DNA of 64,000 bases, from NCBI GenBank assembly GCA_021325375.1, contig JAJPHG010000041.1, positions 1 to 64,000 of the forward strand, given 5' to 3'. The DNA is from Alphaproteobacteria bacterium (GTDB lineage: Bacteria > Pseudomonadota > Alphaproteobacteria > Micropepsales > Micropepsaceae). Shown here piece by piece: positions 1 to 64,000 of this stretch (within the stretch, counting starts at the first letter, position 1; every line of letters starts with the position of its first letter). A program made the translations under genes and the position numbers. Below the pieces are notes generated by a model. That model was not told the origin of the DNA and did no database searches. It was given only the letters and a program-made list of their open reading frames with translations.

Positions 1-2
1 GC

Positions 3-1412
3 CTGCCCGAGACGTGGCTCGACACCCATCCGAGCGACGGCGAGATTCTCGACCGCCTGCGCGAGGGCCGCAAGCTCGCCGAGCAGCGCGACTTCCAGGC
101 CTGGAAGCGCGAACGCATGGCGCTCTACGGCGCGGCGCAGGAATATCTCCCCGAGGAATTGTGGCATGTCCCCGGCGGCAAGACCTTGCGCGTCGTCGCC
201 CAGCCGCATCCCTTCGGCGGCCTCACCTTCCTCTATGAAGACGTGACCGCGCGCATCGCGCTGGAGAGCTCCTACAACACGCTGATCAAGGTCCAGTCCG
301 CGACGCTCGACACGCTGAACGAGGGCGTGGCGGTGTTCGGGCCCGATGGCAGGCTCAAGCTTCACAACGCCTCCTTCGCGCGCATCTGGGACCTACCGGC
401 GAAAGATCTCGCGGGCGAGCCGCATGTGCGCAGCGTCGCCGCCGCCTGCGCCGAGAAGTTCGGCGATGCGGAGATCTGGGAAGGCCTGATCCAGGCCATC
501 GTCTCGGGCTCCGCCGGCAAGCGCGACCTGGGCGAGATCGAGCGCAACGACCGCACGATCCTGTCGCTCGCGCTCTCGGCGCTGCCCGACGGCGCGATCC
601 TCGTCACCTTCGTCGACGTCACCGACCGCTTCCGCATCGAAAGCGCGCTGCGCGACCGCAACGACGCGCTGGAGGCGGCCGACCGCCTGAAATCCGATTT
701 CATCAAGCACGTCTCCTACGAGCTGCGCACGCCGCTCAACACCATCCTGGGCTTCGCCGAGCACCTCTCCAGCGGCATCCCGGGCGCGCTCAATCCGCGC
801 CAGACCGAATACGTCGCCGACATCGTAGCCGGCGCCAACACGCTCACCAGCCTCGTCAACGACATCCTCGACCTGTCGCTGATCGAGAGCGGCGCGCTGC
901 GCCTGGAGCTCACGCGCATCGACCTGCGCGCGCTGCTCGAGGACGTCGCCCAGCACGCGCGCGAATGGGCGGCGAAGGTCGAGCTCACCCTCGCCGTCGA
1001 CGTGCCGGCCGACGCGGGCCAGTTCCTCGCCGACGACAGGCGCGTGCGCCAGATCGTGTTCAACCTCCTCTCCAACGCGTTCAAGTTCACGCCCCGCGGC
1101 GGCACGATCACGCTCTCGGGCCGCATCCAGGGCGAGGACGTGCAGATCGCCGTCGCCGATACCGGCCCCGGCATCGCGCCGGAGGTGAAGGCCAACGTCT
1201 TCGAGCGCTTCGCCGCCAAGAGCCGCTCGGGCCAGCGCGCCGGCGCCGGCCTCGGTCTCGCCCTCGTCAACCGCTTCGTCGAGTTGCATGACGGCTGGGT
1301 CGAGATCGAAAGCGGCTCTCTTGGAGAAGAGGGGGGAACGCTGGTGCGTTGCCACCTGCCCCGCCGCATCCACGACGAAGGCCCGCCGGAGCACAGCCGC
1401 ACCGCGGCTTGA
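3..1412 (+). CDS. divL: DivL-like PAS/histidine-kinase-like protein, 5' truncated
   Basis: The frame is open from the left edge, so this is the C-terminal 469 residues of a longer signalling protein. It shows PAS-like sequence, then a dimerisation helix, then a HATPase domain. The N box (FNLLSNAFKF), G1 (ADTGPGIAP) and G2 (GAGLGLAL) motifs of the ATPase are intact. At the phospho-acceptor position, where kinases read SHELRTPL, this protein reads SYELRTPL; the Tyr codon is at 717-719. A Tyr at this site is the hallmark of DivL, the Caulobacter cell-cycle regulator that binds DivK-P and controls CckA without His phosphorylation. Position just ahead of tsaE fits alphaproteobacterial synteny. The assignment to DivL is inferred from the motif and context; the N-terminus is not visible. 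Confidence 0.75.
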   Translation: MPETWLDTHPSDGEILDRLREGRKLAEQRDFQAWKRERMALYGAAQEYLPEELWHVPGGKTLRVVAQPHPFGGLTFLYEDVTARIALESSYNTLIKVQSATLDTLNEGVAVFGPDGRLKLHNASFARIWDLPAKDLAGEPHVRSVAAACAEKFGDAEIWEGLIQAIVSGSAGKRDLGEIERNDRTILSLALSALPDGAILVTFVDVTDRFRIESALRDRNDALEAADRLKSDFIKHVSYELRTPLNTILGFAEHLSSGIPGALNPRQTEYVADIVAGANTLTSLVNDILDLSLIESGALRLELTRIDLRALLEDVAQHAREWAAKVELTLAVDVPADAGQFLADDRRVRQIVFNLLSNAFKFTPRGGTITLSGRIQGEDVQIAVADTGPGIAPEVKANVFERFAAKSRSGQRAGAGLGLALVNRFVELHDGWVEIESGSLGEEGGTLVRCHLPRRIHDEGPPEHSRTAA

Positions 1413-1518
1413 TCCAAGCCATCCCGCTGCCGCATGGCGGGGCGCGGCGCGCGCGATATACGCAAACTAGTGCGGCCGTCTTATCTTTGCGCAAGCGCCA
1501 AACCCTTGGAGAATCCCC

Positions 1519-2088
1519 ATGACCCGCATCACGCTCGCCATTGCCGCCAGTCTCCTCGCCTCGTCAGCAGCCTTCGCCGCCACGCCGGTGCAGGTCGGCC
1601 ATTTCGACCAGATCGAGCTGCGCGGCGGCGGCCACGTCACCGTCAAGCACGGCGCGGCGCAGAGCGTGAGCCTGATCAAGGGCAGCGCCGACATCACCAA
1701 GTTCCGCATCAAGGACGGCAACAAGCTCGTCATCGACGTGTGCGAGGACAATTGCCCGGCGGGCCGCTACGACCTCGACATCGAGATCGTGACTCCGGAC
1801 CTCACGGGCGCCGCGATCGACGGCGGCGGCCACATCGTGGCGGAAACCGGCTTTCCCGCGCGCGACCGCTTCGCCGCGGCGATCGACGGCGGCGGCGACA
1901 TCGACGCGGCCGCGATCAGCGCCGCGACCGTCACCGCCGCGATCGACGGCGGCGGCAAGATCCACGTCAACGCCACCAAGCATCTCCAAGCCGCGATCGA
2001 CGGCGGCGGCCATATTTCCTATCGCGGCGACCCGCAGGTGAACGAAGCCATCGACGGCGGCGGCTCGGTCGAGCGCGAAGGGAAGTAG
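1519..2088 (+). CDS. Secreted GIN-domain-like (DUF2807) beta-repeat protein
   Basis: 189 residues with an N-terminal signal peptide ending near AAFA (about residue 20). The mature part resembles the head GIN / DUF2807 family of exported beta-helical proteins, whose function is unknown. The signature AIDGGG occurs five times (about residues 95 to 185), spaced about 20 to 23 residues, as expected for stacked turns of a beta solenoid. Usual family members have a small-residue SGSG-type turn here, so the strictly repeated Asp-Gly-Gly-Gly is a variant. Two Cys (CEDNC) lie just before the repeats. The gene stands alone downstream of the DivL-like gene with a GGAG upstream of the ATG. The family call is by pattern, not by search. 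Confidence 0.6.
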   Translation: MTRITLAIAASLLASSAAFAATPVQVGHFDQIELRGGGHVTVKHGAAQSVSLIKGSADITKFRIKDGNKLVIDVCEDNCPAGRYDLDIEIVTPDLTGAAIDGGGHIVAETGFPARDRFAAAIDGGGDIDAAAISAATVTAAIDGGGKIHVNATKHLQAAIDGGGHISYRGDPQVNEAIDGGGSVEREGK

Positions 2089-2127
2089 AACGTAAGAGCA
2101 TGAACGAACGGACTCGCGGCTCTCACT

Positions 2128-2209
2128 CTTCGACAAGCTCAGGGTGAGGGGCGGAGCCAAACGCACACTGCCCACAGTCCCTCATGCTGAGCCCGTCGAA
2201 GCATGAGGG
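2128..2209. repeat. Intergenic palindromic repeat pair (REP-like)
   Basis: Two related elements contain a TTCGACAAGCTCAGG / TGAGCCCGTCGAA core in opposite orientation (2128-2149 and 2179-2209). The second is flanked by perfect 10-bp inverted arms CCCTCATGCT (2179-2188) and AGCATGAGGG (2200-2209). Cores of this type are widespread dispersed repeats in alphaproteobacterial genomes. The element could act as a terminator for the upstream secreted-protein gene. Confidence 0.55.
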
Positions 2210-2493
2210 CCGCTCCGCCGCATCAACATCTCGTGGCGCCTACACCCAAACCGCAACCGCTTGATCGTTGAATTCGCGTTCGCAAGCGATTTGCGCGCAG
2301 GCGGGTATTCGAACCTCACTTTTCGCGAGTCCCCCGCTGTCGCCCGATTGAACGCATGCGCTGTCACGACTTCTGTACAGAACCCAATCGCGTTTCCGAT
2401 CGCTCCTCCAAGAGAGACCTCCGGAGCCAGATAGGAAGCGTGAAACGACAATTCAAGTACTGATTGTGGAAATATTTTTCACAGTTTTTACGT
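2210..2493. other. Intergenic stretch without a convincing gene
   Basis: Together with 2089-2209 this gives about 400 bases without a supported gene. A minus-strand frame at 2182-2451 starts inside the palindromic repeat, resembles no family I know and has no clear ribosome binding site, so it is not called. Base composition is lower in GC than the flanks. It probably holds the 3' end of the ferredoxin transcript. Confidence 0.5.
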
Positions 2494-2814
2494 TCAATGC
2501 TGGCTCTTCGGCGTCCTCACCGTCAACCCGTCGAGCTCCGGCGTCACCTTGATCTGGCAGGACAGGCGCGAGTTGGGCTGGAGCTCCTGGGCGAAGTCGA
2601 GCATCGTCTCTTCCATGTCCGACTTCGGGTCGAGCTTGGAAAGCCACGCCTCGTCGACATAGACGTGGCAGGTGGCGCAGGCGCAGGCCCCGCCGCAATC
2701 GGCGTCGATCCCGGGCACCAGGTTCTTGACCGCGCCTTCCATGACGCTCAACCCGGCGGCGACCTCGACCTCGCGCTCTTTGCCGTCATGGTCGACATAT
2801 CTGATCTTCGGCAT
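2494..2814 (-). CDS. 2Fe-2S ferredoxin, adrenodoxin/putidaredoxin type
   Basis: 106 residues, the normal size of vertebrate-type bacterial ferredoxins. The four cluster ligands are Cys40, Cys46, Cys49 (within [15 protein letters not shown]) and Cys86 (RLSCQI). This class carries single electrons from an FAD ferredoxin reductase to acceptors such as cytochromes P450 or other oxygenases. The gene follows a ferredoxin reductase on the same strand with a 20-nt gap, so the two probably form one operon and one electron-transfer chain. It ends in TPKSQH rather than the Pro-Trp-type tail of adrenodoxin. No terminal oxygenase lies in the window, so the acceptor is unknown. Confidence 0.9.
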
Positions 2815-2834
2815 GGATGCTCCTTGAAACCCAG

Positions 2835-4040
2835 CTAGACGATGTTTTTCATAGGTATGGCGGTGTCCGCAAGACGCTCCGGCGCCACAGGAGCGGCGTC
2901 CGCGATCAGCTTGCGGCCGATCATGTATTCCGGCGCCGCGTTCACGGCCTCGACGGCGGCGACCGCGCCCGCGCGCAGGTGGAAGACGGCGAACTTCCGC
3001 GAGCCGGGATCGCCGCGCATGACGATCCTGTCATCCGGCTTGGCGAGCCCCGCGATCTGCAGCTTGAGATCGTACTGGTCCGACCAGAACCACGGCACCT
3101 CGCCATAGGGCGTGGGCTTGCCCACCATCGCCAGCGCCGCGTGCTTGGCCTGGTCGATCGCGTTCTGCACGCTTTCGAGCCGGATGAGGTCGCCGCCCCG
3201 CCCATGATGGCGCGTGCAATCACCCGCGGCGAAGATCGCCGGGTCGGCGGTGGCGCAGAACTTGTCGACGCGGATGCCGTCCTCGCATTCGAGGCCCGCA
3301 TCCTGCGCGATCTCGCAATTCGGCACCACGCCGATGCCGACGAGCGCGATGTCGGCGGCGAACACCCGCCCGCCCGCGCGCACGCCGGTCAGGTGGTCGC
3401 GTCCCTCGAAACCCTCGACGGCGGTGTTCATGTGGAAGACGACGCCCGCCTCGCGGTGGACCTTCTCGTAGAATTCCGACACCGGCCTGGACACCGCGCG
3501 CGCCATCACGCGGTCGAGCGCCTCGATCACGGTGACGGAAAGATCGTATTTGCGCGCGACGGCGGCGACTTCGAGCCCGATATAGCCGCCGCCCACCACG
3601 GCCAGCGTCTTGGCGGACTGGAACGCGGGCCTGAGCGCGTCGACGTCGGCGATGGAGCGCAGATAGTGCAGCCCGGAAAGGTCCGCGCCGGGAATCTTGA
3701 TCTTGCGCACCCGCGAGCCGGTCGCGATCAGCAGCTTGTCATAGCCGAGCACGCGCCCGTCGGCGAGCGCGACCTCTTTGGCATCGCGGTTGATCGACAC
3801 GGCCGGCACGCCATAAATCGTCTGGCAATCGGCCTGGGCATAGAACGCGTCGGGCTTCAGGAACAGCCGGTCGCGCTCCATCGTGCCCATGAGATAAGTC
3901 TTGGACAGGGGGGGGCGCTGATAGGGCGCATAAGGCTCGTCGCCCACCATGGCGATGGGCCCTGCGAAGCCCTCGGCACGCAGGCTCGCGACCGCCTGGC
4001 AGCCCGCTTGCCCCCCTCCGATGATGACGACACGCTCCAT
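2835..4040 (-). CDS. FAD-dependent ferredoxin reductase (putidaredoxin reductase-like)
   Basis: 401 residues from the ATG at 4038-4040, chosen because it places the FAD dinucleotide-binding motif [10 protein letters not shown] at the N-terminus; the frame stays open a further 21 codons upstream without an ATG. The second dinucleotide fold, [14 protein letters not shown] (about residue 150), binds NAD(P)[16 protein letters not shown] and IFAAGDC are the conserved C-terminal FAD motifs. The enzyme should pass NAD(P)H electrons to the 2Fe-2S ferredoxin encoded just downstream. It is divergent from tsaE; the start codons are 80 nt apart, so a shared promoter region lies at 4041-4120. Confidence 0.88.
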
Positions 4041-4120
4041 GCCCAAGCGGCTAACATGCCCCCGCAGCGAGCGCAAACAGCGCGTTGAGGCCGGGCGCGG
4101 CAACCGCTACAACGGCGCCG

Positions 4121-4582
4121 ATGAGCGAGGATTCTCAAGCCTTTGAGCGCACGACGCGGCTCCTTGACGGGGCGGCAACCGAGGCCCTGGGCGCGCGTAT
4201 CGCGGCGGGACTGGACGTCGGCGACGCGGTGGCACTGGAGGGCGATCTGGGCGCCGGCAAGACGACGCTGGCCCGCGCCATCCTGCGCGCGCTGGGCGTG
4301 ACCGAAGAGGTGCCGAGCCCGACCTTCACCCTCGTCCAGGAATACGAGACGCCGAGGCTCACCGTGCGCCACTACGATCTCTACCGCATCGCGAACGCGC
4401 GCGAGATGGGCGAGCTCGGCCTCGACGACGCGCTCGACGAAGGCGCAGCCCTGATCGAATGGCCGGAGCGCGCCGCCGGCCGCCTGCCCGCGCAGACGTT
4501 GCATGTCGCGCTCAGCATCACGGGGCCTGTGTCGCGCGACGCGAAGCTGAGCGGCCCGGCGAAATGGGCGGCACATGTCTGA
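4121..4582 (+). CDS. tsaE: tRNA threonylcarbamoyladenosine biosynthesis ATPase TsaE
   Basis: 153 residues, typical for TsaE, the P-loop ATPase that turns over the TsaB/TsaD complex installing t6A37 on ANN-decoding tRNAs. The Walker A motif GDLGAGKTT is at residues 41-49, followed by the conserved SPTFTLVQEY and HYDLYRI segments; LIEWPER lies near the end. The start ATG at 4121 is preferred over a start 12 codons upstream because homologues begin about 40 residues before the P-loop. The gene overlaps the downstream kinase gene by 8 nt, indicating translational coupling. It is adjacent to the divL-like gene except for a 2.6-kb accessory insert. Confidence 0.93.
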   Translation: MSEDSQAFERTTRLLDGAATEALGARIAAGLDVGDAVALEGDLGAGKTTLARAILRALGVTEEVPSPTFTLVQEYETPRLTVRHYDLYRIANAREMGELGLDDALDEGAALIEWPERAAGRLPAQTLHVALSITGPVSRDAKLSGPAKWAAHV

Positions 4583-5669
4583 GCGGCTGGAGCAGGCGCG
4601 CGCGTTCCTCGACTCCGCCGGCTGGCGCGGGGCCGAGATCGCGCCGCGTCCGGGCGACGCCTCGACGCGCTCCTATGCGCGGGTGAAGCAGGGCGCGCGC
4701 AAGGCGATGCTCATGGATCAACCACAAACCGCCGAGACGCCTGCCGCGCCTGCCGGCGCGACGCCCGAAGAGCGCCGCGCGCTCGGCTACAATGCGGTGG
4801 CGCGGCTCGCGGGCGCGGACACCGCGCGGTTCACGGCCGTCGCCAACCATCTGCGCGGCCTGGGCCTGAGCGCACCGGAGATCTACGCCGCCGATCACAG
4901 CCAGGGCTTCGTGCTGATCGAGGATCTGGGCGACGACCTGTATGCGGACGTGCTGACCAACGGCGCCGACGAGCGCAAGCTTTATGAATCCGCCGCAGAG
5001 GTTCTGGCCGCACTGCAGGCGCGGGAAGCGCCCGCCATGCTGCCGCCCGGCAAACCGCTGCATCCCTATGACGAGACCGCGCAGCTTGCCGAGATCGATC
5101 TGATGACGCAGTGGCTCCTGCCCTTAGGCCTCAGGCGCGAGGCGCGCGAGGACGAGGTGGCCGAGCATCGCGCGCTGTGGCGCGGCGCGCTCGAAGCCGC
5201 GCGCGAGGCCTCGCCGGTGCTGGTGCATCGCGACTACCACGCGCAGAACCTGATCTGGCTGCCCGAGCGCGCGGGTCTCGCGCGCGTCGGACTGATCGAT
5301 TTCCAGGACGCGGTCGCGGGCACGCGCGCCTACGATCTCATCTCCCTTGTCGAGGACGCGCGCCGCGACGTGCCGCCCGAGATCGCGGAAGCCACGACGA
5401 AGCGCTACCTGGCCGCCACCGGCGCGGACGAGGACGCGACGCGTGCCCAGATGGCGGTGATGGCGGCGCAGCGCAACGCCAAGATCGCGGGCATCTTCGC
5501 GCGCCTTCACAAGCGCGACGGCAAGCCGCGCTATCTTTCCTATCTGCCCCGGGTGTGGGGCTATCTGAACAAGGACCTCGAGCATCCGGCGCTCGCGCCC
5601 TTGAAATCATGGTATGACAAGACGATCCCGCGCGAGGCCCGCGGGAAGATCGATGGAGCGACGGCTTGA
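4575..5669 (+). CDS. amgK: Aminoglycoside phosphotransferase-fold sugar kinase, AmgK-like
   Basis: 364 residues with the APH kinase fold: the catalytic loop HRDYHAQNLIW (Asp220 as likely base) and metal-binding IDFQD (Asp242). In Pseudomonas the orthologous pair AmgK/MurU phosphorylates N-acetylmuramate at C1 and couples it to UDP, recycling cell-wall sugars to UDP-MurNAc. The next gene is a MurU-type nucleotidyltransferase overlapping by 4 nt (TTGA), which strongly supports this function over drug resistance. The gene overlaps tsaE by 8 nt. The substrate is inferred from pairing with murU; MurNAc versus GlcNAc preference cannot be read from the sequence. Confidence 0.82.
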   Translation: MSERLEQARAFLDSAGWRGAEIAPRPGDASTRSYARVKQGARKAMLMDQPQTAETPAAPAGATPEERRALGYNAVARLAGADTARFTAVANHLRGLGLSAPEIYAADHSQGFVLIEDLGDDLYADVLTNGADERKLYESAAEVLAALQAREAPAMLPPGKPLHPYDETAQLAEIDLMTQWLLPLGLRREAREDEVAEHRALWRGALEAAREASPVLVHRDYHAQNLIWLPERAGLARVGLIDFQDAVAGTRAYDLISLVEDARRDVPPEIAEATTKRYLAATGADEDATRAQMAVMAAQRNAKIAGIFARLHKRDGKPRYLSYLPRVWGYLNKDLEHPALAPLKSWYDKTIPREARGKIDGATA

Positions 5670-6394
5670 GCGGCAAAACACCCACGCGCGCGATGATCAT
5701 GGCGGCGGGGCTGGGCACGCGCATGCGCCCGCTCACCAATGACCGTCCCAAGCCGCTGGTCCAGGTGCGCGGCAAGGCGCTGATCGATCACGCCATCGAC
5801 AGGCTGGTCGCGGCCGGCGTGACGATGATCGTCGTCAACGCGCACTACAAATCCGACATGCTCAAGGCGCACCTCGCCAGGCGCAAGGACGTCGAGATCC
5901 GCGTTTCGGAAGAGACCGACGAGATCCTGGGGACCGGCGGCGGCATCCTGAAGGCGCTGCCGAACTTCGAGGGCGAGCCGTTCTTCGTGCACAATTCGGA
6001 TTCGGTGTGGGTCGAGGGCCTCGGCCACGCGCTGGAGCGCATGAAGGATCGCTGGGACGAAACGGAGATGGACGCGCTGCTCCTGATGGCGTCGATGGTG
6101 ACGTCGCTGGGCTTCGAGGGCACCGGCGATTTCAACATGGACGGCGAAGGGCACCTCACGCGCGTGGCGCCGCTCAGGCTCTCGCCTTATGCCTATCCCG
6201 GCGTGCAGATCGTCCATCCGCGCCTGTTCGATCACGCGCCCGGCGCCTCGTTCTCGATGAACGTGCTGTGGGACGTGGCGATCGAACGGGAGAGGCTCTA
6301 CGGCATCCGCCTCGACGGCGTCTGGATCCATGTCGGCACGCCCGAAGCGGTGCGCGAGGCCGATGAATTCCTGGGCGACCTTGTCCCGGCCTGA
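5666..6394 (+). CDS. murU: MurNAc-1-phosphate uridylyltransferase-like protein MurU
   Basis: 242 residues of a sugar-phosphate nucleotidyltransferase. The N-terminal signature AAGLGTRMRPLT plus KPLVQV binds nucleotide triphosphate and the sugar phosphate. FFVHNSDSVW carries the metal-binding Asp. The size matches MurU rather than the longer GlmU or GalU. The likely start is TTG at 5666, which overlaps the kinase stop as TTGA; a later ATG at 5693 would cut into the nucleotide-binding strand. Together with AmgK it should produce UDP-MurNAc from recycled MurNAc. The product specificity is an inference from operon pairing. Confidence 0.82.
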   Translation: MSGKTPTRAMIMAAGLGTRMRPLTNDRPKPLVQVRGKALIDHAIDRLVAAGVTMIVVNAHYKSDMLKAHLARRKDVEIRVSEETDEILGTGGGILKALPNFEGEPFFVHNSDSVWVEGLGHALERMKDRWDETEMDALLLMASMVTSLGFEGTGDFNMDGEGHLTRVAPLRLSPYAYPGVQIVHPRLFDHAPGASFSMNVLWDVAIERERLYGIRLDGVWIHVGTPEAVREADEFLGDLVPA

Positions 6395-9272
6395 CGCCAC
6401 CGTCCTTTCGATCCCGGCGAGCGTGCCTTTCGCCGACACGCTTGCGCGGGGATTGATCGCGCGGCTCGGCGCGGACGAGAACCCTCTCGCCTTGGCCGAG
6501 GCCACGATCTACCTGCCGACGCGGCGCGCGGCGCGCAATTTCGCCGACAGCTTCGCGCGCGTGCTCGGCGGCGCGGCGCTGCTGCCCGAGTTCAAGCCGC
6601 TCGGCGACGTCGATGACGAGGAGTTGCTGTTCGACGCGGGCGACGACGACATCGCGCTTGCGCCCGCCATCGCGCCGATGCGCCGCCAGCTCCTGCTCGC
6701 GACCTTGATACGCCGCTGGGACGAGAAGCGGCGCGGCGGCACGCTGGGCTTCGCGCAGGCCGCGGCGCTGGCGCATTCGCTTGGCAGCCTGATGGACGAG
6801 ATGGAGATTCAGGGCTGCGATCTTTCCAAGATCCGGGAGCTCGCGCCCAAATCGCTCGCCGCGCATTGGGAGGACGTCGTCACCCTGCTCGACATCCTGC
6901 ACCAGCTCTGGCCGAAGATCCTCAAGGACGAGCGCCGCCTCAACCCCGCCGACCGCCGCAACACCTTGCTGCGCGCGCTCGCGGGTAAGCTGAAATCGAA
7001 AGGCCCCGTGATCGCAGCCGGCTCGACGGGCAGCATCCCCGCGACCGGTGAGCTGCTCGCCGCCATCGCGCGGCTGCCGGGCGGCATGGTCGTGCTGCCC
7101 GGCCTCGACCGCGATCTCGACGAGGACAGCTGGAACGGCCTCGACCCCGGCCATCCGCAATATGGGATGAAGCAGCTTCTCGCGCGCATCCGCATCGCGC
7201 GCGAGGATGTCGCGGAGTGGGACGGCGGCACACCGTCGCGCGCGCGCGAGTTGGTGCTGCGCGAGACCTTGCGCCCCGCGCCCACGACCGACGCCTGGCG
7301 CGCGCTCGCCGAGCAGGGCACGGGCGAAGTCGCGGAGGGCTTGAAAGGCCTCGCGCTGATCCACGCCGCCGATCCGGCGGAGGAAGCGTCCGTCATCGCG
7401 CTCGCGCTGCGCCAGGCGCTCGATACGCCGGACCGCACAGCCGCCCTCGTCACGCCGGACCGCACGCTCGCGCGCCGCGTCGCGAGCGAGATGCGGCGCT
7501 GGGGCGTCGACATCGACGACTCCGCCGGCACGCCGCTCGCGCATACGCCGCCGGGCACGTTCCTCTGCCTCCTCGCCGAGGCCGCCGATGCGAAGTTCGC
7601 GCCGGCGCCGGTGCTGGCGCTCTTGAAGCATCCGCTCGCGGCGATGGGCGACACGAAAGAGTTCCGCGACAACGCGCGCAAGCTCGATATCGCCTTGCGC
7701 GGTCCGCGCCCGGACGCAGGCCTCGACGGCATCCGCCGCCGCGCGTCCAGCACATGGTTCGACACGGTCGCGGATGCGCTTCGCGCGTTCGGCGAGGCGC
7801 TGTCGGGCGGCACGGTCGACCTCGCGGCCACGGTCGGGCTGCATCTCGACGCCGCTGCGAAACTCTCCGATGAAAAGCAACTATGGCGCACCGAGGCGGG
7901 CGAGAAAGCGAAGAGCTTCAGCGCGGAGCTCATCGAAGCCGCCGGAGGCCTTCACGCCATCGAGCCCGGCGCCTATGCACCGCTGTTCCGCGAGCTTGCG
8001 ATGCGCATCGCGATCCGCCCGCCCTACGGCAAGCATCCCAGGCTCTCGATCCTGGGGCCGTTGGAAGCGCGGCTGCTGCATTTCGACCTCGTCGTGCTCG
8101 GTGGCTTGAACGAAGGCACGTGGCCGCAAGCCGCCGCGGCCGATCCGTGGTTCTCGCGGCCGATGCGCGAGGCGCTGGGCCTGGAGCAGCCCGAGCGCGC
8201 CATCGGGCTGGCCGCGCACGATTTCTCCACGCTCGCGGCGGGACCGGACGTGCTGCTGACGCGCGCGATGAAGCAGGACGGCGCGCCGGCCATTGCCTCG
8301 CGCTGGCTGCAGCGGTTGATGCAGCTCACCGGCGGGCTCGGGCTCGCGAACCGGCTTGGCTCCCGCACCGATTTCGTCGCGATCCATGCGCGGCTGGAGG
8401 AGCCCAAGCCTGCGCCGCGCATGAAACGCCCCGCGCCGACGCCGCCGGTGGAGGCGCGTCCGCGCGCGCTTTCCGTCACCGAGATCGAAACCTGGCTGCG
8501 CGATCCTTACGCGATCTATGCCAGGCGCGTGCTCGGCCTGAAGCCGCTCGATCCGCTCGACGCCGAGATCGGCGCGATGGAGCGCGGCGACCTGGTGCAC
8601 AAGGCGCTGGAGAAGTTCATCAAGGAATTTCCCGGCGCCCTGCCCGCCGACGCCGAACGACGCCTTGTCGAGATCGCCGACGGGCTGTTCGCCGACCTGC
8701 CGAAATCGGTCCTCGCGCTGTGGCGGCCGCGCTTCGTCAACGCGGCGCGCTGGTTCGTCGGCGTCGAGCGCGAGCGCCGCGCGGATATCGCGGCCTCGTA
8801 TCTGGAGATCAGGGGCGAGCGCATGTTCGGCGCGTTCAAGCTCTACGGCCGCGCCGACCGCATCGACGCGCTCAAATCCGGGGGCGCCGCGGTGCTCGAC
8901 TACAAGACCGGCGCGCCGCCCTCCAACCCGCAGGTGAAGGAGCTTCTCGCGCCCCAGCTCCCCCTCGAAGCCGCGATCCTGGAAAGCGGCGGCTTCGAAG
9001 GCGTGCCGAGGATGGACGCGGCCGAGCTCGTCTATATCCGCTTCGCCGGAGGCGCCAAGCCCGGCGAGCTGCGCCCGGTGAAGGTCGACGCGCATGCCAT
9101 CGCGGCGGAGGCGGCGGAGAAGCTTAGCGCGCGCGTCGCCTTCTTCGACGATCCGAACACCCCCTATCACTCGCGCGTCAAGCCTTATCGCGCCAATGTG
9201 TCCGGCGACTACGACCACCTAGCGCGCGTGCGCGAATGGTCGCTCGGCGGCTGGTCGGAGGACGGCGAATGA
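6363..9272 (+). CDS. addB: Double-strand break repair helicase-nuclease subunit AddB
   Basis: About 969 residues of an alphaproteobacterial-type AddB. The N-terminal part looks like the inactivated helicase domain (TIYLPTRRAARNF replaces a Walker A). The C-terminal PD-(D/E)XK nuclease shows the AVLDYKTG core followed by QLPLEAAIL (about residues 843-875). With AddA it resects DNA ends for RecA loading. The ATG at 6363 overlaps murU by 32 nt; a TTG at 6381 is an alternative, and the true start is uncertain. The Fe-S cysteines of Firmicute AddB are not apparent. The stop overlaps the addA start as ATGA. Confidence 0.9.
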   Translation: MNSWATLSRPDATVLSIPASVPFADTLARGLIARLGADENPLALAEATIYLPTRRAARNFADSFARVLGGAALLPEFKPLGDVDDEELLFDAGDDDIALAPAIAPMRRQLLLATLIRRWDEKRRGGTLGFAQAAALAHSLGSLMDEMEIQGCDLSKIRELAPKSLAAHWEDVVTLLDILHQLWPKILKDERRLNPADRRNTLLRALAGKLKSKGPVIAAGSTGSIPATGELLAAIARLPGGMVVLPGLDRDLDEDSWNGLDPGHPQYGMKQLLARIRIAREDVAEWDGGTPSRARELVLRETLRPAPTTDAWRALAEQGTGEVAEGLKGLALIHAADPAEEASVIALALRQALDTPDRTAALVTPDRTLARRVASEMRRWGVDIDDSAGTPLAHTPPGTFLCLLAEAADAKFAPAPVLALLKHPLAAMGDTKEFRDNARKLDIALRGPRPDAGLDGIRRRASSTWFDTVADALRAFGEALSGGTVDLAATVGLHLDAAAKLSDEKQLWRTEAGEKAKSFSAELIEAAGGLHAIEPGAYAPLFRELAMRIAIRPPYGKHPRLSILGPLEARLLHFDLVVLGGLNEGTWPQAAAADPWFSRPMREALGLEQPERAIGLAAHDFSTLAAGPDVLLTRAMKQDGAPAIASRWLQRLMQLTGGLGLANRLGSRTDFVAIHARLEEPKPAPRMKRPAPTPPVEARPRALSVTEIETWLRDPYAIYARRVLGLKPLDPLDAEIGAMERGDLVHKALEKFIKEFPGALPADAERRLVEIADGLFADLPKSVLALWRPRFVNAARWFVGVERERRADIAASYLEIRGERMFGAFKLYGRADRIDALKSGGAAVLDYKTGAPPSNPQVKELLAPQLPLEAAILESGGFEGVPRMDAAELVYIRFAGGAKPGELRPVKVDAHAIAAEAAEKLSARVAFFDDPNTPYHSRVKPYRANVSGDYDHLARVREWSLGGWSEDGE

Positions 9273-12200
9273 GCGCGCGCGATCCGGCGCTGGCCGCATC
9301 CGATCCCACGCGCTCGGCCTGGGTGGCGGCGAATGCCGGCGCGGGCAAGACGCACACGCTCGCCAACCGCGTGACGCGGCTGCTGTTCGCGGGCGCCAAG
9401 CCGGAGCGCATCCTTTGCCTCACCTATACGAAGGCCGCGGCGGCGGAGATGCAGGACCGCCTGTTCCGCCAGCTCGGCGAATGGGCGATGCTTCCCGACG
9501 CCGAGCTTCGCATCAAGATCGCCACCGTCGGCGCCGAAGCGCACGGCCGCGAGGAGCTGCGCAAGGCACGCCGCCTCTTCGCGCAGGCGCTGGAGACGCC
9601 GGGCGGCCTCAAGATCCAGACGATCCACGCCTTCTGCCAGAACCTGCTGTCGCGCTTTCCCATCGAGGCCGGCGTCGCGCCCGCCTTCCGCGTGCTCGAC
9701 GACCGCACGGCGCGCGACCTTCTCGCCGACGCGCGCGCGCAGGTGCTGGAGCGCGCGGGGCGCGGCGACGTGGCGCTCGCCGCCGCCGCGTCGCATCTCG
9801 TCACCCAGACGAGCGAAGGCCGCATGCAGCAATTGCTCGACGCGGCGCTGGGCAACGACCGGCGCAAGCTCGACCGCTTCATCGCCAATCTCAGCGGCAT
9901 GGAGATGGCGCAGAAGCTGCGCGTCGCCCATGGCGCGGGCGCCGATGACACGACGGGGTCCGTCGCGGAGGATTTCGCCGCGTTTATCCAAGGACAGGCA
10001 GAGCAACTCGGCGCCGTCGCAAGCTGGCTCGCGAACGGCGCGAAGACCGATGTCGAGCGCGGCGCGGCGCTGGCGGCGGCGCTCAAGGAAGACGACGCAC
10101 CGGCGCGCTTCGCGCTCTTCCGCGACATGCTGTTGACCGGCAAGGGCGAGCGCTACGCACGGCTCGCGACGTCTGCGCTCGTGAAAGCGCGGCCCGATCT
10201 GCATGCGGCGCTGGAGGAGCTGTGCTCGTGCTTTCTCGAGGCCGAGCAATATCATCGCGCGGCCTATGCGGCGGGCCTGGCCGAGGCGACATTGGTGCTG
10301 GCGGACGCGGCGCGCGCGATCTATGCGCGCGAGAAGCGGCTGCGCGGCGTGCTCGACTACGACGACCTGATCGCAGAGACGCTGCGGCTGCTCGAACGCG
10401 GCACGACGGCGCAATGGGTGCTGTTCAAGCTCGACGGCGGCCTCGACCACATCCTCATCGACGAGGCGCAGGACACCTCGCCCGAGCAATGGGCCATCGT
10501 GCGCAAGCTGACGGAGGAGTTCTTCGCCGGCGAAGGCGTGCGCGCGGGCGAGCGCACCGTCTTCGCCGTCGGCGACGAGAAGCAGTCGATCTTCTCCTTC
10601 CAGGGCGCCGAGCCGACGCAGTTCGAGGTCAACCGCAAATTCTTCCGTGCCCATGTCGAGGCCGCGGGGCAGGATTTCGTCGAGGCGCAGCTTCCGACCT
10701 CGCGCCGCTCGGCGCCGGAGATCCTGACCTTCGTCGACGAGGTGTTCTCCGACCCGCTGGCGCGCGCGGGGCTCACGTCTCAAGGTGCCGTGATCGCCCA
10801 CACGCCGCTGCGTCTCGAAGCCAAGGGCCGCGTCGAAGTGTGGCCGCCGATCAAGCCTTCCGGCGCGCCGGAGCCCGACGTGTGGCGGCCGGTCGACGTC
10901 GAGTCCGAGACCAGTCCCGTCGTCCAGCTCGCGATTCGGATCGCCGACGCGATCCGGCGCTGGACCAACGGACGCACCCGGCTGCCCGGCCGCGACAAGG
11001 CGATCGCGCCGGGCGATATCATGATCCTGCTGCCGCGCCGCGAGCCGTTCGGCAGCGAGGTGATCCGGCGGCTGAAAGAGCGCGGCATCGCGGTCGCGGG
11101 CGCCGACCGCATCCGCCTCACCGAGCAGATCGCGGTGATGGACCTCATCGCGCTCGGCCGCTTCGTGCTGCTGCCGGAGGATGATCTGAACCTCGCGGCC
11201 CTGCTGCGCTCGCCGATGATCGACGTCAGCGAGGAGCAGTTGTTCGCCCTCGCCCATGGCCGCGAGGGAACGCTGTGGAGCGCGCTCGAACGGCGGCGCG
11301 ACGAGTTCCCGGCGTGCTACGAATTCCTAAGCGAGATGCGCGCGCGCGCCGATTTCGCGCCGCCTTACGAGTTCTTCGCCCATGCGCTGACGGTGCGCGG
11401 CATGCGCGCGCGGCTCCTGGCGCGGCTCGGCCACGAGGCGAACGACGCCATCGACGAGTTCCTCTCCTACGCCTTCGCGCATGAGGCGCAGAACACGCCG
11501 TCGCTGGAGGGATTCCTGAGCTGGGTCGAGCGCGGCGGCGCGGAGGTCAAGCGCGACATGGAGCGCGGCCGCGACGAGGTGCGCGTGATGACCGTGCACG
11601 GCGCCAAGGGGCTCGAGGCCGAGATCGTCATCCTCGCCGACACCACCACCCTTCCCGAGCAGCCCGGCTCGAAGGGCCATCTTCTGTATACGGAGGATGG
11701 CGTGCTGTTCCCGCTCGCCGAAGGCACAGCACCCGAACCGGTGAGCCGCGCCAAGGCGCTGGCGGTGGAGGAGACGCTGAAGGAGCACCGGCGCCTGCTC
11801 TATGTCGCGCTCACCCGCGCCAAGGACCGGCTCTATATCGCGGGCTTCGAGAACCGGCGCGGCATCAGGGACGGCTCGTGGTACGCGCTGTGCCGCGCCG
11901 CGGCCGAGCGCATCGCCGTGCCCGTCGAAGAGGACGGCGAGACCGTCCTGGTCCTCGGCCACGCGCCGGACGAGGAGGCCGAGCCGCGCCTGCCGCTCGA
12001 AGCCGCGCCGCTCAAGCTGGACGATTGGGTCACGGCGCCCGCGCCCGTCGAGCGGCCGGCGCCGCGCTTCGTGCGCCCCTCCGAAGAGGCCGAGATGGAC
12101 GAGCCCGCCGTCCTGCCGCCACGCGACGACCGCCGCTTCCGGCGCGGCCAGCTCGTCCACACCCTGCTCGCGCGCCTGCCCGAGCTGCCGAAGGCCAGGC

Positions 12201-12643
12201 GCCGCGCCGCCGCGCTGCGCTATCTGAAAGCGCGCGACGCCGACCATGCGGAGGCGCTCGCCGACGAAACGCTCCGTGTACTGAGCGATCCCGCCTTCGC
12301 CGCGGCGTTCGCAGCCGGCAGCCGCGCCGAGATCGGCCTCGTCGCCGACCTGGACGGGCTCGGCCGCATCAACGGGCGCATCGACCGCCTCGCCGTCTCG
12401 GACACGGAGGTCCTGATCGTCGACTTCAAGACCAGCCGCCCGCCGCCCCGGCACGAGGACGAGCTGGCGCGGATCTACAGGACCCAGATGGCGCTCTACC
12501 GCGCGGCGGCGGCGAAGATCTTCCCCGGCCGCCGAATCGCCTGCGCGCTGGTGTGGACGGAAGGCCCCAGCCTGATGCCGCTCTCCGCAGCGCTTTTGGA
12601 CGCGGAAATGGCGCGCATTGCCGCCCGCGCCGCCGGGCGTTGA
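9269..12643 (+). CDS. addA: Double-strand break repair helicase AddA
   Basis: 1124 residues, a UvrD/RecB-family ATPase. Walker A is AGAGKTHTLANRV near residue 20-30. LTYTKAAAAEM is motif Ia and DEAQDTS the Walker B. VMTVHGAKGLEAE and YVALTRAKDRLY are the late helicase motifs. The C-terminal RecB-like nuclease has LIVDFKTSRP and QMALYRAA. This is the motor subunit of AddAB, the RecBCD analogue of alphaproteobacteria. The ATG at 9269 forms an ATGA overlap with the addB stop and follows a string of murU-addB-addA overlaps, so the block is a single operon. Confidence 0.95.
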   Translation: MSARDPALAASDPTRSAWVAANAGAGKTHTLANRVTRLLFAGAKPERILCLTYTKAAAAEMQDRLFRQLGEWAMLPDAELRIKIATVGAEAHGREELRKARRLFAQALETPGGLKIQTIHAFCQNLLSRFPIEAGVAPAFRVLDDRTARDLLADARAQVLERAGRGDVALAAAASHLVTQTSEGRMQQLLDAALGNDRRKLDRFIANLSGMEMAQKLRVAHGAGADDTTGSVAEDFAAFIQGQAEQLGAVASWLANGAKTDVERGAALAAALKEDDAPARFALFRDMLLTGKGERYARLATSALVKARPDLHAALEELCSCFLEAEQYHRAAYAAGLAEATLVLADAARAIYAREKRLRGVLDYDDLIAETLRLLERGTTAQWVLFKLDGGLDHILIDEAQDTSPEQWAIVRKLTEEFFAGEGVRAGERTVFAVGDEKQSIFSFQGAEPTQFEVNRKFFRAHVEAAGQDFVEAQLPTSRRSAPEILTFVDEVFSDPLARAGLTSQGAVIAHTPLRLEAKGRVEVWPPIKPSGAPEPDVWRPVDVESETSPVVQLAIRIADAIRRWTNGRTRLPGRDKAIAPGDIMILLPRREPFGSEVIRRLKERGIAVAGADRIRLTEQIAVMDLIALGRFVLLPEDDLNLAALLRSPMIDVSEEQLFALAHGREGTLWSALERRRDEFPACYEFLSEMRARADFAPPYEFFAHALTVRGMRARLLARLGHEANDAIDEFLSYAFAHEAQNTPSLEGFLSWVERGGAEVKRDMERGRDEVRVMTVHGAKGLEAEIVILADTTTLPEQPGSKGHLLYTEDGVLFPLAEGTAPEPVSRAKALAVEETLKEHRRLLYVALTRAKDRLYIAGFENRRGIRDGSWYALCRAAAERIAVPVEEDGETVLVLGHAPDEEAEPRLPLEAAPLKLDDWVTAPAPVERPAPRFVRPSEEAEMDEPAVLPPRDDRRFRRGQLVHTLLARLPELPKARRRAAALRYLKARDADHAEALADETLRVLSDPAFAAAFAAGSRAEIGLVADLDGLGRINGRIDRLAVSDTEVLIVDFKTSRPPPRHEDELARIYRTQMALYRAAAAKIFPGRRIACALVWTEGPSLMPLSAALLDAEMARIAARAAGR

Positions 12644-12697
12644 TTTCGGGGGGCCGGCTACCTAGATTCAAGACCAGAACAACCCAGGAAAGTCCCC

Positions 12698-13048
12698 ATG
12701 ACCCTCAAAGTCTCCGACGCATCGTTCGCCAACGACGTCATCAATTCCAAGACCCCCGTCGTCGTCGATTTCTGGGCGGAATGGTGCGGCCCGTGCAAGA
12801 TGATCGGACCCTCGCTCGAGGAGCTGTCGGACGAGCTCGCCGGCAAGGTCACCATCGTCAAGATCAACATCGACGAGAACCCCCACACGCCGCAGAAATA
12901 CGGCGTGCGCGGCATCCCCACCATGATGATCTTCCAGGGCGGCCAGGTCGCCGCCACCAAGGTCGGCGCGCTCCCCAAATCGAAGATCAAGGAATGGATC
13001 GAGAGCTCGGTCTCGACCAACACGATCTCCGGCGCGGCAAAGGCGTAG
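12698..13048 (+). CDS. trxA: Thioredoxin
   Basis: 116 residues with the active site WCGPC (Cys30, Cys33) in FWAEWCGPCKM and the cis-proline loop RGIPTMMIF. It has no signal peptide, so it acts as a cytosolic disulfide reductase for ribonucleotide reductase and repair enzymes. The gene lies 54 nt after addA, the conserved addB-addA-trxA order of alphaproteobacteria. A short extra tail (about 8 residues, ISGAAKA) extends past the usual end of the fold. Confidence 0.95.
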   Translation: MTLKVSDASFANDVINSKTPVVVDFWAEWCGPCKMIGPSLEELSDELAGKVTIVKINIDENPHTPQKYGVRGIPTMMIFQGGQVAATKVGALPKSKIKEWIESSVSTNTISGAAKA

Positions 13049-13166
13049 TTCGCGCATCGCTCCTAGCGGCCCGTCGCCCTTCGAGGCTCGCTGGGCAGGG
13101 GAAATTTCCTACAAGACGCCGCTTCTCTCTCCGGCTAGCCTGGCGCCGCAAGCAGGGGGCTTCGTC

Positions 13167-13538
13167 ATGCTCAAGACAATCGGCGCCGTGGTCGCGGGCG
13201 CGGTGCTTTGGATCGTCCTGGTCTCGATCGCGGACCGCGTCATGCGGGCTGCATGGCCGGAATACCAGGCGGCTTTAAGCGCGATGGCGTTCACCCTGCC
13301 CATGATGCTGGCCCGGCTGGCCGAGAGCACGGTCGCGCTCATCATCGCGGCGTGGGCGACTGCGAAGATCGCGCCGGATTCACGCGTCGCGCCCTGGGCA
13401 CTGGCCCTTGTGATGCTCGCGCCGTTCGCGCCGTATCACCTGCTCGTCATCTGGGCCAAATTCCCGATCTGGTACCACGCCTACTTCCTGACCTCGCTGC
13501 TCGTGCTTCCGCCGCTGACGGCGAGGCTCGCGCGCTGA
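13167..13538 (+). CDS. Small integral membrane protein, unknown function
   Basis: 123 residues with about four hydrophobic helices (around residues 3-22, 42-65, 75-95 and 103-120). The N-terminus MLKTIGAVVAGAVLWIV looks like a first helix rather than a cleaved signal. No family motif is recognised. It sits alone between trxA and a convergent secreted-protein gene (9-nt gap). It is part of the accessory insert between the trxA and folC backbone genes. Confidence 0.6.
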   Translation: MLKTIGAVVAGAVLWIVLVSIADRVMRAAWPEYQAALSAMAFTLPMMLARLAESTVALIIAAWATAKIAPDSRVAPWALALVMLAPFAPYHLLVIWAKFPIWYHAYFLTSLLVLPPLTARLAR

Positions 13539-13547
13539 AGGGCGCCT

Positions 13548-13976
13548 CTATTTGCGCATGACGCCAATGACCGGGGTCGATCCCTTCGCGCCCTTGGCCG
13601 CGGTGCCCTGGACCGTGTAGGTGCCGGATTCGATCTCGGAGAACGACACGCCGTCGCTCGTGGCCGACAGGTCCCACGACCCGCCGGTGACCAGCGGGTA
13701 CTGGACGCGCAGCACCAACTGCACGCCCGGCTCCTCGGCGAACTGGACGCCGGCCACGATCGCGTTGCCGAAGCCCTTGACCTTGCCGATGAATCCGGCG
13801 CCGAAGCCTTCGGCGCAGTCCGGGTCGTCGGTGCCCGCCACACTGGTCTTGTCGATTTTCAGCGTAAGCACGTCGCAATGGCCGTCAAGGCTGACGATCT
13901 GCGTCTTCGATTTCGCTGATGCCGCGCCGCTCAGGGCGACGAGCACCGCCGCCGCCAGCGCCAATGATGATCTCAT
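13548..13976 (-). CDS. Secreted protein, paralogue of the one at 15236-15640
   Basis: 142 residues with a clear signal peptide ending SGAASA (about residue 21). The mature start VSLDGHCDVLTLKI and the VAGTDDPDC segment match the second secreted protein at 15236-15640 (IDGHCNTFTLNV and VAGTRGGC). Both also share a GSGTY / ESGTY turn near the C-terminus. The conserved Cys pair probably forms a disulfide in the periplasm. The domain is not recognised. The gene diverges from the AraC-family regulator immediately beside it. Confidence 0.6.
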   Translation of the reverse strand: MRSSLALAAAVLVALSGAASAKSKTQIVSLDGHCDVLTLKIDKTSVAGTDDPDCAEGFGAGFIGKVKGFGNAIVAGVQFAEEPGVQLVLRVQYPLVTGGSWDLSATSDGVSFSEIESGTYTVQGTAAKGAKGSTPVIGVMRK

Positions 13977-14062
13977 GAACTCCCCCTCATTTGGAAACTT
14001 GTGTCGCCCTGCGACGAACGGGACTATATTTCGGTCCGGTGCGCGGGACCGAGGGGGTTGGC

Positions 14063-15157
14063 TTGTCCGTACGTCCCGACTTCTTGGATATCCATCCCGC
14101 CAAGGCGGCGCGGGTGGCGCGCGCGCGGATTGCGGCTTCCTACTTCCGAACCGAGACGCTGGCGCCGGACGAGCGCTTCGCCGCCTGGCGCGAGAGCGTC
14201 GGCGTGTTCCTCGACGCGCGTCTGGCGGCGAACGACGATCCCGCCCGCTTCCAGGGCGACGTCGAAAGCTATCTGCTCGACGACATCGTGCTGTCGCGGC
14301 CGCGCGCGGTCGGGCAGAAATTCGACCGTCCGAGCGGGCGCATCGCGCGCGACGGCATCGACAGCTACATGATCCAGCTTTTCGTGCGCGGCCATACCGA
14401 CATCGAGCTGGGGCGGCGCTCCCTGCACGGCGGCGAGAAGCGCATCGTGGGCTTCGATCTCGGCGAGACGCTCGACAGCGCCAACGGCGATTTCGACATC
14501 CTTTGCGCGATCGTGCCGCGCGCGCGGCTGGCGCCGCTGCTCGACCGGCCGGACTCGCTGCACGCCGCCATGCCCTCGCCCGAAAGCGGCGGCGGCCACC
14601 TGCTGGCGGAGTTCCTGCCCAACCTGTTCGACAGCCTGCCCGACCTCGCCCCCGGCCAGACCGGATCGGCGTCGCGCGCGCTGACCGAGCTGATCGCGAC
14701 CGCGTTCAACGGCGCCGAATTCGCGGCCGGCGACGCGCCCGCGCTTGCCGAACGCGCGCTCGAGCTCAAGGCCAAGCGCTTCGTGAAGGACCATCTCATG
14801 GAGCAGACCCTGGGCCCCGACGAACTCGGCGCCGCGCTAGGGCTTTCGCGCTCCGCGCTCTATCGCCTGTTCAGGGAGAGCGGCGGCGTGGCCCTCTATA
14901 TCCGCGAGCAGCGCCTGCGCCGCTGCCTGGCCGAGCTCGTCGGCGAGCGCGGCCGCCATGCCCAAGTGGCCCAGATCGCGTGGCGCTGGGGCTTCACGGA
15001 CGCCGCCCATTTCGCGCGCCTTTTCAAGGAGCGCTTCGGCTGCACGCCCTCCGAGGCGCGCGAAGGCGGCGGCGCAAGGGGCGCGCGCGACGCCCGCAGC
15101 CCCGACCCGCGCATCGGCGACCGCCGCTACGAGGACTGGATCGCCGGGCTGGCGTGA
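14063..15157 (+). CDS. AraC-family transcriptional regulator
   Basis: 364 residues from a TTG at 14063, favoured because GAGGGGG stands 5 nt before it; an earlier TTG at 13991 would add 24 residues that look non-coding. The N-terminal about 220 residues resemble the AraC-binding-like domain (pfam14525 type). The C-terminal double helix-turn-helix begins near LGPDELGAALGLSRSALYRLF and continues with VAQIAWRWGFTDAAHFARLFKERFG, the strongly conserved second HTH. It is flanked by two paralogous secreted-protein genes, one divergent and one 78 nt downstream in the same direction, which are its most likely targets. The signal it senses is unknown. Confidence 0.85.
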   Translation: MSVRPDFLDIHPAKAARVARARIAASYFRTETLAPDERFAAWRESVGVFLDARLAANDDPARFQGDVESYLLDDIVLSRPRAVGQKFDRPSGRIARDGIDSYMIQLFVRGHTDIELGRRSLHGGEKRIVGFDLGETLDSANGDFDILCAIVPRARLAPLLDRPDSLHAAMPSPESGGGHLLAEFLPNLFDSLPDLAPGQTGSASRALTELIATAFNGAEFAAGDAPALAERALELKAKRFVKDHLMEQTLGPDELGAALGLSRSALYRLFRESGGVALYIREQRLRRCLAELVGERGRHAQVAQIAWRWGFTDAAHFARLFKERFGCTPSEAREGGGARGARDARSPDPRIGDRRYEDWIAGLA

Positions 15158-15235
15158 CTTTTTCCCTCGCAAAGCGTTACTATTCCGGCGGCCGCGCGTT
15201 TTGCCGCCGGACAGAAAACCAGCACTGGGAAAACC

Positions 15236-15640
15236 ATGATCAGGAAAATCGCTCTGGCGGCGTTGTTCGCCTTGTGTGGCTCGGCGGCCGAGGCCGACAC
15301 CTTCAATGTCGCCATCGACGGCCATTGCAATACCTTCACCCTGAACGTCCAAAGGTTTCTCGTCGCGGGAACGCGCGGCGGCTGCGGCTCGGCGATCGAG
15401 GGCGGCACGGTCGCGAAGGTGGACCGCAAGCGCGGCGTCGTCATCAGCGAGACGACCAACAACATGGTGGTGACGTGGTACTTCACGACGCCCGAGGCCG
15501 GCGCCGGCAAAGTGTTCGTCTTCAGCTCGGACGGCGAGACCAGCAGCGAGGTGGGCTCCGGCACCTATCACATCGTGCATGGCCCGGCTGCCGGCGGCGC
15601 GTCGGGGCCCGACATCATGGCGACGTTCCAAAAGCGCTAG
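15236..15640 (+). CDS. Secreted protein, paralogue of the one at 13548-13976
   Basis: 134 residues with a signal peptide (MIRKIALAALFALCGSAAEA). The mature protein begins DTFNVAIDGHCNTFTL and has a Cys in GTRGGCGSA, mirroring the DGHC and DPDC cysteines of the divergent paralogue across the regulator gene. No annotated domain is recognised. It follows the AraC-type gene by 78 nt and may be co-transcribed or separately activated. The gene ends 3 nt before the convergent stop of the next gene. Confidence 0.6.
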   Translation: MIRKIALAALFALCGSAAEADTFNVAIDGHCNTFTLNVQRFLVAGTRGGCGSAIEGGTVAKVDRKRGVVISETTNNMVVTWYFTTPEAGAGKVFVFSSDGETSSEVGSGTYHIVHGPAAGGASGPDIMATFQKR

Positions 15641-15643
15641 GCG

Positions 15644-16297
15644 TCAGGGAAGCACGAACGCGTTCCTGGTGTCGCTCGCGAAGCGCGTGTCGCTTCCGCT
15701 CTGCACCAGGAAGCCGTTTTTGTCGTAGGTGTGGAACAGGCCGTCCGCCGTGCCGAGCGTGAGGTAGCCGTTGTTGTCCGCCGTGATGGTGGAAATCGGC
15801 TCTCCCGTCGACTCCGACATCGCGAGCGTGTGCTTGTCGACCTTCACGAAACCGCCGCCGCTCAAGCCCACGAAGAGGATCTGTTCGTTGCCCGCCATCG
15901 CGCAGCGGCCGCCTTTGGGCTGATGCGAGGCGACGTCCGTCTCCAGATCGGCGCGCTGCGCGATCTCGACGTCGTCGCCGCTGTCGCTGAACGTGTCGGT
16001 GCGGGTATAGACGAACAGGTGCAAAGGCTCCGGCGAGCGCAGCTGGTCGACGACATAGATCGCGCGCGTCTCGACGTTGCCGACGACCCTGGGTTTTCCG
16101 GCCATCACCGCGCAGGCATGCCGGAACGGACCGAGCTCGCCCGATGCGAAGCAGCTGCCGCCCTTGCACGCGTGCCAGGTCAGCGATCTGGACGCGGTAC
16201 CCTGCGTGTAGAGCGTATAGTATTGACCGTCATCGACCGCGAGCGCCGCGCCGGACACAAGGCAGGCCGCCAACGCCATCGCCGTAAGATTGCGCAT
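15644..16297 (-). CDS. Secreted protein of unknown function
   Basis: 217 residues with a signal peptide (about 20 residues, ending AALA). Four Cys appear in the mature part (HACKGGSC, RHAC and GRCAM), suggesting disulfides. The body alternates short hydrophobic strands and turns (AIYVVDQL, ILFVGLSGGGF, GYLTLGTADGLFHTYDK), consistent with an all-beta fold. I do not recognise a family. It is convergent with the secreted gene at 15236-15640 (3-nt gap). Confidence 0.5.
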   Translation of the reverse strand: MRNLTAMALAACLVSGAALAVDDGQYYTLYTQGTASRSLTWHACKGGSCFASGELGPFRHACAVMAGKPRVVGNVETRAIYVVDQLRSPEPLHLFVYTRTDTFSDSGDDVEIAQRADLETDVASHQPKGGRCAMAGNEQILFVGLSGGGFVKVDKHTLAMSESTGEPISTITADNNGYLTLGTADGLFHTYDKNGFLVQSGSDTRFASDTRNAFVLP

Positions 16298-16360
16298 GAT
16301 ACCTCCTCCCGAGAAGCGGGAGGAGATTACCGCATTTTCATGCGTTTGGAGCGGCTGGCT

Positions 16361-16756
16361 CTAAATCCGCTCGAATGCCTTGTGCTCGACGGCTTGCGTC
16401 TTGCCGGTCGAGCGGATCATGAGGAATTTGCCCGACCAGTTGCGGCGGATCGACCAGCGCCCTTCGATCTCGCTCGCGTCGGCGTTCAGCATACCTTCGT
16501 ACTCAACGACCCCATGGCCAGGCGCGCTACCGTCATAGGTCTTCGTGAAGGTCACAAGACCCGCCCTCCGCTTGCCGAGCAACGTGGCGCAGATGGTCTG
16601 GCCTTTCGCCGGGCCCGAGCCGCAGATCTCATGCGTCGAACCTGAAAGCCAAGCGCCGCTCTCGATCAGCGTCGCATCGAAGAGCACGCGCTGAAGCGCG
16701 CGTGGATATGTATAGAGCCCATGCCAGATACCGGTGAGATTGTCCAAATTGGGCAA
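16361..16756 (-). CDS. Small conserved-looking cytosolic protein, unknown function
   Basis: 131 residues with no signal peptide. It opens with LTGIWHGLYTYP and carries ESGAWLSGSTHE, a later YEGMLNADASEIEGRWSI, and ends HKAFERI. The strand pattern suggests a small beta-barrel that may bind a ligand, but this is a guess and no family is assigned. It stands between a secreted protein gene and folC. Confidence 0.5.
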   Translation of the reverse strand: MPNLDNLTGIWHGLYTYPRALQRVLFDATLIESGAWLSGSTHEICGSGPAKGQTICATLLGKRRAGLVTFTKTYDGSAPGHGVVEYEGMLNADASEIEGRWSIRRNWSGKFLMIRSTGKTQAVEHKAFERI

Positions 16757-16844
16757 GAAAGTCCCCCGGAATTATATCTCATGCCGCAATGATATCCGCA
16801 AAACCGGGATGTGAGTCTAATCGACCCGCGGCAAGCTCGGCCCG

Positions 16845-18164
16845 CTACCCGTTCTCCGCCAGCACCGTGCCCGCCAGGTAGAGCGAGCCGCAGATGAGGA
16901 TGCGCGGCGGCGGCTCCTTGGCGTGGGCGCGGGCCCAGGCGGCGATCTGCAGCATGGCGTCCTCGACGTCCTCGGCGGGCGCCGCGTCGAGGCCGGCGCC
17001 GCGCGCGCGGTCGTAGAGCTCGCCCGCGCCGTAGCTCATCTCCTCGCCCGGGATGGAAACGGTCGCGACGTGGCGCGCCAGGCCGCGGAACGGAGCGAAG
17101 AAGCCGGACGCGTCCTTGGTGCGCAGCATGCCGGTGACGAGATAGAGCGCGCGCTCGCCGCGCTCCTCCAGATCGGCGATGGCGGTGGCGATCGCGGCGG
17201 CGCAATGCGGATTGTGGCCGCCGTCGAGCCATACCTCCGCGCCGTCCGGCGCGAGCTCGATCAGATGGCCGCGCGTCAGGCGCTGAAGCCGCGCGGGCCA
17301 GTCGACGCTGCGCAAGCCGCGCTCGATGCCGCGGTCGTCGCTCCAATCGGCGCCGGCGCGGCGAAGCCCCGCGATGGCCACCGCCGCGTTCTCGATCTGA
17401 TGACGGCCGATGAGCTTGGGCATCGGCAGGTCGAGCAGGCCGTCGGTGTCCTGATAGACCATCCGCCCATGCTCCTGATGGGCGAAGAAATCCTGGCCGA
17501 ACATCTGCACGGGCGCGCAGAGCGCGTCGGCGCGGCGCAGGATCACGTCGCGCGCCGTGTCCTCCTGCGGGCCCACGATCAGCGGCACGCCGGGCTTGAC
17601 GATGCCCGCCTTCTCCGCGGCGATGCCGGAGATCTGTTCGCCTAAGAACTCCGCATGGTCGAGGCCGACCGGCGTGATGATCGTCATGCGCGGCTTGGCG
17701 ATGACGTTGGTCGCGTCGTATTTGCCGCCCAGCCCGACCTCGAGCACCAGCGCGTCGGCCTTGTGGCGCGCGAAGGCGAGGAACGCGGCCGCCGTCGTGA
17801 TCTCGAAGAAGGTGATCGGCGCGCCGTCATTGACGCGCTCGCATTCCTCCAGCGTCGCGGCCAGCTCGGCCTCGCTGATGAGCTCGCCCGCCAGCCGGAT
17901 GCGCTCGCGGAACTCGACCAGATGCGGCGAGGTGTAGACATGGACCTTTAGGCCCTGCGCCTCCAGCATGGCGCGCGAGAACGCGCAGGTCGAACCCTTG
18001 CCGTTCGTCCCCGCGACGTGGATCACGGGAGGCAGGCGGCGCTCGGGATGGCCGAGCTCGCCCAAGAGGCGCTGGATGCGGTCCAGCACCAGGTCGATCT
18101 TCTTGGGATGCAGCGCCAGAAGCCTCGCCAGGACCGCATCGGTCCGCGCGGTGGACAGGCTCAC
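16845..18164 (-). CDS. folC: Bifunctional folylpolyglutamate/dihydrofolate synthase
   Basis: 439 residues of the Mur-ligase family. VIHVAGTNGKGSTCAF is the ATP-binding P-loop; YTSPHLVEFRERIRL and KADALVLEVGLGGKYDATN (split here for length) carry the substrate and metal-binding segments. GLDHAEFLG is the conserved His motif, and DGGHNPH closes the ATP site. The enzyme adds glutamate to dihydropteroate and folates. The start is GTG at 18164, overlapping the accD stop as GTGA; the frame remains open upstream only as a shadow of accD. It is the last gene of the trpF-trpB-trpA-accD-folC run. Confidence 0.93.
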   Translation of the reverse strand: MSLSTARTDAVLARLLALHPKKIDLVLDRIQRLLGELGHPERRLPPVIHVAGTNGKGSTCAFSRAMLEAQGLKVHVYTSPHLVEFRERIRLAGELISEAELAATLEECERVNDGAPITFFEITTAAAFLAFARHKADALVLEVGLGGKYDATNVIAKPRMTIITPVGLDHAEFLGEQISGIAAEKAGIVKPGVPLIVGPQEDTARDVILRRADALCAPVQMFGQDFFAHQEHGRMVYQDTDGLLDLPMPKLIGRHQIENAAVAIAGLRRAGADWSDDRGIERGLRSVDWPARLQRLTRGHLIELAPDGAEVWLDGGHNPHCAAAIATAIADLEERGERALYLVTGMLRTKDASGFFAPFRGLARHVATVSIPGEEMSYGAGELYDRARGAGLDAAPAEDVEDAMLQIAAWARAHAKEPPPRILICGSLYLAGTVLAENG

Positions 18165-19105
18165 GCCTGCCCCGCCTTGTCGTGGCCGTTGCCGCGCGAA
18201 ACCACGGCGTTGACGATGGCAGGCGGCGGCGAAGCCTTCTTCGGGCGCGAGCGCTTCATCATCAGATGCACGATGCGCGACAGCGTCTCGCGCATGTCGT
18301 GGCGCTTGACGACCATGTCGAGCAGGCCGTGCTCGAGCAGGTATTCGGCGCGCTGGAAGCCTTCCGGCAATTGCGCGCGGATGGTCTGGGCGATGACGCG
18401 CGCGCCGGTGAAGCCGATCTGCGCGCCGGGCTCGGCGATCTGCACGTCGCCCAGCATCGCATAGGACGCGCTCACCCCGCCGAAGGTCGGATCGGTGAGC
18501 ACGACGATGTAGGGCAGCGCCGCCTCGCGCAGCATGTCGACGCAGATCGTCACGCGCGGCATCTGCATCAGCGAGAGGATTCCCTCCTGCATGCGCGCGC
18601 CGCCGGAGGAGACGAAGAGAATGAACGGCCGCTTCTCCTCGACCGCCGCCTGCATGGCGCGCACCAGGCCCTCGCCCACGCCCATGCCGAGCGAGCCGCC
18701 GAGGAAGTCGAACGGCTGCACCGCGACCATCACCGGCATGCCTTCCAGCGTGCCGCGCGCGGCGGTGAGCGCTTCCTGGCGCTGCGTCTTGGCGCGCGCC
18801 GATTTCATCTCGTCGGGATATTTCTTCTCGCCGCGGAACTTGAGCGGGTCGGCGGCGACGGTGGGATAGGCGAGCTCCTCGAACTGTGCGCCGTCGAACG
18901 TATAGGCGAAGCGCTCGGCCGGGCCGATGCGCATGTGGAAGCCGCAGGACGGGCAGACATGCTGCGCCGCGATCAGGTCGCGGTGGAAGATCATCTCGCC
19001 GCAGGACGGGCATTTGCGCCACAGGTTCTCCGGCGTGTCGGAGCTGCGCGAGCCGCCCATCAGGCCTTTGATCCGTGGGCGGACGAAATTGGCGATCCAG
19101 TTCAT
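18161..19105 (-). CDS. accD: Acetyl-CoA carboxylase carboxyltransferase beta subunit
   Basis: 314 residues. The N-terminal zinc ribbon has Cys32, Cys35, Cys51 and Cys54 (KCPSCGEM and VCPSCGFHM). The crotonase-like core shows SSGGARMQEG and the oxyanion-forming glycines. With AccA it transfers the carboxyl group from biotin to acetyl-CoA in the first step of fatty acid synthesis. The C-terminus has a lysine- and proline-containing tail (RPKKASPP). It lies 9 nt after trpA and overlaps folC, matching the standard alphaproteobacterial order. Confidence 0.96.
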   Translation of the reverse strand: MNWIANFVRPRIKGLMGGSRSSDTPENLWRKCPSCGEMIFHRDLIAAQHVCPSCGFHMRIGPAERFAYTFDGAQFEELAYPTVAADPLKFRGEKKYPDEMKSARAKTQRQEALTAARGTLEGMPVMVAVQPFDFLGGSLGMGVGEGLVRAMQAAVEEKRPFILFVSSGGARMQEGILSLMQMPRVTICVDMLREAALPYIVVLTDPTFGGVSASYAMLGDVQIAEPGAQIGFTGARVIAQTIRAQLPEGFQRAEYLLEHGLLDMVVKRHDMRETLSRIVHLMMKRSRPKKASPPPAIVNAVVSRGNGHDKAGQA

Positions 19106-19114
19106 GACTCGATA

Positions 19115-19933
19115 CTACACATCTTTGTCGCGCGCCGCATGCACGGAATTCGCCAGTTCGGCACAGAATTCCGTCACATTCGCGGCCAGGCGCGGATCAT
19201 TAACATTGCGGAAGACCCGTTCCACGATGGCCGTGCCGACCACGACCCCATCGGCGAACCTCGCGACGCGCCCCGCCTGTTCCGGCGTCCTGATGCCGAA
19301 GCCCACCGTCACCGGCAGGCGCGTGCGCGCGCGCAAAGCATCGATCGAGGCCTCCACGTCCTCAGCCTCGATCGGCTTGGTGCCGGTGATGCCGGCCATC
19401 GACACATAGTAGAGATAGCCGCTCGCGCCGGCGAGGATGGTGTCGAGGCGCTTGGCATCGCTCGTCGGCGTGACGAAGCGCACCACGTCGAGGCCGTGCA
19501 CCGATGCCGGCGCGCGCAGCACCTCGTCCTCCTCCGGCGGCAGGTCGACGATGAGGAACCCGTCGATGCCCGCCTCGGCCGCGTCCCTGACGAAGCGCGC
19601 GGTGCCGTAGGCGTGGATCGGATTGTACGAGCCCATCAGGACCAGCGGCGTCGCCTTGTCCTCTTTGCGGAACTTGCGGACCATGTCGAGCACCTTGGGC
19701 AGCGTCATGCCGCTTGCGAGCGCGCGCAGATAGGACGCCTGGTTTACCGGCCCGTCCGCCATCGGATCGGAGAACGGGATGCCGAGCTCGATCAGGTCGG
19801 CGCCCGCCTTCGGCAGCGCCTTGAGCAGCGCCAGCGCGGTGTCGAAATCCGGATCGCCCGCGGTGATGAACGGCACGAAGGCGGAGCGGTTGGCCTTTTT
19901 CAATTCGGCGAAACGGGAGGAGATACGGCTCAT
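19115..19933 (-). CDS. trpA: Tryptophan synthase alpha chain
   Basis: 272 residues beginning at ATG 19933 (MSRISSRFAELKK), which matches the family start; the open frame upstream is only the repeat element. The catalytic residues Glu49 (LIELGIPFSDP) and Asp60 (PMADGP) are present. It cleaves indole-glycerol phosphate and channels indole to TrpB. Between it and trpB lies a 139-nt gap with a long inverted repeat, unusual for a tightly coupled enzyme pair. Confidence 0.95.
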   Translation of the reverse strand: MSRISSRFAELKKANRSAFVPFITAGDPDFDTALALLKALPKAGADLIELGIPFSDPMADGPVNQASYLRALASGMTLPKVLDMVRKFRKEDKATPLVLMGSYNPIHAYGTARFVRDAAEAGIDGFLIVDLPPEEDEVLRAPASVHGLDVVRFVTPTSDAKRLDTILAGASGYLYYVSMAGITGTKPIEAEDVEASIDALRARTRLPVTVGFGIRTPEQAGRVARFADGVVVGTAIVERVFRNVNDPRLAANVTEFCAELANSVHAARDKDV

Positions 19934-19937
19934 TTCC

Positions 19938-20060
19938 ACCCTCCCCTTGAGGGAGGGTCGAAAAATGCGAAGCATTTTTCGGGGAGGGGTGAGCAGGTTG
20001 CGCGATACCCCTCCCCGAAGCGCTTCGCGCTTCGACCCTCCCTCAAGGGGAGGGTCGGAT
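19938..20060. repeat. Long inverted-repeat element between trpB and trpA
   Basis: Two arms of about 50 nt in opposite orientation read outward-inward: the left arm starts ACCCTCCCCTTGAGGGAGGG near 19938 and the right arm ends with the complementary CCCTCCCTCAAGGGGAGGG near 20057. Each arm has its own small central hairpin (AAAATGCGAAGCATTTT at left, AAGCGCTTCGCGCTT at right), which is where the arms differ. A fragment of the same core recurs at 62534-62554. This looks like a dispersed, non-coding palindromic element, and its in-frame readthrough explains the spurious N-terminal extension of trpA. Confidence 0.7.
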
Positions 20061-20072
20061 GACGGTGCTTGC

Positions 20073-21287
20073 TCATATCCTCTCCCCCAGCGCATGCGCG
20101 ACCGAGAAGACATCCTTGTCGCCGCGGCCGGAGAGGCACACCGCGATGAGCTTGTCCTTCGCCATCTGCGGCGCGGTGCGCATCACGTGAGCAATCGCAT
20201 GTGCGGATTCCAGCGCCGGGATGATGCCTTCGAGCTTGGAGAGAAGCATGAAGGCTTCCAGCGCGTCCTTGTCGGACGCCGAGAAATACTGCACGCGGCC
20301 CTGGTCCTTGAGCCAGGCATGCTCCGGCCCCACGCCGGGATAGTCGAGGCCGGCCGAGATCGAATGCGCCTCGCGGATCTGCCCGTCGCGGTCCTGCAGC
20401 AGATAGGAGCGCGCGCCATGCAGCACGCCGGGCGAGCCTTTCGACAAGGTCGCCGCGTGGCGCTCGGTGTCGAGGCCGTCGCCCGACGCCTCGACGCCGT
20501 GGATCGCGACCTCGGCGTCGTCGAGGAAGGGATGGAACATGCCGATCGCATTCGAGCCGCCGCCGACGCAGGCGATGACGAGATCGGGCAGCCGCTTCTC
20601 CTTCACCATCATCTGCGCGCGCGTCTCGCTGCCGATCACGGTCTGGAAATCGCGCACCATCTCAGGATAAGGGTGCGGCCCCGCGGCCGAGCCGATGATG
20701 TAGAACGTGTCGTGGACGTTGGCGACCCAATCGCGCAGCGCCTCGTTCATCGCGTCCTTCAGCGTGCGCGAACCGGATTTGACGGGGCGAACTTCCGCGC
20801 CGAGCAGCTTCATGCGGAAGACGTTGGGCTTCTGCCGCTCGATGTCGACCTCGCCCATATAGACGATGCAGGGAAGCCCGAAGCGCGCCGCCACCGTCGC
20901 GGTCGCCACGCCGTGCTGGCCCGCGCCCGTCTCGGCGATGATGCGCGTCTTGCCCATGCGCCGCGCGAGAAGGATCTGGCCCAGGCAATTGTTGATCTTG
21001 TGCGCACCGGTGTGGTTGAGGTCCTCGCGCTTCAAATAGATCTTCGCCCCGCCCAGACGCTCGGTCAGGCGCTCGGCGAAATAAAGCGGGCTCTCGCGCC
21101 CGACATAGTCCTTGAGCATCGCGCCGAGCTCGGCCCTGAAGGCGGGATCGTCCTTGGCCTCGCCATAGGCGCGCTCGAGATCGAGGACGAGCGGCATCAG
21201 CGTCTCGGCGACGAAGCGCCCGCCATAGCCGCCGAAATGGCCGCGCGCATCGGGACCGCTGCGGTAGGAATTGGGAGGGATGCTCAT
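20073..21287 (-). CDS. trpB: Tryptophan synthase beta chain
   Basis: 404 residues. The PLP lysine is Lys97 in [32 protein letters not shown] (phosphate cup) and the late HAIAH and SGRGDKD segments are all intact. It condenses indole with serine to tryptophan. The start ATG at 21287 overlaps the trpF stop as ATGA. The frame is open further upstream but only as a shadow of trpF. Confidence 0.96.
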
Positions 21288-21916
21288 GCGCGCGCCTGCC
21301 TCACGAATTCGCGGATCATCGCCGCACTCTTGATGCCGGGCGCGGTCTCGACGCCCGAGGACACGTCGACGCCCGCGGCCCCGGACGTTGCGATCGCGCG
21401 CGCGACATTGCCCGCGTTCAGCCCGCCGGCGAGCAGCCACGGCCGCGAAAAATTCCGTCCACGGAGCAATTGCCAGTCGAAGGAAGCGCCGTGCCCGCCG
21501 GGAAACGCGGCGCCGGCCGGCGCCTTGGCGTCGAACAGCAGCATGTCGGCGTCGTGCTCGGCGACGCGGGCGAGGTCGCCGGCATCGGCGAGCTGGAACA
21601 CCTTGATCACCGGCACGCCGAAGCGCGAGCGGATCTCGGCCGCGCGCGCGGGCGTTTCGCCGCCGTGGAGCTGGAGGAAGTCGGGCACCGCCGCCTCCAT
21701 CGCCACGCCGATCTCGGCATCGCCGGCATCGGCGAAGAGCGCCACCAGCTTGACGCGTCCGCGCAGACGGGCCGCGAGGGTGCGCGCCTGCTCCGGGACC
21801 ACATTGCGCGGAGATTTCTTGTGGAAATTCAGGCCTACGAAATCCGCGCCCGCCTCGGCCGCAGCGTCCGCCGCCTCGAAGCTGTTGATGCCGCAAATCT
21901 TGACCAGCACGCCCAT
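21284..21916 (-). CDS. trpF: Phosphoribosylanthranilate isomerase
   Basis: 210 residues from ATG 21916 ([10 protein letters not shown]), with the catalytic Cys8 in KICGI and the general acid in ALFADAGD (VALFADA). [14 protein letters not shown] and the C-terminal GGLNAGNV and GVDVSSGVE phosphate-binding loops complete the TIM barrel. It isomerises PRA to CdRP in tryptophan synthesis. It is the first gene of the trpF-trpB-trpA-accD-folC run; the anthranilate synthase genes are not in the window. Confidence 0.94.
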
Positions 21917-22088
21917 GGGGTGGCGCTTATCGCCCCGCCCGCTTGCGAAATCAAGCAAACCGTGGCTGCCCCGTTTCGGTCGCAATTGCGTCACGGAACG
22001 GCCTTGCGCCGCTCTGGAACCGGCGGCGTCGCGGATCGTTGGAAACGACGGTTAAGGCTGGCGCGTCCACCACCAGGGAGAGACTCAT

Positions 22089-22490
22089 ATGTTGATGAAA
22101 TCGCTTTTGGCCGCCGGCGCGCTGATCCTGTCCGGTTCGGCCGTCCTGGCGCAGGACTACGACAACTCCTACGGCGCAGGCCCGAACGAGAGCATCGAGG
22201 TCATCGCGCCGCGCATCCGTCCCGACAACAGCTCGATGGCGCCGACCTCGGCCACGAAGCTCACGGTCCAGGTGCGTTACGACGATCTGGATCTCACCAC
22301 GCGCGACGGCGCGCGCGAGCTCAGGAGCCGCGTGCGCGACGCGGCGCACAATGTCTGCGAGACGCTGGAAGCGCGCTTCCCGATTCCCGCCGTGCCGCAG
22401 GAGCCGTGCTACCGGACCGCCGTCTCGTCCGGCCTCGCCCGCGCCGACAACGCGATCAGCGACGCGCGGCATGGGGATTACGAGTACTAG
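22089..22490 (+). CDS. UrcA family exported protein
   Basis: 133 residues with a signal peptide (ending SAVLAQ, about residue 22). The pattern KLTVQVRYDDLDL, TRDGARELRSRVRDAA, HNVC and a later Cys (EPCYRTAVSSGL) matches the UrcA family, small exported alphaproteobacterial proteins of unknown role with one conserved Cys pair. It is monocistronic, followed by a perfect hairpin. Confidence 0.8.
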   Translation: MLMKSLLAAGALILSGSAVLAQDYDNSYGAGPNESIEVIAPRIRPDNSSMAPTSATKLTVQVRYDDLDLTTRDGARELRSRVRDAAHNVCETLEARFPIPAVPQEPCYRTAVSSGLARADNAISDARHGDYEY

Positions 22491-22503
22491 AAGCAGCTTT
22501 AAT

Positions 22504-22534
22504 CGTCATGGCCGGGCTTGACCCGGCCATGACG
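22504..22534. terminator. Perfect 13-bp hairpin, bidirectional terminator or dispersed repeat
   Basis: Arms CGTCATGGCCGGG (22504-22516) and CCCGGCCATGACG (22522-22534) surround a 5-nt loop CTTGA. It lies between the convergent urcA-family gene and the gene at 22542-23315. The same sequence type is a common dispersed palindrome in alphaproteobacteria. There is no T-run, so termination is inferred from position. Confidence 0.6.
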
Positions 22535-22541
22535 GTGTGGG

Positions 22542-23315
22542 CTACGCCTTCGGCTTCTCGCCCTTGCGCAGCACGTAGCGGTTGGCCTTGTTCGGGCCGA
22601 GCCTCAAGCCCTTGCCGACGGGCTTGCGGTATTCGCTGCGGTGGCCGCGGCGGTCTTCTTCGGCGAAGCGCTTCTCCTTGGCCTTCGAGCCGAATTTCTG
22701 CGACACCTTGCCGTTCTGCATGAGGATCATGTAACCGCCCTTGGTCATCGAATAGGGCGCCTTGAGGCGGCCGAGATGATCGTACTTCGTGCCGGCGGGA
22801 TGCTTGAACGGCTCGAACCAGGCGGGATGCACGAAGTTCGACATCGGTATGCCGTCGACCTCGAACGTATCCTCCTCGACCGCATCGCACATCTCATAGG
22901 CGTATTCGGTGCCGTCGCTCGCCTGCGCCCAAAGATTGGCGACCGGATCGATCGCCATCTCGAACAGCTCGTGGCACGCGGTCACGCTCACCTGCTCGTG
23001 GTCGTCGATCGTCGTCTTGACGAAGATCTTGGCGACCGGCTGGCCCTTCTTGGTGAGATCGTGATAGCCGAGCGCGCCCGCCTGGTCGGCGTCGTCGAAA
23101 TAGATGAGCTGCCAGTCCGAGGGCTTGGCTTCCTTGGTGTTGTAGAGCTTCACCGGATAGCCCCAGATCGGCACGAAATACGTGTCGTAGCATTTCTGCA
23201 GCGCCGCGGTGAGCTTGTCGAAATCGACGCCCAGCGGCGTCTTGGCCTTGTTGATGCAGGCGATGGTGACCGAGCCGCCCTGTCCGGCCTGCGCCGCGCG
23301 GATGATGTCGTTCAT
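22542..23315 (-). CDS. Unknown protein with HExxE-like metal-site motif
   Basis: 257 residues from ATG 23315 (MNDIIRAAQAG). The strongest motif is TACHELFEMAIDPVAN, close to the (S)HE(x)LEM(x)xDP pattern I have seen in uncharacterised phage- and plasmid-borne proteins and suggestive of a metallopeptidase-like HE site; a distal third ligand is not certain. WQLIYFDDADQAGALGYHDL lies before it. The C-terminus is very basic (KAKEKRFAEEDRRGHR, KANRYVLRKGEKPKA), possibly nucleic-acid binding. No signal peptide. It is 41 nt downstream of the nucleoside-phosphorylase-like gene on the same strand, so the two probably form an operon. Function is not assigned. Confidence 0.5.
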   Translation of the reverse strand: MNDIIRAAQAGQGGSVTIACINKAKTPLGVDFDKLTAALQKCYDTYFVPIWGYPVKLYNTKEAKPSDWQLIYFDDADQAGALGYHDLTKKGQPVAKIFVKTTIDDHEQVSVTACHELFEMAIDPVANLWAQASDGTEYAYEMCDAVEEDTFEVDGIPMSNFVHPAWFEPFKHPAGTKYDHLGRLKAPYSMTKGGYMILMQNGKVSQKFGSKAKEKRFAEEDRRGHRSEYRKPVGKGLRLGPNKANRYVLRKGEKPKA

Positions 23316-23356
23316 GGCGTTCCCTTTCGCTGAAATTCGCCCCTCCCTGAAATCCG

Positions 23357-24517
23357 TCAGAGTGCCGCGATGCTCGCCCAGCACACGATGGCGCTGCACA
23401 CCGAGCTCCAGCGGCCGAAGCCCTTGTAGATCTGGGCCGCGAGCTTCTCCTGGTCCGTGATCGAAAGACTGCCCGAGGCGATCTGCGGGTCGGAGACGTT
23501 GCGGATCGCAAGCCAGGGCGGCGCCTTGTCGCCCATCTCCTTCGCGACCAGACCGAGCACGGCGTCGCCCATCTCCGACACCGTCCCCAGGCCCTTGAGC
23601 CCGTAATGGTTGCTCGACGTGTCGAAGCCGAAGAAATCGGTGGTCAGCACGCCGGTCTTGAGCGAGCGGGCGCCGGCCTTGATGATCTTGGGCTGGCGCG
23701 TGTTGTCCTTGGGAAGCTGGGCGGCGTTGGCCTTGAACAGGTCCTTCGCCTTGGTGAAGTATTTGGTGTTGGCGGCCGCGCTGGAATAGTGGTCGTGGGC
23801 GATGAGCTCGCCGTCGACCTTGAAGTTCTTGAACTTGGAATTGCAGTCGAAGGTGACGATGGAGCTCACCAGCACGTCGCCGACTTCCACGTCGGTGCCG
23901 ATGCCGCCGGCCGTGCCCGTGGTGATGACGAGCTTCGGCCGCACCTCCTCGACGATCTGCCGCCAGACCTCGATATTGGGCATTTTCGGCCCGTCCTGCG
24001 ACATGTGCGAGTCAGACTTGAACACCACGACCGACTTGCCGCCGATCTTCGTCGTCCAATAGGCGCCGAGCCGCTTGGCCTCCTTCGCGGGGCAGCCATT
24101 GCGCATGTCCTGCGAGATCTTCGCGTAATTGTGCGTGTAGGAAAGATAGTCGTTGCGCGAGTCCTTGCCCGGCGTCAGCACGCGGCTGAGCGCGTGGCCC
24201 TCGTCCACCGTCCAGGTGACGACGAGCACGTCGGCACGCGGCAGGGCCGAGCCCGCTTTCGGCGAGAGCTTCGTCGCGGTCTGCGGCGCCAGGCTCTTGG
24301 GCCAGGGGATGTCGGTGAAGCGCGACAGCCCCGTCGCCGTCGAGAAGGCGAGGAACTCGCGTCCCTCCGTGCCTTCGGAGTCGAAGTCGATGATCTCGCG
24401 CTGAAAGTCTTCGGACGTCTTAGGCGCCACGGCGCGCGCGAAGGTCGCGGCGGGCGGCGGCGTCTCGATAGGATCGAAGCCGAGGTTACGCTTTACCCAT
24501 TCGCGATCTGCGCGCAT
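23357..24517 (-). CDS. Nucleoside phosphorylase-superfamily protein
   Basis: 386 residues. Residues about 195-225 read LVITTGTAGGIG, VGDVLVSSIV, the phosphate/ribose-binding loop of the PNP/UDP phosphorylase fold. IRNVSDPQI carries the Ser-Asp dyad typical of MTA/SAH nucleosidases. However the ribose-binding ME-x-x-A motif appears as SEMGDAVLG, with Gly in place of the Glu, so the substrate may differ. An N-terminal about 150-residue region has no recognised domain, and the C-terminus is hydrophobic (SSVCSAIVCWASIAAL). It heads a two-gene operon with the HELFE-motif protein at 22542-23315. This stand-alone pairing is not the housekeeping mtnN context. Confidence 0.72.
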   Translation of the reverse strand: MRADREWVKRNLGFDPIETPPPAATFARAVAPKTSEDFQREIIDFDSEGTEGREFLAFSTATGLSRFTDIPWPKSLAPQTATKLSPKAGSALPRADVLVVTWTVDEGHALSRVLTPGKDSRNDYLSYTHNYAKISQDMRNGCPAKEAKRLGAYWTTKIGGKSVVVFKSDSHMSQDGPKMPNIEVWRQIVEEVRPKLVITTGTAGGIGTDVEVGDVLVSSIVTFDCNSKFKNFKVDGELIAHDHYSSAAANTKYFTKAKDLFKANAAQLPKDNTRQPKIIKAGARSLKTGVLTTDFFGFDTSSNHYGLKGLGTVSEMGDAVLGLVAKEMGDKAPPWLAIRNVSDPQIASGSLSITDQEKLAAQIYKGFGRWSSVCSAIVCWASIAAL

Positions 24518-24590
24518 GGCAGTCCCCCAAGACAGCTTGCCGGGACCTTGTAGTCTAGAAATTGTTCGGAAACAACCTATAATAGTTTAG

Positions 24591-25226
24591 TCAAATCCAA
24601 CCTTCGAGCCCTTCGCGGTTGTGCGTCTCGCGATAGGACGGCAGAGCACGCAGCCGCGCGACGTAGCGCGCGAGATGCGGCCAATCCATCGCCGTGCGCC
24701 CCATGTTGCGCGACCAGCGCGTGAGCATCGTCAGCAGGAAATCCGCAGCACTCATCCGCTCGCCGAGCATGAACGGCCGCCCGTCGGCGAGAAGCGCGTC
24801 GATCCGCTCCCAGGCTTTCTCGATGCGCGCCCGGGCCTGCGCCTTGGTGGCGTCGGCGTTCTGCGGCCCCGCGCCTTCATCGGCATAGAAATAGAGCCGG
24901 AACGCGGGCATCGCCGTGTTGGCGAGGAAGATCATCCATTGCAGATAGGAAGCGCGATCGGGCGCGCCTTGCGCCGGCGCGAAGCCGCGCTCGGGATGGC
25001 GCTCGGCCAGGATCATCAGCAGCGCCGCGGCTTCGCAATGGGCCGCGCCGTCGATCACCAGCGCGGGCACCTGCCCGCTCGGATTGATCGTGAGATAGGC
25101 GGGATCCTTCTGCTCGTTCTTCGCGAAATCGAGCGTCACGAACTCGAACGGAACGCCCAGCTCGATCAGCATCCAATGCACGCACATACTCGCGGTGCCC
25201 GGCGCGCCGTAGAGGACGGTGCTCAC
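24591..25226 (-). CDS. Glutathione S-transferase family protein
   Basis: 211 residues from a GTG at 25226 that overlaps the upstream stop as GTGA. The thioredoxin-like N domain shows LYGAPGTASMCVHW and the cis-Pro motif GQVPAL. The all-alpha C domain carries MSAADFLL (N-capping box) and LARYVARL. It likely conjugates or reduces small electrophiles; the substrate is unknown. The gene is translationally coupled to the DUF1801 gene and lies in a pyrF-DUF1801-gst run. Confidence 0.88.
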   Translation of the reverse strand: MSTVLYGAPGTASMCVHWMLIELGVPFEFVTLDFAKNEQKDPAYLTINPSGQVPALVIDGAAHCEAAALLMILAERHPERGFAPAQGAPDRASYLQWMIFLANTAMPAFRLYFYADEGAGPQNADATKAQARARIEKAWERIDALLADGRPFMLGERMSAADFLLTMLTRWSRNMGRTAMDWPHLARYVARLRALPSYRETHNREGLEGWI

Positions 25227-25669
25227 GCGCGTCTCGCCGCGGCGCGCGCGATCATCGTTTCGAGGATCTTGGTGTCGACGTCGGCGAGCTTCTTGATGTA
25301 GAGGCAGCCCTTGCCCGTCGCGTGCTTGCCGAGCTTGGCGAGCAGCGGCTTGTTGGGCGGATCCGTCGCCGCGATATAGAGCACCAGCGCGGGCTTGCGG
25401 GGCGAGAACGCCACGACCGGCATGTCGCCCTCGCGGCCGCTTTCGTAGACATAGTGATGCGAGCCGAAACCCACGATGCTCGGTCCCCACAGCTTCGGCT
25501 TCTCGCCGGTCGCTTCCTGCATCATCTTGACCAGCGTCTTGGCGTCGGCGCGCTTGGCCGCGTCGGGTATGGCGGCGATGAAGCCGGACACGCTGGCGGA
25601 GGTGGCCTTGGTCTTGTTCTCGCTGCCTTTGGCTTTGGCCTTGGCCTTGGCTTTCTTCTTCTCAGCCAT
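25223..25669 (-). CDS. DUF1801 domain protein
   Basis: 148 residues. A lysine/alanine-rich N-terminal tail (MAEKKKAKAKAKAKG) precedes a DUF1801-type domain: GFIAAIPDAAKRADAKTL, KLWGPSIVGFGSHHY and LGKHATGKGCLYIKKL. The domain is a small fold of unknown biochemical function. It overlaps pyrF by 8 nt and the GST gene by 4 nt, so it is expressed with both. Confidence 0.85.
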   Translation of the reverse strand: MAEKKKAKAKAKAKGSENKTKATSASVSGFIAAIPDAAKRADAKTLVKMMQEATGEKPKLWGPSIVGFGSHHYVYESGREGDMPVVAFSPRKPALVLYIAATDPPNKPLLAKLGKHATGKGCLYIKKLADVDTKILETMIARAAARRA

Positions 25670-26366
25670 GATCGAGGCTCTCCATGATCGCGCGCGCGGC
25701 CTGTGCCGGATCGGCGGCGCCGGTGATGGGCCGGCCGACGACCAGGATGTCGGCGCCGGCGCGCGCGGCCTCTACCGGCGTCATCACCCGGCGCTGGTCG
25801 GCAAGATCGGCACCCGCAGGACGGATGCCGGGCACGACGATGAGGAAATCCGCACCCAGGGCCCCACGCACCGCGGCGATCTCGCGCGCCGAGCACACCA
25901 CGCCGTCGAGGCCGCAGCTCTGCGCCAGCCTGGCCAGGCGCACGACCTGATCCGCCGCGGGGCCGAGCTGGCCGACCGGCTCGAGGTCCTTGTCGTCGAA
26001 GCTGGTGAGCACGGTCACCGCGATCAGCTTGACGGCCGGATTGACCGAGGACGCCGCCTCGCGCGCGGCGCGTAGCATCGCCTCGCCGCCCGAGGCGTGG
26101 ACGTTGAAGATCGCCACGCCCAGCCGCGCGATCTCGCGCGCGGCGCCGGCGACGGTGTTGGGGATGTCGTGGAACTTGACGTCGGCAAAGACCGGCAACC
26201 CCATCTCAACGATGGCCGCCACACCGTCCGGCCCCCGCGCGGTCAGGAATTCGAGCCCGACCTTGAGCCCGCCCACATAGGGCCGGACCGCCTTGGCCAG
26301 GTCCAAGGCGCGCTTGAGATCGGGAGTATCGATCGCGACGAAGACAGGGTTTTGGAATCGCGCCAT
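25662..26366 (-). CDS. pyrF: Orotidine 5'-phosphate decarboxylase
   Basis: 234 residues. The catalytic tetrad segment DVKFHDIPNTV (Asp-Lys-His-Asp) is intact, as are VAIDTPDLKRAL near the N-terminus and the C-terminal VVGRPITGAADP phosphate loop. It decarboxylates OMP to UMP. In related genomes it lies near ihfB and trpF, as here, with accessory inserts on both sides. It overlaps the DUF1801 gene by 8 nt. Confidence 0.95.
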   Translation of the reverse strand: MARFQNPVFVAIDTPDLKRALDLAKAVRPYVGGLKVGLEFLTARGPDGVAAIVEMGLPVFADVKFHDIPNTVAGAAREIARLGVAIFNVHASGGEAMLRAAREAASSVNPAVKLIAVTVLTSFDDKDLEPVGQLGPAADQVVRLARLAQSCGLDGVVCSAREIAAVRGALGADFLIVVPGIRPAGADLADQRRVMTPVEAARAGADILVVGRPITGAADPAQAARAIMESLDHG

Positions 26367-26466
26367 CGAGCCGCTCTTTAAGGCGCCGGAGCCGCTTGCG
26401 CAAGCGCGGGGTTGGGATCAACCTCCAGGACGCGCAACCGGATGGGAAACAACCGGAGGAACGGCG

Positions 26467-26778
26467 ATGAAACCCGTCGTGATCGCAGCGATGCTCGCGG
26501 CGCTGAGCTCTCCGGCCGCGGCGGGCAGCATGATAGGCCCGTCGATGTCGTCGCCGCCGCCAACCGCGCCGCAGGCGCAGCTGCGCACCGACCAGATGTC
26601 CCAAGCCGAGCGCGAGCACGCCAAGCGCCAGGCCGAGCTGCGCGGCAAGCTCCTGGCGCTGCGCGACGAAGGCCTGAAGCTGCGCGAGGCCGACGGCGGC
26701 ACCTTGACCGCCGAGCACCGCGCCTATCTGCAAGCCAAGCTCGACGCGCTGAACGCGCAAGCCCAGGCGCCGGAGTAG
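26467..26778 (+). CDS. Small exported protein with LREADGGTL module
   Basis: 103 residues from ATG 26467 with GGAGGA at 26455-26460. A signal peptide ends near SPAAAG. The C-terminal half, LRDEGLKLREADGGTL followed by EHRAYLQAKLDAL, is shared almost exactly with the next gene. The module is highly charged, predicted helical, and I cannot name it. It forms a two-gene unit with the paralogue 14 nt downstream and is divergent from pyrF. Confidence 0.6.
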   Translation: MKPVVIAAMLAALSSPAAAGSMIGPSMSSPPPTAPQAQLRTDQMSQAEREHAKRQAELRGKLLALRDEGLKLREADGGTLTAEHRAYLQAKLDALNAQAQAPE

Positions 26779-26792
26779 CGGAGGATCGGTTC

Positions 26793-27089
26793 ATGAGATA
26801 TGCGGTTTTCACCCTCGCCGTCCTGTTCGGCACTGCCGCTCACGCCACGGGTGCGAGCACGGTGCATCCCAATCTCAGGCTCCAGCCGACGCCCTATTCG
26901 GGCGCGGCGCGGCTGCAGCTGGGGACGCGCTACGACGCCTATGAAAGGATACAGACCGAGTTGCTGGGCTTGCGCGAGGAAGGGCTGAAGCTGCGCGAAG
27001 CCGACGGCGGAACGTTGAGCGACGGGCATCGCGCCTACCTGCAGGCCAAATTCGACGCCATCCTGGCGGAGCAGAAGCGCCTGCAGTAG
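26793..27089 (+). CDS. Small exported paralogue of the preceding gene
   Basis: 98 residues, signal peptide ending AAHA (about residue 18). Residues about 58-93 repeat the LREEGLKLREADGGTL and GHRAYLQAKFDAI module of the protein encoded at 26467-26778, while the N-terminal mature parts are unrelated. This points to duplication followed by divergence or to a mobile C-terminal module. Function unknown. Confidence 0.6.
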   Translation: MRYAVFTLAVLFGTAAHATGASTVHPNLRLQPTPYSGAARLQLGTRYDAYERIQTELLGLREEGLKLREADGGTLSDGHRAYLQAKFDAILAEQKRLQ

Positions 27090-27144
27090 GGCGCCTGCTG
27101 CGCATTGCCATTGAGCCGGGGCTTTCGCACAAGCCGCGCAATTC

Positions 27145-27176
27145 GTAATGACATTGTCATTACGCCATGCTATATC
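27145..27176 (+). promoter_or_regulatory. Candidate promoter with palindromic operator for the TacAT-type pair
   Basis: A perfect inverted repeat GTAATGACA-T-TGTCATTAC spans 27145-27163. The candidate -35 box ATGACA (27148-27153) is inside the left half and a candidate -10 box TATATC (27171-27176) follows a 17-nt spacer. A dimeric ribbon-helix-helix antitoxin bound here would block RNA polymerase, the usual autoregulation of such pairs. Confidence 0.55.
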
Positions 27177-27193
27177 CGCGGAAAGAGGTGAAA

Positions 27194-27472
27194 ATGACCG
27201 CCGCCCCCCGCCGCGAGACGCTCAACATCCGCATCAAGCCCGCCGAACGCGGCCTGATCGACCGCGCCGCCGAGCTCACCGGAAAATCGCGCACCGACTT
27301 CATTTTGGAAGCCACGCGACGCGCGGCGGAAGACGCCCTGCTCGACCGCACCCTGTTCGCGGTCAGTCCCGCCGCCCATGCGGAGTTCCTGGCGCGCCTC
27401 GATGCGCCACCCAAACCCAATGCGCGGCTCAAGCGCAGCCTGAGCGCGGTTCCGCCATGGAAGCAAAAATAG
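27194..27472 (+). CDS. tacA: TacA-type (DUF1778) ribbon-helix-helix antitoxin
   Basis: 92 residues from ATG 27194 preceded by AAAGAGGTG. RRETLNIRIKPAERGLI followed by RAAELTGKSRTDFILEATRRAAE is the DUF1778 RHH domain. The C-terminal tail (about residues 55-92) would wrap and neutralise the GNAT toxin. The next gene encodes that GNAT protein and starts 1 nt after this stop. A palindromic operator lies 31 nt upstream. Confidence 0.88.
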   Translation: MTAAPRRETLNIRIKPAERGLIDRAAELTGKSRTDFILEATRRAAEDALLDRTLFAVSPAAHAEFLARLDAPPKPNARLKRSLSAVPPWKQK

Positions 27473-27473
27473 C

Positions 27474-27974
27474 GTGGCGATCTCTGCGCCCCAGCCGCTT
27501 GCCGATCATCACCAACTGAGCGCATTCGATTCCGGAATCCCATCTCTCGACGACTGGCTGAAGCGGCGCGCACGCGCCAATCAGGCAAGCGGCGCGTCCC
27601 GGACCTTCGTCGTCTGCGAAGCGGATGAGGTCATGGCCTACTATGCGCTCGCTTCGGGTGCGATCGGCACGGCCAATGCCTCCGGCCGGTTCCGCCGCAA
27701 TATGCCCGAGCCGGTCGCGGTGCTCGCCCGGCTGGCCGTCGATCGCGCCTATCAGGGAAAGGGTGTCGGCCGGGCGCTGTTCCAAGACGGCGCGTTGCGT
27801 GTGTTGAATGCGGCTGACGCCATCGGCATCCGCGGCATGATCGTGCACGCGGTTTGCGAAGAAGCCAAGGCGTTCTACACCAAGCTAGGCTTCGACCCGT
27901 CCCCGCTCGACCCGATGACGCTTATGGTGACGCTGGCGGATATCCGGCTGAGTTTGCGGCCGGCGGAGCAATAG
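27474..27974 (+). CDS. tacT: TacT-type GNAT acetyltransferase toxin
   Basis: 166 residues, GTG start at 27474. The GNAT core shows LARLAVDRAYQGKGVGRALF, where QGKGVG is the acetyl-CoA pyrophosphate loop, and VHAVCEEAKAFYTKLGF near the end, matching TacT-family toxins that acetylate aminoacyl-tRNA and stop translation. Pairing with a DUF1778 antitoxin supports a type II toxin rather than a metabolic acetyltransferase. Its stop abuts the convergent ihfB stop with no spacer. Confidence 0.85.
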   Translation: MAISAPQPLADHHQLSAFDSGIPSLDDWLKRRARANQASGASRTFVVCEADEVMAYYALASGAIGTANASGRFRRNMPEPVAVLARLAVDRAYQGKGVGRALFQDGALRVLNAADAIGIRGMIVHAVCEEAKAFYTKLGFDPSPLDPMTLMVTLADIRLSLRPAEQ

Positions 27975-28268
27975 CTACTCCGCCTTGCCGTTCATGTTGA
28001 GGCGCTCGCGCAGCTCCTTGCCGGTGCGGAAGAACGGGGCGCGTTTCTCGTCGACGGCGACAGGCTCTCCCGTGCGCGGATTGCGCCCGAGACGCGACGG
28101 CCGCGTCTTCACCGAGAACGCGCCGAAGCCGCGCAGCTCGACGCGATGGCCGGCCGCGAGCGCGTCGGTGATCTTGTCGAGCACGGTCGACACGATCCGT
28201 TCCACGTCACGGTGATACAAGTGCGGATAGCGCTCGGTAAGCCGCGCAACCAGTTCCGATTTGATCAT
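27975..28268 (-). CDS. ihfB: Integration host factor beta subunit
   Basis: 97 residues beginning [10 protein letters not shown] at 28268. The DNA-bending arm signature is [21 protein letters not shown], shown in two pieces as GFGAFSVK and GRNPRTG. IHF introduces sharp bends used in transcription (including sigma-54 promoters), replication and recombination. In most alphaproteobacteria ihfB follows rpsA closely; here a 17-kb insert separates them. Confidence 0.93.
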
Positions 28269-28516
28269 TCCCCTGTGCCCCTGCCGGGACTGCCCTCTTG
28301 TCGCAGACGCATCCCAACACGACTCCGACAGGGTTAACCTGTCAGAGGCCGGACGGCACGTCAACGGGAAGCCACTGAAAGCGCAGGATTTTCCGGCTAT
28401 GTGACACGAATCACGCAAAATGGCGCCGGCCCCCGGCCAAACCTCCCGGATTGGGATGGCGGGCGTCATCTTGGCCTGCTAACAGGCGGGTCCGATAGCC
28501 AAGGGAAGCCGTAAAG

Positions 28517-29080
28517 ATGTCGCACGATCCCGCCCTCGAGGCGCATGAGCACGCCGAGCATGCCGAGCATGCCGCCCACGAAAGCGATCCTTTCGTCACC
28601 CGGGTCGCGATCACCGTGGCCGTGCTGGCGGTGCTGGCCGCGGCGGCCTCCAGCCTGGAGACCGTCGAGGGCGGCCTCGCCATCACCGCGTCGAGCGAGG
28701 CCGTGCTCAAGCAGGACCAGGCGACCGATGCCTGGGGCGAATACGAGGCCGACAGCATCAAGAAGAACCTCTACGGCATGGGGGCACTGGAAGGCGGACC
28801 GCGCGCGGACGACTTCAAGAAGGAATCCAAGTCCGAAGCCGACAAGCAGGCCAAGGTCAAGGCGCGCGCTTTGGACTTCGAGGCCGAGCGCGACAAGCTG
28901 GTCGCGGAAAGCGCCGAGCACGAGCACCGCCATCACAGGCTGACCGTCTCCGCGACGCTGGTCGAGATCGGCATCGCGCTCTCCACCGTCGCCATCATCA
29001 CCAAGCGCCGCCCGTTCTGGGCGGCCGCGTTTCTGCTCGGAGTCGCCGGCGCCGCCATCACCGCATACGCGTTCGTGTAG
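28517..29080 (+). CDS. DUF4337-like membrane protein
   Basis: 187 residues. A His/Glu-rich cytosolic N-terminus (HEHAEHAEHAAHE) is followed by a transmembrane helix (about 29-47), a charged middle with coiled-coil character (KQAKVKARALDFEAERDKL), and two closely spaced C-terminal helices (about 138-155 and 163-185). This layout matches the DUF4337 family of unknown function. The His-rich tail could bind metal, but that is inference. First gene of the accessory insert after ihfB. Confidence 0.65.
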   Translation: MSHDPALEAHEHAEHAEHAAHESDPFVTRVAITVAVLAVLAAAASSLETVEGGLAITASSEAVLKQDQATDAWGEYEADSIKKNLYGMGALEGGPRADDFKKESKSEADKQAKVKARALDFEAERDKLVAESAEHEHRHHRLTVSATLVEIGIALSTVAIITKRRPFWAAAFLLGVAGAAITAYAFV

Positions 29081-29129
29081 AGCAGGTTGGGTCTGCTCTA
29101 CACGAAGCGCCGCCGTTGCCTAGCGCAGG

Positions 29130-31856
29130 TCAGTTGACCTGCGTGTAGGTTGCGGTCGAGCCGATCAGCGCCGAGCTCGTCCCGGTGGTCGTCGCCACCT
29201 GCGAGATCTGCGGCGTCAGGGTTCCGCCGGCGCTGACCACGATCGACCCCTTGAGATGCAGGATGCCGGCCGTGCACGTGACGGCGCCGGTCTGGGTCGT
29301 CTGATTGGTCAAAGTCGCCATGGCGACGAACCCCGTCGTGGCGTCGCACTGGTACTCGATGTGATAGATGATCGAGGTCGCCGTGTTCGTGCCGCCCATG
29401 CGGGCACGGATCCCGCCGGTCGCATCCGCGTTGACGAGGAGCTGGACGTCGAAATTGTAGGTATGGCCGGCGGCGACGTCGGTGATCAGCCCGGCGACCG
29501 ATGTCGGCGTCGTCGTGCCCACGCGGTCGGTCTGCGTGGAGGCGGTGAGCGGCACGGTGAAGGGGATGAACGCCGACCATTTGGCGTCATGGGCCGCGCA
29601 GAACGTCGCCGTCTGCCCCGAGCCCAGCACGACGCCGGTCGATCCGGCGATGCCGTTGATCGTGTCGCTCGTTCCGAGCGCTGCAAAGACCGCCACGATG
29701 TGATTGCCGGAATCGGTGACGGTCTGGCAGGCGCCGGCGGTGGCGGGCGCCAGCGCCACGCTGTCGCCGTCCGCCGCGGCCGAGGCGATGTTCACCACCT
29801 GGCCCGTCAGCGCCACGGCATTGGTCTGTCCGCCGCCCGAATGCGCGGTCACGTTGTTCAGGAACGGCATGACGAAGAAGGGCGCGTTGCTGTTGAGAAG
29901 GTTGTGCGAGCCCTGCGTGTTGGTGAATGCCGTGCCCGATTGATACCAGACGTTGGTGCTCGGCTGGTAGGTGTTGAACAGCACCAGGTTGCGCGTCGCG
30001 TCGGCGACGAAGATGTCGCTCGTGTCGGTGCCGGCCGAGACCGAGGCGACGAGATTGCCGGCCTCGTTGTCGAGCGTCGCCGTCGCGTCCTGCGCGCTGC
30101 CGGTGTCGGGCATGTAGATATAGTTGGCGCCCACCGCCGAGCCGGCGTTCTGGTTGTTCAGGATGACGACGCTCTGGTTCGCGCCGTAATGGATGTTGCC
30201 GCCGTACCAGCTGTTGGTCTTGGACGCGTCCTCGATGTCGAGGCCGATATGGTTGCTGTCGAGATCGGCGGTCTCGTCCTCGGCGGCGCAGCCGGTGAAG
30301 GAATTGTTCGCGGCGCCGTTGATGAGCTGATAGGCGATCTGGTGCGTGTAGACCTCGCAATTGGAGAACTTGAAGTTCGCCGTGCCGTCGATCTTCACCC
30401 CGACGCCGTTGCGGTAGTTCGCGAAAGGCCTGAGCGCGTAGGAGTTGGTCACGCCCGTCACCGAGTAGCTGTTGTCCGCGAAGGTCAGGTTCGCGATCGA
30501 GCCCGAGGCCGTCGCCGCGGCGCTGATCCACACGATGTTCTGCCTGGGCCAGACCGCCACGACCGTGGCGCCGCCCGGGATGCCGGTGCCCGAGACCGCC
30601 TGATCCTTGCGCACATGCGCCAGCGTGCCGATCGCGGTGATCTCGGTCGAGCCGTTCGTGGTCGTGCCGGTGGTCACGGTCGAGGCGAATTGCGAATTGG
30701 TGCAGATGCCGTTCGAATCGTCGATGCGCTGATAGGTGCAAAGGCCCGCCAGGCTCTCGGCGCCGGTGACGGCGTTGCCGCTCGCGGGCCGCCCGATCCA
30801 GACCGTGTTGCCGGTCCGCGGACAATTGTTGGTCGCGTCGACGCAGGCCGAGTAGAGCGTGATCTGATAGTTTCCGCCGTTGTTGGTGACCGACTGGATC
30901 CCCAGGACCTGCAATCCCGCGCTCTGCTCCGCGGTGAGCAGCGAGTAGCAGCCGAAGTTGAGGAACTGGCCCACGACGAGATGGGAGTTCTTCAGATTGT
31001 AGCAATTGGTGGCGTCGACGTTCACGTTCTCGATGTTGACCGTGTCGAAGCCGGTCGCCGTGAAGCCGGTGGTGAATCCCATGATCATGCCGTTGCGGAA
31101 CGTGCAGCCGTCATTGACGCAGGTCACGCCCGTGCCGCCGAAGGCGTTGGTGATGGCCAGAAGTTCCTGATAGCAGCAGGTCGTGCTGGTGGGATTGGCC
31201 GTCCCATAGACGCTGTTGTTCTCCACGTTGCAGCCGTCGATCGTCCCGCCGCTGCTGCTGGTGCTGGTGCTGGTGCTCAGGCTGATCGTCTGACCTGTCG
31301 GGATGAGCAGGAGGTACGGAATGTTGACGTGATCGCCGTTGGGCACGCCGCTGCCGTTGACCGGCAGATCGTTGTGCGCGTTGAGGCAGTGCAGCGTCAT
31401 ATGCGTCGGGATCGAAAGCCCGGTGCTGAAGAGATAGGCGCCGTTGTTGGCGATGGTCACGGTGTTGACGCCCGCGTTGGACGCCGCGATGAACATGTTG
31501 GCCATCGCGGAGGTCTGACTCGTCACGTGATCGCCGAAGATGCCCCATTCTGCGACGTCCCAGCGCGGCTTCTGGCGCTGATAGTGGTTGCCCAACCCGT
31601 CCGTGAAGCAGGTTCCGGCATTCGTCGTGCAGGTGGTGACGAGCGCGAACACGCCGCCGCCGCCGTCGCCGGCCGTGTTGTAGCCCGCGACGCTGATGCC
31701 GGCGGCGCCGCTGGTGCTGGCCATCAGGGCCGCGATGTTGGCAACTTGGTCGACGGCCTGCGCCGCCGCGGGTTGCGCGGCGAAGAGCGACAGAAACCCG
31801 CAGAACAGGGCCGCGGCAATGGACGTGAGCTTGGTCGTCGCGAAAATCTTCTTCAT
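29130..31856 (-). CDS. Large secreted beta-helix (pectin-lyase-fold-like) protein
   Basis: 908 residues from ATG 31856, with a signal peptide ending AAAQA (about 34). The next segment, NTAGDGGGGVFALV, is typical of the N-terminal cap of pectate-lyase-superfamily and tail-spike-like proteins. The body is rich in Thr, Asn, Gly and short beta repeats (TVNIENVNVDATNC, IDGCNVENN, LDIEDASKTNSWYGG), consistent with a right-handed parallel beta-helix, and the C-terminal 170 residues form a separate jelly-roll-like domain (DFDVQLLVNADATGG, ending ATYTQVN). Many Cys pairs occur. No catalytic residues of polysaccharide lyases are identified. Probable secreted glycan-binding or degrading protein; function not proven. 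The frame is open upstream only as a shadow of the sulfotransferase. Confidence 0.65.
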   Translation of the reverse strand: MKKIFATTKLTSIAAALFCGFLSLFAAQPAAAQAVDQVANIAALMASTSGAAGISVAGYNTAGDGGGGVFALVTTCTTNAGTCFTDGLGNHYQRQKPRWDVAEWGIFGDHVTSQTSAMANMFIAASNAGVNTVTIANNGAYLFSTGLSIPTHMTLHCLNAHNDLPVNGSGVPNGDHVNIPYLLLIPTGQTISLSTSTSTSSSGGTIDGCNVENNSVYGTANPTSTTCCYQELLAITNAFGGTGVTCVNDGCTFRNGMIMGFTTGFTATGFDTVNIENVNVDATNCYNLKNSHLVVGQFLNFGCYSLLTAEQSAGLQVLGIQSVTNNGGNYQITLYSACVDATNNCPRTGNTVWIGRPASGNAVTGAESLAGLCTYQRIDDSNGICTNSQFASTVTTGTTTNGSTEITAIGTLAHVRKDQAVSGTGIPGGATVVAVWPRQNIVWISAAATASGSIANLTFADNSYSVTGVTNSYALRPFANYRNGVGVKIDGTANFKFSNCEVYTHQIAYQLINGAANNSFTGCAAEDETADLDSNHIGLDIEDASKTNSWYGGNIHYGANQSVVILNNQNAGSAVGANYIYMPDTGSAQDATATLDNEAGNLVASVSAGTDTSDIFVADATRNLVLFNTYQPSTNVWYQSGTAFTNTQGSHNLLNSNAPFFVMPFLNNVTAHSGGGQTNAVALTGQVVNIASAAADGDSVALAPATAGACQTVTDSGNHIVAVFAALGTSDTINGIAGSTGVVLGSGQTATFCAAHDAKWSAFIPFTVPLTASTQTDRVGTTTPTSVAGLITDVAAGHTYNFDVQLLVNADATGGIRARMGGTNTATSIIYHIEYQCDATTGFVAMATLTNQTTQTGAVTCTAGILHLKGSIVVSAGGTLTPQISQVATTTGTSSALIGSTATYTQVN

Positions 31857-32026
31857 GGTGGTCCTCCCTCGCCGCGAGCGCTGAAGCTCCGCCGGTCGCT
31901 TTTCCACTTTCGATGGAACAATTACTAAGGGCGAGTCCTGATCAGACTCTACCGTTACGAGATATTTCCCGGGCAGCAGCAATTTGAATCGAAGGCGGGC
32001 CGCGCGTCTCGAACCGGGACGGCGAT

Positions 32027-32728
32027 TTAGACGTCCGTCTTGTCGCTCATGTCCAATCCGCGCCGCTCGGGCCACAGCGCGGCGAATTTGCGGTAGAGCA
32101 TGCGCGGCTCGCGCGCGCCGCCGGCGCGCTTGGCATAGGAAAACAGCGCGAAATCGCGCGCATAGAGAAGATTGAGGCGGCCGATCACCGCCTCGCTCAG
32201 CGCGGGCGCGGGGGCGTCGAGCTTGTTCTCGACGGTGAGCGGCGCCGCGACCGCGAACTTCGCGCGCACCTCGTCCCAGGCGGCGGGCAGGTCTTCCACC
32301 TTCCACAGATGCGAGACGGCGCGCGTCGTGCCCTCGTAGAAGAAGCGGTATTGCGGCGCGAAATGGACGAACTTCCAGTCGAAGCGGATGCGTTCCTCGT
32401 CGAGGAGGTCGAAGGCGAGCTCTTCCTGGCTGAGCGCGGCGAAGTCCTTGTTCCAATGCTTCAGATGCACGTACGACGACAGGAACCGCGCATAGGGATC
32501 GCGCACGAAGCCGAAGCTCGAGAACGCGCCGTCGATGGCGAAGGCGGCGCGCGCCTCGCCGATGCGCATATGGGCGAGATCGCGGATCTCGTCGCGCGCG
32601 CAATCGTAGCGCCGCCCCCACATCGCGTCCGCATCCGGGAACTCAGCCGTCAACGCCTTGTGGATCGCGGTGCCCGCGCATTTGGGATTGTGCACGAAGA
32701 GCAGCCTGCGCGCCTTCATCCAGATCAT
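32027..32728 (-). CDS. Sulfotransferase family protein
   Basis: 233 residues from ATG 32728, overlapping the upstream stop as ATGA. The PAPS 5'-phosphosulfate loop is LLFVHNPKCAGTAIH and the 3'-phosphate loop FVRDPYARFLSSY, the two signatures of the Sulfotransfer_2 family that sulfates carbohydrates. It is last in a glf-DUF707-sulfotransferase operon, so its acceptor is probably a surface polysaccharide or glycolipid. No APS kinase or PAPS genes are nearby. Confidence 0.82.
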   Translation of the reverse strand: MIWMKARRLLFVHNPKCAGTAIHKALTAEFPDADAMWGRRYDCARDEIRDLAHMRIGEARAAFAIDGAFSSFGFVRDPYARFLSSYVHLKHWNKDFAALSQEELAFDLLDEERIRFDWKFVHFAPQYRFFYEGTTRAVSHLWKVEDLPAAWDEVRAKFAVAAPLTVENKLDAPAPALSEAVIGRLNLLYARDFALFSYAKRAGGAREPRMLYRKFAALWPERRGLDMSDKTDV

Positions 32729-33540
32729 CGCGGGCCCTCCACCAGCGTCGTGCCGCGCGCAGCGCGCCATTTGCGCCTGAGTCCCGCCCAGGTGAGATGG
32801 CGGTTCAGGCGGAACAGGTTCGTCTCCTCGCGCCCGTCCATGCGCACGCCCTTGAGCGCGTGGCGCGACGTATCGGTGATGCCGTGCGCGTCCATCAGCT
32901 CGCGATACTCGTCATATTGCGATGCGCCTTGCATGTTTCCGGCGCTGTATTGCGCGCCCTTGCCGATGGCGCGCGTGTGCAGCACCGAACAGGCATCGAC
33001 GATGACGAGCCTGTCGCCGTCACGGCGCGCGATGTCGCGCCAGACCATATCGAGGCCCCAGCTCGATTTGTTGAGCTGCCAGGTCGGCAGCACTTTCTTC
33101 AGGAAATCGACGCGGAAGATCGGCGCCATCAGCTCGACGAAATCGACCTCCCGGTATTCGAGCCAGGCGCGGCGCAGGGTGATGTCGTAGGAATAGAAAG
33201 AGAGCGGATCGAGCGCCGGCTGGCCGAGCGCCGCGTCCGTCTCCTCCAGGATGCGCAGCGCGGTGTTCCAGCACGCGGCATCCGCCGCCAGATCGTCGTC
33301 GGGAAAGCCGATGCGGCTGTAGCGGTCGAGGAAGCCGCCATGGCTCTCGAGGCACGCCTTCAGCCCCAGCCATTTCGGTCCCGCCTCGCGCGACAGCGTC
33401 ACGCCTTCGGGCAGCGCGCCGAACGGCTCTTCCCGCGCGCCGAAATAGCTGACGTGCAGATCGAAATCGCGCGCACCCTGCAGCCACCCCGGATGCAGCG
33501 ACTTGTCGCCCGCGCGGACGATGAGGAGATATTTCCTCAT
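32725..33540 (-). CDS. DUF707-like glycosyltransferase-type protein
   Basis: 271 residues, ATG 33540 overlapping the glf stop as ATGA. KYLLIVRAGDKSLHPGWL opens a Rossmann-like domain and YSRIGFPDDDLAAD resembles a DxD donor-binding motif; WGLDMVWRDIA, VIVDACSVLHTRAIG and ASQYDEYRELMDAHGI are typical of DUF707. The family is uncharacterised but lies in glycan loci. Its position between a Galf-forming mutase and a sulfotransferase supports a role as glycosyltransferase; that is inference. Confidence 0.75.
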   Translation of the reverse strand: MRKYLLIVRAGDKSLHPGWLQGARDFDLHVSYFGAREEPFGALPEGVTLSREAGPKWLGLKACLESHGGFLDRYSRIGFPDDDLAADAACWNTALRILEETDAALGQPALDPLSFYSYDITLRRAWLEYREVDFVELMAPIFRVDFLKKVLPTWQLNKSSWGLDMVWRDIARRDGDRLVIVDACSVLHTRAIGKGAQYSAGNMQGASQYDEYRELMDAHGITDTSRHALKGVRMDGREETNLFRLNRHLTWAGLRRKWRAARGTTLVEGPR

Positions 33541-34670
33541 GCGTCCCCCCGCACGAACGGCGCGATCTGCTTCTCGAACAGCGCGAGCGCGCGGGCGCAG
33601 GCCTGGTCCATGTTGTAATAGGCGTAGTCGCCGAGCCGTCCGGCGAACCAGACCTTCCCCTCGAGCGCGCGCGCGGCGTCGAGATAGGGCTGGAGCCTCT
33701 CGGCGTTGCCCGGCGTGGGGATCGGATAGTAGGGCTCGTTCTTTCCGGGCTCGTGGCTCTGCGGATATTCCTCGACGAGCACGGTGCCTGGGGTCTCCTG
33801 TCCCGTGAGATGCTTGAATTCGGTGATCCGCGTATAGGCGTGGTCGTTGGGATAGTTCACCGTGCCGACCGGCTGCGCCTGGCGCTCGTCGCGTGCATAA
33901 AAATGAAAGCGCAGGCTGCGATAGGGCAGCGCGCCGAACCGGTAGCCGAAATACTCGTCGATCGGTCCGGTGAAGATCACGTTCGCGCCCCGCTCGGGCA
34001 GCGAGCGGAAGTCGGTGTCCGTCGCCACCTCGATATTGGGATGCTTCAGGATGCGCGCGAACATCGCGCTGTAGCCGTCCGCGGGCATCGACTGGAAGCT
34101 GTCCTGGAAATAGCGGTCGTCGCGGCTGATGCGCACCGGCACGCGCGCGCTGACGCTCGGGTCGAGCTCCTCGGGGCGCAGCGACCATTGCTTGAGCGTG
34201 TAGTTCTCGAACACCTTGGCATAGATGAAATCGGCGAGCGCCTTGAGCGCGCCGCCGCTCTCGCGCATCTTCAGGATGGGCACGTTCCTGCCCTCGCCAT
34301 ACGTCTCGATCAGGAGCGCCGTGAGCGAAGCGGCCTCACGCGCCGGAAACAGCGCTTGAAGCGAATCCAGGTTGAAGGGGATCGGCACCAGCTTGCCGTC
34401 GATGTGGCCGAGCACGCGGTGCTCGTAAGGCCGCCAGGCGGTGAAGGCCGACAGGTAGCGCCACACCTTCTCGGCGTTGGTGTGGAAGATGTGCGGGCCG
34501 TATTTGTGGACGAGGATGCCGTGCTCGCCCTTGTGATCGAAGGCGTTGCCCGCGATGTGGCTTCGGCGGTCGACGACCAGCACCTTCTTGTCGAGCTGGG
34601 AGGCGATCCGCTCGGCCAGTACCGCGCCGGTGAAGCCCGCGCCGGCGATGATCCAGTCGTGCCTGCTCAA
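33537..34670 (-). CDS. glf: UDP-galactopyranose mutase
   Basis: About 377 residues. The FAD-binding N-terminus DWIIAGAGFTGAVLAERIA and the conserved HKYGPHIFHT (substrate/FAD loop) are clear; FTGPIDEYFGYRFG and YPQSHEPGKNEPYYPI are mutase signatures. It converts UDP-galactopyranose to UDP-galactofuranose for surface polymers. No ATG fits: the TTG at 34670 gives a normal N-terminus, and another TTG at 34730 is possible. First gene of the three-gene surface-glycan operon; unlike most such clusters no Galf transferase of a familiar family is adjacent. Confidence 0.88.
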   Translation of the reverse strand: MSRHDWIIAGAGFTGAVLAERIASQLDKKVLVVDRRSHIAGNAFDHKGEHGILVHKYGPHIFHTNAEKVWRYLSAFTAWRPYEHRVLGHIDGKLVPIPFNLDSLQALFPAREAASLTALLIETYGEGRNVPILKMRESGGALKALADFIYAKVFENYTLKQWSLRPEELDPSVSARVPVRISRDDRYFQDSFQSMPADGYSAMFARILKHPNIEVATDTDFRSLPERGANVIFTGPIDEYFGYRFGALPYRSLRFHFYARDERQAQPVGTVNYPNDHAYTRITEFKHLTGQETPGTVLVEEYPQSHEPGKNEPYYPIPTPGNAERLQPYLDAARALEGKVWFAGRLGDYAYYNMDQACARALALFEKQIAPFVRGDA

Positions 34671-34826
34671 GGAAAGCGAACCGGAGCCCTGTTGCAGCCG
34701 CAAAGAGCCCCGGTTCGGGAAAATAAGCAACCCTCCCTTGCCGCCTTCGCTTTCGCTACGGCGTGCCAGGAGAATCTTCCGGCCACGGCGTAGCCTTTAG
34801 GCGGAGCCGGGAGGGAGGGTCGACTC

Positions 34827-35804
34827 CTAATTCAGCACATAGCGCATCGTCACGCCGACGACATCCTCGTCGCGGTTGCGGGTGAAGGTGTTGTCCGCGG
34901 GCGCGGTCGGGAAGGTGTTGCTCGTGTTTTGGTAGAAATTGTGCTCGTAGCCGATCGAGCCCACCACCGTGTTCGGGATGAAGTGGTAGTTGAGCGCCAC
35001 GTTCAGGTCGGTGTAGTCGCCGCCATGGGCGATATGCAGCAGGCCGTTCGAATCGTCGAACACCTGGGTGCTGTTGGAGAAGGTATGACCGACGCCGGCA
35101 TTCATCGACAGCACCGGGCTGAAGCGCCATTGCGAGGTGAGGCCCAGGCGGTAGTTCCACTGCGAATCGGTGAGCGTGTTGTCGCCGGTGTTCTGGTTCA
35201 GCACCGTGCGCGTGTCGAGCCAGCTGGCGTCGAACAGACCCGCGATCGTGAAGTCGCGCGTCTCATGGCCGAGCGTGAAGCCGAAATCGGCTTCCTGCCC
35301 GCCGCGTCCGACCGTGCCGCTCTCGTCGGCATTCGCGCTTCTGGCCGGGAACGCATCAGGCGAATAGTCGGCACGCAGGTCGAAGCTGAACGGGCCGCCC
35401 GCCGCCTGGTCGACGGCGCGCCAGGTGATGCCGAAATCGGGATCGGTCCAACCGGAGCTGGAGCGCGTCACCAGTCCGGTGGGATCGAGATGGCGGCTCG
35501 TCGCGCGCGTGTCGTAGCCCCAATCCAGGCGCAGCACGAAATCGTCCGTGATGCCGTACTGGAATTGCTGGCCGATGTCGTTCGACGTCACGTGCGAGGT
35601 GCTGGTCTGCGCCCCCGCAGCGTTGAACGTATTGAGCGAGGTCGAGCCCCAATCATAGCTCGTCGCGCCGTAGACCTGCCCCTGCATCGGCAGATAGAGC
35701 GGGTCGGAAATGATACGCGCCGCGTCGGGCGTCGCATCCTGCGCGAAGGCGGAAGTCGACAGGCAGATGACGCTCGCGGCGCCGAGATATTTCGTCCAAC
35801 GCAT
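34827..35804 (-). CDS. Outer-membrane beta-barrel protein
   Basis: 325 residues from ATG 35804, which has GGAGGAG about 9 nt upstream. The signal peptide ends SAFAQ. The body alternates amphipathic strands and Asp/Asn/Gly turns, ending in a strand VVGVTMRYVLN. The pattern resembles MipA/OmpW- or transporter-like barrels of unknown specificity. No plug or ligand domain is seen. It lies beside the glf operon but is separated by about 160 nt and a fragment of a dispersed repeat. Confidence 0.65.
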   Translation of the reverse strand: MRWTKYLGAASVICLSTSAFAQDATPDAARIISDPLYLPMQGQVYGATSYDWGSTSLNTFNAAGAQTSTSHVTSNDIGQQFQYGITDDFVLRLDWGYDTRATSRHLDPTGLVTRSSSGWTDPDFGITWRAVDQAAGGPFSFDLRADYSPDAFPARSANADESGTVGRGGQEADFGFTLGHETRDFTIAGLFDASWLDTRTVLNQNTGDNTLTDSQWNYRLGLTSQWRFSPVLSMNAGVGHTFSNSTQVFDDSNGLLHIAHGGDYTDLNVALNYHFIPNTVVGSIGYEHNFYQNTSNTFPTAPADNTFTRNRDEDVVGVTMRYVLN

Positions 35805-36184
35805 GGGCACGCACTCCTCCTTGATATGAACTCAATCGTGCGCGCGTCACCCCGTGCCCTGACGATGCGCCACCAGGTCATGGGATAAACGCGGCCCGCG
35901 CCCAATCCGTTGCGGCGTCAGCCTTATCTTTAAGTAATGCGCGGGCCACGAAGATGAATGCAGGATGAACGGTTAGTCTGTGTACGGATTATACCTCGCG
36001 CTCGCGAACGCCGTTCGCTCAATCCGTCATGGCTCTTGCTGTCATGGCTCTTGGGGGCTCGGGTCGGCATGTGCTGGTATGACGCGCCCGCGCGCAAAGC
36101 CGCTTGACGGAGCGCGCGCGGCGCAAACCGCCGCCTCGATTTCCGGGATTTCCGCGGGTTCCCGAAAACGCCACAAATCCGTTC
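35805..36184. other. Intergenic region without a convincing gene
   Basis: About 430 nt separate the outer-membrane protein gene from the GloVer array. It contains a short tandem duplication TCATGGCTCTTG (near 36030 and 36045) and AT-richer patches but no credible coding frame. It likely holds the divergent promoters for the barrel gene and the array. Confidence 0.45.
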
Positions 36185-36213
36185 TTGACGCGGCGCCCCG
36201 ATCAAGGGATTAC
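36185..36213 (+). promoter_or_regulatory. Candidate sigma-70 promoter of the GloVer array
   Basis: TTGACG at 36185-36190 (5 of 6 to consensus), a 17-nt spacer and GATTAC at 36208-36213 (3 of 6). Predicted start is about 25 nt ahead of the first array gene. The -10 box is weak, so this is tentative. Confidence 0.3.
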
Positions 36214-36242
36214 CTTGGGCAGCAACGAAGAAGGTCATGGAA

Positions 36243-37568
36243 ATGTTCAGAAAAATCCCCCTGGCGCTGGCGCTGACCTTTGGCCTTGCCACGGCCGCGC
36301 ACGCGACGGCCACCCTCAAGCTGCTCAAATCGTTCTGCGCCGATACGGGCTGCCCCGACGGCCAGACCCCTTCGGGCACGCTGATCACCGACAGCTCGCA
36401 CAACATCTACGGCACCACCCAGGCGGGCGGCACGCATGGCGGCGGCACGCTGTTCCAGTTGCTCTTCAATCCGGACACGTCGAGCTACCGCTACCGCAAG
36501 CTCTACAATTTCTGCGACCAGTCGCAATGCGTCGACGGCGCGACTCCCACCAACACCAGGCTCGTGATCGATACCAACGGCACGCTCTACGGGACGACGG
36601 CAGCAGGCGGCCCCGCCAACAGCGGCGTCGTCTTCAAGCTGGTGCCGAACGACACCAAGACGCACTACCACTACAGCGTGATCTATCAGTTCTGCGTGGA
36701 GTTCAGCGGCTGCGAGGACGGCTCCACGCCGACGGGCGGGCTGACTTTCGCCGGCCAGGACCAGGGCCAGAGCTATGACGGCGTGGCGGCGCTCTACGGC
36801 TCGACGCTGCATGGCGGCCGCGACTCCGACGCGGGCCTGATCTTCCAGCTCGTTCCGCCGCCGGCGGGTCAAGAGTTCGGCACGCAACGCCAGCTCTACA
36901 AATTCTGCCGCCTCCACGCCTGCAGCGATGGCGCAAATCCCGGCGGCAACATCACCATCGACAAGAACGGCAATCTCTGGGGCACGACGTCGACGGGCGG
37001 CCGCGATCCCCAAAACGCCGGCGTGATCTTCGAACTGATCCCCAGCGTGAGCGGGGCATGGGGAGAAACCCCGATCTACTCCTTCTGCGGCGAGACGGAT
37101 TGCGCGGACGGCGCCACGCCCACGACGGGGCTTGCCGTCGATTCCAACGGCAATTTCTACGGCACGACGTCGACGGGCGGCCTCACCTACCGCAAATGCG
37201 CGGACACGGGCTGCGGCGTCATCTTCAAGCTGACGTCGAGCGGCGCCACGGAGACGACGCTCTATTCCTTCTGCAAGCTCGCCAAATGCGCCGACGGCGG
37301 CATGCCGGAAGGCCTGGTGCTCGACCCCAACAGCAACATCTACGGCGGCACCAACATCGGCGGCCTCAAGCACAACGGCAACTTCTTCAAGCTGAACGGC
37401 ACGACGATGACCGACATGTACGATATCAAATGCGTCAACAACGTCTGCTCCAACGGCATCAACCCGACCGGCTCGCTGATGCTGAACGCCAATGACGACC
37501 TGTTCGGCGCCTTCATGAACGCCGGCCGCAACGGCCAGGGCGGCGAGCTGTTCGAGCTGATCGAGTAG
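36243..37568 (+). CDS. Secreted GloVer-repeat seven-blade protein, copy 1
   Basis: 441 residues from ATG 36243 (GAAGAAGG about 9 nt upstream; an ATG at 36237 is in frame). The signal peptide ends AAHA. Seven repeats follow, each of the form Y-x-F-C-x4-5-C-x-D-G then a GNLYGTT-x2-GG turn and an F-x-L strand, matching GloVer (TIGR03803-type) repeats with an added Cys pair. Repeat 3 has the extra loop QGQSYDGVAALYG and repeat 5 an additional Cys pair (CADTGC). The chain ends straight after repeat 7 with no anchor. Seven repeats suggest a closed beta-propeller. Ligand unknown. First of six tandem paralogues. Confidence 0.75.
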   Translation: MFRKIPLALALTFGLATAAHATATLKLLKSFCADTGCPDGQTPSGTLITDSSHNIYGTTQAGGTHGGGTLFQLLFNPDTSSYRYRKLYNFCDQSQCVDGATPTNTRLVIDTNGTLYGTTAAGGPANSGVVFKLVPNDTKTHYHYSVIYQFCVEFSGCEDGSTPTGGLTFAGQDQGQSYDGVAALYGSTLHGGRDSDAGLIFQLVPPPAGQEFGTQRQLYKFCRLHACSDGANPGGNITIDKNGNLWGTTSTGGRDPQNAGVIFELIPSVSGAWGETPIYSFCGETDCADGATPTTGLAVDSNGNFYGTTSTGGLTYRKCADTGCGVIFKLTSSGATETTLYSFCKLAKCADGGMPEGLVLDPNSNIYGGTNIGGLKHNGNFFKLNGTTMTDMYDIKCVNNVCSNGINPTGSLMLNANDDLFGAFMNAGRNGQGGELFELIE

Positions 37569-37632
37569 ACGGCGGCGGAAACTTTCCCGCGTCCGTGATA
37601 TCAAGGGCGCGTCATCCAAAGGTGGCGCGCCC

Positions 37633-38919
37633 ATGCCGCTCAAATCCGCGACGCTCGCGTTCCTCATCGCCGCCCCGCTGCTCCTGATGGGGGCGCCGGG
37701 CGCCTGCGCCTATACGCAGAAGGTCCTCTACGCGTTCTGCGGGGTGGCGAACTGCGCCAATGGCGAGGAGCCGCTGGGGCCGCTGCTGCGCGATCCGTCC
37801 GGCAACATCTTCGGCACCGTCGAGGACGGCGGCGGGACCCAAGGGGGCGGCGGCGTCTTCGAGCTGACGCCGGGCAGCGGCGGCGGCTGGACCGAGCAGA
37901 TGATCTTCGATTTCTGCACCGGCGACACCTGTCCTTATGGCAGCGCGCCCACCACCGGCGTCATCATGGATACGTCCGGCAACCTCTACGGCACGACGAG
38001 CTTTCTGGGCATCGACGACGCCGGCGCCGCGTTCGAGCTGATCCCCAACAAGAGCAAGACCAAGTGGAAAGCGAAGCTTCTCTACATGTTCTGCTCGAAG
38101 ACCGCGTGCGACGACGGCTCGATCGCCAACGGGCTGACCTATCAGGGCCAGGCTTCCGGCGCGCTCTATGACGGCGTCTCGCCGCTCTACGGCACGACCA
38201 TCGAGGGCGGCACGAACGATGGCGGCGTCGTCTTCGCGCTCATTCCGCCCGCGCCGGGAAAGAAGAAATGGAAAGAGACGGTCATCCACGATTTCTGCTC
38301 GCCCAATTCGACCGACCAATGCACGAGCGACGGCGCGACGCCCGAAGCCGCGATGATCATGGATGCGAGCGGCAATCTCTACGGCACGACGAAAGCGGCA
38401 GGCGCCGGCGTGTTTGCCGCCGGCACGATCTTCGAGCTCAGCCCGAAGGGAAGGAAGTGGAAGGAGAAGACCCTCTACAATTTCTGCTCGCAGCGGGGCT
38501 GCACCGACGGCGCCGGTCCCAACGCGCCCCTGCTCATGGACGCCGCGGGCGACTTGCTGGGCACGGCCGGCGTCGTGTTCAAGTTCGATCCTGCGACGTC
38601 GCAATACACCGTGCTGCATACCTTCTGCGCGGGCGGCAACTGCTCCGACGGCGACGGATCGAACTGGGGCCTGACGATGGATCCGGAAGGCGACCTCTTC
38701 GGCACCTCGTTCGGCGGCGGCAACACACAGCAGGACGGTACCGCTTGGGCGCTCAACCCGACGTTCCAGGTCCTCTACACCTTTTGCCAGGTGGGCGCGT
38801 GCAAGGACGGCATGCACCCGGACTCGCCGCTGCTTCCGGACACATCGGGCAACCTCTTCGGTACCACGTCCGAAGGCGGTCCCAACGGCGCGGGCGAGGT
38901 CTACGAGCTTTCGCCGTAG
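37633..38919 (+). CDS. Secreted GloVer-repeat seven-blade protein, copy 2
   Basis: 428 residues, signal peptide ending GACA. Seven Cys-paired repeats: FCGVANC, FCTGDTC, FCSKTAC, FCSPNSTDQC, FCSQRGC, FCAGGNC and FCQVGAC. Repeat 3 carries QASGALYDGVSPLYGTT. Repeat 5 is shortened, losing its inter-strand turn (GDLLGTAGVVFKF). It ends with VYELSP. The 64-nt gap to copy 1 has no terminator-like hairpin, so co-transcription is likely. Confidence 0.75.
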   Translation: MPLKSATLAFLIAAPLLLMGAPGACAYTQKVLYAFCGVANCANGEEPLGPLLRDPSGNIFGTVEDGGGTQGGGGVFELTPGSGGGWTEQMIFDFCTGDTCPYGSAPTTGVIMDTSGNLYGTTSFLGIDDAGAAFELIPNKSKTKWKAKLLYMFCSKTACDDGSIANGLTYQGQASGALYDGVSPLYGTTIEGGTNDGGVVFALIPPAPGKKKWKETVIHDFCSPNSTDQCTSDGATPEAAMIMDASGNLYGTTKAAGAGVFAAGTIFELSPKGRKWKEKTLYNFCSQRGCTDGAGPNAPLLMDAAGDLLGTAGVVFKFDPATSQYTVLHTFCAGGNCSDGDGSNWGLTMDPEGDLFGTSFGGGNTQQDGTAWALNPTFQVLYTFCQVGACKDGMHPDSPLLPDTSGNLFGTTSEGGPNGAGEVYELSP

Positions 38920-38988
38920 CCTCGGCCCCGTTCATTGCTCAACTCTTGCGCGATTGATAGGATCGCGCGGGGGTGAGGAGTAAGCGCG

Positions 38989-40266
38989 ATGTCCATTCTC
39001 CTGCGCGGCGCCGGTTTGGCGCTGCTGGCCGCCGCCATGCTGCCGAACGGCACGGCTTCCGCGGCGACGCTGACGACGCTTTACAGCTTCTGCAAGACGT
39101 CCGGCTGTCCCGACGGGCGCCAGCCCGACGGACGCCTCGTGCGCGACGCGTCGGGGAACCTGTTCGGCGCGGCGTCGGCGGGCGGCACCAATGACGGCGG
39201 CGCGGTGTTCGAGCTTACGCCCGACGGCACCGAGACCGTGCTCGCGAACCTCTGCACGAAGACCAATTGCCCCGACGGCGATTCGCCGGAGAACGGCGTC
39301 ATCATGGACACCGCGGGAAACCTCTATGGCACCGCGTTCCATGGGGGCCGCAACCAAGCCGGCGTCGTCTTCGAGCTGGTCGCCAACGCCGGCCGCACCG
39401 CGTGGACGTACAAGGTGATCTACCGCTTCTGCGTTGTCGACTGCGCGGACGGAGAGGGTCCGAACGGGCTGGCCTATCAGGGCCAGGCGAGCGGCGCGCT
39501 CTATGACGGCACCTCGCCGCTCTACGGCACGACGATCTTCGGCGGCGCCAACCACCTCGGCGTCGCGTTCTCGCTGACCCCGCACCGCAAAAAGTGGAAG
39601 TACAAGGACATCCACGATTTCTGCACGCCCGATTGCACGACGGACGGCGAGATGCCCGAGGCGGAGATGACCGTGGACGCGGCCGGCAATCTCTTCGGCA
39701 CGACCGCGAGCGGCGGCGACGCCAACAATGGCGGCACGGTCTTCGAGCTCAAGCCCAAGCGCAAGGGCGCCTTCGCCGAGACGATCCTCTACCGGTTCTG
39801 CGAGGAGACGGCCTGCCACGACGGATCGAACCCGTTCGCAGGCGTGACGCTGGACGCCACGGGCAACCTGTTCGGGGTCACGTCCAGCGGCGGCCAGAGC
39901 GGCGAGAACAGCACGGCCTTCAGGCTGATCCCTAAGGGCGCGCATTCGAAATATTCGCTGCTCTACACGTTTTGCAGCGTCAGCGGCTGCGCGGACGGCA
40001 GCCAGTCGGAATCGCCGCTGACGCTCGACGCTTCGGGAACCCTGTACGGCACCACCGTCGGGGGCGGAAACGACAACGGCGGCGGCGTGCTGTTCTCGCT
40101 CGCGCCGCAATACCACACGCTCTACACGTTCTGCAGCCAGGCCTCCTGCGCCGACGGCGCCCAGCCGGTCTCGCCGCTCCTGATCGACGGGTCCGGCGAC
40201 CTGACCGGCACGACGACGGGCGGCGGCGCGCACGGCCAAGGCACGGTGTACGTGCTGACGCCGTGA
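38989..40266 (+). CDS. Secreted GloVer-repeat seven-blade protein, copy 3
   Basis: 425 residues, start preceded by GAGGAG. Signal peptide ends ASAA. Seven repeats with Cys pairs, two of them compact (FCVVDCADG in repeat 3, FCTPDC in repeat 4) and LC instead of FC in repeat 2. The repeat-3 loop QASGALYDGTSPLYGTT is nearly identical to copy 2, making copies 2 and 3 the most alike by eye. Ends VYVLTP, 16 nt before copy 4. Confidence 0.75.
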   Translation: MSILLRGAGLALLAAAMLPNGTASAATLTTLYSFCKTSGCPDGRQPDGRLVRDASGNLFGAASAGGTNDGGAVFELTPDGTETVLANLCTKTNCPDGDSPENGVIMDTAGNLYGTAFHGGRNQAGVVFELVANAGRTAWTYKVIYRFCVVDCADGEGPNGLAYQGQASGALYDGTSPLYGTTIFGGANHLGVAFSLTPHRKKWKYKDIHDFCTPDCTTDGEMPEAEMTVDAAGNLFGTTASGGDANNGGTVFELKPKRKGAFAETILYRFCEETACHDGSNPFAGVTLDATGNLFGVTSSGGQSGENSTAFRLIPKGAHSKYSLLYTFCSVSGCADGSQSESPLTLDASGTLYGTTVGGGNDNGGGVLFSLAPQYHTLYTFCSQASCADGAQPVSPLLIDGSGDLTGTTTGGGAHGQGTVYVLTP

Positions 40267-40282
40267 GGAAAAGGATGTCGCG

Positions 40283-41572
40283 ATGAAGATGGGCAAAACC
40301 TTGGTCCTGGCGCTCGTCGGCGTTTGCGCGCTGGCCGTGCCCGCGAGCGCGATCCGCAACCTGCATTCGTTCTGTCAGATTCAGGCAAGCTGTCCCGACG
40401 GCCTATACCCGGCGGGCGGGCTCGCCATGGATGCCAACGGCAATCTTTTCGGCGTCACGGAAAGCGGCGGCATTCCGAACGATTTCGGCGTCGCCTACGA
40501 ACTCGTGCGCAACCCGGACCGCGCCAAATGGCGCTTCCGGCTGCTCTACAATTTCTGCACGCAGCTGGACTGCGCCGACGGTATAGGGGCGTCAGGACCG
40601 CTCGCGATCGATACGTCAGGCAGCCTCTACGGCGTCACGGGGGGCGGCGGAACCACGAATGGCGGCGTAGCCTATCGCCTCTCGCCCAATCCCGGGCACA
40701 AGAAGTGGACCTATACCGTGCTCTGGACGTTCTGCTCGCGCCAACCCAAGTGCAGGGACGGAAGCGGACCATCGGGCGGATTCACTTATGCGGGCGCTTC
40801 CAGCGGCGCGCTCTATGACGGCCATTCCGCGCTCTACGGCTTCACCGCCTCCGGCGGAAACTTCTCGCGCGGCGTCGCCTATTCCCTCACGCTGCAGACT
40901 GGCGGAAGCTGGCGCCAACAGACCCTCTACAATTTCTGCAAGGACGCCGGAACATGCGCGGGCGGCGTTGAGCCCTACGGCCAGCCCGTCCTTGACGCCA
41001 CGGGCAATGTCTACGGGTCCACGCGCAACGGCGGCGCGCAGAACGACGGCGTTTCGTTCAAGCTCGCGCCCGTCTCGGGCTCGAAGTTCTGGAGCGAAAC
41101 CGTGCTGCACGATTTCTGCTCGGCGGCGAACTGCTCCGACGGGGCAGGACCTTCGAGCCTGGCGATCGATACGGCGGGCAACCTCTTCGGCACCACCCAG
41201 CTCGGCGGCGACACTTGCGGCGGTAGCGGCTGCGGCACGCTTTTCGAGATCGCATCGGACGGGACCTATTCGGTCCTCTACAATTTCTGCTCGAACTCAG
41301 GCTGCACCGACGGTGCCGATCCCACGGGCGTCGTGCTGAGCGCATCCGGCGAGATATTCGGCACCACGGACGACGGAGGAAACAACAACAACGGCACGGT
41401 GTACAGGTTCAACGGCGCGCTGCACACGCTCTACACATTCTGCAAGACGGACTGCGAAGCCGGCCGGGAACCGTTCTCGCCGCCCCTGCTGGACGGTGCC
41501 GGCAATCTGTTCGGCACGACGCCGGTCGGCGGAGCATACAACAGCGGCGCGGTTTACAAATTGAAGCAGTAG
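40283..41572 (+). CDS. Secreted GloVer-repeat seven-blade protein, copy 4
   Basis: 429 residues, GAGGAAAAGG ahead of the ATG. Short signal peptide ending PASA. Seven Cys-paired repeats; repeat 3 loop ASSGALYDGHSALYG; repeat 5 with additional Cys in DTCGGSGCGTLF. Repeats 4 and 7 replace CxDG by CAGG and CEAG. Only 16 nt follow copy 3, supporting translational linkage. Confidence 0.75.
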   Translation: MKMGKTLVLALVGVCALAVPASAIRNLHSFCQIQASCPDGLYPAGGLAMDANGNLFGVTESGGIPNDFGVAYELVRNPDRAKWRFRLLYNFCTQLDCADGIGASGPLAIDTSGSLYGVTGGGGTTNGGVAYRLSPNPGHKKWTYTVLWTFCSRQPKCRDGSGPSGGFTYAGASSGALYDGHSALYGFTASGGNFSRGVAYSLTLQTGGSWRQQTLYNFCKDAGTCAGGVEPYGQPVLDATGNVYGSTRNGGAQNDGVSFKLAPVSGSKFWSETVLHDFCSAANCSDGAGPSSLAIDTAGNLFGTTQLGGDTCGGSGCGTLFEIASDGTYSVLYNFCSNSGCTDGADPTGVVLSASGEIFGTTDDGGNNNNGTVYRFNGALHTLYTFCKTDCEAGREPFSPPLLDGAGNLFGTTPVGGAYNSGAVYKLKQ

Positions 41573-41606
41573 CCGCGCGCACGAACGCCTCGTGGGGGAG
41601 TGAGTC

Positions 41607-42878
41607 ATGAACAGTGTTGGAAACAATCTGCGCGCCGCGCTCGCGCTGGCCTTGCTTGCCGGGCTCGGCGCCGCGCCGGCAGCGGCCAAAGTAAAGGCAC
41701 GGATCATCGAGAACCTCTGCGAGACCGCCTCTTGCACCAGGGACTTCTCGAACGTCGGGCTCACGATGAGCCCGTCCGGCGATATCTACGGCGTCAACGA
41801 TCAGGACGGCGCCAATCACGAGGGCTCGGTTTTCCGCCTGCACCAGCGCGCCGGGCACAACAAATGGACTTACCAGACGATCCACGGCTTCTGCGCGCAG
41901 GCCAATTGCACGGACGGCTCCTTCCCGCGGGGCGGACTGATCGCGGATACGGCAGGCAACCTCTACGGCACGACGCAGACCGGCGGTCCGACCGGCCATG
42001 GCGAGGTCTTCCGTCTGTCGCCCGGCGGCGCGTTCGATGTGCTCTACGGATTTTGCCCGGCCAACGATTCCTGTCCCGACGGCGCGGGCCCAGGCGCCGC
42101 CCTGACCTATCCGAACGCGGCGGCCGGCGCCTTCTATGACGGCGTCTCGCCGCTCACCGGAGTGGCGTACACGGGCGGCAGCCACAACAGCGGAACGGCA
42201 TACCAGCTGACGCCGGGTTCCGGCGGCTGGTCGTTCGCGGTCCTCATCAACTACAATTCGGCCTGTGCCCCCGACGCCATCGTGATGACGACCGGCACGA
42301 ATGTGTACGAGACCCAGCGCCTGGGCTGCGAGAGCGTCGGCAACGGCGCCGGCGCGATCATGCTGCTTCAGCAGGCCACGCCGAGCTGGAAGGAGACCGT
42401 GCTCTACGCGTTCTGCGCGCAAATCAACTGCACCGACGGCGAAGATCCGCGCGGGCAGGTGGTGATCGACGGCAGCGGCGCCCTATACGGGGCGGACGAC
42501 GAGGGCGGCAACGCCGGCGGCACGGCCTTCAAACTGACCCCCGATGGGCTGGCCTGGGACTTCCAGCTGCTGCACACTTTCTGCTCCTTGCCCGGCTGCC
42601 ATGACGGCGTGTGGCCCATGGGCGGACTGATCGCGGACGCGAACGGCAACCTTTTCGGAACCACGAACGGCTATGGAAACCGCAGCCGGAGCGGAACGAT
42701 CTTCGAGATCGGCGAAGGCGGCGGCTTTCAAACGCTTCATGAGTTCTGCAGCGGGACGTGCAAGGAAGGCAGCCGGCCCATCGCCGGCGTCCTCATGGAC
42801 GGCGCGGGCAATCTGTTCGGCAAGACCACGGAGGGCGGCGGCCAAGGCAGCGGCACGGTCTTCGCGCTGACGCCTTGA
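41607..42878 (+). CDS. Secreted GloVer-repeat seven-blade protein, copy 5 (divergent)
   Basis: 423 residues; GGGGGAG ahead of the ATG; signal peptide ends PAAA. The most divergent copy: repeat 1 reads LCETASCTRD without the DG, and repeat 4 is degenerate (NYNSACAPDA, single Cys, no GTT turn). Repeat 3 still has AAAGAFYDGVSPLTG. Seven positions are still countable, so the closed propeller would be kept. Confidence 0.73.
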   Translation: MNSVGNNLRAALALALLAGLGAAPAAAKVKARIIENLCETASCTRDFSNVGLTMSPSGDIYGVNDQDGANHEGSVFRLHQRAGHNKWTYQTIHGFCAQANCTDGSFPRGGLIADTAGNLYGTTQTGGPTGHGEVFRLSPGGAFDVLYGFCPANDSCPDGAGPGAALTYPNAAAGAFYDGVSPLTGVAYTGGSHNSGTAYQLTPGSGGWSFAVLINYNSACAPDAIVMTTGTNVYETQRLGCESVGNGAGAIMLLQQATPSWKETVLYAFCAQINCTDGEDPRGQVVIDGSGALYGADDEGGNAGGTAFKLTPDGLAWDFQLLHTFCSLPGCHDGVWPMGGLIADANGNLFGTTNGYGNRSRSGTIFEIGEGGGFQTLHEFCSGTCKEGSRPIAGVLMDGAGNLFGKTTEGGGQGSGTVFALTP

Positions 42879-42954
42879 CGCGTATTCGCACGGATCGCGC
42901 GGGGGGCCTTCGCGTGCTAGCGTTGTGAGGCGACGATTTCCACGGGAGACAAGG

Positions 42955-44304
42955 ATGCGCTGCTTTGGAACCGAACCGACGCGCGGAAAAGCCGCCCTCG
43001 CTGCATGGAAGACGTTCGCGGCATCGCTCTGCGCCGCGACGCTCGCGGCCCTCAGCTCCCTCGCGCAGCCGGCGCAGGCGGCGGGGATAAGCACCCTCTA
43101 TTCCTTCTGCGAGCTCAATGGGTGCCAGGACGGCGCCGCCCCAGGAGGCGGCCTCGTCGCGGACGCGCAAGGCAATCTCTTCGGCACCACGCAAAGCGGC
43201 GGCAACATCAATTCCGCCGGCGTGATCTACGAGGTCGTACGTCATCCCAAGCGCGGCACGGCGCGCTACCGCTCGCTCTACGAGTTCTGCGCGCTGCCGG
43301 CTTGCGCCGACGGGCGCTATCCGCTTGGGCGCCTTGTCATCGATGGCGCGGGGCGCCTCTACGGCACCACGTGGAGCGGCGGCGACGTCAATTCCGGCGT
43401 TGCGTTCATGCTGTCGCCGCGGTCCGCCGGGCACAGCAAATGGTCGTACGCCGTTCTTCAAAGCTTCTGCTCGGGCCAGCCGACCTGCGTCGCGGGCGCG
43501 GTGCCGCTGAGCGGCTTCACCTATGCGGGCGCGTATGCGGGCGCGCCCTATGACGGCACCTCGCCGCTCTACGGCGTCGCGAGCCGCGGCGGAAAATACG
43601 GCAACGGCACCGTCTATTCGCTGCGCCACCACCAACTGGACTGGAAGTTCAGGGCGCTCTACGCCTTCTGCCCCGACCTCGGCACCTGCGCGGGCGGAAG
43701 CGCGCCGCAGCTCGCGGTTCTGGACGGCGCCGACAATCTCTACGGCATCGCGAACGGCGGCAACCAGAACGCCGGCCTGGTGTTCAAGCTCACGCCTGGC
43801 TCGGGCAACGCGTACAGCGAGAGCGTTCTGCATGATTTCTGCTCGTCGCCGAATTGCGCCGACGGCAAGTTCCCCTCTGACCTCATCGTCGACGCCGGGG
43901 GCAACCTTTTCGGCACGGCGCGCCAAGGCGGCGTGACGAGCCATCTCTACTGCGGCGGCTGCGGCACGCTCTTCAAGATCGCGTCCGACGATACGTTTTC
44001 CGTGCTCCATGCGTTTTGCGCGCGCACGCCGCGCTGCACGGACGGCTTCGCGCCCTCCGGCATCACGTTGACGCCTTCCGGCGACATCTACGGCGTGACA
44101 TTCTACGGAGGCAAAACGAACGCTGGGACGCTCTTCCGCATGGCCGCCACGATGCACACGCTGTTCAGCTTCTGCCCCAACGGCTGCAGCGCCGGCGCCA
44201 ATCCAGTGGCGGCGCCCTTGCAGGACGGCGCTGGCAAGCTCTTCGGCGTCGCCGCCGGCGGCGGCGAAAGCTCCCACGGCACGGTCTACGAATTCACGCG
44301 ATAG
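42955..44304 (+). CDS. Secreted GloVer-repeat seven-blade protein, copy 6
   Basis: 449 residues from ATG 42955, preferred over a GTG at 42925 because CGGGAG precedes it. Longer N-terminal signal region (about 45 residues, ending AQAA). Seven Cys-paired repeats; repeat 3 loop AYAGAPYDGTSPLYG; repeat 5 with an additional pair in YCGGCGTLF. Ends VYEFTR. A strong hairpin 12 nt after the stop marks the end of the array. Confidence 0.75.
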   Translation: MRCFGTEPTRGKAALAAWKTFAASLCAATLAALSSLAQPAQAAGISTLYSFCELNGCQDGAAPGGGLVADAQGNLFGTTQSGGNINSAGVIYEVVRHPKRGTARYRSLYEFCALPACADGRYPLGRLVIDGAGRLYGTTWSGGDVNSGVAFMLSPRSAGHSKWSYAVLQSFCSGQPTCVAGAVPLSGFTYAGAYAGAPYDGTSPLYGVASRGGKYGNGTVYSLRHHQLDWKFRALYAFCPDLGTCAGGSAPQLAVLDGADNLYGIANGGNQNAGLVFKLTPGSGNAYSESVLHDFCSSPNCADGKFPSDLIVDAGGNLFGTARQGGVTSHLYCGGCGTLFKIASDDTFSVLHAFCARTPRCTDGFAPSGITLTPSGDIYGVTFYGGKTNAGTLFRMAATMHTLFSFCPNGCSAGANPVAAPLQDGAGKLFGVAAGGGESSHGTVYEFTR

Positions 44305-44316
44305 AGGAAACGAACA

Positions 44317-44342
44317 GCCGCGCGGGATCGCTCCCGCGCGGC
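44317..44342. terminator. Strong hairpin between convergent genes
   Basis: Arms GCCGCGCGGGA (44317-44327) and TCCCGCGCGGC (44332-44342) with a TCGC loop, 8 nt from the end of the convergent glycine-rich gene. It probably terminates both transcripts. The same core is reused in the rpsA terminator 1.1 kb away. Confidence 0.65.
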
Positions 44343-44350
44343 CGTTGGCT

Positions 44351-45055
44351 TCAGACCGCCCAGCGCACGATCACCACGCCGGTGCCGCCCGCGCCGCCGG
44401 GGGAGCCCACATACTGACAGCCCATGCCGCCGCCGCCGAGCACGCCGTTATAGCTGTTGACCGTGCCGGGGTGGCCGAGCGGATTGCCTCCGCCCGGGAT
44501 CGTGTAGGTCCAGTTCCCGATCCCGCTGAACGGAAAGACCGTGCCCTCTTCCGCGCCGTAGTCGAGCTTCGCGGCCTGGGTCAGCCCGCTTGCCCCCGCC
44601 GCCGCCGTGAAAGCGCCCGCGGTGCCCGCGACCATCGTGCCGGCGGTCTGGCCGGGAGAGCCGCCGCCGCCGGTCGACTGCGCGATGGTGGTGGTCCCGA
44701 AGACCAGCTTGCTCGTTCCACCGCCGCCGCCCGCGCCGCCGCCGAAGGCACCGTTCGCGCCGCCGGCGCCGATCGTGACGGCGATGGTCTGGCTGGCCGT
44801 GAAGCCGCTGTAGGAAGCGAAGCCCGCGCCGCCGGATCCGCCGCTCGCGGCTTGGAAGATGCCGGTGGAGCAGCCGCCGCCGCCGCCACCACCGCCGATG
44901 ACGGTGAACTCGAACTCGGTGCCGGCCGCGGCCGTCGCCGGGATCGTGAAGGTGCCGCTGCTGGTGAAGACCATTGTGTGCATGCTGGCGGCCCATGCCG
45001 CATCGCTGAACGTGAAGGCCGCGAGTGCCGTTGCCAGAAGAAGAGTCGATTTCAT
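44351..45055 (-). CDS. Glycine-rich secreted protein
   Basis: 234 residues with a signal peptide ending AAWA (about 22). The mature chain starts FTSSGTFTIPATA and contains many Gly-Gly runs (VIGGGGGGGG, GGGAGGGGGTSK) and ends GGAGGTGVVIVRWAV. This is the glycine-rich domain found in phage tail tips and large secreted bacterial proteins. Two Cys (GGCSTG, GMGCQY). Likely an extracellular adhesive or structural protein. It is convergent with the GloVer array and faces it across the shared hairpin. Confidence 0.7.
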   Translation of the reverse strand: MKSTLLLATALAAFTFSDAAWAASMHTMVFTSSGTFTIPATAAAGTEFEFTVIGGGGGGGGCSTGIFQAASGGSGGAGFASYSGFTASQTIAVTIGAGGANGAFGGGAGGGGGTSKLVFGTTTIAQSTGGGGSPGQTAGTMVAGTAGAFTAAAGASGLTQAAKLDYGAEEGTVFPFSGIGNWTYTIPGGGNPLGHPGTVNSYNGVLGGGGMGCQYVGSPGGAGGTGVVIVRWAV

Positions 45056-45213
45056 GGTGATGTCTCCATCTTGAGGGAGACGAACGATAACTCAATCAAA
45101 AAGGGATTTTTGCGCCACACAACTATGTGATGCGTCACGTTTTTTTGTGCGCAAAGAGAATGACCGCACGGCATAGCTCCCGCGCGGCCGTGTCATATCT
45201 CAATACTTGCCCG

Positions 45214-45405
45214 TCAGCGGGACGCGCCATGATTGCTCTTTCTGCGCGTCGCTTCGATGCGCCCGATCTTGCAGCCGAAGGACACGGCGAAATATTCCTG
45301 CTCGGGATCGATATGGATGGTGCGCGACGCCTGGAAGTCGTTCAGGCGCTGCTGCGAGCGCTTGATACACGCGCAGAAGCGCGCGCCGTGACGGCCTTCA
45401 CGTGC
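45214..45405 (-). pseudogene. Possible start-less coding remnant
   Basis: Between two stops, the minus strand has 63 codons with protein-like composition (RTIHIDPEQEYFAVSFGCK, then IGRIEATRRK) but no ATG near its 5' end and no ribosome binding site. It may be the remains of a gene truncated by the rpsA terminator side, or chance. The remaining part of the 413-nt gap 45056-45468 shows only terminator sequences. Confidence 0.25.
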
Positions 45406-45410
45406 TCACG

Positions 45411-45441
45411 AAAAAAACCGCGCGGGATCGCTCCCGCGCGG
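45411..45441 (-). terminator. Intrinsic terminator of rpsA
   Basis: On the minus strand, arms CCGCGCGGGA and TCCCGCGCGG surround a 4-nt loop and are followed by seven T (A-run at 45411-45417 on the plus strand). It lies 28 nt after the rpsA stop. Confidence 0.85.
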
Positions 45442-45468
45442 CTTTCCTTATTCGACGTGACGCGACGG

Positions 45469-47229
45469 CTATTCCTCGTCTTCCTCGGCGTCGTCTTCCT
45501 TCTTGCCCTTCTTGGTCGCCTTCTTGAGGGCTGCGCCCAGGATGTCGCCGAGCGAGGCGCCCGAGTCGGACGAGCCGTATTGCGCCACGGCTTCCTTCTC
45601 CTCGGCCACTTCGCGCGCCTTGATCGAGAGCGAGATCTTGCGGCTCGCCTTGTCGACCGAGGTGACGAGCGCATCGATCTTGTCGCCCTTGCCGAAGCGC
45701 TCGGGACGCTGATCGCCGCGGTCGCGCGCCAGGTCGGCGCGGCGGATGAACGCCTTGGCGCCGCCTTCCAGCACGACCTCGACGCCGCCGTCATTGACCT
45801 CGGTCACGGTGACGGTGACGACGCTGCCCTTGCGCAGCGGGCCGGCCTTCTCGATCGGATCGCCGGTGAGCTGCTTGATGCCGAGGCTGACGCGCTCTTT
45901 CTCCGCGTCGACGTCGAGCACCTGCGCCTTGACGGTCTGGCCCTTCTCGTAGGCCTTGACCGCCTCTTCGCCCTGCTTGTCCCAGGAGAGGTCGGAGAGA
46001 TGGACCATGCCGTCGATGTCCTGATCGAGCCCGATGAACAGGCCGAACTCGGTGATCGATTTGATCTCGCCCTCGATCGTGCTGCCCGGCGGATGCGCCT
46101 TGGCGAAGGCTTCCCACGGATTGTCCTGGGTCTGCTTGAGGCCCAAGGAGATACGGCGCTTGTTGGAATCGACCTCCAGCACCTGCACGTCGACCTCGGT
46201 GCCCGGCGTGACGATCTTGGACGGCGCCACGTTCTTCTTGACCCACGACATCTCGCTGACGTGCACGAGGCCCTCGACGCCCGGCTCCAGCTCCACGAAG
46301 GCGCCGTAGTCGGTGACGTTGGTGACCTTGCCCTTGAACTTCGCGCCCACGGGGTACTTGGCGCCGACGCCTTCCCAGGGATCGGTCTGCAGCTGCTTCA
46401 TGCCGAGCGAGATGCGCTGCGTCTCGTGGTTGATCTTGATGATCTGCACGGTGACGGTCTGGCCGACGCTCAAGACCTCGGTCGGATGCGACACGCGCCT
46501 CCAGGCGATGTCGGTGACGTGGAGCAGGCCGTCGACGCCGCCCAGGTCCACGAACGCGCCGTAGTCGGTGATGTTCTTGACCACGCCTTCGACGATCTGC
46601 TTCTCGGCCAAGGAGGCCACGAGCGAGGTGCGCTCCTCGGCGCGGCGCTCTTCGAGCACAGCGCGGCGCGAAACGACGATGTTGCCGCGGCGGCGATCCA
46701 TCTTGAGGATCTGGAACATCTGCGGCTGGTTCATCAGCGGGCCCACGTCGCGCATCGGGCGGACGTCGACCTGCGAACCGGGAAGGAACGCGACCGCGCC
46801 GTCGAGGTCGACGGTGAAGCCGCCCTTGACGCGGCCGAAGATCACGCCTTCGACGCGGGTCTGCTCGTTGAACGCGCGCTCGAGCTTGATCCAGCTCTCC
46901 TCGCGGCGCGCCTTGTCGCGCGACAGCACGGCATCGCCCATCGCGTTCTCGACGCGCTCGAGATAGACCTCGACCTGGTCGCCGATCGCGACTTTCGCGG
47001 GCTGGCCGGGCATCGCGAATTCCTTCAAGGATACGCGGCCTTCGGTCTTCAAGCCGACATCGACGACGGCGAAATCGTTCTCGATCGCGACCACCGTTCC
47101 GGTGATGACGGAGCCTTCCGCGGGCGAGCGCCCGATGAAGCTCTCTTCCAGCATCGCCTCGAAATCGGCGCGGCTGGGATGAAACATGGCGGCGGTATCG
47201 GATTTTATGGTGGCAGACTGGCGGGCCAT
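45469..47229 (-). CDS. rpsA: 30S ribosomal protein S1
   Basis: 586 residues with six S1 OB-fold repeats; typical repeats show [19 protein letters not shown] (written here as one segment of 19) and [19 protein letters not shown]. It binds mRNA on the 30S subunit and aids initiation on structured leaders. The C-terminal tail is unusual in being both Lys- and Asp/Glu-rich ([18 protein letters not shown]). It normally follows cmk, as here, with 141 nt between. Confidence 0.96.
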
Positions 47230-47370
47230 ACGGTTCCTTCGTTCAAACGTTGATGCCGGTCCGCCTTCGCCTTTCGGCTACGGCGTGACGGACTTCCCGC
47301 GCGTCCGCGCGGGCGGATTGGGTTTTGGGATCGGTTCGCGGGTCTCGGAGTGAAGCGCCGCCGGGTCTCC

Positions 47371-48036
47371 TTAACCCCTTGGCCGCGCCTTGAGCGCCGC
47401 CTCGACTTTTGGGGACACCAAAGCCAAGGCTGCCGCGAACGCGGCGTCTATATCCAAATCGCTGGTATCAAGCAAGTCCGCGTCCAAGGCCGGCTTCATG
47501 GGCGAGATCGGGCGCGAGCGGTCGGCCCGGTCGCGGGCGACCAGTTCGGCCAGGATTTGGGCCTCCTCGCGCGGAATTCCAAGGCTTTGCAGCTCCTTCC
47601 AGCGCCGGTTCGCCCGCACCTGCGGCCTGGCATCGACGAAGAGCTTCGCCGTGGCATCCGGACAGATCACCGTCCCGATATCGCGCCCGTCGATCACGGC
47701 ATCGAACTCCGCGGCGAAGTCGCGCTGGAACTGCAGCAGCGCCGCGCGGACCTCGGGGATCGCTGAGACCTCCGACGCCTTCTTGCCGGCGCGGTCGCTG
47801 CGGATGGCGTCATCGCCGATGCGCGACAGGTCGATCGCCTTGGCCGCCTGGGCGGGATCGCCCCCGCTCTCCAGCACCGAAAGCGCCACGAGCCGGTAGA
47901 GCGAGCCGGAGTCCAGATGCGCGAACGAGAAATGCCGCGCGAGACGCTTCGCCAGCGTCCCCTTGCCGGACGCGGCCGTGCCGTCAACGGCGATGACGAT
48001 GGAGTTACTCGCCGTGCGCAATGGGCTTTCCTTCAC
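47371..48036 (-). CDS. cmk: Cytidylate kinase
   Basis: 221 residues with the P-loop GTAASGKGT (residues 19-27), LDSGSLYR and DGRDIGTVICPDA substrate segments, and the LID region. It phosphorylates CMP and dCMP. Its likely start overlaps the upstream membrane-protein gene by 32 nt, so a start a few codons later (near [10 protein letters not shown]) is possible. Upstream partner aroA is displaced by one inserted gene. Confidence 0.94.
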   Translation of the reverse strand: MKESPLRTASNSIVIAVDGTAASGKGTLAKRLARHFSFAHLDSGSLYRLVALSVLESGGDPAQAAKAIDLSRIGDDAIRSDRAGKKASEVSAIPEVRAALLQFQRDFAAEFDAVIDGRDIGTVICPDATAKLFVDARPQVRANRRWKELQSLGIPREEAQILAELVARDRADRSRPISPMKPALDADLLDTSDLDIDAAFAAALALVSPKVEAALKARPRG

Positions 48037-48670
48037 CTAAGTCGTCTGACCACCCACGAGATTGCAAGACCAAATTGGTGAAGGCATTCGGGTGACCGGA
48101 AACTGGAAGCTGCTTTTCAACTCGAAATTTATAGGCCCAAGGGACGGCATACCGTCCCTTCCTGAACTGCAGAATTTCCGTGACCATTCCATTCTGCGCG
48201 GAGATGTAAGCTATGTAGGTGTCGACACCACTCTTATCGAGGTGTGGGACTATCGTTTCTTCCAATTCTCGAAAGCCGTTTGGTGCCAACACTCCCACAT
48301 CAATGTAGGGTTGGTCTTCCAAAGTACCATCCGAAAATGCCCGTGAATTGACCAGTTTCAGAGCCACGCCATTCAAAGAATTCTTGCCGGCGTTCCACGT
48401 CACCAAGTGAATTTTCAGTTGCGCGGCCTCAACTTGAGGCACCACATAAGCGTAGGATTCTCCACCTGTTTGTGCAGATGAGATATTTTCAAGCCGTTTG
48501 TCGAGATCTGTAGATTCAACGTAAGCCGCGACGGTCGAAAAAAAACCAATGATGCCAAAAGCAAAAAACCAAATTGCCTTTGACCGCGCCGAACCAGACA
48601 CGGGCCATATCGTAATCCACACACCCATTAGCGCGAGGACTGCAGGGAGAGATATGGCTACGATGCTCAT
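48005..48670 (-). CDS. AT-richer two-helix membrane protein of unknown function
   Basis: 221 residues from ATG 48670, overlapping the aroA stop as ATGA. Two N-terminal transmembrane helices (about 3-22 and 30-50) precede an exported or cytosolic domain of 170 residues with no recognised motif ([22 protein letters not shown], split). The DNA from 48060 to 48660 is clearly lower in GC and uses AT-ending codons more than its neighbours, suggesting recent horizontal arrival within the conserved aroA-cmk pair. It is read in the same operon. Confidence 0.7.
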
Positions 48671-50010
48671 GGCTCGGCCACCAAAAACTCCGCCCCCAAC
48701 CCCCGCATCAATTCCTCGAACTCCGGGAAGCTCGTCGCGACCATCGAGACGTCGTCGACGGTCACGGCATCGCGCGACGCCAGGCCCATCACCAGGAACG
48801 ACATCGCGATGCGGTGGTCCATGTGGGTCGTGACGGTGCCGCCGCCCGCGACCTCTCCGCCGGTGACCGTCATGCCGTCCTCGCTCTCCTCCACCGCGAC
48901 GCCGTTCGCGCGCAGGCCGGCGACGATGGCCGAGAGGCGGTCGCTTTCCTTCACGCGCAGCTCCTCCAGGCCCCGCATCACCGTGCGGCCTTCGGCGAAG
49001 GCGGCGGCTATGGCGAGGATGGGATATTCGTCGATCATCGACGGCGCGCGCTCCGGCGGCACCTCGACGCCCTTGAGCGACGACGCGCGCACGATGAGAT
49101 CGCCGATGCGTTCGCCGCCGCTCTCGCGCGCGTTCTCGACCGCGATGTCGGCGCCCATCTCCTTGAGCGTGTCGATCAGGCCCGTGCGGCGCGGATTGAG
49201 CAGCACCCCGGGGATGCGCACGTCCGAGCCGGGCACGATCAGCGCCGCGACCAGCGGGAACGCGGCCGAGGACGGATCGCACGGCACGTCGACCACGGCG
49301 GGCACGAGATCGATCTCGCCGGTGATCTCGATCGCCTCGCCGCCGCCGTCGAGCGCCTCGACCGCGATCCTGGCGCCGAACGCGGCGAGCATCTTCTCGG
49401 TGTGATCGCGCGTCAGCGCGCGCTGGACGATGCGCGAGCGGCCGGGCGCGTTCAGCGCCGCGAGCAGCAGCGCCGACTTCACCTGCGCCGAGGCGACCGC
49501 GACCTCGTGCTCGATGGCGAGCGGATGCGCAGCACCGCGCAGCGTGACCGGCATCAGCCCGCCCTCGCGCGCGTCGTATTCGGCGCCGAACAGGGTGAGC
49601 GGCTCCAGCACGCGCCGCATCGGCCGGCGGCGCAGGGACGCGTCGCCGGTGAGCACCGCGCGCATCGCCGTCGTCGCCACCGCCCCCATCACCAGCCGCG
49701 CGCCGGTGCCGCTGTTGCCGAAATCGAGGACGCAATCGGGCTCGGCCAGGCCACCCACGCCCCTGCCCCAAACCCGCCACATTCCGTCGCCGTCGCGCAG
49801 CAGGTCGGCGCCGAGCGCCGACATCGCCTTGGCGGTGCCCAGCACGTCCTCCGCCTCCAGCAGGCCGGAAACCCTGGTCTCGCCCACCGCGAGCGCGCCC
49901 AGGATCAGGGCCCTGTGGGAAATGGATTTATCGCCGGGAACCGGGGCGGTTCCGGCCAGCGGACCCGCGCGGCGGGCGGTCAGCGGTCTTGGGGTTTGGG
50001 AAGCGTCCAT
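48667..50010 (-). CDS. aroA: 3-phosphoshikimate 1-carboxyvinyltransferase (EPSP synthase)
   Basis: 447 residues, ATG at 50010. [12 protein letters not shown] is the PEP/shikimate-binding motif; [20 protein letters not shown], and [12 protein letters not shown] are conserved. It joins shikimate-3-phosphate and PEP in aromatic amino acid synthesis. The GNSGTGARL form resembles class II-type enzymes. It diverges from the TIGR02300-type gene, with promoters in the 79-nt gap. Confidence 0.94.
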
Positions 50011-50089
50011 CAACGTCTTTGACAGGCCGGGCCAGAAGTGGCAAACGACCCCCCTTTCGGAAACCGGACTTCACGCGGGAAGCATCACT

Positions 50090-50578
50090 TTGGTCAAGGC
50101 AGAACTCGGAATCAAACGCGTATGCCCTCAATGCGCCGCGCGCTTCTACGACCTGACGAAGCGGCCCATCGAGTGCCCGAAATGCCATTTCAGCTTCGAG
50201 CCCGAGTCGCTCTACAAGCAGCGCCGCGCACGCCAGCCCGAGCCCGTCGCCGTCGCCCCCGTCCTGAACGAGGCCGAGGACGACGAGGAGACGGAGGAGA
50301 CCGAGGAGGCCGAAGCCGAGGAGGAGATCGTCGAGGCCGTGCCCGATGAGGCGCCCGTCGTCATGTCCGAGGACGACGACGAGGTCGTGGAAGAGGAGCC
50401 CGAGCCCGAAGCCGCCGGCATGTCCGTCGTCGACGCCGACGACGAGGACGCGGTCGCCGACATCGAGGTTGAAGACGACGAGGAAGAGGCCGACGACGCC
50501 CTCCTCGCCGAAGTGGAAGACGACGAGGACGACGTCACCGACATCATCGACGCGGATATAGAGAAGGACGAGCGCTAG
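50090..50578 (+). CDS. TIGR02300-family acidic zinc-ribbon protein
   Basis: 162 residues from TTG 50090, which gives the family start MVKAELGIKR; no ATG fits. The N-terminal zinc ribbon is VCPQCAARFYDLTKRPIECPKC, with CPQC and CPKC as ligands (segments quoted separately in the family). The rest is an extremely acidic low-complexity tail (about 60% Asp/Glu). Function unknown; the family is conserved in alphaproteobacteria in the aroA-cmk neighbourhood. tRNA-Ala follows 22 nt downstream. Confidence 0.85.
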   Translation: MVKAELGIKRVCPQCAARFYDLTKRPIECPKCHFSFEPESLYKQRRARQPEPVAVAPVLNEAEDDEETEETEEAEAEEEIVEAVPDEAPVVMSEDDDEVVEEEPEPEAAGMSVVDADDEDAVADIEVEDDEEEADDALLAEVEDDEDDVTDIIDADIEKDER

Positions 50579-50600
50579 ACGTTCGTCCCATCCCTGAATT

Positions 50601-50676
50601 GGGGCCATAGCTCAGCTGGGAGAGCGCCTGCATGGCATGCAGGAGGTCAGCGGTTCGATCCCGCTTGGCTCCACCA
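50601..50676 (+). tRNA. tRNA-Ala (GGC)
   Basis: 76 nt with an encoded CCA end. Acceptor GGGGCCA pairs with TGGCTCC; the anticodon stem CCTGC/GCAGG encloses loop ATGGCAT with anticodon GGC; the T loop GTTCGATC is standard. This gene reads alanine codons GCC and GCU. Confidence 0.97.
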
Positions 50677-50701
50677 GGCTTCGCTGCGCAGCAGCGGAGC
50701 C
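50677..50701. terminator. Hairpin immediately after tRNA-Ala
   Basis: Arms GGCTTCGCTGC (50677-50687) and GCAGCGGAGCC (50691-50701) with one mismatch and a 3-nt loop follow the tRNA end. It may terminate the tRNA transcript; no T-run follows. The adjacent 50703-50790 is another GC-rich palindromic stretch of dispersed-repeat character. Confidence 0.4.
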
Positions 50702-50852
50702 TGCCACGGCGTAGCGCGCCAGCGCGAAGCCGGGCTGTGAATCGGTTCGCGCAGCTACGCCCTGGCAGGCCAGGCATCGCTTGGAATCAGGCAATTTAGG
50801 TGTAAATTCCGCAAAGCCACGTTCGCAACATAGGTAGGGGTGCCTGACCTAT

Positions 50853-51083
50853 GTGTACATTCTGCAATGCATCGCTGAACCGGATCGCTTCTACACCGGC
50901 TTCTCCGACGATCTTCGCGGCCGTCTAGAGGATCACAATTCGGGAAAGGTGCCGCACACCTCGAAATTCAAGCCCTGGCGACTAAACACCTACGTCGCAT
51001 TCAGCGACCGAAAACGGGCAATTGCATTCGAGAAGTACCTCAAGTCTCATTCCGGACGGGCCTTCGCGACCAAGAGACTCTAG
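50853..51083 (+). CDS. GIY-YIG nuclease domain protein (UPF0213-like)
   Basis: 76 residues, start GTG 50853 because an in-frame stop lies just upstream and no ATG fits. YILQCIAEPDRFYTGFSDDL contains the YIL...YTG form of the GIY-YIG active core, followed by RGRLEDHNSGKVPHTSK and FEKYLKSHSGRAFA. Single-domain members are common in alphaproteobacteria, and their role is unclear. It lies near tRNA-Ala, a usual integration site, but no integrase is present. Confidence 0.75.
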   Translation: MYILQCIAEPDRFYTGFSDDLRGRLEDHNSGKVPHTSKFKPWRLNTYVAFSDRKRAIAFEKYLKSHSGRAFATKRL

Positions 51084-51117
51084 CACCGGCCTGATCTTCC
51101 TCACCGCCCCTTCACAT

Positions 51118-51405
51118 TTAAGACAAGCCTTTGCGCCCGCGCCGCTCCCGACAGACCAACGACAAATCCCGTGCCACATGCGTCAGCGTGTCGGCGCATC
51201 CTCCGATCTCCGACGCAACTGACGCGATAGCCGCACGATCCTCATCGATCGCGGGATCGGCGAGCGAGATCAGGTGCGCCAGATGCAACGCGCCGCGTAA
51301 CATCTCCTCGATATTGTCGGTCAGCAAGGCGACCTTCTCGCGTAGCGCCTGTGTCCGGGCAGATTCCGGCCGTGCGCGATCCATGGCCATGGCGCGTTGC
51401 TCCAT
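51118..51405 (-). CDS. Small helical protein of unknown function
   Basis: 95 residues, mostly predicted helix (ALREKVALLTDNIEEMLRGAL). No signal peptide and no motif recognised; the start could be any of the first three Met codons. Divergent from the XRE regulator, with an operator-like array between them, so it may be under its control. Confidence 0.45.
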   Translation of the reverse strand: MEQRAMAMDRARPESARTQALREKVALLTDNIEEMLRGALHLAHLISLADPAIDEDRAAIASVASEIGGCADTLTHVARDLSLVCRERRGRKGLS

Positions 51406-51426
51406 GTCGAGGTCTTAGATACCTTG

Positions 51427-51456
51427 GGATCATAGCCGAATGATCCAAAGGGATCA
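51427..51456. promoter_or_regulatory. Operator-like half-site array before the XRE gene
   Basis: Half-sites GGATCA (51427-51432), TGATCC (51441-51446) and GGATCA (51451-51456). The last two form a perfect inverted repeat around AAAG ending 3 nt before the regulator ATG; the first two form a wider one. This fits binding of a dimeric XRE protein between two divergent genes. Confidence 0.5.
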
Positions 51457-51459
51457 ATC

Positions 51460-51708
51460 ATGAAATTCACTGCGGGACAGATAAGGGCGGGGCGCGCGCT
51501 GATCGGGATGGCACAAAGCGAGCTTGCCGCGCGGGCGGGCGTCTCGGTGCCGACCGTGAAGCGCGCGGAAAGCGATTCGAAATCGTCGCCCCATGTCGCA
51601 GAGGACACACGTGAGAAGCTTCGCGCGGTGCTCGAAGCCGCCGGCGTCGAATTCACGAACGGAGAAACGCCGGGTGTGCGTTTGCACAGGAAGGTGTCGC
51701 GGCGGTAG
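51460..51708 (+). CDS. XRE-family helix-turn-helix regulator
   Basis: 82 residues. RAGRALIGMAQSELAARAGVSVPTVKRAE is the HTH, followed by a helical stretch and VEFTNGETPGVRLHRK, a tail frequent in alphaproteobacterial small XRE proteins. It presumably represses itself and possibly the divergent gene through the palindrome directly upstream. Confidence 0.85.
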   Translation: MKFTAGQIRAGRALIGMAQSELAARAGVSVPTVKRAESDSKSSPHVAEDTREKLRAVLEAAGVEFTNGETPGVRLHRKVSRR

Positions 51709-51840
51709 TCCCCCTCCGCCTCGCATTCGCTCGGCACCCCCCCGTAAGTACGGGGAGGATGACAAAGGTTGAACAAGACTTCCCCGGTTCGGGCGGGCTA
51801 TCTTAAGCCTCGCCTGTCAGGGGGCACTGAAAGGCACGTT

Positions 51841-53340
51841 TTGACCGCGTTCATCGACGCCCGCACCGTTCCCGCGGGCACGACCATCGACACGGATATC
51901 GCGATCGTCGGCGGCGGGCCCGCCGGCATCTCGCTGGCGCTCGCGCTGGCGCCGACGCCGCTGCGCGTGGTGATGCTGGAGAGCGGCGCCTTCGGCTTCG
52001 ACGGCAAGACCCAGGACCTCTATGCGGGCAGCGAGAGCGGCTATCCGTATCTGAAGCTCGAGAGCTCGCGGCTGCGCTATCTCGGCGGCAGCTCCAACCA
52101 TTGGGGCGGCTGGTGCCGGCCCCTCTCCGAGATCGATTTCGAGGCGCGCGACTGGATGCCCCATTCGGGCTGGCCGTTCGCGCGCAAGGAGATCGCGCCC
52201 TATTTCAAGCGGGCCCAGTCGCTCGTCGAGGCCGGCCCCTTCGTCTACGACAAGGGCGAGACCTGGGCACAGAGCCTGGGCGTGCCGCTCACGCTGGCCG
52301 AGGGCGGCGTCTATACGAGCTGGTTCCAGTTCAGCCGCACGCGCGACAGCGTGCTGCCGACGCATTTCGGCCATCGCTACGGCGAGGATCTGAGACGCAT
52401 CCCGCGGCTTGCCCCTTACGTCCACGCCAACGTCACGGCGCTGCGGCTCGCCCCGGACGCGGCGAGCCTGGAGCGCATCGACGTCGCCACGCTTTCGGGC
52501 AAGACGTTCAGCGTGAAGCCGAAACTGGCCGTCGTCGCCGCGGGCGCGATCGAGAACGCGCGCCTGCTGCTCGCCTCCAACGACGTCGCCGCGCGCGGCA
52601 TCGGCAACGAGAACGATGTCGTCGGCCGCTTCTTCGCCGACCACGCGATTCCACGCGACACCGCCACCCTTGTCATTTTCGACGGACAGCTCGCGCCGTT
52701 CTACACGGGCAACGCGATCCTCAAGGGCGCGATCCTGCGCGCGACCTTCTCGCCGACCGAGGACTATCAGCGCGCGCGCAGCCTGCCCGGCTCGCTCACC
52801 ACCGTGGAGAACGAGGTCAAGCTCGACGAGCTCGGCCAGGCGGCGGTGGCGACGACGGCGAACGCGCTGGGCGTGGATGCCGCGAACGCCAAGGCGTTCT
52901 CGATGGGCTGCGGGCTGGAGCTCGCGCCGGACCCGAACCGCCGGCTGACGCTTACGGGCGAACGCGACGCGCTCGGCATGCCGCGCCTGCATCTGGCCAT
53001 GCACGTCGCCGATTCCAACTTCGCGCATTACCGCGAGACGATGAAGGAGCTCGGCCGTCAGCTTCTCGCCGCGCGCATCGGCATGATCCGGCTCAACCAG
53101 CAGACCCATGCCGATTGGCAGCACGTGATGGATTGGGGCAACCACCACATGGGCACCACGCGCATGAGCGCCGATTCCAAGCAGGGCGTCGTCGACGCCG
53201 ATTGCAAGGTGCATGGGGTGGCGAACCTCTACGTCGCGGGCAGCTCGGTGTTCCCGACCTATGGCGCGTCGAACCCGACGATGAACCTGGTGGCGCTGGC
53301 TCTGCGCCTCGCCACGCATCTCAGGAAGCAGTTCGCATGA
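51841..53340 (+). CDS. GMC-family oxidoreductase
   Basis: About 499 residues from TTG 51841 (AAAGG 8 nt upstream); an earlier TTG at 51769 would add 24 residues. DIAIVGGGPAGISLALAL is the FAD fold, GGSSNHWGGWCRPL the conserved GMC loop, GNHHMGTTRM carries the catalytic His and GASNPTMNLVAL the catalytic Asn. It oxidises an alcohol or sugar; substrate unknown. No own signal peptide is seen, while the overlapping next gene encodes a Tat-signal small protein, suggesting export as a complex. Confidence 0.85.
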   Translation: MTAFIDARTVPAGTTIDTDIAIVGGGPAGISLALALAPTPLRVVMLESGAFGFDGKTQDLYAGSESGYPYLKLESSRLRYLGGSSNHWGGWCRPLSEIDFEARDWMPHSGWPFARKEIAPYFKRAQSLVEAGPFVYDKGETWAQSLGVPLTLAEGGVYTSWFQFSRTRDSVLPTHFGHRYGEDLRRIPRLAPYVHANVTALRLAPDAASLERIDVATLSGKTFSVKPKLAVVAAGAIENARLLLASNDVAARGIGNENDVVGRFFADHAIPRDTATLVIFDGQLAPFYTGNAILKGAILRATFSPTEDYQRARSLPGSLTTVENEVKLDELGQAAVATTANALGVDAANAKAFSMGCGLELAPDPNRRLTLTGERDALGMPRLHLAMHVADSNFAHYRETMKELGRQLLAARIGMIRLNQQTHADWQHVMDWGNHHMGTTRMSADSKQGVVDADCKVHGVANLYVAGSSVFPTYGASNPTMNLVALALRLATHLRKQFA

Positions 53341-53708
53341 GCCCGCCGCCCAGGATCTCGCGCCGCACCTTCACCGTGGGCGCTGCCGCCGCGGCGGGCG
53401 TCGCCCTGATCGCGGGCGCGATCTATGAAGTCCCCAGGCTCTTCAAGCACCGCGCGCGCGGCGAGTACGCCGATCTCGTCAACCGCCTCGCCGATCCCGA
53501 GCAGGCGGCCGTCGTCGGCCGCGCCGTGCATCTGGACGCGAGCGAGGAGAACGTCGCGAGCGAGCTCAAGAAGCGGCTGGCGAAGAAGAGCCTGACCGAG
53601 ATCGCACAAGAAGATACCGCGAAGCTCGAGCGCACCGCCGAAGCCGAGGGCTGGGTGCTGCCGCTGGCCGTCGCCCAGCTCTGCACGCTGGCGGCGCAGG
53701 CGGTTTAA
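53337..53708 (+). CDS. Tat-signal small partner subunit of the GMC oxidoreductase
   Basis: 123 residues, ATGA overlap with the GMC gene. PRISRRTFTVGAAAAAGVALI is a twin-arginine signal (SRRTF with a hydrophobic run), followed by a helical domain (ADLVNRLADPEQAAVVG, ELKKRLAKKSLTEIA). Small subunits like this accompany membrane-bound GMC dehydrogenases such as the gluconate and sorbitol types, and help carry the flavoprotein through Tat. The usual cytochrome c subunit is absent. Confidence 0.72.
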   Translation: MSPPPRISRRTFTVGAAAAAGVALIAGAIYEVPRLFKHRARGEYADLVNRLADPEQAAVVGRAVHLDASEENVASELKKRLAKKSLTEIAQEDTAKLERTAEAEGWVLPLAVAQLCTLAAQAV

Positions 53709-55450
53709 GCCTCCCCCGTCCTTACGGGGGAGGATGACAGCGCTCCCGCAATCAATCCCCGCAATGAATTCCCGAATAACACTTCCCCCTCCTCCAGATC
53801 GTCCGGCATCAGCACCGCTTCGCGGCATTCGCCGCGCTCGAGCATCTCGCGGCGCAGCACACCGTCGAGGATGCCTGACGAGAGCGGCGGGGTCAGAAGC
53901 TCGCCTCCGCGCCGCACGAAAACCGTGCTGCGGCTGCCTTCCGCGACCTCGCCGCGCTCGTTGAGAAAGATCGTCTCGTCGACGCCGGGCAGCAGTTCGA
54001 GAGGCTCGCGCCAATTCGTCTTGTGGCGCGCGAGCGTGTCGCAGCTCGGCACGCGATTGGGCGAGATCGCGTAGGTCCAACGCGCTTGATCGCGACCAAG
54101 CGGTGCGGTCGTCACATCGAACATGCCTGTTTCGTCGAGAGCCACGCGCACGCGCAACGTTTCTTCGCAGCCTTCGGGCAGCACGAGCCGCGCGCGGTCG
54201 AAAGGGATGCCGAAACAGGCCGCCGAACGCGCCATCCGTTCGAGATGGCGCTCCAGCCGCACGAAGCCCTCGCCCGGCTGCCAGCGCAGCGTCTCGATCA
54301 GCGTGAGCGGCCGCCGCGCGGCCTCATAGTATCGCGCCTTGAGCAGGCATTCGGCATATTCCGAATGCGCGCCGGAATCCTGCACCACGGCGCCGCCGAT
54401 GCCGAGCTCGCCCTCCCCGCCGCTGATCGTCAGTGTACGGATCGCGACGTTGAAGCGCGCCGATCCGTCCGGCGAGAAATGCCCGATGGCGCCGCAATAC
54501 AGGCCGCGCGGGCTCACCTCCAATTCGCTCAAGATCTCCATCGCGCGGATCTTGGGCGCGCCGGTCACCGAGCCGCAGGGGAAGAGCGCGCGCGCGATGG
54601 TCTCGACATCCGCGCCCTTCTTCATCCGCGCGCGCACGGTGGAGACCATGGTGTGCAGCGTCGGATAGGTCTCGACCGTGAACAGCCCCTCGACGCGCAC
54701 GCTGCCGAGCTCTGCGATGCGGCCGAGATCGTTGCGCAGCAGGTCGACGATCATCAGGTTCTCCGCGCGGTCCTTCTCGCTGGCCAGCAGCGCCGCGCGC
54801 GCGGCGGCGTCGGACGCGGGATCGGCGCCGCGCGCGATCGTGCCCTTCATCGGTTTCGCGGTGATGCCGCCATCCGCGTCCAGCGCGAAGAACAGCTCGG
54901 GCGACAGCGACAGGATCTGCCGTTCGCCGTCGTCGACGAAGGCGCCATAGGCCGCGTTCGACTGCGCCCGCAGGCGGGCATAGAGCGCGCGCGCACAGCC
55001 CGCGAACGCGAAACGCGAACGGAGGCTCAGATTGGCCTGGTAGATGTCGCCGTCCGCGATGTAGCGGCGCACGCGGGCGAAGCGGCGCTCATAGGCGGCC
55101 GCGTCCCATTCGTGCCGGAGCCGCCCGGCATAGGCGCGACCGCCCGGGTCCGGCACGGCCGGCTCCATGCGCTCGAACAGGCCGAACCAGAGCAGCGGCA
55201 CGCTCCGCCGCGCGGGCAGCAGGGGCCGCAGGCGGGGCTCCAGGAGATAGCCGAGCTCGTAGGAGAAATAGCCCGCGGCATGCAGGCCCCGCTCCAGGGC
55301 CCGCGCGATGGCTGCGAAGGCCTGCGGCACCTCGCCAGGCGCATCGGCCCGGACCGCGCCGGAAAAGCCCGCAAACCGGGTCAGGCGCTCGCAGCCGGGC
55401 GTGGCGTCGTCGAGGAGGACGCTGGGAAGGAAGCGATCGCTCCGGGTCAA
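53705..55450 (-). CDS. pabBC: Fused aminodeoxychorismate synthase I and ADC lyase
   Basis: 581 residues. The N-terminal about 340 residues are PabB (IADGDIYQANLSLR, AKPMKGTIARG, ENLMIVDLLRNDLGR, FPCGSVTGAPKIRAMEI). The C-terminal 230 residues are a PLP-dependent aminodeoxychorismate lyase, with the presumed PLP lysine in LARHKTNWR and FLNERGEVAEGS. Together they make p-aminobenzoate for folate; the glutaminase PabA is not in the window. The start is TTG 55450, overlapping the hicB stop as TTGA, so translation is probably coupled to the antitoxin gene. Confidence 0.88.
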   Translation of the reverse strand: MTRSDRFLPSVLLDDATPGCERLTRFAGFSGAVRADAPGEVPQAFAAIARALERGLHAAGYFSYELGYLLEPRLRPLLPARRSVPLLWFGLFERMEPAVPDPGGRAYAGRLRHEWDAAAYERRFARVRRYIADGDIYQANLSLRSRFAFAGCARALYARLRAQSNAAYGAFVDDGERQILSLSPELFFALDADGGITAKPMKGTIARGADPASDAAARAALLASEKDRAENLMIVDLLRNDLGRIAELGSVRVEGLFTVETYPTLHTMVSTVRARMKKGADVETIARALFPCGSVTGAPKIRAMEILSELEVSPRGLYCGAIGHFSPDGSARFNVAIRTLTISGGEGELGIGGAVVQDSGAHSEYAECLLKARYYEAARRPLTLIETLRWQPGEGFVRLERHLERMARSAACFGIPFDRARLVLPEGCEETLRVRVALDETGMFDVTTAPLGRDQARWTYAISPNRVPSCDTLARHKTNWREPLELLPGVDETIFLNERGEVAEGSRSTVFVRRGGELLTPPLSSGILDGVLRREMLERGECREAVLMPDDLEEGEVLFGNSLRGLIAGALSSSPVRTGEA

Positions 55451-55881
55451 GCGAGTTCCCGATTGCGCTGCAACTTCTCGCGCACGGCCTGCGCGAGGTA
55501 GGCGGAGCGCGTCGTTCCTTCGCGCGCGGCGGCCGAATCCAGCCGCTCCACCAGCGCGCGGTCCATCGTGACGTCGAGGCGGACATTCCTTCCAGGTATC
55601 GTCGTTTCCAGCAGCGCAGGCGCGGGGTTCTGCATCGGAATTTGCGTCACCCACTCCCGATCCTTCGTGTTCAATTGGGAATCTTCGGGAAGCTCGATCC
55701 CTTCCGCGACCATGCCTTCGATATGCAGAGCGAGCGCCTCCTTCGCGTTTTTCATCGCGTCGAGCGCCGTCTCGCCCTGGCTCACACAGCCCGGCAAGTC
55801 GGGAAAGACCACGTCCCAGCCGTCCTCGGGCCCGTCTCCGGGCTGCTGGTACGCGATCGCACGGTACCATTTCGTCGCCAT
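55447..55881 (-). CDS. hicB: HicB antitoxin
   Basis: 144 residues from ATG 55881. The degenerate RNase-H-like HicB fold reads WDVVFPDLPGCVSQGETALDAM with DLPGC as signature; the C-terminal ribbon-helix-helix is RLDVTMDRALVERLDS and TRSAYLAQAV. It neutralises HicA and represses the operon. It starts 1 nt after the hicA stop and its own stop overlaps the pabBC start. Confidence 0.88.
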   Translation of the reverse strand: MATKWYRAIAYQQPGDGPEDGWDVVFPDLPGCVSQGETALDAMKNAKEALALHIEGMVAEGIELPEDSQLNTKDREWVTQIPMQNPAPALLETTIPGRNVRLDVTMDRALVERLDSAAAREGTTRSAYLAQAVREKLQRNRELA

Positions 55882-55882
55882 C

Positions 55883-56080
55883 TCATCTGCTCCTGAGCTT
55901 GAGGCCGGCCTGCCGCTCGATGGATGCAAGGGTGCCCGGTTTCAAGTCTCGCGATCCGTGCATGGGAAGCGTCATCAATCCCGGCTTGGAGGGATGCTTG
56001 AGCTGGCGGTGCGAGCCCTTGGAGCGCACCTCGACCCAGCCATCCGCCCCTAAAGCCTGGAGCACCTGCCTAGCATTCAT
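55883..56080 (-). CDS. hicA: HicA toxin (mRNA interferase)
   Basis: 65 residues from ATG 56080. The double-stranded-RNA-binding-like fold has VRSKGSHRQLKHPSKPGL, in which the His of GSHR is the catalytic residue, and GTLASIERQAGL. HicA cleaves mRNA and tmRNA. A -10 hexamer TATAAT (minus strand, near 56088) is only 6 nt before the ATG, so the transcript may be nearly leaderless. Confidence 0.88.
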   Translation of the reverse strand: MNARQVLQALGADGWVEVRSKGSHRQLKHPSKPGLMTLPMHGSRDLKPGTLASIERQAGLKLRSR

Positions 56081-56177
56081 GTGTACATTATACGTTTGAC
56101 TATAAGCAAAATTAAAGTGGCCTGAACTGTGCCTCCGGTGCTTTGAAACCGGAGGTTCATGATTTGGACGGGTTTCC

Positions 56178-56206
56178 CTTGATCGGGCGGCCAACGTCCC
56201 CACATT
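56178..56206 (+). promoter_or_regulatory. Sigma-32 (RpoH)-type promoter of the Hsp20 gene
   Basis: CTTGATC at 56178-56184, a 13-nt spacer, and CCCCACATT at 56198-56206 closely match the RpoH consensus CTTGAAA / CCCCATnT. The start would be near 56213, giving a leader of about 75 nt. Fits the small heat-shock gene that follows. Confidence 0.6.
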
Positions 56207-56287
56207 GTATGCATGACGGTGCCCATTCGGGGCCGCAACGAAGTACCCGGCGAGGCCGGCAGAGCCGCTTGAAGGAGGGCTTTGGGT

Positions 56288-56755
56288 ATGAGCAGAACTG
56301 CCTATTTCAACAGCCCGTTTCTATTGGGTTTCGAGCACCTGGACCGGCTGCTCGAGCGGACCGCGAAGGCGGCGGGGGACGGTTATCCCCCTTACAACAT
56401 TGAGCAATCGGGCGACGAGAGCCTGCGCATCACGCTGGCGGTTGCCGGCTTCGGGCCCGATGAGCTGAACGTGACGGTCGAGGACCGCCAGCTCGTCATC
56501 AAGGGCAAACAGAACGAACAGACGGATCGGACGTTTCTCCACAGGGGGATCGCCGCCCGCCAGTTCCAGCGCTCCTTTGTTCTCGCGGAGGGCATCGAGG
56601 TGACCGGCGCGGAACTGTGTAACGGACTTTTGACCGTGGAGCTGACGCGGCCGAAGGCGGAACCGGTGGTAAGGACCGTTGAGATAAGGACGGGCGACAA
56701 CAATACCGCAGTTGTCGCCGGGAGGCGCCGGAGCGGGGAAGGAGGTCTGTCATGA
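56288..56755 (+). CDS. Small heat-shock protein (Hsp20 family)
   Basis: 155 residues from ATG 56288, with AGGAGG 9 nt upstream. The alpha-crystallin domain runs from about 40 to 130: PPYNIEQSGDESLRITLAVAGF, LVIKGKQ, FLHRGIAARQFQRSFVLAEGI; the C-terminal LTVELTRPKAEPVVRTVEI has the IxI-like anchor. An ATP-independent chaperone holding unfolded proteins. Overlaps the DUF1150 gene by 4 nt. Confidence 0.92.
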   Translation: MSRTAYFNSPFLLGFEHLDRLLERTAKAAGDGYPPYNIEQSGDESLRITLAVAGFGPDELNVTVEDRQLVIKGKQNEQTDRTFLHRGIAARQFQRSFVLAEGIEVTGAELCNGLLTVELTRPKAEPVVRTVEIRTGDNNTAVVAGRRRSGEGGLS

Positions 56756-57003
56756 CCCAGGATTTCGAATACGAAGATGCGCCTGAAGGCGCGGAGCAGA
56801 CCCGCATCGCCTACATCAAGCCCACGGGCTCGGAGGAAGCGCACCGCCTCGGCATCATCCCGCCGGGCATCGAGCTTCCGCCCGGCATCAAGCTCTATGT
56901 GCTGCACGCCGTCGACGGCAGCGTGCTCGGCTACACGGACGGCTATGCCTCGGCCTATGGCGCCGCGGTGCAGAACAACCTGACGCCGGTGAGCGTGCAC
57001 TGA
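56752..57003 (+). CDS. DUF1150 family protein
   Basis: 83 residues: RIAYIKPTGSEEAHRLGI, PPGIELPPGIKLYVLHAVDG and SVLGYTDGYASAYGAAVQN match the DUF1150 family, small alphaproteobacterial proteins often next to Hsp20 genes. Function unknown; coupling by the ATGA overlap suggests heat co-expression. Confidence 0.85.
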   Translation: MTQDFEYEDAPEGAEQTRIAYIKPTGSEEAHRLGIIPPGIELPPGIKLYVLHAVDGSVLGYTDGYASAYGAAVQNNLTPVSVH

Positions 57004-57007
57004 AAAG

Positions 57008-57090
57008 GCGAATAGCGAAGTAGCGAATGGCGAATGGGGAAACGCGAGTAACTATTCGCTACTCGCCATTCGCTATTCGCTATTCGCGAA
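57008..57090. repeat. Inverted and tandem GCGAATAG-type repeat
   Basis: A run of GCGAATA/GCGAATGG words is followed by the complementary TATTCGC/CCATTCGC words, allowing a long imperfect hairpin between the convergent DUF1150 and ptsN genes. It likely terminates transcripts. Repeats of this TATTCGC type are common intergenic elements. Confidence 0.6.
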
Positions 57091-57092
57091 TA

Positions 57093-57560
57093 TCACGCCG
57101 CGCGCGCGCTGGCGGTGGGTTCCGTCAAGATCGCGTAGAGCGCTTCCGCTTTCGTCGCGGCGCGGAGCTTTTCGCAGGTCGCCTGGTTGCGCATCAGGCG
57201 CGAGACGCGGGCGAGCGCCTTGAGATGATCGGCGCCGGCGTCGTCGGGCGCGAGCAGCATGAACACCAGATCCACCGGCTGCTTGTCGACAGCGTCGTAG
57301 TCGATCGCCGTCTCCAGCCGCGCGAAGACGCCCACGATGGTCTTGATGTCCGGCATGCGGCCGTGGGGGACGGCGATGCCGGAGCCGACGCCGGTCGAGC
57401 CCAGACGCTCGCGCTCGGTCAGCGTCTCGAAGATCTTGCGCTCGTCGATGCCGCTGATCTGCGCCGCCCGCGCCGACAGATCCTGCAGCAGCTGCTTCTT
57501 GCTGCGCACCTTCAACGACGCGAAGACGGCATCCGGCTTGAGCAGATCGGAGATATTCAT
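57093..57560 (-). CDS. ptsN: Nitrogen-regulatory PTS IIA protein
   Basis: 155 residues with the phosphorylatable His66 in GIAVPHGRMP. EIIA-Ntr links PEP and nitrogen status to potassium and cell-envelope control. It is separated from rpoN by 248 nt in which the usual hpf gene is missing. It ends at a run of Ala (SARAA). Confidence 0.94.
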   Translation of the reverse strand: MNISDLLKPDAVFASLKVRSKKQLLQDLSARAAQISGIDERKIFETLTERERLGSTGVGSGIAVPHGRMPDIKTIVGVFARLETAIDYDAVDKQPVDLVFMLLAPDDAGADHLKALARVSRLMRNQATCEKLRAATKAEALYAILTEPTASARAA

Positions 57561-57808
57561 CTATGACCTTCTGATGACGACGAAGCAGTGCCGCGCCGCA
57601 GCATGGGCGGTCGGCAAGCGCAGGCCTTTGGCGCGAGAGGGCTTAAGATTCAACACCATTTTCCCTAAGCCAAAACGTATTGCGGCGCTTTCGGTTTCGC
57701 GGCCTGTTTTGAACGATTCAAGGCTTCTGACCGGCCCCTTCTTGAATAGTCTCGGTCGAAAAGGCGGCGCTGTTTAGGCTTGCCCTTGGGGAATGTCAAC
57801 GCTTGCAA

Positions 57809-59311
57809 TTAACGAAGTTCGGCGCCAGTCGAATCCCCGAATTTCTGCCGTCTACGCTCGACCGAAGACGGGATGCGCATCGCCTCGCGATACTTTGCGA
57901 CAGTGCGGCGCGCGATGTTGACGCCGTCCGCGGTGAGCAGCGAGACGATGCGGTCGTCGGAGAGAACCTCGCGCTTGCCCTCGTTCTCGATCATCTCGCG
58001 GATGCGGTCGCGCACGGCTTCGGCCGAGTGCGCTTCCGCGCCGTTCACCGACTGGATCGAGGCGGTGAAGAAGTATTTGAGCTCGAACACGCCGCGCGGC
58101 GTCGCCACGTATTTGTTCGAGGTGACGCGGCTCACCGTCGACTCGTGCATCTGAATCGCGTCGGCGACGGTGCGCAGGTTCAGCGGCCGCAGGTGACGCA
58201 CGCCATAGGTGAGGAAGCCGTCCTGCTGGCGCACGATCTCGCTCGCGACCTTCATGATGGTGCGGGCGCGCTGGTCGAGGCTCTTCACCAGCCAGTTGGC
58301 GTTGTTCAGGCACTCGGTCAGGTAATTCTTCGAATCCTTGTCGCGCGCGCCCTTGGACACTTTCGCGTAGTAGCGCGAATTGACGAGCAGGCGCGGCAGC
58401 GTGTCGGCGTTGAGCTCGATGTGCCAGAGGCCGTCGGGGCCCTCCTTGACGAAGACGTCGGGGATCACCGGCTGCACCGGCTCGGTGCCGAAGGCGAGGC
58501 CCGGCTTGGGCGTCAGCGCGCGGATTTCCGCCACCATGTCGGCGATGTCTTCCGCGTCGACGCCGCAGATGGCGCAGAGCGCGGCCGTCTCGCGCCGCGC
58601 CACGAGGTCGAGGCGCGTGAGCAGCGCCGCCATCGCCGGATCGAGACGATCCTGGGCCTTCAATTGCAGCGACAGGCATTCGGCCAGGTCGCGCGCGGCG
58701 ACGCCGATGGGATCGAAGCCCTGCAGCACGCGCAGCACCTCTTCGACGCAGTCGCGCGACGTGCCCAGGCGGCCGGCCAGCTCGTCGAGATCGATGCGCA
58801 GATAGCCCGCCTCGTCCACGGCGTCGATCAGCGCCAGGCACACCAGCCGCCTCTCCGGCGTCAGCGCCGCGATGGCGAGCTGTTCCTCGAGGTGATCCTT
58901 GAGCGAGCCGCCAGCGGCGACCGAGGATTCGAGGCCGCCGTCCTCGCCGTCGAAGCTTTGGCCGCCGCGCACCGTGGTCCAATCGGTCAGGGGGGCTGCG
59001 GGCATCGGCGCCTCGCCGCTGTCGTACTTGTCCTCGTGCGAGGCGTCCATGTCCTCGGCCTTGGAGAAATCCTCGCGCGCCAGCGCCGCGTCCAGCGTCT
59101 CCGCAGCCGGAGCCTCGGCCTCGGCGTGCTCGCGCTCGGGCTCGGGCGGACCGTCGTCGCGCTCCAGGAGCGGGTTCTTCTCCAGCTCCTGCTCGCAATA
59201 TTCGTTGAGCTCGATGTTGGAGAGCTGCAGCAGCTTGATCGCCTGCTGCAACTGCGGCGTCATGACGAGCGACTGCCCCTGCCGGATCTCGAGACGCTGC
59301 CCCAACGCCAT
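57809..59311 (-). CDS. rpoN: RNA polymerase sigma-54 factor
   Basis: 500 residues. N-terminal glutamine-rich region (QSLVMTPQLQQAIKLLQLSN), an acidic spacer with Glu/Ala-rich sequence, core-binding domain (ALTPKPGLAFG), HTH, and the C-terminal RpoN box ARRTVAKYREAM. It directs transcription from -24/-12 promoters with enhancer-binding ATPases. It lies downstream of lptB, as in most proteobacteria. Confidence 0.95.
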   Translation of the reverse strand: MALGQRLEIRQGQSLVMTPQLQQAIKLLQLSNIELNEYCEQELEKNPLLERDDGPPEPEREHAEAEAPAAETLDAALAREDFSKAEDMDASHEDKYDSGEAPMPAAPLTDWTTVRGGQSFDGEDGGLESSVAAGGSLKDHLEEQLAIAALTPERRLVCLALIDAVDEAGYLRIDLDELAGRLGTSRDCVEEVLRVLQGFDPIGVAARDLAECLSLQLKAQDRLDPAMAALLTRLDLVARRETAALCAICGVDAEDIADMVAEIRALTPKPGLAFGTEPVQPVIPDVFVKEGPDGLWHIELNADTLPRLLVNSRYYAKVSKGARDKDSKNYLTECLNNANWLVKSLDQRARTIMKVASEIVRQQDGFLTYGVRHLRPLNLRTVADAIQMHESTVSRVTSNKYVATPRGVFELKYFFTASIQSVNGAEAHSAEAVRDRIREMIENEGKREVLSDDRIVSLLTADGVNIARRTVAKYREAMRIPSSVERRRQKFGDSTGAELR

Positions 59312-59326
59312 GACGCTACTCGTCGC

Positions 59327-60124
<798 letters not shown>

Positions 60125-60165
60125 GGCAAGAACCATGCCTATCTGTGTTTAAGGAAACATGAACC

Positions 60166-60729
60166 TTACGGATTGGGGTTTTGCGTATCTTGTGGCGTAG
60201 CCGGCTTGTTGTTCGACTGGGTACTTGGCGGTGGGGTAAACAATCCCTGAACGCGGTTGCCGGTCATGCCCTTGGCGTTGAGATGCGCCATGCCGGTGAC
60301 GAGGTTGACCACCAGCGTCGTGCCCCGCATCACGTTCTTCTCCTTGTTCAGGACCACGCGTCCCGTCAGCGTGATGAGCCGGGGCGCGACCTCGTAGACG
60401 CCCGCGTCGCCCTTCGCGTTACCGTTGGGCGCGACGAACAGCACGTTGCCGTTGGCGTAGATCTTGTCGGGCTTCCCCGCGACCGTGTTGATGCGCACCT
60501 TGTCGGCGTGCAGCGTCATGTCGCCCTGCACGATGATCACGTTGCCGGTATAGACGCCGGTCTTGGCGTTGAGGTCCGCGTCGAAATTGTCCGAAGAGAC
60601 CTGGATCGGCGCGTTGGCGTCCTTGGGGCTCAAGCCCAGCCCCGTCGTGACCTGCGCGGACGCGGGCCCGGCGCAAAGCGCGAACAATGCGAAAATCGGG
60701 ACCCAGCGTCTCATTTGGCCCAGTCTCAT
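60166..60729 (-). CDS. lptA: LPS transport periplasmic protein LptA
   Basis: 187 residues from ATG 60729 (ATGA overlap with lptC; another ATG at 60714 is possible). Signal peptide ends PASAQ. The OstA/LptA beta-jellyroll is seen in IQVSSDNFDADLNAKTGVYTGNV (segments shorter than 20 recognised: VYTGNVIIVQGDMTLHADKV) and ANGNVLFVAPNG. The Pro/Asn-rich tail (TQNPNP) is unique. It forms the periplasmic bridge for LPS. Confidence 0.9.
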   Translation of the reverse strand: MRLGQMRRWVPIFALFALCAGPASAQVTTGLGLSPKDANAPIQVSSDNFDADLNAKTGVYTGNVIIVQGDMTLHADKVRINTVAGKPDKIYANGNVLFVAPNGNAKGDAGVYEVAPRLITLTGRVVLNKEKNVMRGTTLVVNLVTGMAHLNAKGMTGNRVQGLFTPPPSTQSNNKPATPQDTQNPNP

Positions 60730-61424
60730 TTGGGATGCGTCCTCATGGCGGAAGGCAGGATCGTGGTGTGGACGCGGCCCGTCAGGTGCAGCATCTGCTT
60801 CAGGCGGTCGAACTCGAAGCGGTCGCCGCGCATCGCGCCGAACGGCCCGTGGCCGGTGACCGGGTTCCTGCCGTGATAGAGACCTTTCTTCATCTCCACG
60901 TCCAAGGTCGAAGTGTGCAACTCGTAGCCGGAGTCGGAATAGAACGCGATGCCGCCGATGAGATTGAGCAGGCCTTTGTCCATGTCGAAGAAGCCGGCCA
61001 CGGCGGTGGCGTTCATCCAATGGCCATCCTTCGTCGTCATGTCGGCCTCCACCTTCTGCAGATGGACGTGATGGATGTCCTTGGGCTCCTGGATCGCGAT
61101 CTCGGCGGTGATGACGTAGGGATTGCCCTCGTCGTCGGTGCCGGTGAGCTTGGGCTTCTCCATCGCCAAATCGTTCTTGATCATCCCCGTCGTCTTCGCC
61201 TGGATCGAGATGCGGTCCGACGCGCGCGGCAGCAGCGAATAGACCACGACCGCGGCCAGGATCGCGGCGGTCGCGATCGGCAGCGCGCGCTTCATCAGCG
61301 CCACGAACTGGCTGTAGCGGATCGCGTCCAGCGCCGTGCCGCGGGCGCGCGCGGTCCAGTCGCGCGGCGTCCGTCGCGGCGCGGCCGGCGCGGGTGCCGC
61401 GAGAGGAGCCTTGGCGCGCGCCAC
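60726..61424 (-). CDS. lptC: LPS export periplasmic-anchored protein LptC
   Basis: 232 residues from GTG 61424, which abuts the kdsD stop. An about 45-residue Ala/Arg/Pro-rich cytosolic N-terminus precedes one transmembrane helix (about 48-66), then the LptC jellyroll: KPKLTGTDDEGNPYVITAEIA (with the DEGNPY turn) and LLNLIGGIAFYSDSGYEL. Passes LPS from LptBFG to LptA. Confidence 0.9.
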   Translation of the reverse strand: MARAKAPLAAPAPAAPRRTPRDWTARARGTALDAIRYSQFVALMKRALPIATAAILAAVVVYSLLPRASDRISIQAKTTGMIKNDLAMEKPKLTGTDDEGNPYVITAEIAIQEPKDIHHVHLQKVEADMTTKDGHWMNATAVAGFFDMDKGLLNLIGGIAFYSDSGYELHTSTLDVEMKKGLYHGRNPVTGHGPFGAMRGDRFEFDRLKQMLHLTGRVHTTILPSAMRTHPK

Positions 61425-62434
61425 TAGCCGAGCCCCGCGCGCAGGCAGTCGTGGATGTGCAGGATGCCGAGCGGCTTCTTCGATTTGTCCTTAGGGTTCA
61501 AGACAAACAGCTGGGTGATCTTCTTCTCGTTCATCAGCGCCAGCGCCTCGGCCGCGAGTTGGTCGGGATGGGCGATCTTGGGCGCGCGGGTCATCACGTC
61601 CGCGGCTCTTCGGTCGAGCAGGTCGCGGCCCATGTGGCGGCGCAGATCGCCGTCGGTGACGATGCCCACGAGCGCGCCTTTCTTGTCGGTCACGCCGACG
61701 CAGCCGAAGCGGCGCTCGGCGATGGCGACGAGAACGTGCTGCATCGAATCCTTCTCGCCGACCAGCGGGATCTCGTCGCCGGTGTGCATGAGATCGGAGA
61801 CGCGGATGAGCGCGCGGCCGAGGCTGCCGCCGGGATGGAAGTCGCGGTACTGGTCGGCCGAGAAACCGCGCCGCTCCATCAGCGCGACCGCGAGCGCATC
61901 GCCGAGCACCAGCATCAAGGTCGTGGACGTCGTGGGCGCGAGCCCCATCGGGCACGCCTCGCGCGCAGCGGGTAGCACCAGCGCCACGTCGGAAGCCTGC
62001 AGCAGCGTCGATTCCGCGTTGCTCGCCATGCCGATGAGCGGGATCCCGAAGCGCTTGGCATAGGTGATGAGGTCGGAAAGCTCCGCCGTCTCGCCGCGCC
62101 ACGAGAGCATCAGGAGCGCGTCCTGCCGCGTCAGCGCGCCGAGATCGCCGTGGCTGGCCTCGGCGGGGTGGATGAACTGCGCCGGCGTGCCGGTCGAGGC
62201 CAAGGTCGCCGCGATCTTGCGGGCGATGTGGCCGCTCTTGCCCATGCCGCTGACGACCACCCTGCCCTTGACCGAGAGCAGCACGTCGACCGCGCGCGTG
62301 AACTCGCCGTCCAGCGCCTCGCCGAGGGAACGGATCGCCTCGCCCGCGAAATCGAACACGCGCCTTGCCGCGCGCGCGTCGCCCATCGCGCGCGCACGGT
62401 CGGTGAGAACGGCTTTCACGTTTGCGGGACGCAT
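61424..62434 (-). CDS. kdsD: Arabinose-5-phosphate isomerase (KdsD/KpsF)
   Basis: 336 residues: an N-terminal SIS domain (VVVSGMGKSGHIARK, EASHGDLGA, APTTSTTLML) and two C-terminal CBS domains (LMHTGDEIPLVG and VMTRAPKIAHPDQ). Converts ribulose-5-phosphate to arabinose-5-phosphate, the first step to KDO. First gene of the kdsD-lptC-lptA-lptB-rpoN run. Confidence 0.94.
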   Translation of the reverse strand: MRPANVKAVLTDRARAMGDARAARRVFDFAGEAIRSLGEALDGEFTRAVDVLLSVKGRVVVSGMGKSGHIARKIAATLASTGTPAQFIHPAEASHGDLGALTRQDALLMLSWRGETAELSDLITYAKRFGIPLIGMASNAESTLLQASDVALVLPAAREACPMGLAPTTSTTLMLVLGDALAVALMERRGFSADQYRDFHPGGSLGRALIRVSDLMHTGDEIPLVGEKDSMQHVLVAIAERRFGCVGVTDKKGALVGIVTDGDLRRHMGRDLLDRRAADVMTRAPKIAHPDQLAAEALALMNEKKITQLFVLNPKDKSKKPLGILHIHDCLRAGLG

Positions 62435-62533
62435 CCGCCACCCGTTGTTTTCGCGCCGTCCCCCGCCAGGCCGTCACGACAAGGCAAAATCCAGGCCAAT
62501 TTGGCCCAAGGAAGGGGGCCATTCAAGCCGACC

Positions 62534-62554
62534 CGACCCTCCCTCAAGGGGCAG
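62534..62554. repeat. Fragment of the trp-type inverted-repeat element
   Basis: CGACCCTCCCTCAAGGGGCA matches one arm of the element at 19938-20060. It sits in the 131-nt gap between rnd and kdsD, which otherwise shows no gene. A second trace, GGGAGGGAGGGTCGA, lies at about 34808-34822. Confidence 0.5.
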
Positions 62555-62565
62555 GTGAGTCTTTG

Positions 62566-63177
62566 TTAATGCGCGAAAATGTCGACTTCGGGCCAGCCGG
62601 CGAGGTCGAGCGCGACGCGGGCCGGCAGGAAATTGAAGCAGGCCTTGGCGAGCTGTGTGCGCCCCTCGCGCTCCAGCATCATGTCGAGCGCCGCCTTGAG
62701 CTTGTGCAGATAGGCCACGTCGTTGGCCGCATAGGCGAGCTGCTTGTCGGTGAGCTCGGCCGCGCCCCAATCGGAACTCTGCTGCTCCTTCGAGATGTCG
62801 ACGCCCAGAAGCTCCTTCACGAGATCCTTGAGACCATGGCGGTCGGTATAGGTGCGCACGAGCTTGGAGGCGATCTTGGTGCAATAGACCGGCGCCGCCA
62901 CGACATCGAGATGGCGACGGAACATCGCCATGTCGAACCGCGCGAAATGGAAGAGCTTGAGCACGTTCGGATCGGCCAGCATGCGCTTGAGGTTCGGTGC
63001 CGCGTAACCATCCGGTGCGAACTGCACGGCATGCGCCGTGCCGTCGCCGGAGGAAAGCTGCACCAGGCAAAGCCGGTCGCGATACGGATTGAGGCCGAGC
63101 GTCTCGCTGTCGATGGCGACGACGGGACCGAGATCGAGCCCATCGGGTAAGTCTTGCTTGTGGAGTTTGACTTTCAT
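62566..63177 (-). CDS. rnd: Short ribonuclease D (DEDDy exonuclease only)
   Basis: 203 residues from ATG 63177. DEDDy residues: Asp23 and Glu25 in VAIDSETLGL, Asp in FHFARFDMAMF, and Tyr/Asp in LAYAANDVAYLHKL. The HRDC domains of the 370-residue RNase D are absent, as is common in alphaproteobacteria. It trims 3' ends of structured RNA, probably tRNA. It lies upstream of kdsD. Confidence 0.9.
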   Translation of the reverse strand: MKVKLHKQDLPDGLDLGPVVAIDSETLGLNPYRDRLCLVQLSSGDGTAHAVQFAPDGYAAPNLKRMLADPNVLKLFHFARFDMAMFRRHLDVVAAPVYCTKIASKLVRTYTDRHGLKDLVKELLGVDISKEQQSSDWGAAELTDKQLAYAANDVAYLHKLKAALDMMLEREGRTQLAKACFNFLPARVALDLAGWPEVDIFAH

Positions 63178-63206
63178 GCGCCTTCCATAGCCCAAGCGCG
63201 CCGTTC

Positions 63207-64000
63207 TTACCAGCCGACTGCTTTCTTAAGCGTTTCCAATTTGTCATGCGCGGTCTCGAGATCGTCGCGCTTGGCGGCGCAGCGCAGGTCGCGCAGGCGT
63301 TCGAGCGCCCGCGCGAGCACCGGCAGCGGCGGGCCGCTGGCGGTGAGCTGGGCGTGGTGCTTCTGGTCCAGCGCGTCCGACATCTTCACGATGAAGCTCT
63401 CGAAGAGCCGGTTGTGATGCTGGATCGCGGCGTGGCCGTGCGCCTCGCAGACCTCCAGGAACGCGCGCGCATTGGCCTTGAACCACGCCTTGTCCGACGA
63501 CGCGGGCGCGGCGTCGAGGAACTGGTCGAGCAGGGGCGGATGGATCAGGCAGGCGCGCAGGCTCTTCTGATCTTCCGGGATCATGAACAGCATCTTGTCG
63601 ATGAGAAGCTGCGAATAGCTCGGATCGTTGGCTCTGGCCAGGCCGAGCAACAGGTCGATCTGGTTGATGCCGGAGAAATCCCCCGCATTGGCGCCGCGAT
63701 ATTCCTGGCGGCCGACGCGATAGGGCTTGTAGTACGGCCGCACGCAATAGAAGAAGCGGTCCTTGTCGAGCTTCTCGAACAGGATGTCGTTCGTCTTCGC
63801 CACGTCGGCGAGCGCATCGCGCGCGTTCCCAAGCAGCATCAGCGTCGACTTGTTCGAGATGCCGAGCGGCGGGATGCGCATCAAGGCGTCGGCGGCGCGC
63901 TTGTAGCTGAGGATCCCCATCGTGTTGTAGTCGATGAACACGAACTCGTCCGCGAGCGCGGTGAAGCTCTTCTGCACGCCGTCGATCGCGCGGTTGTGGG
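63207..64000 (-). CDS. PrnB-family (DUF1864-like) protein, truncated by the window
   Basis: At least 264 residues; the N-terminus lies beyond the right edge. The segments VRPYYKPYRVGRQEYRGANAG and DFSGINQIDLLLGL (quoted in parts), YSQLLIDKM and PPLLDQFL recall monodechloroaminopyrrolnitrin synthase PrnB and its DUF1864 relatives, heme enzymes of the indoleamine-2,3-dioxygenase superfamily. No prnA, prnC or prnD neighbour is present. The family call is by memory of the pattern. The C-terminal 60 residues are charged and helical (ERLRDLRCAAKRDDLETAHD). Confidence 0.55.
   Translation of the reverse strand, partial: HNRAIDGVQKSFTALADEFVFIDYNTMGILSYKRAADALMRIPPLGISNKSTLMLLGNARDALADVAKTNDILFEKLDKDRFFYCVRPYYKPYRVGRQEYRGANAGDFSGINQIDLLLGLARANDPSYSQLLIDKMLFMIPEDQKSLRACLIHPPLLDQFLDAAPASSDKAWFKANARAFLEVCEAHGHAAIQHHNRLFESFIVKMSDALDQKHHAQLTASGPPLPVLARALERLRDLRCAAKRDDLETAHDKLETLKKAVGW

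Follow-up and report, generated by a model that had tools for sequence, protein, structure and literature searches.

The window, a stretch of 64,000 nucleotides, carries six co-directional open reading frames spaced by 16-69 nt at positions 36237-44304 of the + strand. All six encode proteins that match the TIGR03803 profile ('choice-of-anchor tandem repeat GloVer-containing protein'). The cluster is bordered by glf and the gene of a putative exported protein on the left, is closed by a terminator-like element and is followed by rpsA on the right. The features of the locus are as follows:

33537-34730, - strand: glf (UDP-galactopyranose mutase), left flank; PF03275, E 3e-69
34827-35810, - strand: exported outer-membrane-like protein (judged by eye), left flank; no Pfam or NCBIfam match
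36237-37568, + strand: GloVer propeller gene 1, 443 aa; 7 repeats, Cys pair in 7/7; TIGR03803 163 bits
37633-38919, + strand: GloVer propeller gene 2, 428 aa; 7 repeats, Cys pair in 7/7; TIGR03803 176 bits
38989-40266, + strand: GloVer propeller gene 3, 425 aa; 7 repeats, Cys pair in 7/7; TIGR03803 228 bits; modelled
39463-39534, + strand: blade-3 insertion of gene 3, residues ~159-182, NGLAYQGQASGALYDGTSPLYGTT; subfamily hallmark
40283-41572, + strand: GloVer propeller gene 4, 429 aa; 7 repeats; TIGR03803 189 bits
41607-42878, + strand: GloVer propeller gene 5, 423 aa; 6 recognisable repeats and a degenerate fourth; TIGR03803 181 bits; modelled
42925-44304, + strand: GloVer propeller gene 6, 459 aa from GTG; TIGR03803 188 bits
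44313-44346: terminator-like inverted repeat of 15 pairs (consensus scan; scored on the - strand)
45469-47229, - strand: rpsA (ribosomal protein S1), right flank; named by eye from its repeats

The reading frame of gene 1 begins at 36237; position 36243, at which an earlier sequence-only reading had placed the start of the cluster, is the second methionine. For gene 6, the ATG at 42955 (449 aa) is a likelier start than the GTG at 42925, and the 449 codons previously given for this gene are consistent with the internal ATG.

In the NCBIfam search, the six proteins scored 163-228 bits against TIGR03803 (E 9e-49 to 4e-69), so far above the curated cut-off of 44 bits that a chance match is excluded. 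The proposed assignment of the cluster to tandem GloVer-type proteins was borne out. Seven TIGR03803 stretches were delineated in each of five proteins and six in gene 5, and a repeat HMM built from the genome's own copies gave 7, 7, 7, 7, 6, and 7 repeats for genes 1-6. Repeats of ~50 residues with the core GNLYGTT..GG..GTVFxL are present in all six proteins; in gene 5, the fourth repeat is degenerate and retains neither the motif nor a normal pair of cysteines. The claim of exactly seven repeats in each protein therefore stands for genes 1-4 and 6 and fails for the fourth repeat of gene 5. The N-termini of all six are hydrophobic and signal-peptide-like with AxA-type ends and, as judged by eye, would direct Sec-type export. 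After the last repeat only 0-2 residues remain, so the six proteins lack a C-terminal anchor, as had been noticed, in contrast to GloVer relatives elsewhere, which end in a hydrophobic tail or have additional domains at the C-terminus. A Pfam match of gene 1 to 'Diedel' (24.5 bits, cut-off 21.3) contained no single significant stretch and was discarded as a chance cysteine-rich match.

Among intact GloVer proteins of this genome and its relatives, counted over copies uninterrupted by contig ends or frame changes, seven repeats were found every time (with repeat 4 of gene 5 degenerate). The same number occurs in a Methylocystis plasmid protein and a Novosphingobium protein, seven clear repeats were found in a Paraburkholderia protein, and the 15 matches in an Adhaeribacter protein were read as two propellers followed by a long C-terminal part. 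Seven repeats are a trait of the GloVer family at large and not peculiar to the six-gene array.

Cysteine pairs, blade-3 insertion, and the predicted propeller

The six proteins differ from TIGR03803 at large, apart from the missing anchor, by a C-x4-C motif in nearly every blade and by an insertion in blade 3 that ends in YDGxSPLYG. It is this combination of a Cys-pair subfamily and the blade-3 insertion, not the repeat number, that is distinctive of the array. Both cysteines were present in 319 repeats of the subfamily, one in 8, and none in 21, whereas outside the subfamily the corresponding counts were 31, 3, and 259. The cysteines are thus gained or lost as pairs within a repeat, a behavior that disulfides predict and that supports disulfide bonding indirectly. 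The motif is located in the D-A loop, which connects strand D with the strand A that follows and which a putative disulfide would most likely pin in nearly every blade. DsbB was found in 10 of 10 genomes tested.

The pair had been expected in every repeat with C-x4-5-C spacing and to be absent from usual GloVer copies. It is indeed complete in genes 1-3, but the fourth repeat of gene 5 lacks a normal pair. The spacing is mostly C-x3-5-C and reaches 7 in repeat 4 of gene 2. Most copies outside the subfamily lack the two cysteines, but some carry a few pairs, including the Methylocystis plasmid protein, and one (L049, 5279-6604) has the pair in six of seven repeats. The blades of the latter protein share 57% identity among themselves, which suggests that the Cys pair has spread a second time, independently.

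The blade-3 insertion motif was detected in 46 of 51 Cys-clade members and in 0 of 44 others. Since the node of this clade is weakly supported (0.53), the insertion is the better marker of the subfamily. It forms a long A-B loop that breaks the symmetry of the ring, and its residues G169, Y172, D173, and G174 are 96-100% conserved. A pattern search for the subfamily motif returned only uncultured alphaproteobacteria (MAG records).

Mature gene 3 and mature gene 5 were modelled by AlphaFold2 with 22 sequences (pLDDT 90.2 and pTM 0.91 for gene 3; pLDDT 86.0 and pTM 0.89 for gene 5). Structural alignment (VIA-align) covers the entire models, residues 1-400 and 1-396, against seven-bladed propellers with Z of 28-30. 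The leading matches were integrin alpha (Z 30), CylK (Z 30), and Vgb (Z 29.7), all of which are seven-bladed propellers. For genes 3 and 5, the models support a ring that closes with seven blades of four strands each, and at this level the earlier suggestion of a closed seven-bladed propeller holds, the chains aligning end to end. One repeat would correspond to one blade, running from strand D through a loop to strand A, a turn, strand B, a loop, and strand C. The degenerate repeat 4 of gene 5 still forms four strands in its model. The chain begins with an outer strand (TLYSF) and finishes with GTVFELTP, and from the gene 3 model and the sequence we infer that the N-terminal strand completes blade 7; such closure of the ring would explain why nothing follows repeat seven. 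A PDB profile search found no sequence-related solved structure, and its matches to p53 (E 0.05) were dismissed as chance.

Of the structural matches, Vgb (virginiamycin B lyase) is the best among small proteins, with similar strand order and 2.4-2.5 A over 289 residues, yet it shares only 13-15% identity with the GloVer proteins. The integrin alpha propeller, a surface binding domain built of FG-GAP repeats, likewise has seven blades and aligns with Z ~30 over 350 residues, but identity is ~4-12%, and the six proteins gave no match to the FG-GAP Pfam profile at E up to 1. DFPase and glycoside-hydrolase propellers were also among the matches. This company of CylK, Vgb, DFPase, and glycoside-hydrolase folds would suit a set of enzymes with a central active site as in Vgb lyase, DFPase/SMP-30, or CylK and a substrate that differs per paralogue. 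The near-invariant, asymmetric YDG loop of blade 3 could serve as an active-site element, and many diverged paralogues would fit a range of substrates. However, a common fold says nothing on function, and the conserved catalytic or metal-binding polar residues that mark enzymes of the Vgb, SMP-30, and CylK types were not found among the 51 subfamily members. The polar residues conserved in at least 80% of these members comprise the repeat Asp, two Trp, one Tyr of blade 2, and a blade-3 set (Y163, Y172, D173, S176, and Y179), and no His, Glu, Lys, Arg, Asn, or Gln reaches 80%. The lack of a conserved catalytic-type residue argues against a shared catalytic or metal center, although catalytic sites confined to small subgroups would escape such a count. 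We therefore regard the enzymatic explanation as unlikely, and of the 'binders or enzymes' first proposed, a shared enzyme finds no backing and binding is the better guess.

Paralogues and evolution of the cluster

The genome of origin (4.8 Mb) contains at least 46 intact GloVer copies, 29 of them of the subfamily, and 4 broken ones; these counts are lower bounds obtained by hand from the repeat, tree, and broken-copy tables of the genome stretches examined. The six genes are diverged copies, as had been recognized, but they belong to a set of ~50 in the genome and did not arise by one recent tandem expansion. In the tree, genes 2 and 3 are sisters (support 0.98), as are genes 4 and 6 (0.97), whereas gene 1 clusters with its orthologues from other genomes. 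Between paralogues, roughly half of the positions or more are different. Blades of the subfamily have a similarity of 0.418 to blades at the same position in other proteins versus 0.385 otherwise, so whole genes have been duplicated. For the plain class, the values are 0.399 at the same position versus 0.394, with 0.428 within one protein, a pattern that suggests repeated amplification of blades. No recurring partner gene was found beside GloVer copies.

A cluster between glf and rpsA is also present in two relatives, with 2 copies in G013 and 3 in G074 versus 6 here. In both, glf adjoins the cluster, the outer-membrane-like gene holds the same position, and rpsA is 92-94% identical with gene order kept. 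Orthologues of gene 1 occupy the same place in G013 (57% aa identity) and G074 (46%), and an orthologue of gene 2 does so in G013 (65%). Contamination of the MAG is an unlikely origin of the copies, as rpsA, cmk, and glf of its own genus flank the cluster and the order recurs in the two relatives. A viral origin was likewise set aside, no relative having been found in the viral contigs searched.

For the orthologue pairs of genes 1 and 2, dN/dS is 0.34-0.92, compared with 0.12-0.30 for rpsA, cmk, and glf; the flanking outer-membrane-like gene gave 0.50. By region, omega was 0.61 in the top loops (D-A and B-C), 0.51 in the other (bottom) loops, and 0.40 in the strands. This mild excess in the top loops does not amount to a one-sided face and gives no support to a hypervariable binding face. 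The elevated dN/dS, the four broken copies, and the copy number at the cluster locus that varies among relatives (2, 3, and 6) would all be expected if the family were expanding under loose constraint by birth-and-death evolution, each copy having little function. Yet at ~40% identity the ring size, the cysteine pairing, and the blade-3 motif have been strictly maintained, which needs selection, and we consider this explanation very unlikely. Two of the broken copies, both on L047, have frame changes in or close to A-runs, which may reflect sequencing error, decay, or phase variation.

Type II secretion, HAF repeats, and possible function

GloVer proteins were found in 9 of 96 genomes of the order, all nine within the genus of the present genome (9 of its 69). 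With the subfamily profile, matches were obtained in 3 of 385 genomes from the class and, for the phylum, in 2 of 398; these counts include the present genome. The type II secretion genes gspD or gspG were detected in 9/9 GloVer genomes versus 10/60 others in the genus (p 2e-6, a value that ignores phylogeny), where G003 was called by gspG alone and G081 by a contig-cut gspD below the cut-off. As a control, the autotransporter barrel showed no association (4/9 versus 30/60; p 1). GloVer genes are not regularly near type II secretion genes, the one near case being in G013, and a location inside such loci was accordingly rejected. The type II secretion system exports proteins already folded and oxidized in the periplasm, which fits propellers with putative disulfides. 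The co-occurrence across genomes argues moderately for this system as the export route of the GloVer propellers.

The cluster can be viewed as a variant of a known but unstudied family whose predicted structure is well supported by the models; no paper naming TIGR03803 or its NCBI product name was found in the literature searched. We give about an even chance to the explanation that the proteins are exported seven-bladed GloVer propellers, stabilized by disulfides, secreted by type II secretion, and binding outside the cell. Sec would carry them across the inner membrane, disulfides would form in the periplasm, and the type II secretion system would take them out of the cell, where they may bind glycans or other polymers of surfaces, plants, or soil, with binding specificity differing among the many paralogues. 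A structural or adhesive role at the surface, in matrix or envelope, with copy number outweighing individual specificity, would agree with ~50 copies at scattered loci without partners, disulfide-type stabilization, the lack of active-site conservation, and the C-terminal tails or domains of relatives elsewhere. This role appears somewhat unlikely given that the six proteins have no anchor and that the paralogues are so divergent.

GloVer repeats have so far been annotated by name only. The family gains from this analysis a predicted fold, a likely route of export, a subfamily whose cysteine pairs can be tested, and a companion family. The latter are the HAF repeat proteins (TIGR02913), found in 8/9 GloVer genomes versus 1/60 others in the genus (p 1e-8). 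They are likewise an exported repeat family, but with a different repeat and profile, and the searches carried out revealed no homology between them and GloVer. The presence of ~50 paralogues in one 4.8-Mb genome and of none in most of the genus suggests an important ecological role. It is conceivable, if speculative and on balance doubtful, that some 50 disulfide-pinned propeller binders form, together with HAF proteins and a dedicated type II secretion system, a recognition repertoire on one scaffold, the package being gained or lost in separate lineages of one genus. On the rpsA tree, which leaves out G011 with its fragment, the eight GloVer genomes placed fall into three separate clades.

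Profile and structural matches of cluster genes

Gene 1 of the six-gene GloVer cluster (window 36237-37568) was matched by the Pfam profile Diedel (PF13164) at 24.5 bits, above the gathering cut-off of 21.3 bits; we rejected a Diedel identity for this gene, the match probably being a false positive of that cut-off. The top viral structural match of gene 3 in BFVD was A0A481Z910 of Pithovirus LCPAC304 (TM 0.74-0.77, with 22% identity over 414 columns), which, judging from this model comparison, is possibly a GloVer protein of the giant virus.

Exported proteins near GloVer genes

Two kinds of exported proteins are encoded near GloVer genes, in the window and on two other stretches of the same genome (L022, L026):

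Window 44351-45055, - strand, convergent to the six-gene cluster: Gly_rich_2 (PF21722) protein, exported
L026 3310-4341, + strand: HAF-repeat (TIGR02913) exported protein, by profile score; GloVer gene nearby
L022 11850-13906, - strand: HAF-repeat exported proteins, BLAST relatives of the L026 copy; GloVer gene nearby

The Gly_rich_2 protein is 90% identical to its counterpart in the relative G074 and only 46% identical, over part of its length, in the relative G013. Within the genus, HAF repeats (TIGR02913) occur in 8 of the 9 genomes with GloVer genes versus 1 of the 60 others.

Other GloVer copies and secretins of the genome

The same genome holds four broken GloVer genes, listed below after a copy from outside the cysteine clade:

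L049 5279-6604, - strand: GloVer protein outside the cysteine clade, Cys pairs in 6/7 blades
L045 4752-5492: broken GloVer gene
L047 10975-12740: broken GloVer gene
L047 13816-15119: broken GloVer gene
L058 4893-6249: broken GloVer gene

Because the L049 protein carries six of seven Cys pairs outside that clade and its own blades share 57% identity, a recent blade amplification is suggested. Both broken L047 genes have a frame change at or near an A-run, and the L045 gene appears to have lost several central blades. Three gspD-type secretins scored above the cut-off in the genome (contigs C42, C37, and C18); it may therefore carry up to three T2SS loci.
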